The notes beneath the pieces were generated by a model, which saw only the letters and a list, made by a program, of their open reading frames with translations, searched no databases and was not told the DNA's origin. Below, in pieces: positions 1 through 64,000 of a stretch of 64,000 nt of DNA. Position 1 is the stretch's first letter. Each line of letters starts with the position of its first letter. The stretch is from Norana najaformis (Eukaryota > Annelida > Clitellata > Crassiclitellata > Hormogastridae): contig OZ029917.1 in assembly GCA_964023275.1 (NCBI GenBank), forward strand, positions 22,740,488 through 22,804,487, written 5' to 3'. The position numbers were made by a program, and so were the translations under genes.

Positions 1-3000
1 AGATGATGATCATCACACAGCTGATGCCCCATGGCTGCCTGCTTGACTTTGTCCGTAAACACAAAACAGAAATCGGTTCCAAAGTTCTTCTCAACTGGTG
101 CACTCAGATTGCAAAGGTAATTAACTGGTACTGCCTGTTCCAAGTTGAATTTTAGCTGTACGTCTACTTGGTTTCTAGGTCTCAATTTTAACAGTTCTGC
201 TGCAGCTGTGATCTTTAAAGCTGGGTAAGTGGAAAACGAAATATCATTGCTTTGATGAACTGCTAGAATATGTAAAGATGTATTAGGAATTTTTCTGCTT
301 TCCTGAAGTTACAGGAGTCGGTTAACAAGCAATGTAAATATCTGATACTGGCATTTTGTCTAGTGTAACATTCTGTAAATCTTGTTGATCCATAACTCAT
401 TTAAGATACATAAGATACAATGTATATACTTACTTAATTAGCAGCTCATTTTTGTGTTAATTTATGTTCATAACTTAGGGAATGACCTATTTGGAGGAGA
501 AGTCGATAGTTCATCGAGATCTAGCTGCACGAAACATCCTTGGTACATGAAATTTTTTGTGTCTTAAAAGTTGCTAACCAATTCAGTACTGAATTCAAAA
601 CTTCAAAGCACTCCTTGGTGATTAAGAGGCTGTGTTTAATTTTATTAAGATTATCTGCAATACCTAGACATATGTTTTTCCAGCCTGCTTAAATGTACTG
701 ATCACTTGTACTGTTTATTGATACTGCATAATTGTATTATGTATTTCTTCAGTAAATGATGAAGGATATGAAGGAACACCAGTAAAATGTTTGCATTGTC
801 TTTTTGTTGTTTTGTGCAGTCCAGCATCCTGAACATTTGAGAATAACAGATTTTGGCCTCTCAAAACTTCTTGACTATAACGAGAATGTTGTGCATTCAG
901 CAGAAGAAAAGGTTTTTGTCTGATTAATTTATCGTAATTGTTTGCTTCATGTGTCACTGAATATACTAGAGTTTGATTATTCTTTGTAATTTTTTACTAT
1001 TTTCAGTCTCTGAGGGATGTCAATTAAAAGCACAAAAAATCTGTAAAAATGTATCTAGGCGTTCCAGTAGCTCCATGATAAGAACCTCCGAGAAGCACTT
1101 TTTTTGCTAATATACTCATAAGATTCTTATTTCTGTGTATAGTGATAGAATTTTAGAGATAATATGTCCATTATTAGAATGCACATAAATGGAACTTGAA
1201 TCCCCAATGAACAGGTATTTTAAGGTTTCTTCTAAGTTTTATGTATTTGAAGTTGATGAGGACTGCTTAGTCTGTAAAACTTGATACGTTCAGAAAATGA
1301 TGTTTTCTAGGTTCCCATTAAGTGGATGGCTCTAGAGAGCATTCAGAATCGAACCTTTACACACAAGAGTGACGTGTGGAGTTACGGTGAGCCACTTACT
1401 TCTTTGCATTTACTCACAGATGAAACTCGGGAGGGACAGTAGCAGGCAAATGGCCATTTGACCTTATTTATTGTTTTGCTTTATGAGACTAAATTGCGTG
1501 GTTTTTCAACTTTACTTAAAATGAGGTACTTAAAATGTGCTGTATCAAGTCTCTTGATGCATACACACATACCAGGTACAACTGCACTTGTGTTATGGAC
1601 TACCAAGTAGTTGAAGTAAGTTTTTGGGAAGTTCGTTTTAGCATCGTCATCGCTATGATTATATTATTACTTTTTACCAGAGGTAAATGTTGTCTGTCCA
1701 TCAGAGAGATAAAATTTGTGCGGGGTATTAATGAAATCTGGAATGACCATGTTTCATCTAGTTCTGGCAGGTACTGCAAAACACAGTGGTGTCGAAATGC
1801 TGAGTTGTCTAGCAAAAATGATGTCATTAAGCACAAAATGGTAAGTAAGTAGTGCCTTTGTTAACATACCATACTTCCATCGACTGAGCAAAGAATTGTA
1901 GGCAATCATCAGGTGACTAGAACATTACCAGTAGTAGACTCACACACACACCATTGGGTTCCCATCTAGAGTTGACGTATGACACCATGTTCAGAGCACC
2001 TGGATTGAGCAGCGTCAAAGACGTAGAATGACGATGGGCGATGCTGTCCACGGCACATGATAGCACCGCCATCAAAGGCAGTCCCTCAAGAGTGGTAAAA
2101 GACATGGTCTCTGGACATTATACTCGAGTCACCAGGTTGGTCTGTGATGGATAGCCATACAACTTCTGGTAGAATACCTTTCTGGGGCATGGTCTAAGCA
2201 ATTTCAAAGCTTCTCCTCCCTTCAACAGCTTAAATAAATCTGTAGGTGTGAGCCGTGACTGTCCTGGAACTTGTCATCCCCTTGAGTAGAGATGGACCAT
2301 TCCAAGATCAAAGGGCTGATGGCTGGTTTCTTTTGCATCCCAGAAATGCGAGGAATTAGCCTGTGTTCCATATCCATGTTCCATAAGCCAGTACTACTCA
2401 TGGGCGAACAGTTTAAAAGGCTAATAGAACAAAGTGATGTGTTGCAAAGAACGAGCTGTATTTAAAGTTTTCTAGTCGACGCTAGCTCTGCTGTGCCAGC
2501 AGCTGTAAATGGTAATTAAAATAATAATAATAATAATAAGATCACGAGATTCAAAGATGCAGCTAGTCGACCTGTTTCCATTGTGCCAGCCTGGATGCCA
2601 CAGCAGCTCTAGTTGCTCCAGCAACAATGAATTCATTTCATAATTGAAGTGACATAATAATAATAATAATAATAATAATGCAAACTGCTAAACACTGCAA
2701 CTCAGTGATAATAATTATTATAATTATTATCATTATTATTATCATTATAATAATAAAATAATAATAATAATAAAATTATTATTATTATTTGCCCAAGGTT
2801 AAAGTGATATCAGGATTTTAGAAAAGAGAGTAGGAGTGAATGAAATATCTGGAAAACCATTTTCTTATCCTCAGTGAAGTTTGCAAATATGCCCCTATAT
2901 GCTATGGCATTAAAGTTTTGGAATAAGTAACAGGTATTATTATTATTAGTATTATTATTATTAATTTTATTACTTATTATTAGCATCATTGTTATTGTAA

Positions 3001-6000
3001 TTAGTTACATCAAATAACCTTGGCCCAAATGACTGCCACTGTGTTTGTGCATCTCATATGCAGAATACGGTAACTCATGATTCTGTTGTAATGTAATCTT
3101 AAGATAAACCATATATTATGATGTTATTCAGACAATTGCTGACCCAAAAATTGCTAGAGAAAAATTGGTTTTTATGATAGCCTATAGTAATGCTATCCTA
3201 AGTATATACTTGGGTACAGAAACAAATTAAATAACTTTTCTTAATTGGTGTCTCACAATGTGTATACACTTGTAAATATTTTACAGGTGTTACTCTGTGG
3301 GAACTGTTTACATATGGTGGAGTGCCTTATGAAGCCATCAATACAGGCAGAATTCCCTATGTACTGGAGAAAGGAGAGAGGCTTAATCAGCCCACAATTT
3401 GCACAATTGATGTCTATATGCTCATGATCAAATGTAAGTATGGAGGTGCCAATGAATTTCATCATTATGGTCAAGTGTTGCACGTTAGGGAAAACATAAT
3501 TGAGCCGATAACTCATGACCGAAATCAGAATGATTTCTTCCTTCTCTTAAAAATATTTAATATACGTTATAACTGAATATCAGTGTAATGTTGGTTCCTT
3601 TGTTACGGAAAATACTTTTAATGGGTTGAAAAGGTGCTGTAGCATTTTTTGGATATGTAACTTAAAAAAATAATATCAGTTATGATTATGAGAGGGAGCA
3701 GGAAGAGTTGCATATTAGTCTTGTGGTTAGTGTGTTTGACTGTCAGCCAACAGGCAAGAGTTCTAAATCTGACAAGGAGAGAAAGGTATTTCAGGATTTC
3801 TGTTTCCTTTAGTCAACTTGAATATAAAACATATACAGCAGCTGCACTTTGTAAATGGGAGGAGCAGACTGCAAGGGAGAGACCTCCATCATAAGCCAAG
3901 GCTAAAAGGCTAAGTAACTGAAGTCGCTAACACTGTCTGCTTAGCTGCCTATAGTCTGTGGGTTGACCTTCTAAAATAGCATTATGGGATTTTTATGAGG
4001 CAGATGGGGTATTATTATGAACATCATGTTTTTTATAGGTTGGGTGATAGATGCTGCAAGTCGTCCAGGCTTCCGCTACCTTGCAGAGGAATTTGCCAAA
4101 ATGGCCCGAGATCCAGGCAGATATCTTGTCATTGAAGTAAGCACAAAACAGGTTCACTTATTGGTAATAATAATCCAAGAACTTCTATAGAGCCACTGTT
4201 ATAATGCTGAAGGCATCAGCTGATGGTCGCTACTATGCATATCAAATTCCAGAGTGAGTCTGATCGAACATCAGGAAGGGAATCCCGGAAGACATGGAAA
4301 CAGCTTACGGACGAAATAAGTAGAGGAAAATACAGGTTTAGTTGAGATCTAAAGGCCAACAAAGACCGTGCAGAGCCAAAGAGTTCCAAAGTCTGGGGCC
4401 ATCAGCTGAACAAGAGCTGTCCTTGTCCTTGGTATGGTCAGAGTGATACAGTCAGAGGATCTGGTTGAGTAGTTACAGGTCTTGGGAGTCAGCATGAGAT
4501 GGAGGTAGTATAGTAATGTCCAGTTGGTTCATTGCTGTTCTTAGCAGAATACATTATTACCTGCAAACAGGGTGTGATATGTAGGGGCAGTGAGAAGTTC
4601 TCCCACTACTGATTAAGACTTTCTCTTTAAAGATGATTTTTTCCATACTTTTTGTTCCTATCCATAGCTCTTCCCCTTCCACTGCTGCCAACAACCACAG
4701 ATAGCATCTGATGTATGTGTCTTTTACCATTATTACTGTACAGCTACTAGTGTTGATAACAGTTTAATAGCAGAAGAGAACTATACATCAACAGCGTATT
4801 GTACAGTAATGAATTGGTTGCAAGTAGTCAGTAAGATGACCCTACCTAATTGCCTTTTTATTATCTAGTAGTGTTTTGAAACTCTGTACCAGTACCGGAC
4901 AAAAATACATTCACTTCTTTAGGTCCTCTTTTCAATTATTTATCTACTGGACACAATTTGCATACCAGATTTCCAGAAGTCACGACATCAAAATGCATAG
5001 CACTACCTTACACATCAATTGCTAGATCCAAGCAACATGAAAACTGATAATTTAAGCCTTGCACTACTATAATATTAGTTGCTGGGACCAGTTAAACATT
5101 CAGTTGATTTAACATATCACGCTTCATTCAGTTAATCAATCATTTTATGTCACACACAAAATGTGTATCCATCTTGAGATGCATGCAATTGGTGACAAGC
5201 AGTGGCTTTTTCATCCTAGGGCGACGAGCATATGCGTATATCTAGCCCGACATACGAAATGAAAGACTTGATACGATGTGTCAGCTTAGACTCTGGTGGG
5301 GCAGAGATGGTTACCACGGCCGATGATTATCTTCATCCGAGAGGTCGAATGCGTTCAACCGACTCACTAGGACGTTCAGATCATCTGGAAATGGTATGTT
5401 GATCTAGATTTTGGTATCTGTGGAACCTAAGGTGGTCCTATCCTGTATGGTAAAAAATAACCCCTAGGTTAACGATAATAATAATGATCTTATCATGTGC
5501 TAGTGCTTCAATATCTTTCTTTCAAGCAGGTTTGCATCCTAATCTCATATTGCGAAATAACTACAGTACTAATTAAATTAAATTAATAACTAGGCATAAG
5601 AAAATTTTGTAAAAACTACAGAGGCAATCTGAAACTTTACAGGTGTGACACTGTGTGTTTGTATAAAGCCCAAAGGTGTGTTTCCATTTCTGGACATTTA
5701 TTAGCCTAAAAACCAACTGAGGCATCGTGGATGGAAATGCGGTCAAATGAATGGGTACTGGAAGCGGCTGGAGTAGAGAGGAATCTTTTGAAGACAGTAA
5801 GGAAAAGGAAATTGATCTATTTTGGCCACATCATGAGGAAGGAGGGAACATGCATCGAGAAGGAGATAATACAGGGCACAATACCGGGAGGACGGAAAAG
5901 AGGAAGACCGAGAATAAACTGGTTGGGCAACATCAGGGCATGGACTGGGCTAACAATGGAGGAGATGCTCAGGCTGGTGGAAGACAGAGGACACTGGAGG

Positions 6001-8410
6001 AACATTGTGCATGATGCGGCCGAATCTCGGAACGAGGAAGGCTGAGAACAGAACAGAACAACTGAGGCACTTCAGCAAACTGGTTGTTCTATACTTAGGC
6101 ATGAATCCAACAATGCCATTCTTCTCTGTTCTGTGTCTCTTCCATTACTTGTCAGTTGTCCATTCCAGTTCCTTTGTTCATCATTCTTTCCTGCAGCTCA
6201 ATTCTTGGTCTTCCTGTAGGGTTCCTTTAACCTTAGTCTTTGTTTGTTCCCTCTGATGCAGTATGGTGCTACCATTTCCCACCAGCATTTGGTAAACTTC
6301 ACCATAGTAAAAATCACCACATTACTCATCTACAGTCCTGAGCCAGTTATCTTTTGTCAGGCTTTGTAAATGCTAGTAGTAATGATGATGATTAGGGCCC
6401 AACCTAGTGCATGATTACAAGGATGTGATACAGATCATGTAGTTGTTACCCTTTCGTGTAATCAGCAAAATTCCATGGAATGTCATATAATGCTGTGATT
6501 TTGGTATTTTATAGTATTATTTTGCTACTTTCTTGTTTTCATAAGTTTTACACATACTTTTCATAATTCCACACACAAAATACTAACTTACTAACTTGTG
6601 CTGTTGATTGGCAAATCCAATGATCACTTGTTCCTGCATACTGTGAACTGAAGGATGCTTGCAGTCTGTTGCCTCAGCGAGTCATAAACCTTTTTTATTA
6701 ATTAAAGTTAGCCTAGCATTTATAACAGATCGGTAAATCGTTGATCCATTGTGACATCGTCATCATTAATTAATGCGATTATGTTGGAAAATTTCAAGAC
6801 TGCAGAACATATTTCATGTGAACAGTGGGACTATCAGTACACAAAGGGCAGCCGATGGAGGGAAGCTCTTCTTTGTCTTGTAATGTTGCTGTTGATCGCA
6901 TGTGGAAAGAAACAATAAACAGACGTTTAAAGTCAAAACAGCACAACTTAAAGCGCAAACTAATTGAGAAGAAAAAACGCAAGAGGTCAAGAAGAAGACA
7001 ATTGGTGCGGATATGATGCAACGAAAATTGACAAATGTGGGTTGTTTAAACTTTCCGTGAAATTCCTGTGAAATTCGAGTTTCGTGGAAGCAACAGTTGT
7101 GTAATTCACACTTTTTTCGTGAATTAGGTTGGGAACTAATGGTGATAGTAGAATTTGGTAGTTATAGTATTATTAACTGTTATGATATTAGTAATATAAA
7201 GTATTATATTATTAATAATATGAACTATTACATGACACTTACTACCAACAATGATGGTAAAATGTACAAATAGAGTCCAAGTAAGATATAAGATATGACC
7301 ATTTTGTATAACTGTTTGTTAGGTTGCAGAGAGTAACATTGATGAGCTGGATGGTCCACCAGTAACAGCTTCAAGTCCACCAGTTTCAGCAGCTTCTGCT
7401 GCTGGACAGAGGCTGCGTAGGAACTCCAGAAATCGAGATGCCTGTAATTCGATATTGCGGCAGCATTCAGCACCAGATGGTCCGAAGCAGAAGAACAGTC
7501 GCTATTGTTCTGATCCTTGCAAAGACGCTTTGCAACAGCAGCTATTGATGCAAAATGCTGCTTTTGTCCCTCCTATCGTTGGCTCCGTTGGCTCCGGTAT
7601 CCATGCAGGTGACAATCATGATGGTGTCAAAAGCACCAGTGCACCTTCTATTAACAGAAACACTGGTGCCTGCATAAGCCCTAGTATGAGGGCAACATCT
7701 GGAAATATCTGTGAACCACCACTCAGTCCGAAATTGCCTGTTGAACAGCAACCAAGTGATGAAGAGGGTGACTACCTTCAGCCAGCAGGAGAAAGCAGGC
7801 CTGCAAATTATGTGGACCTGATGGAAAATACACAGGGTGAGTATCCAGGTTTTCTTAATGTAAACTAAACTTCTCCATGCATATCTATGCAGTTTAGCAA
7901 AACTGAAATTTGCCATTGTTCTTAGCAAGAGCTTGTAATGAACATAAGGGACGTTTAGGCCAAGTTACACCATCAGTACTTAACAAAAGTGCCACTTTTC
8001 CTTGGAGTTACTGTAATTTGTGCTGTTTCATTGTTTTGTAAACTTGCATAGCTTTTTTATCATTCACAGCTAATCTGAAAACAGTAATTGTCATTCAGGC
8101 TTGTCATTGCAATGTTACATTTTCCATAAGACAACCAGGTAAATTCTTGTTTCACAGAAATGTTTCTATTGTATTTATTTTCCATTGAACAGAAGAAGAT
8201 GGCAGATCACTTGATTATGCAGGCGCTAATCCCATGACATCCTTCATCTCCAATCCAGAATACTTTGAGGATATTTCCAGTGGAGCAATAGAAAAATTTC
8301 CTCTGACATGCCACAAGCGTTCAGGAAGCCAAGAATCAGCCAAGTATTACAATGAATTTTTCCCAAACACGCCCCCTTCAACATCACCTCAAAATTCGTC
8401 AGGCATATGA
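1..8410 (+). CDS. EGFR: Epidermal growth factor receptor (ErbB family) tyrosine kinase, 3' part
   Basis: Nine exons join in phase: 1-116, 479-542, 820-911, 1311-1386, 3287-3433, 4039-4136, 5220-5393, 7323-7836 and 8193-8410 (TGA 8408-8410), giving 498 codons. The gene is cut by the left edge inside the kinase hinge ([11 protein letters not shown], as in vertebrate EGFR ITQLMPFGCLL). Visible kinase parts in order are the catalytic loop HRDLAARN (codons from 512), DFG at 849-857, [10 protein letters not shown] at the end of the activation segment, SDVWSYGVTLWEL, and the ErbB-typical [17 protein letters not shown]. The tail follows. The product is a single-pass membrane receptor that phosphorylates its own tail and feeds Ras/MAPK, PI3K and PLC-gamma signalling. 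The extracellular, transmembrane and N-lobe parts lie off the window. Splice sites are standard GT-AG; the donor after 911 (gttttt) is weak. Family identity is certain; vertebrates split this gene into four ErbB paralogues, so the exact symbol is by family. Confidence 0.95.
1838..1912. repeat. Dispersed repeat, family D (copy 1)
   Basis: In the fourth EGFR intron. The stretch with gtaagtaagt, ttgttaacat, tccatcgactgag and gaattgtaggc is closely matched at 57405-57480 in a DNAJC13 intron. That copy continues leftward into a segment also seen at 21107-21180 and 51053-51130. It is probably the untranslated end of a retrotransposon; no coding part is attached here. The sequence to about 2500 may belong to the same insertion, but I cannot pair it. 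Confidence 0.5.
2519..2972. repeat. (ATA)n/(ATT)n microsatellite cluster
   Basis: Runs of ataata at 2519-2540 and 2655-2680, a mixed ATT/ATA block at 2707-2790, and TTA repeats near 2937-2972, all in one EGFR intron. The 2707-2790 block switches from attatt to aataat and back, so it can fold on itself. Confidence 0.85.
3700..3895 (+). repeat. Possible tRNA-derived SINE
   Basis: In an EGFR intron. The stretch at 3715-3780 reads like a decayed tRNA: a box A-like tggttagtgtg at 3724-3734, an anticodon-arm-like tttgactgtcagcc, and a box B-like gagttctaaatc about 45 bp after box A. The order and spacing fit a Pol III head, but box B departs from the consensus and I see no second copy in the window. 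Confidence 0.35.
4166..4560 (-). mobile_element. LINE fragment, CR1-like family A (3' part)
   Basis: In an EGFR intron. It aligns with 12255-12660 over about 400 bp. Shared blocks include gaacttct...gccactgt, ggttgctact-like sequence, caaattccag, the block agttgagatct(a/g)aaggc, cagagccaaagagttccaaag, and gaggatctggttgagtag...cttgggag. The 12-kb copy shows that the coding strand is -. This copy is badly decayed and has no open frame. Confidence 0.65.
5725..6058 (+). mobile_element. RTE-like LINE, 5'-truncated 3' end, with target-site duplications
   Basis: An open frame at 5725-6042 encodes the C-terminal end of an endonuclease-reverse transcriptase polyprotein: [57 protein letters not shown], then a stop. 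This Y-x-GH-x-MR...RGRPR-x-x-W...W+ pattern is typical of the far C-terminus of RTE/BovB-like elements. The copy ends in a short aacag repeat. It is flanked by an exact 11-bp duplication, CAACTGAGGCA, at 5714-5724 and 6059-6069, the mark of target-primed insertion. The open frame and intact duplication suggest a fairly recent insertion into this EGFR intron. Confidence 0.88.
6825..7016 (+). other. Unassigned open stretch with basic C-terminal end
   Basis: Inside the last long EGFR intron, 63 codons end in a strongly basic run ([13 protein letters not shown], then [11 protein letters not shown]) and a stop at 7014-7016. No splice junction joins it to EGFR. I do not recognise the protein. It could be a remnant of a mobile-element gene or chance coding in purine-rich DNA. 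Confidence 0.2.
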
Positions 8411-8666
8411 AGGACTAAAGTATCAGACTGATGAATATATGTGACGCCGGCCAAGAAAAGGGACCACTTGTCTCAAATGGACTTATCACCAGTTTCTATA
8501 AGCTGATACTATAAGGAAGTCAGGGTAAAAGTTTCAGGCTCATTGGTCCAAAATTCATGCATCTATTTTCATTTTCACTTTCAACATTGTAAAATATCAA
8601 TTTTCTGCAAATTGCGTTTGAAAATTGACATACATCTAACTTAAAGATTGTTTGCATGTTAGTATT

Positions 8667-8848
8667 TTTATTTACAGATCTAATTCAGTTATACAAAAAC
8701 TACAGAAACACCAAATTTCAGCCAAATATGAACAAATTTGAACAAATTATGGTTAGTTTCTTGAAGCCGAGCAACGTTAATATTTTACAACTGAAAAGAC
8801 GCTATGCATTTCTAAAACGTTCAGCTACCGGAATCAATAGATTTTATT
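8667..8848 (-). promoter_or_regulatory. AATAAA poly(A) signal candidates for the antisense gene
   Basis: On the - strand AATAAA occurs at 8848-8843, 12 nt past the TAG of the antisense gene, and at 8672-8667, about 190 nt past it. The more distal one leaves a usual 3' UTR length. The 450 bp between the two convergent stop codons (8410 and 8860) holds no other feature. No clear AATAAA is seen for EGFR on the + strand here. Confidence 0.35.
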
Positions 8849-8859
8849 GGAAGTCACAC

Positions 8860-10839
8860 CTAATCATTATTTTCTTGAGCTCTACGTTTAGGGCACATAA
8901 ATAATCCGTTTTTGTTTTTTCTGTTAATATGCCCAGTCTCCATGCAAAATCCACAAGTAGGTGGTGCCCGACGAGCCATCACCAAGGATGCTTCTGACAA
9001 TGTTTGCAAGTTCTCTAAAGTCCCTACAGTTCTTTCATGATCAGCTGATGTTGTTTGAGTTATGGCATCATCATAGGGCCTAGGGCAAAGAATATCTGGT
9101 TGCTGAGGATCCTGAGGAATATGAATTTGTTGTGCATAATCAAAACCGATCTGCAGCATTTTTTTGAAAGAGCAGGGATTGTTTCTTCCAAGTTCTTTTG
9201 TAGGGTGATCTTTAATGTTCTGTTGAGACGTAAACACCCTTTGCCTATAATCAGCTCTGGATATGGTCACAGAATCCAAATGACTACTGATTTTAGCGGT
9301 TCGTTTCTTCTTTTCTTCCTCACTCATGTTTGACATGCTGGCAACTGATGTTATTAGCGAGTGACAAGTTCCACATAAATCAGATCTTGGTCTTTGCAAC
9401 ATAAGATTTGGCAGTGCTTCCTTCCATATTTTACGGAATGATTTGCATGACGTTGGTCTTCTTTCGGTCAACTTGCAAGCTTCTGCATACTGTCTGTACA
9501 TACCCTGGACACTGAAATGACTAGGCAATAAAATAAGATCCGGTGACCTGAAAGCTGGAACTCGACCTGGAAGAACCAGTCCGTGGTTTTCTCCAAATTT
9601 AATCAGAAAGTGAACAACCTCAGAACACTGTTCTTTACTCATAACATGATGCTGTTTCTTTCCTGTGTTGCCATGATAAACAGGAGATAATCCAGCTTCC
9701 TTCAGTCTGCGTTTCAATCTCTTGTACCTCTTTTCACCGATATTATACAGGAAAAAGTTGACAGCTTTGCACACACTTAACCCATCAAACCTAAACACTG
9801 AATGTGTCATACAACGGTGTGTTTTCTTCTTGTGCGTCCGCAGAACATTCTCACCAGCGGCACAGAAAGATCGCAGCTGACCAACGATTAGATCGTTCAA
9901 AGGATTTTGATGTAGCTCGTTGAAATAATCAAGTTCTGCAATCTGCAACTGATGCTCAAAAACCATACTTGCATTAAGCTGTGTCGTACACATGGATTTG
10001 TTGGGACCATGCTGACACTGACATCCTTTTGTCAAAAATGCTTCAATCTTATTTATATCTGGTAATTGGGCATCAAATGCTGCAGCAATGTATGAAGTTT
10101 TCTCTTCATCCCGGAAGACTGGAACAGGATCTGCATCTGGTTCATCTTGCAGCACTTCTTCGGTTGGACTATTCTAAGAAACAAAATGAGGAATAAAATC
10201 AATGCATGAAAAAAGTTAGAAATTCTTTTATAATTGTTGTCTTCATTCATTCATTCATTCATTCAAGGAATCTATATAGCGCCCCTTCAAGGAGGCCTGC
10301 TCAGAGGCCCTCCCAACCCATTCCTCAGAGTAGGCCCCGCAACAGAAAGGGCATGATGCTGCCCGATGACCTACCGTCTTTAATGTAAATGTAAGTGATT
10401 GAACCGTCTTAAAATTAAAAGAGACTGACAATGGAAATAAAATTTATGTTAGAAGAAATTGGCCTTTAAGTTCAAGGACGGCAACTGGTTAATCTCAGTG
10501 TAGGAGAATTGCGATTTTGATTTGAAGTGCTGTCGATTGATGCGTGATGCTTTATTACAGCGGCGCTATAGAAGTGCTGAGATTTGATTAGATTAGGTCA
10601 GGGTGAACATTTACTTTCTATTAACATGTAGTTGTATGCTAGCTACTAAAATTTACCTCACTGACTTGTGATTCAGCAGCCGTTTCGACCTCAGAATGCT
10701 CATCACAAGATTCTTCACTGTCACAATCTTTAGCTGTAGTGAAATAATCTTGCAACACATTAGAAACTTCCTCTGTAGATAATTTTAAATTCAACAAATT
10801 CGCAATTTCTAGAAAAGTTTTGTCAGCGTTGACCGCCAT
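8860..10839 (-). CDS. Two-exon transposase-related hypothetical protein, 498 aa
   Basis: Exon 1 is 10839-10657 (61 codons, ATG in a good context, donor GAG|gtaaat). The 483-bp intron ends in tttcttag, and exon 2 is 10173-8860 (437 codons plus TAG); both junctions are phase 0. Exon 1 is acidic. Exon 2 has a Cys/His stretch KGCQCQHGPNKSMC, a basic segment KKKTHRC...KRYKRLKRRLKEAG, then RPRSDLCGTCHSL. About 70 residues on is GFDYAQQIHIPQDPQQP, and near the end a zinc-knuckle-like CGFCMETGHINRKN...FMCPK. From memory, the RSDLCxxC and FDYAQQ-H-P..PxQP blocks recall a family of transposon-derived animal proteins in which a catalytic core follows the second block; here that core is absent and the tail follows directly. 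No frame break exists over 498 codons. It could be a non-autonomous transposase derivative or a domesticated gene. It lies tail-to-tail with EGFR. Confidence 0.7.
10237..10390 (-). repeat. LINE/SINE 3' end with (ATTC)n tail, in the antisense gene's intron
   Basis: A run of attc repeats is followed by ctatatagcgccccttcaagga and ctcagaggccctcccaaccca. This matches 53466-53510 (tatatagcgccccttcaag...ctcagaagcgctcccaaacca). Reversed, it is the same ggcgctatata end seen on the + strand at 49480, so it is a CR1/L2-like 3' end in - orientation with a simple-repeat tail. It lies wholly within the intron of the antisense gene. Confidence 0.65.
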
Positions 10840-11251
10840 TATTTCCCTTTAAACTTTCGCGTAACGGCCACTCTGCGACCTCGGTATATGTTTGCTAAGA
10901 AAATAGTTCCTCACTTGAAAATTTGTAATTATAAAAGACGCAAGTTTTATCTGTCTATGAAAATTTACCTATTCCATTTTTAAAAATTACATTTAACAGA
11001 AATATTCATTAAAGTTAAAATTAATAAATATGTGATTTATATAAATCCGAAAATACCGAAGTAGATTCAAACGCTTGGCAACATGCTGGGCGACAAGTGG
11101 GCCCTTTTTTACCCTGTCTGTACCCATGTCTTTAACTGCAGATTCTGGTTTTAAAATAGCAGGCGCAGTAATACCAGGTATAGTAAAATGAAGCTGAAAT
11201 GCAGACGCATTCATTGGATACAAAAACCGAAATTCAGACTGATGAATATAT

Positions 11252-12239
11252 ATTCTTTTAAGCACTGAAGAAGGCAAAAATCTGTGTTTCTAACTGTCCT
11301 TATAGTTCAATGTCGAGTCCAATTTCATTTAATGCTGAATGTCTTTGCATTCACTACTGCCATTGAAACATATACTGGATTTGATTCTGGATAAAGATTT
11401 GTAGTTTTGCATTTTTATTCATGTCCTAATTATAGGCATTTGTTGCAGTTCTTTGGAATTCATCCGGTTTTCTAGTGTAACTGTTATCGCTGATGCCAAC
11501 CAGCTTTTTAGTGATAATAGCATTTCTGGTAAACTTCATGTGTATGTGGTTACTGGATGACACAAAAAGCTGCTTTAGGACAGAAGATCAAACACTTCAC
11601 ATTTGTGAAAGGCCAACTAATCCTAGCTTGGCCACCACTTATTGACATACATAATTTTATCACTTGACTTATCTCAAATGTTGTGCCATTTGCTTGTATG
11701 TGTCATAGTTTAATTATCATCATTGTCATAATAATCCGTTTACGCTCTTAATTAGAATAATTAAAACAATGATGTTGGTGGTAAAAAGGATTATATGATA
11801 ATCCATGTGCAAACCCTGATCACTTAATCCGACCTTGAGCAAAATCTCTGATTAAGCACTGCTGTGATTGTTGGGCAGTTGATCAAATATGCCTATGATG
11901 TGATAGCAAAACAGATTATTAACTACAGATGTTGTATCAAAAACAGAGGACGTTGCATATTATTCGTGTTTAGTGAACCTGCTAACATGCTCAAACATGT
12001 TTGAGATAAAAACATTTACTGCATGTACTCGTATATAAATCGAGAAATTCTGGACAATTTTGAAAGTCCAACTTGGGTCAAGCCAAGAATGCTGGACATC
12101 CTTATGAGATCAAAGGACATATCAATGAGAGGACACATCCACCGAATAGTTGTTTCAGCACAGGCTTTGCTTTAAACAGCAGCTTTAGTCAGAAGGCAGA
12201 GAGGGACCCTTGTATGTTATAATAACATAACGGTAATTA
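11252..12239. other. Intergenic stretch, no feature recognised
   Basis: No frame with recognisable protein similarity, no RNA gene and no paired repeat seen. It may hold the displaced remainder of the EGFR 3' UTR if the 8441-11233 block is an insertion; the sequence cannot decide this. Confidence 0.4.
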
Positions 12240-13210
12240 TAAGCAGATAATAATCTGAGAACTTCTGTGGTGCCACTGTAATAATACTCAAGGCAACGGT
12301 CTATGCTTGCTACTAAGCAAAATTGTTGTGCTAGCCAAATTCCAGGGTCAGTTTGATTAAAAGCTGTGAAGGGGATCCAAGAAGACACAGAAGTAGCCTA
12401 CGCAGGAAATGAGTCCAGGAGGAGTTTTTAGTCGAGATCTGAAGGCAAAACAGACTGCAGAGCAAACGTTGCCGAGAGTTCCAAAGTCTAGGGTCAGCAA
12501 CAGAAAAGAAACATCTGCTGAGAGCTGTAATAATCAGATTAACACAGTTAGAAGACCTGGTTGAGTAGAGGCGTTTAAACAAGTCTTGGGAGTTTGGTAC
12601 AGAGTGAAGGTATTGAGGTTGGATGAATTGTAGAGTGTTGTGAACAATTTGATATTTATTTACTTTTCCATGGGCAGCCACTGTAATGTTTGTAGGATCG
12701 GTGATGCATTTTCATTCATATTTTGGAGTTTCAGTGATAGCTCTTGCCAATGTATTTTGAACTGTTTGAAGCTAGACACATCTGAGAACTTCATCAAGTT
12801 AGTTTTTGAAATGCCAGTAAGAAGCAATGTGTAGTAGTCGATGTCTGGAGACCAGGGAATTAATCAGACAAACCAGTGCAGGAAAGGGAATGTGGTGCCT
12901 ATTCCTATGAATATAACGGATGTGGTAGTGGGCAGACCTACATATAGAATTAATGTGTTCGCTGAATGACGGGTTGAAGTCAAGCACAACACCGAAATTG
13001 CTGGCTGAAACAGCTGCATTGTATGACAAAGACACCTTGATGGACTGAATTCCAAGGGTTAAATTTATTCAGTTACTGTGAAGTTCCAAAAAGGTGAAAC
13101 TCAGTTTTGTATGGGTTTAAGAGCAGTCCATTTTCTGCCGTCCAAAACTGAACTTGGTTAAAGGTGTCACATAACAGAGTGAGAGAGCTGGAAGAAGAGG
13201 AGTTATGGAA
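12240..13210 (-). mobile_element. CR1-like LINE, 3' half of reverse transcriptase (family A)
   Basis: Read on the - strand from 13210 down, the pieces follow reverse-transcriptase order: WTAENGLLLNPYKTE near 13100-13140, FGVVLDFNPSFSEHINSICR and SAHYHIRYIHRNRHH (12870-13000), LVCLINSLV, then RLYSTRSSN (near 12560) and FFSVADPRLWN near 12480-12510. The last is the usual C-terminal signature before the closing L-K-T helix. Several frame changes separate the pieces, so the copy is dead. Fragments of the same family lie at 4166-4560, 17490-17616 and 17999-18057. Confidence 0.85.
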
Positions 13211-13499
13211 GGAAATGTTGAGTTGAGAATTATAGAGTCCATTTGCTCCACTCAGCCAGACCCATCAAGGGCTCTGCACTCGGCTGTATCAAAGCAACCC
13301 TCCCACAGAACATCTGAAATATTATACCAATAATTAAGGTCCCTTTACTCCACTTGGCAGTATGAAAGCACCCACTCTGCACAGTTAGCCCTACAAGATC
13401 AATAGGTCTTAGTACTCTGCAGCCAAGAGGGAGGGGAGAATAATGAAGTGTGAATAAAAGCCGACAGAGGGATGAAGAGTCTAACATAGGTCCTCAATT

Positions 13500-14850
13500 T
13501 ATTAATGGGTCATAGGTGGAAAACATAAGGGGTTAACTTGTATGTGGGCCTGATTTGAGTATATATGTATACAATACTGAAGCTAGAAGATATTTATGAC
13601 ACAGTCATAAACATTATCGAAATTTTATTAGTGCTTGTTAAAGCTCTTTGTCCAACTTAAAACATATGTTTACAAATATTATCCCTGCTGTTAACATGAT
13701 GAAAAATCTTTTAGGGTGTCAGTTAAGACCTTGTTTAGATCAGTATGAAATGTACAAGGCTCAGAAGGGAGAGGTTAGAATCACTGGATTCCTGGGCCCT
13801 TGTATAGTGAAATAGCACCAAAGAAACTAAAAAGCTATAGTTTCATCAACACAGGTACACATTTCTGACAGGTTGTTTCACATAAATCTAAAATCCCTGG
13901 TAAACGTGTTTCACCACTACATTAGTGTCTGGTGCTGTCTGACATTCCTTTTTGTAGTAGCCTGTTCTAAACTGGGGCAAACAAAAGCAAAATTTGTCTT
14001 GATCTAAGCAGCAATGTCTTCAACCTATGAAAATTTCTTGACAACTGCATGAAAGGCCAGTTTTCGAAAATATGTGCCATTGTTGTGTGATTAATGAATT
14101 TTTGCAGTCATGTGTGTTTAAGTGGCTGAATTTGTGACAGTTCTTTTGTACAAAATGTGCATTTGTTTTTTTTTTGTTACAGACTACTTTTTCTACTTTT
14201 TATATTCTGGTGCTGTTTACACTAATATGCTTTGTACACTTAGGTGAACACGCTATCTGCTTTGTTAGTGTTTACCAGATATAGTGTGGATATGTGCTGA
14301 TTTTAAAATACACTAGATTTCTTATATTCAGACAGAGTTTTATTTGGATACTTCTGAGTGAAAACTGTAGCAAGTAGGATACCAAACTGTTCTTATTATG
14401 GTATGCTTCATGCTAAGAGTGTGCTTTAGGTGTCGGCTTACTTATTTTGAAACTTCTCCAAATACAGGGAGATGCACTGGACATACGTTAGTCATCGAAT
14501 ATAATGTATTTTCTGACATATAAGTGTAACGTAAACTCGGATAATGGCTAAAGCCAGAAATATCAGATATGCCATTAATACTAGGTGCATATTGTGCTAA
14601 GCTTTTTGTTCTCCAGCAAAATGGTGTACAGAGATGGTCAAGTTGTTCTGGACCACACGTCTGTTCAGTGAATTCTTAGTTCTTTTGTCTGTGATTTTTT
14701 TATGGTTTTTGTGAGTTTGAAAGCTGTTTTGTATGCTTTTTGATGCCTCATGAATGAAATTGCTGTGGTTGAATTAGTTATTTTCTTCCTTGCATGGTGA
14801 TGCATACGCTGGTGATTGCTATTTTCACCATCCTCATGTATGTCTGTATC
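13500..14850. other. Intergenic stretch, no feature recognised
   Basis: AT-rich, many stops in all frames, no paired repeats or RNA-like structures that I can support. Two similar phrases near 13232 and 13340 (gtccatttgctccact and gtccctttactccact) hint at an old internal duplication just before it. Confidence 0.35.
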
Positions 14851-14857
14851 AGGCTTG

Positions 14858-14940
14858 GGTCAGTTACATCATAACAAATTTAAATAAATTACAATTACTT
14901 TTGTATGTTATCAGTTAAATTACAATTACACCTTTGCCAA
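14858..14940. repeat. Attacaattac-type repeat (copy 1)
   Basis: ttacatcat..., aaataaattacaattac, ttttgtat and ttaaattacaattacacctt are matched, in the same order and orientation, at 20500-20580. It is probably a short non-autonomous DNA transposon or a fragment of one; termini not resolved. Confidence 0.5.
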
Positions 14941-14999
14941 GATAAGTAGGTTGAAAGTATTGCTGAGAAAGAACTTTGAAATGAATGTGATTTCAGGAT

Positions 15000-15340
15000 A
15001 GTAGTGATATGGTGATGCTTGGGTGTCCTGATGATGGCTCAGGTAAGAGAATTTTGGATGAATTGAAGATGCCTAATTTAAGTGGATTCAAGAATAAGGA
15101 AAATGGAATTAAAGTTAAGCTTGAAGTGGACAACAGAAGTAGCAAATGGTAGAGCAGTTTTAAAATTGAGTATAGAGCAAATACAGAGAAGGTCGCAAAT
15201 ATGAATGAACAGGTGCGTAAGAGATTTGAAAACGAAAATTGTGGGTCAAAGATGATGCCAAGATTGCATACGGGTGAATTAATTATTAGCGGTGAAAATG
15301 AGAGTGGAGGAATTAGTAGATAGGTGAATGGAGTCATGGA
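15000..15340 (-). mobile_element. Decayed CR1-like LINE reverse-transcriptase fragment
   Basis: Reading the - strand from about 15275, CNLGIIFDPQFSF matches the NLGVxFDxxLSF block of CR1-type reverse transcriptase. It is followed by decayed counterparts of the next helices (FIFATFSVFALYSILK). The frame is open for 114 codons, but the composition is heavily altered. It is an old fragment on the same strand as the LINE at 12240-13210. Confidence 0.55.
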
Positions 15341-17160
15341 TTTTCTACGTCTGATGTGGTAGACCTAGAACATAGTCACTTGGCGGTTGGATTGTAGGTC
15401 TGGGCTGGACAATAGCGCATACCTGAAGACGAGAATATCGAAGCTAACTAAATCAATATGAAAGGATGGTCATTCTTATAATTGATGAAATATATATTGC
15501 AGTGTGTTGAGTACATAGGTGGTAAAATGCAAGGACTGATGCCTGAAGGATCAGTAGCTTCAACTCTGCTTTGCTTTATGATCAGATCTTTGGCTGGAAA
15601 ATATTAAGACTTGGCTGCCATGTATCCAGTGGTAAAACAACTGCTTCAAAGCAGCATGAATGTTACTTGGAAGTGGCAGCATTATTGAAAAGTGTTTAGT
15701 TTAGTGTCACTGCCATCTCTGTGGACAACGCCACAACAAACCGAAAATTTTCACTGATTGTCTATGTAATGGAGCACTGCAGACAAGAATAACCGATTCC
15801 ATACAGCTCAGCCTTTATTTTTAATTTTTGATCCAGTGCAAGGACTTAAAATTGTTTATAACATCCAGCAAACAACTGGTCAGTTCTAATCCGTCGGGTA
15901 GAGCATAAGCGTCTAAACGTTTGACAATATATACATTTATGCCAATCCCATAGGTTAATTTTTATGCGGTTGATGTTTCCATACCAATTTTGTTTTTCAG
16001 AACGCTGGCAACATATACATTTAGATAACTTAGTTTTTAAAAAAGACATAAATATAAGTAAAACAGCTTTCAACAAACCGTATGCCTGCTGCCATCAGCA
16101 AATACCAAAATGCTGTCAAAATTCGATTCGCTTCAACTGCAAGAATTTAGGCAAATTTTACAAATGTGGACATATCTCAATATTTAGTTCATAATCTCAT
16201 AATGATGTTTTGAAAATTTTATGCTTTTACATGTAAATGCTGTTCACATGCCGTTCATTTTAGTTAATAAGCCACCGTGGACGAGTGCTGCATTTCGCTC
16301 ATATTATTCCACTTACTTATATAACGCAGACAGCTGAGATGCGCAGTTGACGGACGGACTGAAGCTCATGGATTCTGAAGGTCGGCATCGCTGCAAGGAA
16401 TTGCTGTAATTGAATTGCATAAAATTAACAGTTTGAACGAGCATCACTGCGGCACTGAAATGTAAACTACCCAAGTTTCGAAGGACGAGTTGTTGTTGAT
16501 TCCAGTCAGGAAATCCCAAACATATTGCTTCTTCATCGACCTTCTAAAGTGCTTTGCCTTTACCTAGCAAGATTTGATGAGTCTTTTTCAAGTAGGATGG
16601 CCCAAAGCACGAGAAAACACGTTCTGCCCAAACCCTCGTACAGCAGTGTGGAACTACGAGATCTCCACTAGAACATAGAGCATATCATATATATGAAGAA
16701 GTGGTTGTGCATTGAGCCATGTGGAAGTAAAACTTACAGAACTGATCATGACCGTCTTCGTAGAATCTCAGCAGTGCATTTAGTGTGACTTCTGTCGCCC
16801 TGTCATTCCTTCCAAGGATTACTTCTGACCCATTGCTAAAGTACGGGTCTTCTCAACTAAGGCCCTCCCGTTTCCAATCAAGGTTTAGTAGTTTGTCCAG
16901 TATTTATAGCTTCAATATTTATAAACAAACTAACAATGTAACATAAAACAGAATAAGCCACTTACATTTTCATATCGTAACGTTTTACTTAGAGGCGCCG
17001 TACGTCTGTCATCTTCGAGTACATATTGATGTTCATTGCTTTAATTTACATCAGCCAGTATCTAGTGCGCACCAGATAGTTATTTAAGCAGTCTTATCTG
17101 TCCCTTTTTGACTTCCCATTTCGGAAGAACCAATCGTTCATATAAATCAGTATATGTAAG
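15341..17160. other. Intergenic stretch, no feature recognised
   Basis: No convincing coding region, RNA gene or paired repeat. The stretch at 15880-16040 has two loosely similar pieces (around tatatacattta), too weak to call. Confidence 0.35.
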
Positions 17161-17165
17161 AGTTT

Positions 17166-17285
17166 CCCGCAACAACCATCCCTCGGGTGTTGTGTTGTAT
17201 ATGTTCTTCTCACAAAAATAAACATCCCGCAACAACCACCCCTCGTGTGTTGTGTTGTATATGTTCTTCTCACAGAAAAAGTGCT
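17166..17285. repeat. Two-copy 60-bp tandem duplication
   Basis: cccgcaacaaccatccctcg, followed by gtgttgtgttgtatatgttc and ttctcacaaaaa, starts at 17166 and again at 17226 with only a few changes. It is a recent local tandem duplication with no coding meaning that I can see. Confidence 0.85.
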
Positions 17286-17489
17286 ATTCGGTCACGTAAA
17301 CGCACAATCCTGAGTCTTTCCTGTCACCATCTTATGCAAATTCGTCAAGAATTTGCCGCTTGTCGTCGTCAATAAGACCACAGATTCTTATATGGTATAT
17401 GTGGTAAGACCACAACACGCCGTCATCTTGAGTTATTTAAATTCGTGATTTAAATGTCCGAATCAGACATTTATATAGCGCATTATTTC

Positions 17490-18057
17490 TTAATATTTAT
17501 GTAGCGCCTTTTCGTCGCTTGCTAAGCCAAATCGTTGTGCAAGCCAAATTCCAGGGTGAATCCGGTTTAAAGACCAAGAAGAAAATATGAGAAGACACAG
17601 AAACAGCGGGAATGAGTCGTAATCGTAATCGTAATCTCGAGATTTCTACAGCGCTCAACAAAAGCTAAGTCGCGGGAACCAGCTTATTCACAGGCGCTCA
17701 GTCAAAACAAAATCGATAGGCAAAAGGGTTCGGTTCCAGGTCAAGATCCAGGAGTCAGGCACTCAGACAGTCGGACGGCTACGGTGGATGCTGTTTGAAA
17801 TTCAAGCGAGAAGAGAGATGAGGGGAAGAGGAAGAATCAGGATAAGATTTCTGGAAAAGAAGTGTTTTCAGTCTTGAGTGAAAGACCTGCGCAGAAACCG
17901 AAAGAGGTGAAGTGTTGGTGAGTTCGTATGATTGACCAGACAACTGTCGCAATTCTGGCGGGAGTTTATTCCAAAGCGGTGGGGCAGCTATGGCTATTGA
18001 GTCCAGAAATTCAAGTTTTAGTTGAGCTCTGAAGGCCAAAACAGACGACGCAGAGCT
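17490..18057 (-). mobile_element. Older CR1-like LINE fragment (family A), split by a younger insertion
   Basis: 17530-17616 (caaattccagggt, agaagacacagaaacagcggg, aatgagtc) matches 12330-12412. 17999-18057 (gagtccag, ttttagttgagctctgaaggc, caaaacagac) continues the same alignment at 12406-12460. The two halves are one family-A copy interrupted by the younger element at 17617-17998. TGAGTC is duplicated at both junctions (17613-17618 and 17998-18003). Confidence 0.7.
17617..17998 (-). mobile_element. Young LINE 3' end (family B) with (GATTAC)n tail
   Basis: On the - strand the copy starts with IAIAAPPLWNKLPPELRQ, runs through VFHSRLKTLLF (the canonical last residues of CR1/L2-type reverse transcriptase) to a stop. 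The 3' untranslated end follows, with gcgcctgtgaataagctgg, agcgctgtagaaatctcgag and a gattac repeat. Its 3' end is nearly identical to 46328-46454. It is 5'-truncated and inserted into an older family-A copy with a TGAGTC target duplication. Confidence 0.82.
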
Positions 18058-18059
18058 TG

Positions 18060-18345
18060 TAAATAAGCTGGTGCACTGCGGCCTGCGTTAAAGTCTTTTA
18101 CTCAAAACTGAAGAAACTTCTGTTCCATAAATCCTGTACGGACTACTCCTTTTTCTCATCTATCTTACCGCTCCAATTTCAAGCACAATCCATGAAACCG
18201 TCTGACTGTCTGCCTGCTTAATCCTTGGATCTTGACCTGATTCCAATCCTTTCTGCCTACCGATTTTGTTTTGAATAAGCTGATACCCTCGATTTACCTC
18301 TCTTTGGGCGCTGTAAAAATCTCGAGTCTACGATTACGATAGTTT
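18060..18345 (+). mobile_element. Older family-B LINE 3' end, inverted relative to its neighbour
   Basis: Matches the reverse complement of 17617-17880 over its length: agtcttttactcaaaactga, cttctgttccataaatc, tccttggatcttgacct, cctaccgattttgttttga, gggcgctgtaaaaatctcgag, then tacgattacgat. More diverged than the neighbouring copy. Together with it, it makes a head-to-head inverted repeat with about 60-200 bp of spacer. Confidence 0.75.
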
Positions 18346-18432
18346 TTAAGTAGCGCTTAAGTATTTTTTCAGTTTATGGTTATTTAATTTCCAGCATGGC
18401 TCGTAAAACTTAAAAATTACTTACCTTTGCAA

Positions 18433-18475
18433 CGGAAGTGGGTGTAATCTGCGCATGCGCACTTTACCGGAAATC
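18433..18475. promoter_or_regulatory. ETS / NRF1 promoter motif cluster upstream of DNAJC13
   Basis: CGGAAGTG (ETS type) at 18433-18440, the full palindrome TGCGCATGCGCA (NRF1 consensus) at 18450-18461, and ACCGGAAAT (ETS type) near 18466-18474 lie within 42 bp. Such clusters are typical of housekeeping animal promoters, often bidirectional. On the + side the next gene is DNAJC13, whose first coding exon has an acceptor (20318-20319) and so needs an upstream untranslated exon; a donor-like ttact|gtaagg lies at 18521. On the - side a strong donor CAAAG|gtaagt lies at 18425. Motifs are seen; promoter function is inferred. Confidence 0.5.
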
Positions 18476-18859
18476 GTAACGATACTTACTGTTTGGATTT
18501 TATATTTGTAAATATTTACTGTAAGGTTGCTAGTTTTTTGGAAATTAAAATTAAAGGCAAACTCAAACATGCCCCAGTGACGAATCATGCATACTACTGT
18601 GACTAGTAGCTGTTGATGAGAGTTGTATATCTTTTTGCAACGCAGACTTTTAGGTATTGAAGCTACTAGAGGGCGCTGTTTATTCAAAAACTCCGCCTAC
18701 TTTGTCACATGTTTCTTAGTTCCTACATCATAAATCGAACAGTTTCTTGGCTCTTTGAGCGTCAAGATTTTTTGCTATTATGATTAATTGCTGTTATTGC
18801 GGGTGAAATCGGAAACTGAGTCTGTTTAGTAATAAATCGCAATTATACGTGATGTGTAA

Positions 18860-20319
18860 AAATAGCGAAAGCTAGCTGTCTTTGGCGTTTGAAGTTGTAG
18901 GAAATATAATATTTATCAGATGCCCCGTATAATGTTATTGAATCTAAATGAAAAGTGAAAGATGTACTTGATCACAATCAGATTCTGTCTAAAGTAGTTG
19001 AAATGGTCTGTAAAAGTTACTGCACCTCTTTCTACTTCAGCTAATGTAAAATATCAGTTTTGCTCTTTGTTTGTTGCCTTCAAAAACTTGGGCATACTTG
19101 CAGTTTAGGGGACTGGCCTATTTTGGGCATCCCACGCTGACCGTGTAAGCAATACTCTAATTTTGGCGTGACTTTGGCCTTGTGGCCTTGACTATTAATC
19201 ATTTGTTTGTTGTAGTTTTAGTGCTGCCACAAACATGAATCTGTTTGAGTTACACAAAATTTGTGATGATTAACTAAGCGTTTTGGCATATTTGCAAACG
19301 TTGGGAATTATACATAGTTTCGTAAACTGTGTACAATGCCAGCAGGCATTTAGCTTTATTAAGGACTTGTCAAAGTCCACTGGCTAGCCTTTTTAAATAT
19401 CTTGCATCACATTTCTGAACACTTTTCCTGCTAAGTATTTCTTACTTTTTTCTAATTTGTTCTTTTCTTAAAATTTTGGCAACACATGTTTCTTTTATTA
19501 AACCTTACACGCATGTCCTTATTTGAATGATTGCCATAAGCCATGCCTATGATAGACATCATATGGACAGAAGATATGCCCATAACGACAGAAATAGCCG
19601 GTCCCCTAAACTGCAAGCATGCCAAAACTCGTTATTGCCAGCAGAGCTGCTCACAATATATTGGGAATTTTTTGAGCTAGCATCTTGTCGCTGCCTGCTG
19701 CAGGCATAATATTCTTTTGGACTTGGTTATATATGGACTGACTTTGATTTGGAAGTTTCGTCATTTATTTGTGTCTGTTATCAGTGTTGTATAAGTCAAT
19801 AAATTAAACAAATTGAGGTGTTGCTTGTAATGTTTGACCTTAGTTGAAATTATCACTCTTTTTGTAAGAAGCAGCCAAAGTTTCTGCAGTAGCAGCTGGT
19901 GATAAAACTGTTTCTATGCTTTTAGGTATTTGCCTTTGTGACATTAGGTTAACACAGCTTATGTTTATGTGGTTTTCAGTTGTGTGCTCGTTTGTTAGTT
20001 ACCATATCCTATAGAATGATTTACTGTTTAGGCCAGTTTCCTTTTGTTTTTACTAGGTTGAATATAATTAGTGGCATCCCAACTAATATCTGAGTGTTTG
20101 AATCAGTCTTCAGTCTAATATTCATATGTGCTTGTGTTTCCTTGGTGTACCTCTTGTGTATCAATCAAATTAATTTTTTAGAACATTTATATGGGCTAAA
20201 TCACAATGACTGACAAACATTATGTAAGCAGCATGTTTGTAAATGTATGCTAGGTACTGTATACATCACTGATAATTTAGGAAGCTTGAAAGCTCAACTG
20301 AAAATTTTTTGACTTGCAG
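18860..20319. other. DNAJC13 upstream region / probable first intron
   Basis: No coding region or repeat that I can support. If transcription starts at the ETS/NRF1 cluster, this is the first intron between an untranslated exon and the exon with the ATG. Confidence 0.35.
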
Positions 20320-23300
20320 GTGACAGCAATGGCTTATCCACTGAAGGATAATCATGATTTGGCATGCTACTTCATTACCAAGCATTCATGGAAAGGAAAG
20401 TAAGTTCTGCCAAATGATGCTTTTAGATAATTTTGTTATGCATCTGATAAAACGTGTGCCTTTATGAAGTTCTTAAAATGTGCCATATAAATCAGAATTG
20501 GACCAATTACATCATCAAAAATTCAATTAAATTACATTTACTTTTGTATATGGTTAGGTAAATTACAATTACACCTTGCTCAACCTTGGTGAAATAACAC
20601 AACTACATTAGTGTCAATTACAATTACTTTTCAGTTGCATCTTAAGTTTATAACTAAGTACTGCATTACTGCCCGCTAGCACTTACTAGTACAGTGCAGT
20701 TCAGTTAAGATGAAAGACGGGGTACCAGAGTAAACATTTCGTCTTAACCGAATTTCCTATTAACCGTTAGGCAATGGTTAGCACAACATGCCAGCCAGAA
20801 ACACATTATGGCTACATGTCTTACCATGCAGCAGCAAATGACGCATATGCATGCACGTGTATAGACCTATGCATTACGCATATATGATTGTGGTAGGCTG
20901 CTGTTATTTATAACTATTATGTATCATTAATGAAAACTTAAGGTTTTTGTTGACAATAACTAATTGTAACTAACTTTCAAGCTTCAGACGGTAACAATAA
21001 ATGAAGTAAAAACTTAAACTGAAGAGGCAGTGCTGTAACTTGAACTAATATGAAAACTAGCTTTACTTATAATGAAAATAATATTAATAATAATTAGTAA
21101 TTTCTAATACACCAGTATCTAATGCACATGCCTTCAACCAATGGCACCCCAAAGCCAAGCTGTAATCAGGTCAAGTGCTTACATAAGGATAAATGTTAAA
21201 ATACATAACATAATGAAAACCACAACGAAAGAAAAATGTTAATGGAACTGCTTGAAATTACATCTCACTTAAGTTTGGATTTGTAAATTTGGAGAAGATC
21301 ATGGCATCAGTGGTGTGCCCCTTTCTGAAGCGTTGCCATTTCAGTGACGCTTGTCTTCAGGCTATGTGTAGCCCAAAGTTTAATTGGTGAAGATCAACCT
21401 CCACTGTCCAGGTCCATGTGAGCCTTGAATGTCTGACCGGTCCTCAGGAGGCCAGAAGTCAAGTCTCGGGGTGCTCAGCAAAGCACCCAAACACCTGGAG
21501 TCTTCTTGTTTTGAACATCTCTGAAACCAGAGTCTGTCTCATGCACCTGTATGTTTCTGCATTGGTGATGTGCACAGTACGTAAAATTCACATTCTCCTC
21601 AATCACCATTGTTGGAAGGCATCTAGCTTCTTCTTTAGGGCCACTGTGAGCATCCAGTTCTCGGCTTCATAAAAGAACACTGGTAGTATGTAAGATGTGA
21701 ACAGGCTGATTATTGTGTCCAGTTGGACATTCATACTCCAAATTCCCTGATTGAGGCTGTTCTTACAGTCACTTGTAACTGCTGTTTGAAGATAGGCCTC
21801 GGGCTCACTGCTGCTATCAGCCTTGATGTTCAGTTCAAGGTAGGTGAATTTTCTTACATTCAACTGTGTTTCCTGAAACCGGTATGTGATCCATAACTGG
21901 GGTGGTTCCACCACTGTCTGGATCTTGTTTTTTTCCCTGTTGATCTCCATTCCAAACTGGTGTTTTTTGCAGTCCAGTATTTCCAACATCTGGACCAGGG
22001 TCTTCAGAATTTCAGTGAGAAGGGTTACACCACTGGCAAAGTCCAGGTCATAAAATATCTTCAGTCCAGTGCATTCTGCTATATATTCTTTGGTGACAGT
22101 CTGCTGTAAGGTCTGGTGACAAAATAGAGTTGGAGCAAGTTTGCAGCCCTGTCTTACCTTCCACACTAAGCCAATCAGAAGTCATACCATCAATTTGTAC
22201 AGCATTTTTTGTGTTGGTGTAAAGCTCTCTTATGTTGTCCATAATCTTTTTGGGAAACCCAAGGGAGAGGAGCAATTTCTAGAGAGCTGTGAGATCTATG
22301 GAATCAAAAGCCTCCTTCAGGTGTACATGAGCAGTCCACAACAGCTGCCTGTACTCACTTCTTGACTGAATCAGGCTGTTCAGCTTGAAAATACAATCCA
22401 CAGTGGATCTACCAGGAGTAAAGCCTCTCTGTTTTATGACGTCTTGGCATCGCAACTTTTTGGAAATGTTCCAGAGTGTCAGGCGTTGGACCATTTAATG
22501 GTAAACCTTTTGTCAGAGATCCTCAGGCCAGTGATGTTTTAGCTGTGCCACTTTCAAAAACATATTTTGAAATAATATTCTCACTGCGTAGAGACTTGTT
22601 GTCTTAGGAGCTAAACTTGACCATGCATGCATCACTATTTGTTTTTGACTCTACGCACCTGTGAATAAGTTGGTTCCCACATTACTTAGCTTTCTGGGTG
22701 CTGTTTAAATAAGGAGTCTATGATTGCAATTATGATTAATAATAATAATAAATTTTGCAAGAAATTCCACAGTGAAATAATGCTGAAGGTATCAGTTCGT
22801 GGTGTGTAAACCAAAACCCAAAATGCAGATCTAGTTTTACCTTGAAAACTCTAGAATGGAAACATTCTTTAACTGGAAAAATGAAGTTATGTAAAAACAC
22901 CCCAGAAAAACTTGAACAACTTAACTGAGAGTGACTAAAACTCAGAATTTAATAATTAAAATCAAAGGTTTTAGTTATGTGCTCAAACTTTAGCTAAGAC
23001 TCAATAAATAATGATGACTAGTTGTGAGTAAAATTCATAATGTAAAAGTATGCAATAAAATATGTAATAACTAAAACTGAGAACTAGACTATCACTAGCC
23101 TGTTCTTAATTTAGGCTGGCAAGCAGTGCGTTTGAGAGATACTTGGAAAGTTCTACATAACTGTTCATAATTTAATAGTTGTTTGAAAATTATTAAAGCT
23201 GAAAGTTCAGAATACAGCACTAAACCCTAACTTTATATTTCAGTTGCCGATTAACTAAAAATCATTACCTGTGGTTAAAGATATCCCCATTAGCTATTGT

Positions 23301-26300
23301 GCTACATGTGATTTTGCATCTTGAGATCTGAGAATTGTTTTCAATGCTTTAGGTACAAGCGGATATTTTCAGTTGGAAACAAAGGGATTACTACATATAA
23401 TCCTTCCACATTGGAAGTTACAAACCAGGTGTGTTGAAATTGTAAACTGAATGCTAAATTTAGGCAAGCCTTAATTCCTTTTAACTTACCTGTCAGAATA
23501 AGCATTCTCTTACTTTTATCTGGTATTTAGAGCTGTGGCAAAGAAGTATAATTTGAGTTGGTACTGGCAAGAGTTGTTGAGATGCACTGGCCCTTTGTCT
23601 AAGACTAGGGTTTGTCTCCTGCTGGCACAGCTCCTAAGAAGAGAAGACGAGGTCATACAATTTGCCTCACTATGGGTTGAGAAGTTGTTGATAATTAAAC
23701 TGTTATTAATCACCTGTTTTATTTGTCTTTATTGTCAATTAATTTGTTGCTTCTCCAAAGAAACAAAACTTGGAAATAAACCGGCCTTGTGACATAACAC
23801 ATTTAGTAGTTGCATAACATTATTTGATTTTTTGACTTGATTTAGGGCATATTTGCTTTTTGTCTTGTTACAGTGGCCATATGAGGAGTTCATCAGCATT
23901 GTCCCCAACACAAAGGCGCCAGCCAACAATGAATTCTTAATAACAATGAAGAAAAATACAAAGAAAACTGACACAATGAGGTTTTCCACTGACCACAGAG
24001 CTGACCTTTTGACTGAGGCACTTCGCTTTCGGCACCTGTTTGCAGAAAAAGGTGCAACTGTTAAGGTAACATTTTGGCTGAGCTCTTAGAAACTCTGGAA
24101 ACTGATCTTGGAGTTCCACTCTGTTGTACATCTGAATTAATTTTGACAAAAAGGCTTAAAAATTTTGTATTATTAATCCAGAAAAGATAGACTAAGAAAT
24201 TCCAGAAGTATGTCATTGTGCTTAGGATCTCTATTATGCAGGAAAGTATAAATTGTGGTACTGAAATACACATAACCTTCCAACCCGCTGCCATCCCATT
24301 TCTCTCAGCTTAAACTCAACCCTCCCTAACAGCTCCTTTCCCCCTTCTGTCTCTGGTCTTCTGGCAGCCAGACTTGGTTCTTGACATGGCACCTTTGGAC
24401 AACCCCACTGAATTGATGCAGTGCTCATGAATAAGCTGGTGCCCTGCGCTTAGCTTTTAAATGGCTTTTTAGAAATTTGGAGTTTATGATTTATGATTAT
24501 GACTTACCTTTTCTTTCTTATTTTGTGGCATATTAATTGCTGTTGTGCTACAAGTGACATAGTCTGTTGCTGATGTCTGAGGGGAGGCTAACAGATTTTG
24601 CAGTTGGATACAATTTCAAGTTTTTGATTTATTTACATTTTAAAAATCCACTTGCATTTATCCGCTGTGCAACTTGTTGCTGAATAATTGTTTTCATATG
24701 CAACTGACAGAGGTTCAATGCTTACAAGCATCATTGGTCAGAGAATCGTGTACCAGTGATTCTAGAAGTTAATCAGGGGTCATTGGATCAGGTTGACCCA
24801 GCGACCCGACGTACCATTTGCTCGTATGACTACAAAGATATGGAAGGCCTGACACAGGTAAGTTATTTTCATCAGCAAATCAATCAGTCATTTATTGAAA
24901 CTGTTCAGACAAACAAATACAGCGTACAAAAATCTCCATGGGCGTCGAAAGGCAGGTCTGAAAGGACAGGGTCCTGCTTAATGGAGCCGCATATAACTTA
25001 ATACAAATGTGCAGTGGCAAGTGATCAGCTTAAGATATATTAACTAAAGTATGTCATTTAAGACATTTAGAGCAAAACTAAAATTAAAACATAACCAAAA
25101 CAAGTAATTACAAACAAACACACAAACCTAACTTAACTGTTGGAAATTTTGCTCAAATAAGTATGCATATGCGTCTTAAATAAGTGCAAACTAGGCAGTA
25201 TGTGCATATCAGAAGGCAGACTATTCCACAAAATAGGGCTGTATATGGTAAATTACAAGATTTTTTGTGTAATGTAATATAATTATGACAATTTATATAG
25301 TACTATAGCTAGTGAGCTACTCCTAGGGTGCTTTACAATGTCAGTTGTCAGTGCAAATGCTAAGATTGATAAAAGTTAGATAATAGATAAAGTTTCAATT
25401 GTTTCTTGAAAATCTGAACACTCTTGGCTTCCCGAATGGATGGTGAAAGGCTAATCCATGCACGCATGCATTCGTTTATAAGAATAGCTGTGTTATGATA
25501 TTGCACTGTCTTCAACTAGTATAAAAACAGTTTAAGAATTAATGTTAAAGCTCTGACAATCAAATTACAGGCATAAAATAGCAATAATTAAATACCAGTC
25601 CTTTTCAAATGCTTTTGATTTTTCTGTCATACCAAAATTTTCTGTAAAGATTGACATCTTGAAATTTAAATAGGTTGATTTGTTGCATTTTTACTTGGCT
25701 TTCGCTATTACTTAGAAGCATTAATTGGTGCTATGTCTATTTTTTATAAGTGTGCTGTGTGTTTACAGAACTCAGTTAGATTAGAAAATGCGCTGGTTAA
25801 TTTGTTTATGCTTAGATATCTGACTGTCCTGGTGGTATAGCAGTCATACATGGTGGCTTCAGCCGTTTGGTAAGTTGTTTGTTTTAAATTCTCCCAAGAC
25901 ATAATTGTGTAATTGTAAATGAAATTTAAATTAGAAATTTATATAGTGTCGCTTCAAGAAAAACTAATCAGAAACACTCTTTGAACAGATATTTCAATGT
26001 TCTTGCAAACTGATTTTTCTTACCTTTTTTTGTTCATTACCAGTATTTTCTCTTTCTTTACCTTTTTCTACTTTACCTTCTTTACCACAGTTTACATGTT
26101 CATTTTTTGTCTTCCTCTTTGACTTCTTTGTTTTTTCTCGTTTAGATCTTGCCTTGTTTTATCACGTCTCATTTTGAAACCCTGGTGTTCTTCATCTAAT
26201 CTTGCAGCTCTTGCTATTCATTTTACGAGCTGCTTCTGTGATTTTTTATTTTGTTTTTCACTGAAGCGTATTTCTCTTTCATTTTCATCATCTGTGTCTT

Positions 26301-29300
26301 TCATTACCTGCTCTCTCTTGTTTCACATTCTGTCATCTCTGCTTTATTTCTTTCCAGCTTTCCACAGATTTCCATTTCTTCTTCAGTCATTGATCTCTCG
26401 ATGTGCCTTGCTTCACTCTTCAGCTGAGCTTAGTGCACAGAATAGCATGTTACTCTTTCTCAGTGCAGTATGCACCAATTAAAGACTCCTTCAGCTGAGG
26501 TTTTATCCAAAGTTTAGTTCTGAAAGACTATGCTCTGATTGCTGTTATGCACAAAATTGGCTTTCATAACATAATTGTAATTATTTAGGTTATCACATAA
26601 AGTGATGTATGCATCTTTAGATTTCCTGTATTAATGACCTGTCACTTTATAAATTTTTAGCTGGAAGTAGTTGTATAAATATGGATAATAGTATAATGGT
26701 AAATCTTTAAATTGCAGCATGCATTTTCTCTGGAAAGTCGTGATGAACTGATGAAGTGTACGCAAGAAGCAGCTGCCAGTTATGTTGGAATCAGCATTCG
26801 CCAACGGAAGGATCCCATTACATTTGACCAATTCCAGAGTCATCGATTAGGGAAGTACAGGTAATGTAATCGGTCATTATTGTTTTAGGAAGCAGTAATT
26901 CTCAGTGGCCAAGTCCTAGGTACTCATAGTGCTATACTATAGGTTACACGGCTCAACTGTCAATTAGATTTCATAAATACATCATGACTCTCAAACACAC
27001 TTTGGATGCATCTCATGTCAACCTTTATGCAGCTGAATACTTCCATTGGAAGTATTATTATCTTCATCCAGGTAATCCCCAAACACATTTGCCCTTCCTT
27101 GGAGCATCCTAGACAGTTACCGTTCTTTGTCATTTGACTGGTTTAATCCTTGCCTTTTTATCGTTTACCTGCCTTTTGCAGCAATGATGAATCGCTGACA
27201 TCTTGTGCGGAGTTTGTCGTTCAGAAGATTTCCCCTCGTACTTCCGATCCAGTTCGACGTACATTGTGTCTCACAGAAACGTGTCTTGTGGAACGAGATC
27301 CAGCTACTTACAATGTTGTCACCTGTAAACCTCTATGTGATGTCAGTTTATACAGGAGTATATCTTTGGCTTTTTGTTAAACTGCTGTTAAATGCTGTAC
27401 TTTGCTACCATGCTGCTATTCTAATGTTATCTAAGCTAAATAGGTCTGTTGTACCATTGTCTAGCCACCCAAGGCTTCAGCTGATGGTTGCATCTAAGTA
27501 AAACTGCATAATAGCTTAATCATAATCCATTAGACAGATCCCTTTGAAATTCATTCCTAGTCCTAGCACAAGCACAAATATGATGACAGCAATCCAAGAA
27601 CAAGTCCATTTTTAAACTGCCAACTTGGGTAGTAATTTATTTATGAACCCAGAAGGAATAGGGGCTTAGTGAGCCAAGATTATCTGGCACCAACCAAGCT
27701 TTATGTTGCTTAACTTAATTGTACTTGCCAACATTGTATCCAGTGCATCAAGCTGCCTCCTAAATTGTCTGTTCCCATTGCCACTGTCATCATCATCCAC
27801 CCATCCAGAAAAGAATAAGTCATTTAAACAGTGGACCAATGATTCCATACAATCTGTTGTTATTATTAATATTGCATTTATTGTGTACGCAAGGTCAGTA
27901 AATTGGAAGCATGAAGCAACTGTGAGTGTAGGACTTGCTCAAGCTCCCTACACAATAAATGTCTAAGGGGATGCTCGAGCCCATGCTGTCCACGTTACAA
28001 GCCATGTGGTCTATCCAGTAGGCTACCACATCCCACCTACGAGTGTCCACTTGCTTGCTTGAGGATAGAAGTGTTCGTTTGAGGAAGGTGTTTCCTTGAC
28101 GTGTCTATGTGGGATTGGTTTACAGAACATTTGTACACGTAAAGTCAAGTGAGCATATTGTTGTGATTTGCCAGGCTGAACACTGCATTCAAATCAAGAA
28201 GAGCATGCAGCATGACATATCTAGAATCGATATTATTACAAATGACAGATTAGTTTCGAGTTGAACTAAAAAATTTCTGACAACTACTTCCTTTGCTTTG
28301 GGTTTTTTCCATATGTGTAACAAGATGCTGCCTTTACAGATTTTTTCGATCGTCAGGGACATAGAAAATCCTCAGAAATTCCATGTGGAATATGTTAAAG
28401 GAGCAATTCGCACTTATACTTCCACTGATCGGTTGGTATTGATCTAACTGCTGTTTAACAGATTTAACAGTTATGTAACAATGCTGTTCACTAATGCATT
28501 GGTGTGATTATTAGTAAAACTGTTAGCATGTGAATGATGCACAAGAAAAGGGTCCAAGGGAATTTTATTGGCTAATGATGTCAATTAACAAGGTCTTTCA
28601 TGATAAGATGATTTAGATTTTGGAAATTGCTAGATGATTTTATGGAATCCTGGGATGGGTAGATGAAACAGAAATTCATTACATATTGCTAATTTGGTTG
28701 TATTAGAAACAAACATCTATATAATGCCAACATAAGGAAGACAGCAATTCCCAACCCAAAAACTCCAATTTGCCTTTGTACAATGTGGGTTTTAGCCTTT
28801 GATGGAATGAAGGCAGAGGCAGGATCAAAAGTTCTTGTCTTAAATACCTGGAACGTCGCCATTCGTCATAGATGCAACTGCCTGCTCCGCCTCATCTTTG
28901 ATTAGAGAATCCTGGTTAACATCCAGATTCTTAGCCACAGTTTGGGCTTTGTCCCTTAGTTCCATTCTTAGTGTGGCTGGAGGGTAACACTGTAATTGGT
29001 TGTAATTATAATTATTTATAACTGATATGGTGAGGCTCAATTGTTTCCTTGCTCTAGCTGAAAGGGGATAGTGAGCATAAAGAGTTAAATGAATGCTTTT
29101 TCTTTGGTAAAGGAACGTAGTCATTCAGTTAGTGATGATGTTTCATATGTTCTGGCAGTCAATTGGCATCCCCTTAGGTTAGAAAGATATTTCAAATTAA
29201 ATGAAGATATATCAACTGCTGTTCAACAACCAGAAACAGTGAGTGGGTTGTACTGATCAAGAATGAACCGATAATTCTGTTTGTTGCAACAGGAATTGTT

Positions 29301-32300
29301 GCCATTCAGCAACCTAGTTCATCTTTTTCTGATCTCCCAACAGATGTACACTCAGAGCATTGTGATAAGAACAGTAGTGGCCTAGGCATTGTAACATACT
29401 ATTGCATTAATATGAATTTAGTTAGATAGAAGTGTAACTGCACAGCCATGCTCTGATAAATTGTTTCTATAATTAGTTCAACAACAAACTATTTCACCAC
29501 ACAGTGCTCAGGAAACATCAGCCTACCTCTAGTCACTTCTGTTTAGATCTGTTAAATAGGCATATTTCAGTGCTTTTGAAAAGTTCTTAATATGCATTGT
29601 AGAAATAAGCAGATATATATGTACCTAGTGTATACACATGCATACATGAATGCATACATACAGATTTATCTCTAACACAACTAATAGAACATGACCATTT
29701 CTTTTGTGTCATGTGGTCATGTAATAACCAACAGTGTATTACTTATCTGGATTGAATTGGTTGTAGGGATGCTCTGATAGCATCAATAGTAGATGGAGTT
29801 CGTGCTTCGGGCAACAGGGATGTACACGTAAAGATGCGCTTTACAAATCGTGGACACCGTCTTGGTTAAGTACTAGCTTTGAATTAGCACTTAATAATTT
29901 TACAGTAATTAGTAGTGCCATAATCTGATTGAATTGGTTGAGTGTTTGCTTAGAATGTATGGATGATATGTGGCACATGTTTTAATAAATGGAAACTATA
30001 TGACTGAAAAGAGAGCTTGAATGGGTGGATGTGCTGTTGGAGACAATGCATGGATTACCTGTTTGATGATTCCAGGTCCATTTACCGTTCCTGTGGATGA
30101 GGAGGTTGAGAGCCAGCACCTGAAGTTTGTGCAGAACCCGCCGGCTGGCATGTCATTTGCTGAAGCAATATCGAGATTCAACAGCAACATCTCGTACAGT
30201 GGCCTGCTACATGCCGTTACTGCTGATGTAAGTCCAACCAAATGACAAACCCATATTGCCTTCCTGTTCACTGTATGTGCTCTGGAATCCTATGTTGTCA
30301 GACTGTGCATGCTTACTTGTGCCCTTCATATACTGGTCCATCTGTATGGAATTCACTACTATGCAACCCTTCTCATTCTTCAACACCTTGGTGGTATCAT
30401 TTTCATTTTGCAAACAACTGAATACTCTTCTTTTTCCAGCTGCCCAAGCTTTTGCGTTGAATTGATTTAACAGATGTGAGATAGATGTCTGATTTAAGAA
30501 TATTATTAATACACATGTAAAACAAGTTGTTTAAATGTTTGCTGTCTTTTTGTTTGAGCTTACACTGAGAAATGCAAAACTGTGAACTTTGGATTTGACT
30601 GGTGGATATCTAGTAATTATTCAGACACCTTATACAGTTTTTTCATTTTTAGTACCATCCAAGAGAAACATTTTAAAGTATTTAAAAGCTCCGTCTACCA
30701 TTTTATTTTTTGTTCAACCCAGTTTCAACCCACAGCTGCAGTTTAGACATGCAGTTTTCAGTTTTGTTGAAGTTTTCTCTGGTTTATGTGATCAAAATTC
30801 ATGAACATTCCTTAACTACTTTGTTCTAAGATTATTATCTGATAATTTTTTCACGTATTGCAGACTCTGTTTGCTGAGAACAAGGAGAAGTTGATCAATC
30901 TGAGCCTAGCTGCCCTGCTCGATCGTGAGGGTGATCAAAAAGCTCTGCCTGTTGATGAGTTAGAAGCTCAGTTTCATGCACTTCGACGCCTTGTGGCATC
31001 AAAGACTGGGTTCGGGGCATTCATGCAACTTCCTCAGTGAGTACACTTTGCTGTGTTATTCTGATAATCAGTTAGCAACTGTCCTGGCGCAGGGGTCTCT
31101 GAATAAGTAGCTTAGTGCTAATATCCAGTTTGTCAGTCTCATATTTGTGTAATAGTTTATTTTGAGCCATCTAAGAAAATTTGTTTGCTGTTGCCTGCTC
31201 AAGAGACACATGGCAGAAAAGTTGAATAAAAATTCCAGTATTTGGTTAGAAATGGATTTGTGGACCTGAAGAACTTCATGCTGGTGAAAGAACTCCTACC
31301 CTGTTAATGTGTAATGCTGTGGCAATGTTCTTCATGTCTTATCTAAGCATTAGTTTTTCTTTACTTTCTCCAAGACCTTCTGCTGAACATATGAGTCACT
31401 TGTTAACTGGACTTCAACAAGTGCTAGAAATGCTCCACTTCTAAAGATTGCCATTGCTGACAGTGAAGAAAAGAGTGATGAGCTTCGGTGCATTTTAGAC
31501 CTTGTTTAGATTACTTTGGCTACTGATTTGATGCAAACGGATTTGTGATGCACTTTTTCATTTAGTTTAGTTTTCAATAACAGTAATTATTATTAAGTGA
31601 TGGTTTTGCAGAATGAGAGAAAAAGTTGGCCTGAAGATTGTGAAGGCGCTCAAGAGAAATGACGTTGGAGTCAGTCATGCAGCAATTGACATGCTGTGTG
31701 CACTGATGCAGGTAGAAAGATTCACTTGATGAGTACACTTGTGTTGTATGTCTCTGAAGCTCATTTCCCTTTCTGTTCCTGTTGTCAGATGTTTTCACAG
31801 CCCGGTGTACTTCATCACTCGCCACACCAAAGATGAATGAGATGTAAACCACTGGCCTAAGATGCAACTGTGTGCACTGGCTGTTATTAATTGGCTTTTA
31901 GCTTTTCTTCAACCTCTCAGATTTGTGTACTATTCAGCTAAACGTGAATAACTGAACACAATGTTCTGCCAAATACGAATAAGAGATAATGGCAAAAGTA
32001 GGACATACAAAACAATATCTTTAATATTTTATCATGAGTAAAAAACTATACATAAATACTTTTAAATTTTTTAATATAACTCATTTGTCTAAAGTCGTGG
32101 ACCTTCCAAGATCTTGCAATATAAATTTTGAATGTCTATAATTATTATTAGACAAGAAAATAATGGTACTGTTTTTTAAGTAATCCTGATGATTTGAAAA
32201 ACTTGTTTGCAGCCGATGCATGATGACTATGATCTCCGACAAGAACAGCTGAACAAAACTTCAATCATGTCTTCCAAAAAGTTTCTCGAGAGTTTGCTTG

Positions 32301-35300
32301 AAATGTTTAACAGTCATGTTGTAAGTTTAATCTGTTGTGAATACTTCAACAAGCATGTAAATGAATTATTTTTGTAAATTGGATTTTGACTGATCTTTTA
32401 TGGGTGTGATTTTATAGCAGAAACAGTACTTTCTATTTTGAGACAGCCTATTAAGTATTTCTTGCTGCAGATCTAACTGTCTAGTCTTACATTTTCTCTT
32501 GATTTGGACTGGCTTTTGAAGCTGTAATACAATAAGATGGTTGTTATCAACAGTGCATCAATTAAAATATGATCAAGTCAGTTTTGGCTTTGCTTGTGAC
32601 ATTTTGGCATAGATGCGTGGTTCTGGTGCTCTCGTAATTGCTGCAATGTTGGACTTCCTGACCTTTGCCCTCTGTGCTCCATACAGTGAAACCACGGATG
32701 GAACAAACTTTGATGTTTTGCTGGAAATGGTCGCCAACAATGGAAGAGCTATTTTTAGATTGTTTCAGGTAATTTCTGTTTAAGTCATCTGTCTGTCCTA
32801 GGTTTATGCTTAGTTATAGTTGTGTAACTGAGAATCATGAGAGAAAGATGAGCCAAAAGTGAGTGGAAAAGCCTTAAACAGTAGATCAGAGCAATAACCA
32901 TGAAACAAACGGTATAGTAACATAATGACAGATTAATTTGCGTCTGTCAGCTGAACACTTCTGAGAGCCCTGGCTGGAAAAGATGTAAAAGGTGTGAAAT
33001 ACAAATTAACAAAGGCAGTTGACAAACATATCAGTTAAATTGTAATATGGTAATCAAAAGCAATCATTTGCTTTAATATGTTTTGCTTAATATTTAATTT
33101 TGTGTACCGTTAATATGTCTGGAATAGGCAAGCATGCAACATTTGTGACCACTGGCTGCCCATTATAATTTATCCATGTAACTGAGTGAGCCCATGATGG
33201 CAGTAAGAGCAATGATTCTAATGTGCTATGACAAATGACTTCGGAGGCACTTTCCAAGTGGTTTTGCAGATGAAGTCTGATTTCTAGAGATCATTTCTAC
33301 ACCTAACTTATTTTCTCAATCCTAAGTAAGCAGCATAATAATAATAAATATGTTTCTTGATATACCAGATATGGTAATTAAATATGATAATTAAAAAGTA
33401 GTTGCTTTTAGTAGGTAGTATGTTGTTTGTATGCAGTATCTACAGTAGGTGTGTACTCCTGACTTAGAAAATTTTCTGACTGTCATTGTTTGTCATGTTT
33501 GTTTCCTGTGCATGTTTGATTTTGTTATTTGTTTAGCATCCATCGATGGCAATAGTGAAGGGAGCTGGGCTTGTGATGAAGGCGATCATTGAAGAGGGTG
33601 ATGCTGAGATTGCCAGTAAGATGCAGGACCTTGCCCTGGCAGAGGGTGCCTTACCACGCCACCTGCACACTGCCATGTTCACACAAAGCGCAGACAGCCG
33701 AATGCTTACCGTTAGGTGGGTACTTCAAAAGCATGGCAAAAAAATATTTATGCACATTCATGTACATTTATATACACTACTTAAATCTCCTAGTATATAA
33801 AGAGTTTTAGGGTCAGCTGTCTGGTCAAGAGTCTTTTAAAAAGGCTGCATACACCACTGATTAAAATATTTGGTGAATGAAGTGTTGCAAGCAGAAAGGA
33901 TAAACATACTGCAGAAGATTGCTCCAGATGGACACTGATTTTTGGGAGATAATGGGAGGACTTCATCTTATGCATATATTTATTCACTAGGTGGCAGTGA
34001 CCATGCTTGCCATTGTCATATGTCTTCATAGAAGATGCTGTATAAAAACCTATTTACGTTACATTGCATTACCGGTATGCTGTGTAATAATTGCCATAGT
34101 ACCATTGCCATATCAAATGGGCACAGATCTAGAGACAAATATATAGGAATACTTGAAAACATTTGCACATGCATTGTTCATTTTAAGAATCATCGAGAAA
34201 GTGACTGAAAATATGGATAAATAAAGGTTCCACTAAGTGAAAGTGTGAACTTTAATCCACAGTTATTCCAATTAACAATTCAGTATCTGCATTAGAACAA
34301 AATTTGCATTCACTTTATTTCTACATGGAGGTAAGTTGCTGGTCTTAAAACAGGTTCTTTCAGGGTTCTATATAGATGTATATATGTATAGTTACATTAT
34401 ACATTACATAATTACTACAGTGCAACTCTCAAGCTGTGTAATTAATTGGTATTTAGTCAGGTGATCTTACTTGTTACCTTATGGTGTTATTTATAGGCAA
34501 CTCAGCCGACATCTTGTTGGGCTGTGGGTGACAGGACATGACACTGCAATGGCGCTACTTAAGCGAATCATGGTATGAAAATTACTGAATGTTACTACAC
34601 ATGAATGGAAAACATGCAGAAAAGCATCTGTCACATATTAACCAGCCTTGAAAACCACTCAGAACATTCAAATAAAAATTCATTTTAAAAAAGTGATTTC
34701 AGAAGTGCCTAGAATTAACTTCATTTGCAGATAAATAAACCCTGAACTCATTTTAAAAATAAGTTTTTCTGTGTATTAGGAGAACCAGTCAGAGATCTTG
34801 AAGTTGCCGTCTTCATTTCTACTTTGACTTTGCTTTATTTTTGTGCTTCATTTTCTTTGAATTTTCTTGTCAGATATTTTGAGTTTAGTATAGTTTCTGT
34901 CTTTTTAAAATATCTTCAGCCTGGTGGTCTGTTATCTTATCTTGAGTCTCAAGATGATGTTCCTGATGATGATGTTGACCGAATCAACATTCGTGACAAC
35001 CTGAAACTAGCACAGGTAAGTTCGAAGCTCAGTACATAGGCAAGCAAAATGCTGCTATCAAATATTAGATGTAGTTGGCTCAGAGGGCTTTCATGATATA
35101 GTTTACAGATTGTCCTTTTGAAATCCTGCCATCCTTGAAAAAAGTTTAAAGCAAATTATGGTGCAACAGTCACAAACATGGATCCCGACATCATATTTGA
35201 CCATCTTAACAACAGACTCCTAGTGCCATTTGCTGCAGAATTCTGAGTTGGTGAGCAACTATGTAGCACCACACAACAACTTCTTGTTCTGCATGTTGAA

Positions 35301-38300
35301 GCATCTAGCCTGTTAAACAGGTGGCATTAGCACAACTGCATGTTAAGCTGATTCATGTGCAAACAGGTCGTGCATAAACGAGTCTGTACTGTACTTGGCA
35401 GTCATTCCAGAATGCAGATGTTCTGAGCAGGAAGTCAACCATGGTATTTTAGCAGACTGATAGCAAATGCCACATTGGTACAGCATTAATTCCTTGGGTT
35501 TTTGATGAATGATTTGGATGCCGTTGCTTATGGTTGCAGACTGCAATTTCAGCATCTGAAGCAGAACAGGCTGAATTGTATAAGTCTGCTAAATATGCTC
35601 TGTTGTCTACGAGCCACACATGTGTTCCTGTAGCTGTCGAAGCTGTTGACCCTATAAATACTGAGGATATAGAATTTGTGTATGAGTTGGATCATTGCAT
35701 ATCAGCTGTCTTGGGAGAATGACGTGAGGTTCATTTTAGGCATTACAGTTTTACAGCCCTAAGAGCCATGACTGTCATGGACTTGGTTCTTTTCCTGTGC
35801 TTCTCTGTCTGTGCCCAGTGCCATAGTGCCATTGACCCCTTCAGAGGCATCTTTCTGGTTAGCCCCAAGACTGGGTAACAGCCTGATTTTCCAGTGATCG
35901 GATTTCTGCATATCCTTATATAATTTTTAAATTCTGAGATTATTCCTGCTTCAAGGAAAAAACTATGCTATATTAACAGTAATAATTATTACAATGGGGA
36001 AAAACTATGCTATAATTAGGGAAAACTATGCTATAATAAGAGTAATTATTATAGCAGTTGGCTTTCTCAGACCTACTGTCATTCTGATTTTCACACTAAA
36101 GTTATTTTGCAGACTTTAGATTCCCCTTTTTAACGTCATAATAAAATGAAACTTATTAAGTATAATGTTAGTATAAAACTATCTCAGAAAAGTTTTAGTC
36201 TGTTGCTGTGTACTTGTAGGAGCACGAAAACCGAAAAAGAAAAAACCTCCAATGGAAGATGGTCGAAAAGCAGATAGAAAATCTTCTTCTTCACTGGAAG
36301 GCTCGAATAGGCTTGGAAAATAAGACAGTAAATCGGAACTTAAATGCAAATTTGTCAGACTTGTCTCCATAATTCTAGGAAACTTGTCGGCCTTGTGTTT
36401 AGTGATGCGATTAAACAATGCCTAACTTACATGTCCTAAACCATTTTTTGATATACTAGCAAACAGTAATTTGTTCTCTTAAAAAACATCTGGTAAATAC
36501 ACGATAATAGAACACAAGGTGGAGGTGCTCATTTCCTTTACTTAAGACCTTGAGCTGGCAAGGTACAAATTGCAAAATCTTTGTGATTAGTGTTTTGCAA
36601 AACTTTATTTACGTAGCAGTTGATGCTGAAACCACTGTCCTTCAAGCTAATGGAGGCAAACATGTGCAGCTTACTTGCCCAGGTTTGTTGCATAGAGTCT
36701 GATGAGCAGGATTGAATCCACTATCACCATATCACAGAGCAAGTGTGTCTCCATGCAGACCACGGTGCTGCTCAGTACTGCAAGTACAGTGCATACTTAT
36801 TAAAAGTACGAATTTTTAATTGCAGGCTCAGTGAAGAATCAATTGTTTCATTCTTTTAATTTATGTATGGCAAGAAAAATCAATTCTGCTGTATTGATAT
36901 TAATCAGAGTACTTATCATAGCCACAACAGTACTCTTGAATGCTTAGTATATTATGCAAAAGTTGTTTCAAAGTTTTGTTCCTTAGTGTTCTTACAAACA
37001 TTTGAAGAAAATTCTGTGAAGTTCTAATGTTTTCTGTGACTTCGAGCAGCAGCAGCAACAAGAAAAAGTGATTGTTCTACGCAAAAGACGCCAGAGAATC
37101 AAGAGTGAGGCCAACTGGAGACTCTTCTACTACCAGTTTAGCCAGGACCATGCCAAACCGAATCTCATCTGGAACTTCAAGGTAGTGAAAAGCACTTAGT
37201 GATGTTTTAGCATTTTAGAAGTTGCTAGTCATCTAAATTTGTAATATTATGAATGATTCTTAATCTTAACATTTTATTTTTATCTTTCAGACTAGGGAGG
37301 AACTGAGAAATGCATTAGAAGATGAAATGCGTGCATTCAGTGTTGATAAAGATCTTTCATCCAACTGCATCATTTCTTGGAATCATCAGGAATTTGAAGT
37401 GCAGTACAGCAGTCTTGCAGAGGAGATAAAAATAGGTAAAAATTCTTTTAAACTGACACCAGTTCTTCAGTTCGGTCTGTGTTGTCATTCTTTCTGAATT
37501 AGGCATGTACTATGTCAAATATTCTTAATATTAATGTTCTTAGATAAGTTTAATTTATGTCACTAGTCATTCCTTGTATTCACAGCAAGGTGAGAGGATG
37601 TGACTAATGTTATGTGGAATAACGACTTCCAGAAGATTTATACAGGTAAGGTTATGAACTACGTAGATTAAGTGAATTGATGTGACTTATGATTTCAGGT
37701 GACTACTACCTTCGACTGCTCTTGGAAGAGGAAGAAAGTGAAGAATACAGCGCTATTAAGAATTCGTTAGTTGATTTTGTTTAGCATTATAACAACATAG
37801 GTTACATGATTATCTAGTGTGCTAGCAATCAGGCCTGTGGAATGGATACTGTGAAGTAAGCAGCAAATTATGTCGATTGTCCAGAACTTTCGGAAACATC
37901 AGTAATATTTAAATGAAATTGTTTTAGCTGCACTGAGGTAGCAATCATGGTTTTAGCCAAATTTTCATTATTCTCGGTTATTATTTTTGTTGTGAAGCGC
38001 TTAATGGGCTTTGCATGAATGTTTTGGTTAAAGTTTTCAATATTGTAGTTGAGACGTAGTATGGTTAGATTTCTTTTACTAGTTCACTTTATGTTATACT
38101 GTATGTGGTTAAATTACACTGTATGTCTAGTTTGTTGTTATACATGTAGTTTGCTGTTTGTTGCAGAGTTAGTTAAGTCAGTGAAAATCTTATATTTAGC
38201 ATTTTTTAATGTTTGATTTCATGATTTTTTGTTGATGTTTGTGCCCCAAGCTGTTTACCCAAGAGCAGGTAAATTCATTCCTAAAAGAAATAAATACTTT

Positions 38301-41300
38301 TATTGTTTTATTTTCTGTTTATTGTTTTTTTTACAGAAACGAGTTCTTCAATGATCTTTATCATCGCTTTTTGTTGACGCCAAAGATTAACATGAAATGC
38401 TTGTGTCTGCAAGCAATGGCCGTGGTTTATGGTCGATGTGTTGAGGAGATTGGGGCTTTCAATGATACGCGCTACATTGTCGGAATGTTAGATCGGGTGA
38501 GCAGTTCTAATCTGATCTGATAGGATTTGATCTTTTCTGTTGATTTATATATTCCAATTGTCATGACTAGGGCGTTAAGACAAGATGGGTCATCACTGAA
38601 CATTTCGGTGTATCGCTTTCTGAAAGTTGTAAGGTTTTCTGACTAGGCAGCTGTTCCTAAAGAGCTTTCTGCCAGTTTCTTGTGTTTTGCCAGATTTGCA
38701 TTTCAAATGTTTTGGTAATTGGTTATTAATACAATACAACTGAAATTTGATAATGCCCCCTTACATTATTTAAGAGGCAGGGTGTACATGTAAGGTGGCT
38801 GTAAATACTGTATCCCTGAACAATTTTAGAGCTTTCTTGTTTTGTTAATTTCAGTGTACTGATCGACTTGAGAGGGATCGATTGATTCAGTTTCTGAACA
38901 AACTCATCTTGAATAAGGTCTGTTAGTCTTGAAACTTGTTAGACTTGATTATTTTTGTCATTTTTGCACTTGATTAAATTGTTACTGATCTATGAATAAA
39001 ATAAAATGCAGGAGAAATATAGGGATATTCAGGCACAGAATGATGCTGTTGCTAATTTTGCTTATTGGAATTAATCTTTGTTTCTGCCACAGATTTTGAA
39101 CAGTGTTTTCTAGCATATCATCTTAACATATGTGGCTGCATGAGGAGGGATGGGCTTCCTGGTATATGGTCGTACCTCAGATCTGCAGACTTGTGTACAC
39201 CATCTTCAGCCAGGTAATAGTGGAGGAGGATTGACTAGGATCTTTGGAGTAACCTCGTCTATCAATCGCTGGTGACCCTTCAACCTACCAATGGAGAAAC
39301 GACAAATACCTCTTCTATTCAGACCTGGGTGTCGAGGGTATCCGGATGCTACAACATCTACCACCAACAAGGAGCTGCTGGACAGTGATGTTATCATGTA
39401 CCGTGGACCCAACCGCCTGTTGTCACTCTTTACTATCAGTGCAACTTGGTTCAGGAACTCTGAACATTGTGTCATCTGTCAGCTCTGGATGAGAATCTGT
39501 TGGTTGGGTTCCACGTGTGTGCATGAGCCCACCACTGCATGTTGATTCTTCTGGTTGGATGTGCATTGTTTCGCTTGCTGACATACTTTCTGTTCTTAAT
39601 GACATTTAACATCATTTAGGCTTGCAGAGGCAGTGCTTTTGTGAGGTACTTAAAAAGGCACTATATCATATGTCTGGATAACCAGCTAACTAAATGTTCA
39701 TGGGACTAAATGCATCCTCCAAATGTTTCTGTTATGGGAATCTCAAATATAGAAACTACCTGCACTTGAGTTTTAATGTATGAAGCCTTTTGTTTTGCTT
39801 TCTGTGATGTTTTGAGTAGATCCTGAGAAGTGCTGTGTTTGACTTGTAGAAAAATGTTAAGGAGTTGATGGATGCAAATGGAGTTCGTATGTTGGTTGAG
39901 CTGTTGACGCTAGCACATTTGCACATCTCACGTGCCACCGTTCCGATGCAGGTAACAATGATATTGTTACCATGGACTGTTTCTATATTTAGACCCATAA
40001 TGCTTAAGGATTCGATGATTTAATACTCCTGGAAATGACACACAATTACGCAAAAGTTGAACTGTAGCATTTTGACTTACGTGTTTCTGCATCGTATCTA
40101 AATGGAGCGTGGAATTTTCAGATGGTTGTTTAGTCATGCAACCAGTTAGGGATGCCTGCTGTTCAGTTGTTATCAGTACAAAAGCCACAGACGTCACGAG
40201 TACTAAGCAGCCCACAAGTGTGTGTGACTATAGATAGTTCCAACGACATCAGTATCATGCTACAGATTACGGCATGCCATAAGTGCAACACTTCTGTTTC
40301 ATATATTAACACTGTTGCGTATATGACTGTGTTTACACACATGTGTATATGGAGAATTCTCAGCGTGCTGTTCTCTTGTGTTTTTGTGTTTATCTTTATC
40401 TTTTCTTGATCAGTGATACACTCTGCCACTGTTTTAGTTATTTGATCAGTGATACACTGTGCTATTGTGAATTAAGTCTTCATTTATTCTGTTACAATGT
40501 GCATGTTGTGGGTGTGCTTGACATGTTTTTGTGATTTGCATTTCTGAAGATTGTGAATATTTTCAGAGTAATGTTATTGAAGCTGCACCTAACATGCAGA
40601 GAGAAAGTGAGAAGGAGTGGTACTACGGCAATGCAGACAAGGAACGCCTTGGACCATACAGCTTTGAAGAAGTAAGCACATCTGAACTTTTAAATCGTTA
40701 TCTTTCTTAACTACTTTGTCCTTAGGTTTGGCAATTGTAAAAGACAAGTAGAAACATAACAGACTTGTTGTGATGCAGACACTTTTCCTTGCAGAGTTGA
40801 TTGTGAAAAGGTGTTGATAAATGTAGTTGTGTTATTTATTTTTGTTTTTAATACTTGTTGTTATTAATTTGCTGTGATAGTTCTTTATTTATCCTATATG
40901 CATGTAATGAAGTAAGCTGTTATTTGCAAGTTTAGTGGTCGTAACTTTCTGAGCTAGAGCTTGTCCAACCATATTTTTATTGTTTTCTGTGTTATTTCTG
41001 ATCGCTGAAGATGAGTACATTGTGTCTGAGTGTTTTTATACATAGGCATCAAGTGACAGTTACAGTCATTACTGTTGAAAACTAATGGTAAAAATCATTA
41101 TTGTATCATTGGTACCTTCTATCTGAAACAGATGAAACAGTTCTGGAAGGAGGAAGTGATCACGGTTAAGACTCGTTGCTGGGCTCAAGGAATGGATGGG
41201 TGGCGGCCTCTTCAGTCTGTTCCTCAGCTCAAGTGGAGCCTGATGGCCACTGGTCAGGCCGCTCTAAATGAGACTGACCTTGCTACGCTCATACTGAACA

Positions 41301-44300
41301 TGCTGATTAAGATGTGTGAATACTACCCAAGCAGGTTAGAAGTTTGCTATGTTTTATAACAGTGGATCTCAAGAGCATACGGGTAAGTCATGGCCCATTT
41401 GACCCACTGAATTCTGTTCATGTCTTAACTCTTGATTAGAAAGCTGGTAATCCGTAGACTCAGATTAACTTGTAGTAGACAGATGGATCTGAGTAGCGAG
41501 AACTGATTCAGAATGCCACTGTATAGATGACTGTGGACAGAGATAGAGTCCTTCCAAATTTGCCTCAGTAACTATGCTTACTAAGTGTTATTTTTTAATA
41601 AAAACATGCTAGCTGTCTGATATTGCAGTAATTTTCATTACATTGCGTTAAACTAACTATGGTAAAGCAGTTCAGAACTTTTGTTGATAAAGCTAGTGTG
41701 AAGAACTTTAAGAGTTGAAAAGTTTGATCAGTGTCTCCCTTATTGATTTTGGTTGTAAAGGAATTGATTTTTCAGCTTTACTGCTTATAATTAATGTAAA
41801 TTAGTAACTTTTGTTGCATTAATAATTCTTATTTCATTTGTTACAGGGATGGTGATGGGGCCATTGTTCGGCCGTTGCCACGGATCAAACGAGCGCTTTC
41901 AGAGGCAACTTGCCTGCCTCACATTGTGCAGGTATGTTTGCTACTCATATTCAATGAATTTGAGTTTGATTGTTTGATTAATCTGAGTTTGATTCCTTTT
42001 GCGTCTTCTGTGTGTATGTATGTATGTATCTGAGTTTTGTATAGGTCTTCTTAAGGACCTCTCCAAAGTGCTGCAAAGATGGCTATCTAAGAGATAAAGG
42101 AGTTTCAAAATGCTCTGGCACATTTGGAAAGATATTCCAGTTCCTGTGAAGATCCTCTTTCTCCAAGGACCGTTATTACTACAGATACTTAATGAATGAT
42201 TACCTAGCTCTTTCACTTAACTGTTTCAGTGATTTTTTTACCGTTGTCTAGCTCACTTTCCTATTACCACCTTCGCTAGATTTTCAGATGGCTGTTGTCC
42301 TGTTTTAGCTGTTGGTTACCTTTGATCCAGTGCTGGTCGAAAAGGTAGCTACCGTGTTGTACCTCGTCATGGAGGATAATCCTGTTATGCCACGGCTTTA
42401 TCTGACTGGAGTATTCTATTTCATCATGATGTACACTGGTTCTAACGTTCTTCCCATCGCACGCTTCCTGAAGTACACCCACCTCAAGCAAGCCTTCAGA
42501 TCAGATGAGGTAATATCATTTGGTCAAAAATCCATTTCCATAGCTTTTCAGGGTTCAGATTTTAAAATTTTTATGCTCTTCTTTAAAACCTTGCTGTTAA
42601 AAGGCTGAATTTTACTCAGTTATGCTGATTAACATAACTAAATTAGAACTGTTTGTTTTGCATAACTTATGTAACAGGTGCTTAATTCTAGTTCTCTGTG
42701 TGTGTGTGTCTGTGTAATTGTCTGAGCACTTATCTGTGTTACAGTGTCTGTACAATTATGTATACATTACAGTAAAAGTATTTTTAAATGTGTAAGAGCA
42801 AGATGTGTGCTCAAGTAAAGTTGTGGAACATGGTAGGATGTTTACTGTTTAGGAAAGTGGGAGCATGTAGTACTGTTACTTTGATTACGTTGCAGCTGTT
42901 ATTTTATATGAAAGCACTTAGCATACTGCATGACTGATGACACGATTGAAAGGGTCGTTGCACACGCCTTTGAGGCTGTTGTTAATTGCATGCGTTATAA
43001 ATGTCTGTTTAATAATAATTAATAATAAAGAAATGAAGAATAGGAAAAATATCTGTTAACAAAAACAGTTAATATTGGTAATAAACTGAACCTCTGCAGC
43101 AAATTTACCTATCATCAGCGTAAACACAATAACCAGTGGATTCCAGGAACTAGTAAAGTCGGGTTAGCCTGACCCAGAGCCAGAACAGTTATCCATTGGA
43201 ATGCTATCATTCCTATAGTAGGCTTTAAGGAAGGGTTCTGTCTCTTACTCCTTTGTTCAGAACACACCAATCCAGGTATATCATTATGTTTACAACGAGT
43301 AATTCAGATTATATTGGTGAAGTAAGTAATGAACAACATGATTCTAGAAGAATCTAATATACTTCTATTGTGCTGTTATTATAATGCCAATCCATGGTCG
43401 CTTCAAGTGAGGTTGTATTCAAGAGTCATAATCTGCTGGAGAAGCAAGGTTGAAAGTAGTTATTAATTGAAAAGGAAGAAGTATTCTAACATTTTTTTCA
43501 TCACACAAGTAATTAGTTTTGCTGGTGTCATATTCGTAGCTGTCAGAAGAATTAGATGAGATCTTTGTGGACATATTTTAGAACAAGAAGTCAGACATTA
43601 TGTTTCGGAGTGTGCTGGGACACATGCTTCCTGAAGCGATGGTCTGTTACCTAGAGAATTATGAACCTGACAAGTTTGCAGAAATCTTCCTTGGTGAATT
43701 TGATACACCTGAAGCTATTTGGAGTAGAGAAATGCGGTAATTAACTTTAGATTATTTACAAGCACTTAGAGTTAATTTTGCTATATTTGCAAGAGATATA
43801 AAAGGTGCTGCATTATATGGGATTGAGTTAAAATGAATTCACTTTTAACAGGTGAACTAAAATCTGGGATCTGTGTTCTTTACCTCGTTAGTTTAGAATC
43901 TGCCTTAGGTCCTGTGTATCGGTAGAGATTGTTAGCTTCTTCAGTTTCAATTTGTACCATATTATCTCGGATATAGTGCGCACTTTTTTCCGAAAAAAAT
44001 CCGCGCAAAGTCTGGGTGCGCATTGTACATAGGAACAAAGTTCTTAGATGTTTTAGGTAAACACCGGTCACACAAAGACCACTTTTACACTAACCAAAGG
44101 CAACAGACGAAGTTTAAATCGGCTGAGATACCTTATATTTTATTGGTTTAATTTATCAAAGTGACTAGGGGACCTCAAGAAGGCCCCATAATTGCACGGA
44201 CTAGGGAACCTCAAGTGCGCGAGATCTCACAGACTCTCGGGTGATTGTTATAAACAGTCAAAATGGCTGCAGACACAGAATCTGAGTTTTCTATTGGAAC

Positions 44301-47300
44301 AAACTTTTTGTTTGAAATTAAAGAGTTACAAACTGCAAAGAAAGCATACGAACAGCACCATTTTGTTCGGTGAAAAAATAATAGATCCTGACTGTCCTTT
44401 TGCTGACCTTGACCAACTGTAAATGTTTCTAAATGGGGTTGCACAGGACGCGAAAAATTGACCGCAAAATGGGTTAGGTTTAGGGTTAGGGTTAGATTCT
44501 GACCCATACGGTATTTATAAAGAATTAAGTTCATATTCACATTGATGCCCTAGTATTTCAGTTTAGGCAACCTCCTTGAGGCCCTCTAGTATTCCAGTTT
44601 AGGCAACCTCCTTGAGGTCCCCTAGCAACGTCCTTAATTTATTTAACTTGCGTTTAGTAAGCTAATTTTATAGCATACAATTTAAAAATATTCTTAGAAT
44701 TTTAATTCTTAGTGCATAGTTATGTTTGAGAAATAAATGAAAAGAAAGCCTTGTCACCAGATGTTGTTTATTTTATTCCATAGATATAATTATATGTACT
44801 TGAGCAGTCACACTGCAAATAAGTAAGTATGATGATTATTACATGGGCACACAGAAGTTCACCTGCGCATTATATATAGGTACTAAGATTTTTACATTAG
44901 GATAAATTTTGCAACTTGGGTTGCACGTTATGCACGCGTGCACACTATACCCGAGATAATACGGTAATTGTTGCCATGATTTGTTGTATTGTTGGTGCTA
45001 AACCAGACATGCAGACATAGTAGTCTTATTTTCATTCCAGCCATGAGCATTAAATAATGTAAGCATATTTGTGACCCCATAGGTTGGAATTGGTTACAAG
45101 AATATAAAATCAGTTCCACTGTATTATGACTTCTGACCTGTGAGGAATTTTTTTACAAATCATTTAATGCGTCTGCTTTCATATGCCACTTGGTATTCAT
45201 AAGTAACTTATGAACAGGTAAATGGTAGTAGTTCACACCATGTTCTATAAACAGCATCTACTATGTTGTATTCTTTGCAGCCTGTTTACCTCATTAGTGT
45301 TGTAATTGCTTTCTGAACTGGGTACATTGCTAGGCGAATGATGATTGAAAAAATCGTGTCACACGTTGCTGACTTCTCCCCACGCCTGCAGAGCAACACA
45401 CGTGCGTTGTACCAGTATTGTCCAATTCCAGTCATCATCTACCCTGCACTCGAAAATGAACTCTTCTGCAATATTTACTACCTTCGTCATCTATGTGATG
45501 TTGTACGCTTTCCAGACTGGCCGATCAAAGATCCGGTAAAAGATGCTATGTTATATTATGTTAAGTAAAAGTCATGTTGCTTTTTCAAGAACTATGTGTA
45601 GTTACCTTTTCTGTTTGCCTTGTTAGTTACGATGTTTAAAATTACACTTCATTTATTAGCAGTACTAATTCATTAAGGTATGGTTCTGAGCTAATTGCAT
45701 ATTTAAGAGGGTATTAAAAGCATGCAGACATCCATTATAAATAACATATACCTATATACATACACTTGCACACACATACTTTTATACATACATATATTCA
45801 CTTGCACACGCATACATTTACAGTTTACATGCACACATGGTTGCTGGCTTTGTTATCTCTTCAAATGAAGTAAGGATACAGGGAAATGTGATTTTCTGTT
45901 ACTTTTAATAGTGAAATGAATAAGAAAGACTTTTTTGTAGAAATTCTTGTAGGCCTATCGTTAAAACTGATGCACACTTTACAAAACTTTGCAGTTACTA
46001 GAGTAAGGAAGCAGTTTAAATATAGTCAGATTTTTGTGTATTCTAGGCTTTTCTGTTCGTCAGTGAAGGATGGATATGTGGAGTGACTCCAGTCAGTTTT
46101 TAAGCCTATGTTTTTTCTGTCTAGGTTCGACTTCTGAAGGACATTCTCGAAGCATGGAAAGCAGAAGTGGAAAAGAAACCTCCATCGATGTCCACTGACG
46201 AGGCCTACCAGACCTTAAACTTGTCCAAAGATGTTGATCGGTTGGTATCAGGTTTCATTTATATATTGTTTACTTGTAATAGTGACAATTATTACGTAGC
46301 ATTGTAAGTATCCAGGTGCCTGACTCAAGTGCCTGACTCCTGGATCTTGACCCTTTTGCCTATCGATTTTGTTTTGACTGAGCGCCTGTGAATAAGCTGG
46401 TTCCCGCGACTTAGCTTTTGTTGAGCGCTGTAGAAATCTCGAGATTACGATTACTTCTAGAGTACCTTACAATGTCAATTGTCAGCACAGGTTGAGAGTT
46501 AAATAACAGAGTTGCAGTTGATTTTGGAAAGTGTGAATGTTTCAATCTGGTCTGTGCTTTTAAACTACTGAACAGTCTGTTGGAGGTATTTTATTATGTT
46601 CACCTGACATCATCTGACTTTTGACAGATCCACTCAGCTTCATCAACTCCTTGTGTCCCTGTGAAAAGCCTGCAATCTTTAGGTATGGGGTTACTGGCAG
46701 AGTCATGATGCAGAACTGTCATAGGCTCTTGTGTATTTTACACCACTGTCCCAAGGGAATGGAATTAACTACCAATTTTTCTTCAAAGCTCTCATTCTTT
46801 GTCTTCCTTCATAAAATGCCTCAAAACTCTATTTCTCACTGGCTTTCAGACAGTTAGAGTCTCTAACTGCACTATCATTTGGTGGCTGGCTAGTCACATC
46901 TCAGATTCACATTTCTGTGTGACTGTATGAATTACAAATTTTTGTATTCATAATGACAATGCTGACGTTATGACAGTTTTTGGAATTTTTTTGAAAACTG
47001 GACTGGATGGATGAAATATATTAGCTGGTGTATAAGGTGGGAAACTGTTATTTAAATTCTTGTGACCTTTGGCTGATTGTAAGAATGTTTTGTGTTGTCA
47101 GACAAGATGAAGCAAAAATCAGGAAGGCCTATTTCAGACTTGCTCAGAAGTATCATCCAGATAAGAATCCGGAAGGCAGGGTAAGATAGAATATTCTATG
47201 CAATTAATGTGGGGTAACCAGGGTAGGTATTCACTCATTTTTTTATATGTTAACTTTATCAACTATAGTTCTCAGGGGCTTGGTGTGAGGTGAAAGGATT

Positions 47301-50300
47301 TTTTGGTTGATGTGCGGTTCAACAAAACAACGAAACAACCATAAGTTCATGTTACATGAACCAACAGTTACTTGTCAGATGTACATGAATCACTGGGATT
47401 CAGACAAAGCAAAAGTGGAAAACCAATGTTTTATCGGATACCACCATGCTACAAAATGTAATATAATGTTGGAGTGCAAATTCATGAGATTTAGCACATG
47501 AATCCCTGGGATTCAGACAAAGCAAAAGAGGAAAACCAATGTTTTATCAGACATCATTTTGGTAATGAAAAAAGGATAATAGAAATTAAAGATGACTTGT
47601 CTGTCTTACAGTTCTTTTTTGCAAGCTTGTGACCCAACAAAATGACATAAGGATCCACCTATGTTTTGCTAAATGATGAGTGAAACTTTCCTTACTCTGT
47701 TTGTGACACCAGGGGATGGTATTAATGTGAAATGTTTGGCACTGCTTGTTACAGGAGATTTTTGAACAAGTGAACAAGGCTTACGAGTTCCTTTGCAGCA
47801 GAGCAAAGATCACCGAAGGCCCAAATCCCCAGAACATTGTCCTCATACTGAAAGCACAGAGCATCTTGTTCCGAAGATACAAGGATGGTGAGTACATCTT
47901 TAACACTTGGGCTGAGAGTTCCTTTCGAAATAATTTACTCTCGTATATTTTGTGTTCTGTCAGGAACCTGTGCATACTCTATACATATATAAATAATGCT
48001 TTGTTCAGAAATGTACATGTCAGTTTTGTTTATAATCAGTGGATGATGAACGCTGGTTTAGTCATGATGTAGATGTCTTTCAAAACTGAACTCAGATTCA
48101 TGTAAAATTTACTGTTGCTCAGTGGTGTGTAACTGATAGGCGACATTGGTTGTTGAATTGCTATTGCCTTGCATGCATGCATGACAGATGAAAAGTCTTG
48201 CTACCCAAAGCTGTGGTAGTTGATTGAGGTCTAGATTTTCATTTACCTTACCTGTGGCCAGGCTTTTAATAGTTTGAAGTTCTGTTGAAGCAGCACTTGC
48301 TGGAATCGTCTCCCTCGAGAAGTGCGACTTGAACCCCTTTCTCTCCCTCTGTGTTCTGCAGGCACCTGAAGACTGTACTGTTCAACAGTGATTTTACTTT
48401 TTTGGGTCGGAAGCACCTCTGTTGAGTTTACACTCTAAGAGGCGCTTTATAAATCTCAAATTACAATATCTATAATTATCTAACTAAATGACACTGTTGT
48501 TCTGATGACAGTGCTGGAGCCATACAAGTATGCTGGTTATCCAATGCTGATAAAGTCCATTCAGATGGAGACCCAAGATGACGGCCTCTTCTCCAAGCCC
48601 ATCTCATTGCTCTCGGCCGCCACAGAACTCTGCTACCATACGGTCAACTGCTCAGCTCTCAATGCGGAAGAGTTGCGTAGGGAAAAGGGCATCGAGGTTA
48701 GAAAGTTTTTATGTGAGGTGGTGAATCAGACAGTATCTGTAGCTCTTTATGCGTAGATTCCAATTATTGTAGATTATAGTTTGGGAATTCTAGTTAACAA
48801 CAGTTTGGGAATCCTAGTTAACTGCCTAAGATTCCTCGCTCAGTCAGTGGACATATGGCGTGTTAACAAATGCATTACTTGCATACCTAACACAGTTTTA
48901 AGTTTCAGGGAGAAAATGAAACTCAATCAGAGAAGTGTTATCAAATATTTTGGCAAAATGGGGACAAACAGAGAGGATGTTCCTAAAAAGTTAGGAACTT
49001 AGAGTTGGCTCTGAAAAGTTTTTCACTCCAAAGCATTGTCTTTTAAACTGATAAAGTCCATAGCCAGAATCACTGGGTAGGTGCTGAAGTTGGTTACTGT
49101 TATTCGCCAGGTTACCCCTGGTGTTAGTGCAAAACAGTCTCCCAAGGCCTTGACCCACTGAACTTGTCTGACATCGACTGACCATTTGAAAGCGGTTACT
49201 CTAAAGTAACTGGACAAGGCCATTTTACCTGTTTGTCATTATCTATATTTTAAATTCTAAGTATTTGTTCCTCGTATTAAGTCCTCACTTGCGCAGCAGA
49301 GGGCTTTTGCTGTTGTTGGCCACTCTCTATGGAATGAACTTCCGCTATCATTTCGTGCAAGGGTCACTAATGGTGATAGAGCCCAGTCAGCTCGTTGTTT
49401 AAAGACGTTCTTATTTCCCAGGGGCTCTCATGCTGGAAGCGCCTCTGAGTAGTTTGTTCTGTAAGAAGCGCTATATAAATTATCAAGATACAATACAGTA
49501 CAAAAACAATTTATTGGCTCTAGCAAAGTCAGTGCCCCTAGCCCTTGCCTAGAAGTATTGAGTGATGTACGGGTCTTACACAAAAGGTTGGGCCAGTTCA
49601 GATGGCTATTTCTAGTTGCCGAATAATTGAACAAGTGTCTTCTGCTCTCTAGGTCATGATATATATCTGTATATATACATATATATATATATACATATAT
49701 GTAGTACAGTGTATGTAAGAATCATAGAAAGAATGTAGTTTTTGCTGCATTGTTGCAAGCCAATTTTTCTGTTAGCCTTTGACTAACCTGTGTTTGTGTG
49801 GAGAATAGTTCTTAAGCTTGACCTCCATCAGAATGGGTACAGAAACTTATTTAAATTTGCTTTATTGGTTTTCTTGGTTGACTGAAGCAACTGACCTTAT
49901 GGAAATCTGTCTGACTTGCTTTAATTTTACACCATTGGTTGATTCCTTTTTCATTAGACACTAGCACATTCCATCACCATAGAAGATACTAAATTATTAC
50001 TTTTTTATTAGTTTTATTACTGTTATTACCAGGATTGTTATAAAATGCTTTGAATTTCTTGCAGACATTACAAGAGGCGTTTTCTCGATGTGTGAGTGTC
50101 TTGAGTAAGTCGTCGAAGCAAGATGATTTGGCCGTTCAGGTATGTACATTGTTAATTGGGAGAAGGGGAGCATTAATTGCCTGATGGGTTGACAGTTTCT
50201 CTTTTTATGGCATTTATGTTTTACATATTTTAATTACAATATAAATATCAACTTATTTAAATATTAGAATGCAGTCTGTTACTTAATATTTAAAGGACTA

Positions 50301-53300
50301 AATTGCTTTGAACTATTTAAATGCAATCTATTACTTAATATTTAAAAGTTTAACCTGAATTACATTATTTAAAGGACTGAAAGAATAGCTGAATCAAATT
50401 GATCTTTGTATATTTATTACTTTAGTGCAAATTTGCAGATTTTGTACACATTTTAAAGATACTGTATAATAATATTGATGTTATTTTTTGTTAGGTTTGT
50501 TCCAATGTGGCCCATTGTTATGCAGTGGCTGCCCAGTTTGAAGGTTGCCGCACAAAAATTCAAGAGATTTCAGCGATAATTAAAGATCTTTGTCGTGTTC
50601 TATACTACAAGGTGAGTAATATTGCCTGTGAATAAGTAAGGTCATGTAAGGTGTTCACACATTTTCTTGCTTGCGTGAGTAAAAAAACGGATAAAGTAAG
50701 TGTAATATATTTACTATAAAAAGTGTGTTTTTAGCATCCCTTGCAGTGGAGTGATTCACAACCTATAGCTAGACAGTCACAATGGCCTGTTTCTGAATTC
50801 TTCAAGCCTTACAAATCATATTGTTGTGCACCTCCTGAATGTGGTGTACCTATCAGCGGTCATCTGTGACGAGTCTCTTCAGTGGACGCTGCCATGTTTT
50901 CATGGTGTTTGTGCAGGGTTTCTCCGCAGTCTGTCCTGTGTCCTGATATACGTACTACATGTCAGGTTCAAGAATGTGTTGACTACTTCCAGATGTACAC
51001 AGGTTCTTTAGTTTGGCACGATGTGTGTGTGCATTGATTAGTTAGTTAATTAGTAACCTTTATCTTGCTGGTGTCTAATGCACAAAGCATCGAACGATGG
51101 CACGTCTAAACCAAGCTCCAATCAGGTCAGATTAGTGTGTGAATATGTGTGTGCGTGCGTGTGTGTGTTTGTGTTTGTGTGCGTATGTGTGAGAGAGAGC
51201 ACTTGATGATGTTGCAGTGTTCTGCCTTCTGGAGCATCATCTGATTTTGCTTACCATGAACAAGTTGAATACGGTGTTTGGACTCTTCTGTACAGTGCTC
51301 TCAAGAGATTGCCAATAAATGTATTTTCGTATAGCTTTACATTATAGGTCCTACTGCAGTTTTAGTCAATGGGTGACATGTAACTGACATACCAAGATCT
51401 CCTTGTAACACATTTCATTACTGTGCAGACTGTGATGTAAATTAGACTGTGATATGGATACCAAATTTATTCCACTTTAAACATTACCTTATTCTAATAA
51501 TCTGCTATTCGGTGTTATTCCCAAAGGCATCATTATAAGGGGAGCCAGTAGACTTTAGGATTAAAAGCACAGTACCATAAAGTAATACCTACTGATAGCC
51601 TGATGTTGGTCATTGTTTACTTTTGCATTTCCAGAATGTTCCAAAGTTGTGTCAAGTTGCAACAGAGTGTGTAAGCAGCCTGGCAGTTGACTTCTGGCTG
51701 CAAACGAACCTCTATCAATCAGGAGTTCTTTGGCATCTTCTTCTCTTTTTGTTTGACTACGATTATACATTGGAAGAGGGAGGTGTGCAGAAAAGTGATG
51801 ATTCTAACCAACAGGTAACCCGACTGAAAGATCCTCTATTTAAAGCGTAACTTTCTACCCCTTTATCAAACATATTTTGAAATATTGTTTCAATCGTTTG
51901 TTCATATAATGTATGTGATTTTTAATTAAATACTCCTTTACATGATTTTAGCTGTTTATGCATTTGTCCCAATTAGTTACAGAAATAGCTGTTTGTCAGT
52001 CGAATTTCAAGTGGTCTTCAAAATGACTTCATGTGCTTTTTTCAGGGCAAACAGCATGAAGCACAAAACCTGCTTGTTTTATATCTTATATGCTTTATAG
52101 AAATTTTCTGCTTATCTCACTTGATAAAGCTCTGCTTAACAAAAGGCTTTTGGTTTTATACAATGCTTTGACTTAACTGCCTGTAAACAAATAAGGCCAT
52201 TAAAAATGTGCAGTATATCAGCACTAAAATGTTTTAAATGCTCAACCTGTAAATCATTTAACTGTACTTGGATAAGTTAACTGTGGTAACAGAGATATTA
52301 AAATGTTGCCTTTAAATGCTTTAGGAAGTGTCTAACACGCTGGCTAAATTGGCTGTCAGAGCCTGTGCTAGGCTTGGTGGATTCTTACCTGATGATGATG
52401 TCACTCCTGACAATCCAGCAGTTAAGAAATCGCTCAGCACGATGTTGACTCCCTATGTCACAAAGAAGTTGTCGCTGGGTACACCAGCTGAGGTTAGCAG
52501 CCACAAAGTCTCCTAAGGCTTTCTTGAAAATAGAGAATAGATGGACTGCAAAACGGGGAAGGCTAGAGCTAGATCTGATATCCTTGATGGGCATGTGGGT
52601 ATGTATTGGATTAGTGGGTGGGTTGGTGGACTGATGGACGGATTGACTGATGGGTTGACAGCTGGATGGATCCGTGGTCTTTGATTTATGACTTACTGAA
52701 CTTGCAGAAGATTGATTAAAGGATCAGTAATTTTACCAAGTATCCTTTCTTTGTCTTGCGTATCCATCCAATAGAATTCTTACGTTGTAGATAGACTAAT
52801 TTTACGAAGTATCCTTTCTTTGTCTTGCGTATCCATCCAATAGAATTCTTACATTGTAGATAGACTAATTTTACCAAGTATCCTTTCTTTGTCTTGCGTA
52901 TCCATCCAATAGAATTCTTACATTGTAGATAGACTCTGAGGATACAAAGTGTGGAATTGGGCAGATTGTGCTTTGCTTTTTGTTTTTATTTTCTGCTCAT
53001 AGTATGATGAAGTGTTTTATGTTTTCATAGCTTCTTAAATTGCTGAACAGTAATACAGAAAATCCACTCCTCATCTGGGACAATGCTACCAGAGCTGAAC
53101 TGACTGAGTTTCTGAGTGATCAACAACTGCAAATTGTTCGAACGGCAAGTAAAACTCTGTAGTTGTTGTGTAGAATCTGCATAATGTGCAAAACTGCATA
53201 AGTACATTTGCATGTCTGCATATGCATGGATACATTGATTTATGCTACATCGCATTTGGTGAGCAACTTTTATTCATTTTATTTTACCTAAAGTTTAACT

Positions 53301-56300
53301 TTGTTGTGACCAACTGTTCCACTTTATGTAGTCATGTTTCCACCTCTCATGTCCAACTGTTTTATGTAAACGCTTATCAAGGATAAGCATTTACGTGTAT
53401 TGTCTGATTCAATTGCAGTAAGTTGGTGGGCCAATAGTAGAATTTTTTAAAATTTATTTATATGGAACATTTATATAGCGCCCCTTCAAGAAAACTACTC
53501 AGAAGCGCTCCCAAACCAACCTCGGCGAAAGAGAAGAGTCTTAAGAGAAGAATAGAAGATAGAAGTAAAGCTGGCCAAGAGTCATCCTTTCACCTCTGCA
53601 ATCGTGGTTCAACTACTCAGTACTTTCTGTTAAATAATGTATGTCACATTGTTGAATTTTGTGACACTACGGTTGTGATAAAATAAATACTAGTGTTTGC
53701 TTTGACTTTAAAACATTAAGTTAGCTATGTGATATGGATCAGACTCTCAAATCTGATTACCAGTTTTTTGATTGTGCTGCATACAGGGTGAATGTGATCC
53801 TGCCTTTGGAACGGAGTTTGTCTTTACTGTTCATTCGAAAGAGTTGATTGTCGGTGATGTCTTTGTGCGAATATACAACGAGCAGCCAACCTTTGTGCTA
53901 GAGGTTTGCATATTTACATCTTAAAAACATCAATTTGATTTATTGTTTTCACTTTTAACATTCCTAATAGTAACATAATCCAGAGTTATTAACTATTTTT
54001 ATTTTTTAAAGGAAATCTGTACTTTCAGAGCATACATTATTTTTATATTCAATTATTCTGCTCTTATGAAAGCCAGAATAGTTTTATATCTGCTGGTGAT
54101 TTTAAGGTAACTAATTGCTGGTAATTTTCCTCTTGATTTTAAAGTCTCGTTTAGGTTTATGTGCGTCTATGTGCATGTATAATATCTTTTGATTTCTATG
54201 TTATTTAATTTGCTAAAATATTAAGTATTTAATTATGCAAGGAAGGTGACAGGAGTGGAGCCTTTGATGATTGTCTAACTCTAAGGTAACTAATTGCATT
54301 TGTACTGATAGATGTATTTTAAAGTTATTTGTTTCTGTTTATCTGAACAGAATGCCAAGGGCTTTACAATAGATCTGCTGGATTTCCTTGGATCCCAAGC
54401 TCAAGTGAGTTGAGTTGCTGACTGTCTGTTTCTATGTTTGACATTGTTGTCTGCCTCTCTGATGTTCAAAATTTATGTATATGCTGTAACATGTTTCCTT
54501 AATATGGTTGGCATGGCTTGACATAAAGGGCCAATTTCACTTGGGTTTAGAGCTCAGACGCAAGAGTAAAATTCATGGCTTGACTGCTAAGAACAAATAT
54601 TAGCAGCTATCACTATCATTTTTCATGGACCATTTTGATTAAATGGCAGGCATTCGTATTTACTGTTTACTTAATAAATAATTAATTTGTGTCTGTTTTA
54701 GTATTTACATTCTCTGATGGCACTTATGCAGCAAAATTCAGCCTCTGTCAACTCCAGTGCAGAAAGGCTGGTCAGTGTTGAGATGTCCCTTGAAGCACTA
54801 CGGAATGTGATCAAGAATAATCCAGGTAAGCCGATGCCACAGAAGCGTTCTATTGTTCAAGTAGTTCCGTGGACAAAATAATTAACATGAAGCATTGCTT
54901 TAATTAATGTCTTTGTATGAATCTAATCTAGTGGTAATCTGAGAGCTGCAGTACCTTCATGATGCACAAGACGTCAGTCAATGGTTTCTTCGTAATAAAA
55001 CTACAGTCCACAGTCATGATCTGTTGGAGAACTCCAGCAGTCAAATTCTAACAGGTTTGAAAGACCAGAAGGCAAGCAACATCAGGTAGGGAAGCTGTTG
55101 TGGCAGAAACGTGAACTTGGGTTACTAATGCTCTGTGGCATGTAAAACAATTTTAAGAAACACTTTTTAATATCTATTTGGATTATTGTATTTCCGAAAT
55201 TCTTTAGAATCAATTCTGGAAAAACGTACAGTTTAATTGAGTCACTTAGCTATGTTAAAATATGCATATAATAAATGTGATCTTAATTATGAGCTCCTGT
55301 TTGAGAAGAAAATTGCATTTGAAGAATCAGTATTTAGTTACATTTTGAGGGAACAGTTCACCAGACCTCATTGATGCCATATGTATACAAATGGCACTAC
55401 AAGAAGAAGTTCTTAGATTCATTTTCATAATTTATCAAGCTAATATTTGTTTTGTTTGGCTATAGGTGTCGAGATCCAGTGTATTGGTCACTTCAAGCTT
55501 CTCTTCTCACTGCTCAGGGTTGAAGGTTGTCCCAAGGTTCAGCAGCATGCTCTTGAGGCAAGTCATTGTTTCTCTCTTTGCATTGACACAGTTTTGTATA
55601 CCACTCATTATGACTGATTATTTCGATGCTTTTTACAGTTTACTCAAGTCATCTTGATTCAAAGCAACTACCACTGTGGTATTTAAGTATCGATAATTTA
55701 GTACTGGGCCGTGAATTTGGTCTTTGTATGCATACCCCTGTACGAGGTACTACTTGATAATTGGTACTGTTGTTACTGAGGGCATTTTATTTTGGTCACA
55801 GGTAATATCATGCGTGACTGCAAATCAGGAATGTGTGAATGACATTGCAGCATCGGAAGTGATTTCCTATCTGCTGCTTATCATCCAATCTTTACCTCAG
55901 TGTTAGTATCATCAAATTTATTACCAAGATAGGGAATACTGGTTTATGTGAGAAGGCAAAGTAACGCTTGGTAACATGCGCTGAAAGACATACATAATCA
56001 TAGTGTATGATTATGTAAATCTTAGTGTGGCTAGAAACTCAAAGACAGAGGCTGTCTGATGCAAAGGCACTTGCACTGTAGACTCTACCAGACGATTTTG
56101 TCCAGTTACTTTGAATGGTCACGTTACTGTCTTGTTATTGCAAAAGTGATTTTGACTTAATGCCAGACAATTTGTGTTTCTGGCTACTATGACATCAGCT
56201 GTTTCCAGACATTATTTTAAAGCGTGAAGTCCTTGCCTTTGACTGCTAAGCCTGTTGGTACACAGCTGTTGTAACCTTGGCTGAAACAGCAGCTATGCTC

Positions 56301-59300
56301 TTGTTGGTGTTTGCTACGCTGGGATTGCAGGCAAGGGCACAAGCACCATAGTTTATCTCACCTGCAGCCACTACCAGGTGTGGTCCCTTCATCCGTTTGG
56401 GGAGTGGAACATGTGCATCTATATTAAGTTCACCTGCTTTAAAACTGTACTGCCCCTGCATGGCTTAAAGCTAGCTGCAGTCAGAAACTGGTGCCATGTA
56501 CTCAGGCAGCTGTTACAGTTGATACAAGGTGTCTAAAATTAAGACAACGAGGCTGAATATTAGCCGGTGCAGCATGTGTATTGATTTTAAATAATTCTGC
56601 CGTATAGGGCTGCACAGCAAGTGTGAATACATCTCGTGTGTTAAATAAGTATTATTGGGAGGCATGCCACAACCGTGCATTATGTGGATTTGGGTATAAA
56701 AAGGTTGCACTGTATTGGGTAACAGATTGCCACAGAAAAGACTTTGAGTAAAGTTAACTGAACATTATCATTTAATTTGTGAAGGTGAGGGCACAGAAGA
56801 AGCCTGTTACTTGTAATTTGTTTTGAACCCTGTAGTCTTTGATGATAACCAGTTACAATGAAAGTTAGAAAATGAGCTGATGATATTAAATGTTGCAGTG
56901 GGACAGTTAACTCTGCAGGTCCTGTATCCACTCATCTCCAATACAAAGATCCTTAAAGAAACCATTCAGAAAGGTAAGATTTGGAGAACACAAGTTTTTT
57001 AAAAAGTAGGTTTAGTAATTCAGAGGACAAGAATGTTAATCAGAACAGTTAAGCAACAATTTTTTCTGAAAAATGAAAATGTCTTTTAAAATCTTGATTT
57101 ACTTTTATTTCTCTGAATGCTAATAAATGTTCAGCAAGACTTGGTATTTATGTCATGTTAAAATTCAAAATTATTTTTATTTTTTTATTCCAACTAATTT
57201 AACATTTTCTTTTAAAATGTTAATTTAAACTGGTGCAAAATGTTACAAGCAATTAACTGTTGTTTCTGGTTATTTCAACATGTGATGAATTTGGTTTTAA
57301 GCATGATACTTATCTGATCTTAGAACTTCTATAGCACCAGTATGATAGTGCACTAGGCATCAGTCAGTGGCACTCCGATACAGAATTGCAATCAGGTCAA
57401 GTAAGTAAGTGCATTTGTTAACATGCAGATATGTCCATCGACTGAGTGAGGAATTGTAGGCGTAAATAGGTCAGTTCCAAAGGTCAGTTCAGTGGGACAG
57501 AAAGGCAGCCTAAGGAGGATGAGCTTGCTAAAACAAGAACTTGATACGTGGTATAGATACTTGATCAGAGAGAATGCTATGTCTGTATTGATTGTGTTTT
57601 ATTACGTGCTGTTTCAGGTGCTCTGATATACTTACTTGATTTGTACTGCAATGCGACTAATCCTGGCGTCCGAGAGCAGACGGCTGAATTGTTTGCCAGG
57701 ATGTTGTCTGATAAGCTGACTGGGCCAAGAGTTCGCATTATTCTGTCGAAATTTCTTCCGCCAATATTTATGGATGCTATGCGTGACTCCCCTGAGGCAA
57801 GCGTTCACATGTTTGAAGGTTAGTGTACTGTTTCTTTTCTAGCAGTTCAGTGATACAGATTGCTATTAATCTTTGCAGGAAATTAATTTATCATAAAAAT
57901 TTGATTTAATATAGAAATTTACATTAATCAGTTGAACCATACCTTTAATTCTTTCTGTGCATTCTATCTGTCTTTGTAAAATTCTGGCGTAGGGTTTTCT
58001 GATGCTGTCTCGTAAGCCTGCCTTATGACAACTCCTACAATGAGTTTAATTTTCTAGAACCTTTTTCTTTCTCCTGTCTAAATTGAATTAAGAAAAGCTG
58101 ATTTGACTCAAGTTCTGCACTCGAGTCATTTTGTGTATTAAAACCTCCCCTAAGACACTCACTGTGCACAAATTTTTAACCAAGTGTTTTTAATGCTCAG
58201 TTGCTTAGCACCATCAGGTGATGATGTGGAGGGATTTATTATTACACAATGCTAGACAAATATAGAAATAATAATAGCAATAATAATAATAACAGCAGTA
58301 ATAATAATAAGAAATCAAGAATCAGACGCAGCTTTAATAGTAAATGGTTGTTATACAGATATGAAAAGTTGTTTTGCATTTTCCATCTCCTTGATTTTTA
58401 ATGAGAGATCCACGCATCCGTGGTCATGTTTTCAATTCGTACAACTGATCAGTATTCCTTGCTTGCTAAATGGACTCTTTCAGTTTGATATGTTGCTGGG
58501 TTATTTTACTATAGGATCTCACGAGAATCCGGAGTTAATATGGAATGACGATGCAAGAGAAAAGGTTTCTGCAACAGTGAAAAGAATGAAAGATGAGTGA
58601 GTTCTAAGTTAAACTGAACCCTGTGCATGCATTCACGTGGGAATTTTGCAACAAAATTCCCATGTGAAGTAAAATAATGGCTACTAAGTCTTTGTAGATA
58701 CTTGTATGACGGTGCAACTGTCTTGTATTTGTATTTTACAGGAAAGTTCAGAATCACAGACCAGTTCCTGCATTACTAAGTCTGCCATTAATTAAATTGT
58801 GTGTGTTGTAAAGCATAATGTAGCTTCTCCTTGTTTACAATCTAAATCTGTATATAATATCTCATAAATTTAACTCTATTAGATGAAGAAATTGATTTAC
58901 CGCAGTGATGATGGTGTTTAAAACTAGAAAGAGTTTATCACCTTTCTAACAGATAAATCTGGACCTTCCTATTAGTCCTTTGAAGAACATATGAAGTTTT
59001 TCCTTTTCCACAACCTTCTCTTATCACATTCGACAAGGCTGTGACTGTTATAGCCCCAACATTTCTGATGTTTAACACCAAATAATAAACACTGGGGAAA
59101 TTTAAATAATTTAAGCTGCTTTTGGTGCAGGTACTACCTAGCTCAACGTGACAACCCTGTCATGAAGTGGAATCTTCCAGAAGACTTTTCTGTAGTTTAC
59201 ACAAATGTAGAAGGTGAACTGACAATTGGTGGAGTCTTCCTTCGACTGTACATTGCAAATCCAGGATGGGTATTGAGGAAACCAAAGGACTTCATGGTAG

Positions 59301-62300
59301 AGCTCTTGGAAAAGTGGTCTGAGCTCACAAGTATCACAAATCCAAACGTAAGGAATAAGTGTAATTTAAAATGACGTTTTTTTTTGTAAGGCATTAAAAG
59401 TAATAAGCTACATTAAAGTTCACTGATAATAGTTTTTGTTAGAAGTTACACTGGAGCATTTGCTATAACATGGGATTTGAGATCCATATCAAGAGCCCTT
59501 TTATGCCAAGGGCCACATTAAACAGAGTGGCCTCCTAAATCCACACTCGCACGCCTGTTTTTGTGTTAGGACTGGCTTTCTAAACGAGGAAGTTGGAAGG
59601 CCCTTGAATCAAACAGGTGCAGGAGCAGTGAAAATAAAATTGTTCTTAAATGAATTCTCAGTAGTTTCTTTGCGTGTCAGTTAATATTTAAAAGGTTAAT
59701 GTTGTTGTGGTGCTGTTGTGTTAATATTGTTGTTGTGGTGCATTGAATGAAAAGGGTGAACTGCTGGAGACGGTGACGCAGGGCATCGTCTCTTTCTTCT
59801 CTGTTCAGCCGTCGATGTTGGACCAGGTGCCACAGCTTGGTCACATCCCAAAAATCTTCAAGGCCATGACATCGCGAAATGATGTGATTCCAAAGACAGC
59901 ACTTCAGATTGTTCAGCAGTTTGCCGCTAGTGAGGTGATTAGTATTTCATCAGACTAAAATCTCGGCATTTCATATGCTGCATGACCTACCTCACCATAC
60001 GTGCAGATAGGTATGTGGCGACATTGGCCAAGAAATGCTTACCAATCAAAGAAACTGGATATCTTAATTTTTGTTTTGCTTTATTGTTTTGCACTTACCT
60101 ATAGTTTGTCAAGTTGTTTTATGTATATATATATGTACTGTTATATGTGTGCATACTTAAACATATATGTATATATGTATATCATTCATTTATTCATTCA
60201 TTTAGTTTTTGAACCTGGCAAAAACTTCAGTCATGTAATAATATTATAAAATGTCATTGTCAAAGATACTTCGTAGTTGTCATTGATTGGGCTTCGAATC
60301 ATTGACTTGCCCGATTCTTAGCGTAGCATTAACTGAGGTAAAGACACACAGTCTTTGATTTTTTGAATTATAATTAAATGAACAGTTAAATCAAAACAGT
60401 ACTTGAATCGTCACAGTTTCTAAACGCACAAATCTATCAACATTTGCCACTGAAAATTTCAACTTAGCACACAATAGATCAGTGCCACAGATCTTTGCGC
60501 TCTCTCTTGACAGTGCTTTTGTGTCCACTTATATAGGCTATTTCCCAAGATATCAGACCAGTAGAGACTGGTTTAGACCAGGCTGCTGGTATTGCACAAA
60601 CATGAATTTTACCAAAAACCTGCTGATCATCGCAATGCCTTCATGTGAGAAACCACTTTACAAAATGTGCATTGGCAATAATTTCTGTTGATGTTAGCTC
60701 ACCTGCATGCAGGGCATCGTCAGCCAATCATACCATCCCCATCACATGTCTGATGTGCAACAGCCATAAGTCTTGTGCAAACAAATCAACCCAATGACTA
60801 GTGGAAATTTTCTATACGAACACTCGCTAAAACTTGCCGACTAAGGAGCATGATACATTCACAGTTATACATGCGGTTAGAGTATAGCTTGCAGCCCACA
60901 TCAATACATGATCACTTAGAAATCTACATATTCCTTTTTAAGCGCTGTTATTACTGTTGAAATGTGTGCACTGACTTGTTCCAAGATTATCCTGAATCAC
61001 TGTTTAGCAGAACAAATCTTTATTATTTTAGTTTTCAGTTTGATTTGCTGAATGCTTTTAGACTCTGTGATCAGTTTGTGTGTATTCATTCATGATTATA
61101 ATTATTTACTAGATCAGTTGAATGTTTTTTTTGTTGCTTTGTCTGTATTTGATGACCGTTTTCCTAAATCATTTGGGTTTGTTAGTGTAATCGTTCGCAT
61201 ATATATTTACCCGTGTCTTTATGATTATATCATTTAGATCTGTATTCGATCAATGGCACAAACGGAATGTGTTGGACCAATAAAATTAGCAATGAAAATC
61301 CGACGAGACATGATCGGAGTTGCATGTGATGCTCTCATGAACATGTTCCAGATCGGAGAAGAGGAACTCGTAGAACAAGTAAGTTCCTCTTCACTTTTAC
61401 CATATATCACCACTTAGGCCATATTTGACATAATTTGTTTAATTTTCGAGTTCTGTCGTGGCATTTCTGTTACACTGGTTTTTAGACTATGTGGCTAAGA
61501 TCTACAATGTTTATCTTTCTGGGTGTTTGGTCATTAGGCCTTGAAGACCGAGATGGTGGAGTTTCTGGTCCGGCTGCTTGAGACCGGTCTGGAAGCACAG
61601 GAAAACCCTTCGGCCATCAAAGCGCAGATCGTGAAGGCGATTAAAGCTATGCAGCTCAGTCTCAAGCATGGTGAAGAGGTCAGATTGATGACTGTTTTAT
61701 CGTGTACTGTTGTGAGCTCAAAGTTAGGTTGCTGTCTGCTAAAACTGTTACGTTGTAGGAGGTAACTGAGAACATAAAACTACACACAGGAATGCAGAAA
61801 GTGCAGATATAATTCGCATCTGAGATGGTCACTGTACAGGGACCTTGACACAATGATAAATGCCTCATCTTTACATTAATATATGAAATAACATTAGTAT
61901 ATACTAAGATTGAGCTTTTTCTTATATTTCATTATGTCTGTTTGCCACTTTAGCATGATATATAATCAAATATTAATATGACTAGATCTGATCAAAATGT
62001 TGGTTAGATGTTGATTTTTAAATCCAGTGGAATTTTCACCTTGTTCAGACTGGTCTGGAGTCACACTAATAATGATTATACTAATAATGATTATACTAAT
62101 AATGATTATAGCACCTTCAGGGAGACTTTGTTCTTGAGCTGAGTTAGTGGAAATCTTGTCCTTAGGGTTGTGAGAATGTGACCTGTGTTTGTCAAGTGGA
62201 ATGCATTGTGCATGTGTAGGTTTCTGAGATCAATATGGAAAATATTTTAAAGCATTTTTAAATCAAACTCTGTATGATGAAAACAGGACAGAACTTTGAC

Positions 62301-62544
62301 AACCTCTGTGGTGACAATTTGGGTTTCGTTGCTTCTACGGCCCCGTGAAGTACACTTCTCACCCGCCTTTTTTACTTTTTTTGCCAAGTATATTGGAGAT
62401 CATGAGTCCCGTAAGATTTTCTGAATGCTAAGGAACTTTTGTAGATCAACGAAATATTGAACAAGTTTCCAGTCTGGAAGGAATACAAAGACCAGAAACA
62501 CGATTTGTTCCTTAGTGATAGACCGGTTTCTGGATATCTCACAG
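20320..62544 (+). CDS. DNAJC13: DnaJ homolog subfamily C member 13 / RME-8 (3' end off window)
   Basis: Fifty-two coding exons join in phase (ATG 20329): 20320-20399, 23353-23428, 23874-24065, 24711-24857, 25816-25869, 26718-26860, 27182-27341, 28340-28431, 29767-29864, 30076-30227, 30864-31036, 31612-31711, 32213-32320, 32613-32768, 33537-33715, 34497-34572, 34920-35015, 36220-36327, 37047-37181, 37291-37435, 37699-37765, 38337-38496, 38855-38917, 39850-39951, 40567-40671, 41132-41334, 41847-41931, 42309-42509, 43582-43736, 45334-45535, 46125-46240, 47102-47180, 47755-47887, 48512-48696, 50065-50139, 50495-50611, 51635-51814, 52325-52492, 53031-53144, 53787-53903, 54351-54404, 54702-54825, 55466-55557, 55802-55901, 56899-56973, 57618-57818, 58515-58596, 59131-59347, 59755-59934, 61238-61378, 61538-61678, 62445-62544. 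The total is about 2198 codons, against 2243 residues in human. RME-8 is a peripheral early-endosome protein that binds PI(3)P, SNX1 and the WASH complex and recruits Hsc70 for cargo sorting and clathrin removal. Similarity to vertebrate DNAJC13 runs from the start ([19 protein letters not shown]) to the end (KDQKHDLF). The last part lies beyond 64000 or in an exon I could not find. Confidence 0.95.
20500..20580. repeat. Attacaattac-type repeat (copy 2)
   Basis: In the first DNAJC13 coding intron. Matches 14858-14940 over about 80 bp with the same order of attac motifs. A further caattacaattacttttcag follows at 20610-20632, suggesting a repeat made of inverted or reiterated attacaattac units, as in some hAT-type non-autonomous elements. 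Confidence 0.5.
21107..21180. repeat. Dispersed repeat, family D (copy 2)
   Basis: caccagtatctaatgcacat, caatggcacccca, ccaagctgtaatcaggtcaa are matched at 51070-51130 and 57340-57395. See the family-D copies at 1838, 51053 and 57330. Confidence 0.6.
21600..22500 (-). mobile_element. RTE-like LINE reverse-transcriptase domain, decayed
   Basis: On the - strand, in order: [20 protein letters not shown] and KEAFDSID (from 22440 down), [15 protein letters not shown] (22270-22230), [12 protein letters not shown] (near 22160), a degenerate catalytic [10 protein letters not shown] in place of the usual FADDI/LAL block, [11 protein letters not shown], then FTYLELNI and [16 protein letters not shown]. 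This is the order of an endonuclease-reverse transcriptase LINE. It is split over at least three frames and is dead. It lies in the first DNAJC13 coding intron, antisense to the gene. Confidence 0.88.
22610..22745 (+). mobile_element. Family-B LINE 3' end remnant
   Basis: tttttgactctacgcacctg, tgaataagttggttcccaca, ttacttagctttctgggtgc and an ending gattgcaattatgatta correspond to the 3' end of the family-B LINE at 17617-17760 (reverse complement). It is 5'-truncated and old, and followed by an (aat)n run. Confidence 0.6.
24290..24490 (+). mobile_element. Family-B LINE 3' end remnant
   Basis: tgctcatgaataagctggtg, ccctgcgcttagctttt and a gatttatgattatgac tail match the family-B 3' end. The region before it (24290-24420) would be the last coding part, but is too altered to read. 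Confidence 0.5.
24876..25000 (-). repeat. Dispersed repeat, family E (copy 1)
   Basis: Starts just after the exon ending 24857. tttattga, acagcgtac, then aaaggacagggtcctgctta match 62560-62660 (tttattga, catacag, gaagggacacggtcccgctta). It is probably a retrotransposon or SINE end; no coding part is visible. Confidence 0.5.
25270..25520 (-). mobile_element. CR1-like LINE 3' end remnant
   Basis: On the - strand the frame reads [20 protein letters not shown] then LKLYLL, the closing helix of CR1/L2-type reverse transcriptase, then a stop and a 3' end containing tagtactatataaattgtca. The start of the 3' end (ctagggtgctttacaatgtc) is also present at 46456-46490, a second copy. Confidence 0.7.
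27860..28045 (-). repeat. tRNA-derived SINE
   Basis: On the - strand a tRNA-like head carries a box A (TAGCCTACTGG, 28025-28015) and a box B (GGGCTCGAGCATCC, 27982-27969) with tRNA-like spacing. A body follows, then caataaatgc and an aat-repeat tail near 27860-27880. Box A and box B both fit the Pol III consensus well. It lies in the DNAJC13 intron after the exon ending 27341. Confidence 0.6.
28815..28925 (-). mobile_element. Short LINE reverse-transcriptase fragment
   Basis: [20 protein letters not shown] followed by GI on the - strand matches the start of LINE reverse transcriptase (EVxxAIxxLKNGKAPGxD). Only some 30 residues are recognisable. Antisense in a DNAJC13 intron. Confidence 0.5.
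35541..35729 (+). other. Open stretch with splice acceptor; probable retroelement coding remnant
   Basis: In the intron between exons 34920-35015 and 36220-36327. An acceptor (tatggttgcag) is followed by 60 open codons in the phase of the upstream exon, ending TGA near 35720. [11 protein letters not shown] and [12 protein letters not shown] recall the end of a polyprotein found in many LINE-like elements (VPIAVET...FLxxLGxRI), so I take it as a remnant, on the + strand. If spliced in, it would end RME-8 early. Confidence 0.35.
35955..36055. repeat. Short direct repeats ggaaaaactatgctata
   Basis: gaaaaaactatgctata, gggaaaaactatgctata and gggaaaactatgctata occur in a row at 35956, 35998 and 36018, mixed with gtaataattatta. 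A small local amplification in an intron. Confidence 0.7.
37167..37335 (+). other. DNAJC13: IWN repeat 1 of RME-8
   Basis: LIWNFKTREEL is split across the exons ending 37181 and starting 37291. IWN is at 37167-37175. The four IWN motifs are the family hallmark and lie within armadillo-like helical repeats. Confidence 0.85.
40407..40460. repeat. Two-copy 36-bp tandem repeat
   Basis: ttgatcagtgatacact is repeated 36 bp apart at about 40407 and 40443. Minor intronic duplication. Confidence 0.6.
40612..41234 (+). other. DNAJC13: GYF-like (GYF_2 / DUF4339-type) domain of RME-8
   Basis: [19 protein letters not shown] in exon 40567-40671 continues in exon 41132-41334 with [20 protein letters not shown] and [13 protein letters not shown]. 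This W-[YF]-Y...GPYS...G...T-x-x-W-x-x-G-x-x-x-W pattern is that of a small GYF-related domain present in RME-8 orthologues, just before the second IWN motif. GYF-type folds bind proline-rich peptides; the partner here is unknown. Confidence 0.75.
42016..42160 (-). repeat. Probable LINE 3' end with (GTAT)n tail
   Basis: A gtatgtatgtatgtat run is followed by cttcttaaggacctctccaa and agtgctgcaaagatggc. The layout, a simple-repeat tail then a short untranslated end, is like the - oriented CR1-like ends at 25270 and 53460. No coding match is visible. Confidence 0.35.
43957..44964. mobile_element. 1-kb non-autonomous DNA transposon with terminal inverted repeats and TA target site
   Basis: The left end CCATATTATCTCGGATATAG (43957-) and the right end, reverse-complemented, CCGTATTATCTCGGGTATAG (44964-) match at 18 of 20 positions, and the match continues through TG(C/T)GCAC. 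Both are flanked by TA (43955-43956 and 44965-44966). A TA target site and CC-starting termini suit the Tc1/mariner-pogo superfamily. There is no transposase inside. It lies in the DNAJC13 intron between the two halves of IWN repeat 2 and contains a second inverted-repeat element. Confidence 0.82.
44163..44625. mobile_element. Foldback-like element nested in the 43957-44964 transposon
   Basis: CTAGGGGACCTCAAGAAGG at 44165-44183 is matched inversely at 44625-44607 with one mismatch. Both arms are built from tandem units of the same 36-bp period: gactaggg starts at 44163 and 44199 on the left, and ctagtatt(t/c)cagtttaggc starts at 44550 and 44586 on the right. Inside is an ATG (44263) with 36 codons ([30 protein letters not shown]) before a stop, and a short ggttagggttaggg stretch. 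The small frame looks like the 5' end of a captured gene, which I do not recognise. Confidence 0.65.
45725..45845. repeat. (CATA)n / (CACA)n microsatellite
   Basis: Imperfect runs of acatacac and cacatacttt with tatacata in an intron of DNAJC13. Confidence 0.7.
46328..46454 (+). mobile_element. Young family-B LINE 3' end
   Basis: Nearly identical to the reverse complement of 17624-17760: agtgcctgactcctggatct, gcctatcgattttgttttga, ctgagcgcctgtgaataagc, gttgagcgctgtagaaatct and a gattacgattac tail. It lacks about 12 bp present in the other copy. Inserted into an older CR1-like end, whose remains lie at about 46285-46310 and 46456-46560 and match 25285-25420. Confidence 0.8.
47384..47554. repeat. 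Direct duplication, about 57 bp, 113 bp apart
   Basis: catgaatcactgggattcag, acaaagcaaaagtggaaaac and caatgttttatcggata at 47384 recur at 47497 with three or four changes. It is a local duplication in the intron right after the HPD exon of DNAJC13. Confidence 0.8.
48290..48480 (+). mobile_element. CR1/L2-like LINE 3' end
   Basis: The frame reads [15 protein letters not shown] then a stop. The untranslated end has ctaagaggcgctttataaat and an aattacaatatctataatt tail. HLKTVLF is the closing helix of the reverse transcriptase. 5'-truncated, ending about 30 bp before a DNAJC13 exon. Confidence 0.7.
49255..49500 (+). mobile_element. CR1/L2-like LINE 3' end
   Basis: The frame reads [20 protein letters not shown], then [13 protein letters not shown] and a stop, followed by aagaagcgctatataaatta and a caagatacaatacag tail. 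SLWNELP and CLKTFLF are the two closing signatures of this reverse-transcriptase group. The frame is open across both, so this copy is not very old. Confidence 0.8.
49665..49705. repeat. (TA)n microsatellite
   Basis: atatatctgtatatatacat followed by more atatatat in an intron of DNAJC13. Confidence 0.85.
51053..51195. repeat. Family-D repeat (copy 3) ending in a (GT)n run
   Basis: ggtgtctaatgcacaaagca, cgatggcac, ccaagctccaatcaggtcag match the copies at 21107 and 57340. A tgtgtgtgtgcgtgcgtgtg run follows at 51138-51190. Confidence 0.6.
52728..52934. repeat. Three-copy 69-bp tandem repeat
   Basis: Units at 52728-52796, 52797-52865 and 52866-52934 each run taattttac(c/g)aagtatcc, tttctttgtcttgcgtatcc, atccaatagaattcttac, (a/g)ttgtagatagac. 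They differ at only two sites, so the expansion is recent and likely variable between individuals. Just upstream, 52590-52680 is a degenerate ggatgg/gactgatg repeat. Confidence 0.92.
53070..53105 (+). other. DNAJC13: IWN repeat 3 of RME-8, with IWD
   Basis: Exon 53031-53144 reads [16 protein letters not shown]. The motif is IWD at 53073-53081, where human has IWN (LIWNNSTRAELLEFL). The surrounding residues fit well, so this is a conservative change in the asparagine position. Confidence 0.85.
53145..53786 (+). other. DNAJC13: GC-AG intron in DNAJC13 (after exon 39)
   Basis: The reading frame and protein homology require the donor CGAACG|gcaagt. A nearby gt at 53149 would join in the wrong phase and meet a stop at once. 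The rest of the donor fits the consensus perfectly, as is usual for GC introns. Confidence 0.8.
53440..53600 (-). repeat. CR1/L2-like LINE or SINE 3' end
   Basis: catttatatagcgccccttc, aagaaaactactcagaagcg and ctcccaaacca match 10262-10320. Reversed, this is the gcgctatataaat end seen at 48440 and 49480. In a DNAJC13 intron. Confidence 0.65.
55558..55801 (+). other. DNAJC13: GC-AG intron in DNAJC13 (after exon 43)
   Basis: Exon 55466-55557 ends CTTGAG and is followed by gcaagt. Exon 55802 opens with GTAATATCATGCGTGACTG in phase 0, matching vertebrate VVNIVTSNQ. A gt donor 4 nt on would break the frame. It is the second GC donor in the gene, with the same gcaagt hexamer. Confidence 0.8.
57330..57480. 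repeat. Family-D repeat (copy 4, longest)
   Basis: Joins the segment shared with 21107 and 51053 (caccagtatgatagtgcac, tcagtggcactcc, gcaatcaggtcaagtaag) to the segment shared with 1838 (ttgttaacatgcagatatgt, ccatcgactgagtgaggaat). It shows that both are one family. Confidence 0.65.
58535..58575 (+). other. DNAJC13: IWN repeat 4 of RME-8
   Basis: Exon 58515-58596 reads [18 protein letters not shown], with IWN at 58538-58546. It is nearly the same as human [18 protein letters not shown]. Confidence 0.9.
58632..58668. repeat. 37-bp near-perfect hairpin
   Basis: TTCACGTGGGAATTTTG at 58632-58648, a 3-nt loop, and the inverse CAAAATTCCCATGTGAA at 58652-58668, with one mismatch (pairable as G-U in RNA). 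It lies about 35 nt after the donor of the exon ending 58596. Function unknown. Confidence 0.75.
60120..60205. repeat. (TATG)n / (TTCA)n microsatellite
   Basis: tatatatatatgtactg, acatatatgtatatatgtat and cattcatttattcattcatt in a DNAJC13 intron. Confidence 0.8.
62060..62260 (-). repeat. 15-bp tandem repeat and adjoining LINE-like 3' end
   Basis: tactaataatgatta is repeated three times at about 62064-62108 and followed by tagcaccttcagggagac. The layout, repeat tail then (t)agcgcc-like start, is that of the - oriented CR1-like ends at 10237 and 53440. Confidence 0.5.
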
Positions 62545-62549
62545 GTTTG

Positions 62550-62670
62550 ATTGATTGACTCTTTATTGATCCCAAATTCAACATATCAGGTTACACATAA
62601 AACATACAGTTTGCCAGGATGCAAAAGGCAAACCCAGAAGGGACACGGTCCCGCTTAAATAGGGTCACCT
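62550..62670 (-). repeat. Dispersed repeat, family E (copy 2)
   Basis: Begins just after the donor of the exon ending 62544. tttattga, acatacagtttgcc, gaagggacacggtcccgctt match 24885-24985. Both copies lie directly after a donor site, probably by chance. Confidence 0.5.
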
Positions 62671-64000
62671 ATTAACATCAGTAATGCAGGATGGCAATCG
62701 AAATGTAAACAAAGCAAGTATCATTACATAAGTAAACTAAATAAGTTATGTACAATCCGTACACAAGTGAAACTAAAAATAAAAGGATATAGAAGTCCGA
62801 AGGTAACAGCATCTTGCTTAATCTGAGTAGATGCGGTAAAAGTCCAGTAGTACACTTTCCATTAACATGCTAATTTGGTTAACACAAGGTAATGTCATGC
62901 CTCCCAAAGGTACCAAATTAACACACAAATCAGAAATCACTATCATGCCATATATATAGACTGGCGCTATACATTAGCTGTTCATTTGCATAGCAGATGG
63001 TATACATGCAGCGATGAACTGTACAGGCATTTCCGTCATCTGTTTTCTGATTGCTCATATTGGTCAGATGTATCACTTATGTTTGTGCTGTCACACCATC
63101 ACTATTTCGCTTGTATGTATGTGTTTATAGACATAATTATATGTACAATAGATATATAGAAACTAATGGAATCTTTGATAGCTTCTGATTAGACCTAGTA
63201 TAAAATGACAGAGGGCATGCATCATAGTTCCTTCTCAGTGGGAGGAAACTGCCAGTCGAGGTTCTCGAATATTATTTTTGATGGCTAATCAGCTAGGCCC
63301 AACATGAATTGTTTTAAAAGGTATCGATTGTGATGAAGGGGGTTTGAGCAAAAACTTGAGGTGCTATTGAGAAAAACCAGATGCAGACAAAGCCATATGC
63401 ATATAGTTTGCTGAGGAGATGCAGAAAGAAACACTGCCAATTATTCACACAGTAGTAAAAAATTTTGAAATTTAGTCATTTCAGTGGAAGAATGATTGTT
63501 GAATGAGGCTAACCTTTAATGATGTGATATGCAAAGAGGTGGTAAAAGAACTACTGCATCACCATTAACAAGTTATTTGAGGCAGCTTTACATCACTGTG
63601 GACTCTTGGTACATGATATAGTCTTTGCTAAAAAACCTTCTTGCTGATGAAATAATCTTTTTTATGTCTTAAATTTATACTTTACAAAACTGTTTACTGT
63701 GTGTTGAGCCCTTTATTTTATGCATATTTCAATTTTTTAAATGAAGTTGGTAGGTGTACATAAAGATGCTGTAACTGCATCTAAGGAAACATAAACCTAC
63801 ATAGGAACATGTAATATGCAGATTCTGAAATTTTCTGCAAATTTCAGTAGCACACATTCCATTATCATGCGGTTTGATAGCTTGACTCCCATCATCTGCG
63901 CATTACTGGGCTTCTACTGTATCTTGAAAGGGTGCTGTATAACTTCTCTGTTATGTTAGATTAATTTTATTAGTTGAATCTTGTGCCGGTGTCTGGTGTA
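62671..64000. other. DNAJC13 intron or 3' region, no further exon seen
   Basis: The next coding sequence should complete the family's Gly/Tyr-rich C-terminus (GYLTGxxxAGYLT in vertebrates) from a phase-1 acceptor. I found no such stretch up to 64000, so the final exon probably lies beyond. No other feature seen. Confidence 0.4.

Follow-up and report, generated by a model that had tools for sequence, protein, structure and literature searches.

Why should an EGFR-like gene be followed, a few bases beyond its stop codon, by a perfect 18-bp direct repeat that brackets a gene on the opposite strand? The question is raised by a 64,000-nt stretch of the annelid Norana najaformis (GCA_964023275.1, contig OZ029917.1, positions 22,740,488 to 22,804,487), referred to here as the window, in which the 18-mer TCAGACTGATGAATATAT occurs in two exact plus-strand copies, at 8423-8440 and 11234-11251. 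A preliminary description, made from the letters alone, had placed the two copies at these positions, and our searches of the window and of the assembly confirmed them and revealed no others. With up to three mismatches allowed, the window still contains two sites, against a mean of 0.14 in shuffled sequence, and an exact search of the 608-Mb assembly returned this pair only. As the shuffle mean is so low and no further exact copy is present assembly-wide, the repeat is not a chance occurrence in the assembly; the many unrelated genomic occurrences that the preliminary description had named as a ground for doubt were looked for in the same 608 Mb, and none was found beyond the two. The EGFR label was borne out for one upstream kinase exon (best match 9p9u_A, E = 1.8e-36), and the reported 13-bp spacing between the stop codon and the first 18-mer copy agrees with the last plus-strand frame, which stops at 8410. 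Two frames elsewhere in the window resemble, by eye, remnants of non-LTR retrotransposon proteins, one at 5710-6045 (plus strand) inside the EGFR-like gene region and one at 21603-22181 (minus strand).

The idea that the block between the repeats entered as a unit proved right, in that the block is a mobile element with many copies in the genome. Used as a query, the block 8300-11400 retrieved many near-identical genomic copies, and alignment of their ends, a check that had been suggested at the outset, showed that the complete ones start with GTGACGCCGGCC and carry its inverted repeat at the other end; this repeat is 32 bp long and free of mismatches in L009, the long reference copy. Flanks were read in 22 of 23 two-ended copies, and 19 of these are bordered by a 4-bp target-site duplication (TSD), the left flank ending in the same four bases with which the right one begins (18 ATAT, 1 AGAT); this count includes L031, which has its flanks in common with L020 through tandem duplication. 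Two-ended copies whose 4-bp flanks do not match are L013 (CTAT/ATAT), L014 (TTTA/AATT), and L027/L056 (GAGT/AGTT). The tandem pair L031 and L020 (C6:23344578-23350225) has a spacing of ~2.9 kb, and its first copy carries a further internal deletion. Searches with each terminal 300 bp yielded at least 32 insertions, at least nine of them one-ended; these numbers derive from the best 40 candidates per end (the weakest ~68-79% alike) and are probably complete for close copies and formally lower bounds. Internal deletions are common in the family: a 1412/1548 deletion is found in both L017 and L018, and L017 has an additional 364/1256 deletion. The window block is one copy of this DNA transposon, which has terminal inverted repeats (TIRs), a 4-bp TSD, and a DUF7869 transposase. 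Its features in the window are as follows.

8423-8440, plus strand: first copy of the 18-mer, which is left flank with the target-site ATAT at its end (8437-8440)
8441-8472, plus strand: left TIR, beginning GTGACGCCGGCC, 32 bp; its right partner is missing in the window copy
8441-11235, no strand assigned: transposon copy, short form, matching the 2883-bp reference L005 from position 1 through 2797, with the final 86 bp missing in the assembly
8860-10173, minus strand: second exon of the transposase-derived gene (437 codons and a stop codon), middle missing
9096-9097, minus strand: junction (approximate) of the in-frame 747-bp (249-codon) deletion, common to the two-ended copies L004-L008 and to L028
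10174-10656, minus strand: intron, by splice motifs
10657-10839, minus strand: exon 1, 61 codons, from ATG
11233-11236: proposed false junction between the two haplotypes, at the second 18-mer copy
11234-11251, plus strand: second copy of the 18-mer, consisting of TC in common with the transposon, 12 extra flank bases, and ATAT

The gene inside the block can be read against the long form of the transposon (3,629 bp in L009), which has two exons for a 747-aa protein. The second exon of the long form matches Pfam DUF7869 (PF25273, E = 2.8e-15); among solved structures, searched by sequence, there was no convincing match to the long-copy transposase (best E = 0.83), and a literature search on DUF7869 found no paper. 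Of the eight long copies that were examined, 747-748 codons are retained in five, two are disrupted, and the start motif was not found in the remaining one. The short form, including the window copy, has lost 747 bp (249 codons) from the middle of the transposase in frame. The resulting 498-aa frame is intact in four of the six short copies (the window, L004, L006, and L007), and the window protein gave no DUF7869 match in the Pfam search. Both splice motifs were found in 13 copies, with the window copy among them; the intron belongs to the transposon. The preliminary description had seen a complete two-exon minus-strand gene here: the two exons are indeed present (498 aa when spliced), and the completeness had to be given up because the gene is an in-frame deletion form of the 747-aa transposase without a DUF7869 match. 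What was described is thus a transposase gene that has lost its middle part. In its structure, the short form resembles deletion-derivative repressors such as Drosophila KP. Within the transposon intron, at 10241-10375, a CATT repeat is followed by a GC-rich stretch, which may be a small nested repeat, and one of the one-ended copies, L029, is cut at the CATT repeat of this intron.

The left end of the window element, with its TIR, is present, and the right end is cut. Alignment with complete copies shows the element running only to position 2797 of L005 (2883 bp in full), a loss of 86 bp, and a copy of the opposite (left) flank directly adjoins the cut, where no poly-A is present. The 18-mer at this end is made up of 2 bases common to transposon and flank (TC), 12 bases of left flank, and the 4 bases of ATAT. 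A copy of the opposite flank is found at the cut in five of the nine listed one-ended copies, with lengths of 18 bp in the window, 48 bp in L017, 66 bp (two differences) in L018, 51 bp in L025, and 76 bp in L026. In these five the copied flank begins at the ATAT next to the intact end, with L018 off by a single base, and junction homology at the cut is 0-2 bases. Among the other one-ended copies, L029 has a plain TSD without extra flank, L057 (older, ~96.5% alike) has no flank repeat at the cut, L028 lies in a TGTA microsatellite and gives no sign of the 149 bases predicted for it by the rule described below, and L047 runs into an N gap. N gaps lie in or beside repeats at L047 and L067. The cut of L018 is 2 bp from the position of the 364/1256 deletion junction of L017. 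At L011 (C3, right end near 39366558), the terminal CAC is replaced by what appears to be a single extra flank base before ATAT; this loss follows the same logic at a scale of 3 bp, too short to count.

A chimera formed from two haplotypes would give the same picture, and we therefore turned to LTR retrotransposons, located via the integrase family, as a control. In a first family, seven two-LTR elements were counted; their two LTRs are alike at the ends, and none of the 14 outer ends was lost. A second family comprised 13 two-LTR and nine solo copies, paired by hand, of which two had no match to the outer 5' end. At one of them, L077/L078 (C5), ~403 bp of the 5' LTR is lost, and the flank beyond the intact 3' LTR is repeated there exactly over 90 bp. 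The flank-copy pattern is hence not specific to one class of mobile element, being found in a DNA transposon and in one LTR retrotransposon, and its frequency is one in 29 LTR copies (two families) and five in at least 32 transposon insertions. Since the same pattern occurs at an LTR retrotransposon, the transposase is not its cause, and gap repair after excision is not its general cause because a retrotransposon does not excise. A young LTR family (L063, L064, L067, and L068) was dropped as a control, its end being a tandem-repeat region with an N gap. In the other copy of the second family that had no outer 5' match, L079 (C3:18469000-18469700), the 5' LTR has lost ~423 bp and adjoins a piece from the 3' part of that LTR in inverted orientation.

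The length of the copied flank follows a rule. For each locus, the empty site was aligned to the sequence holding the element by edit distance with unit costs, matches being taken first, and the number of flank letters placed over the lost end served as the prediction. Such letters find their matches, in order, within the element end at no added alignment cost, and their count is fixed by both sequences and the lost length (t, in base pairs). The observed extra flank is the copied flank minus the TSD, for which 5 bp was assumed in the LTR element. Apart from the window, the loci lie near C3:41212478, C3:25418978, C5:30457156, C2:34546892, and C5:1033586. The six loci compare as follows.

Window: t = 86, observed 12, predicted 18
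L017: t = 221, observed 44, predicted 46
L025: t = 216, observed 47, predicted 47
L026: t = 284, observed 72, predicted 71
L077 (LTR element): t = 403, observed 85, predicted 86
L018: t = 366, observed 62, predicted 62, assuming a parent with the 364/1256 deletion of L017

Observed and predicted lengths correlate at 0.998, and the true assignment alone of 720 permutations has so small a summed error. The correlation remains 0.998 without L018 (1 of 120 permutations) and without both L018 and the window (1 of 24). Measured against the undeleted reference (t = 1257), L018 has 62 observed versus 288 predicted bases, and the six-locus correlation drops to 0.39. When element ends were shuffled, mean predictions were 21, 53, 54, 78, 82, and 99, with a summed error of 64 versus 10 for the real ends, and a dynamic-programming alignment returned the identical six predictions at the cost of a plain deletion. 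The window is the worst fit of the six (12 observed versus 18 predicted), for which a local AT run may be responsible. In assembly coordinates, each of the six elements has lost its higher-coordinate end, irrespective of the strand of the element, and five of the six losses are shorter than 500 bp outright (86, 216, 221, 284, and 403 bp), with the 366 bp of L018 depending on the assumed parent. Loci outside the length test were L028 (microsatellite flank), L047 (N gap), L057 (older), L029 (no extra flank), L058 (older, 11 bp lost), L011 (3 bp lost), and L079 (inverted LTR piece). A segment length of a few hundred bases is usual for consensus programs, and a directional alignment rule combined with a segment-wise consensus explains the lengths, the side, and the sizes of the losses. 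We know of no integration or repair chemistry that predicts both the length rule at six loci and the one-sidedness.

Very probably, then, the repeat arose through a haplotype-switch error in the consensus at a heterozygous and otherwise ordinary transposon insertion. A cut-and-paste transposon would have inserted in the usual way at an ATAT behind the stop codon of the EGFR-like gene on one chromosome, with the other chromosome empty. During assembly or polishing, reads from the empty chromosome would have been aligned to a draft carrying the transposon, and with equal gap costs, flank letters could be placed over the transposon end free of cost wherever they match by chance, at about one per four to seven bases. 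A consensus segment ending inside the transposon would then follow the empty-chromosome reads, turning the last 86 bp into 12 flank bases, while the neighboring segment would follow the other reads, so that the 18-bp direct repeat would be the trace of a switch whose false junction is at 11233-11236. What is observed comprises the transposon with its regular 4-bp TSD, the loss of one end, the recurrence of the pattern (including at an LTR element), and the length rule; the heterozygosity of the insertion and the consensus step as the cause are what we infer from them. In form, and roughly in length, the junctions at the six loci are what a mixture of two haplotypes would produce. The 0-2 bases of homology at the five transposon junctions and the N gaps in or beside repeats at L047 and L067 also speak for this reading. 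Assembly errors with sequence between two haplotypes have been described at the breakpoints of heterozygous structural variants, in the part of PMC8590762 that treats them. Against a haplotype switch stand the poor fit of the window itself, the dependence of L018 on an assumed parent, the plain cuts of L029 and L057, the lack of the predicted 149 bases at L028, the N gap at the end of L047, the inverted LTR piece at L079, and the first LTR family, with 0 of 14 ends lost. If the error reading is right, the 18-bp duplication would not be a feature of the genome; the transposon is one, and its insertion downstream of the EGFR-like gene is routine and probably polymorphic.

Two other readings, one-ended transposition and interrupted gap repair, seemed strongest at first, and both were weakened by the LTR control and by the match of copied lengths to the alignment prediction. 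In one-ended integration, which we now regard as very unlikely, the transposase or integrase would join only the intact end, at a normal target, the free 3' end of the target would be extended by tens of bases with the target as template, and end joining of this extended end to a nibbled element end would leave truncated elements with duplications of variable length. The structure of the five transposon copies and of the LTR element agrees with this, the same anatomy being expected, as do the start of the duplications at the ATAT of the intact end and the 0-2 bp of junction homology at the five transposon copies; there is also a precedent in Helitrons with variable TSDs of ~7-19 bp and some of up to 443 bp, according to the account of them in PMC3627910. 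Yet one-ended integration offers no reason why the copied length should track the number of flank letters that can be embedded in the lost end or why all six losses should be at the higher coordinate. It is similarly improbable, in our estimate, that the integrase-like enzymes of mobile elements in animals should fairly often finish a single end only, with host repair then leaving the 18-90 bp of target duplication beside the trimmed DNA transposons and LTR elements of this genome.

Still less credit is due to an interrupted gap repair after excision, in which one broken end would briefly copy the empty homologue and the other the element before end joining. The frequent internal deletions of the transposon family would suit it, and gap filling with template switching has been described at animal DNA transposons (as reported in part of PMC8277862), but it is inapplicable to an LTR retrotransposon, which undergoes no transposase excision, and leaves the length rule and the side of loss unexplained. 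The preliminary description had taken the 18-mer for a duplication made at entry that calls for an unusual mechanism, and proposed a true 18-bp TSD of a non-standard mobile element, either recombinase-like or LINE-mediated; we consider this the least plausible of all, close to negligible. In its favor, the repeat is exact and was not found elsewhere in the assembly. At its other sites, though, the element ends in TIRs, with a 4-bp TSD in 19 of 22 two-ended copies read, and the right-hand 18-mer in the window begins within the element, 86 bp before its true end, so that the 18-mer does not border two complete ends. Twelve of its letters are extra flank at the cut end, in a pattern also seen at five further loci, among them a single LTR element; there is no poly-A at the cut, and the intron is the element's own. 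A long TSD of an unknown element was rejected, two-ended copies having a 4-bp TSD.

For other genomes, the haplotype-switch reading implies that flanking direct repeats beside truncated elements in collapsed assemblies can be consensus errors. It also offers a simple test, the comparison of the length of the copied flank with the number of flank bases that can be embedded in order in the missing element end, which could be applied in work where assemblies are the basis for proposing one-ended transposition or unusual target duplications.

Among known systems, close in anatomy are the one-ended Helitrons CRe-1/2/3, whose description in PMC3627910 likewise includes truncated copies and duplications of variable length that begin at the normal target; they belong to another element class, and here the duplication length obeys an alignment rule and an LTR element is affected too. 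As far as TSD features are given in the same source, Sola2-type elements have in common with the window family an AT-rich 4-bp TSD, TIRs, and a transposase gene, a likeness that rests on the AT-rich 4-bp TSD, the transposase being placed by Pfam in DUF7869 (PF25273). With the error class described with Inspector (PMC8590762), the window would have in common a sequence intermediate between two haplotypes at the breakpoint of a large insertion, a pattern that here recurs across unrelated insertions; the passages describing that class do not contain the length rule for the copied flank.
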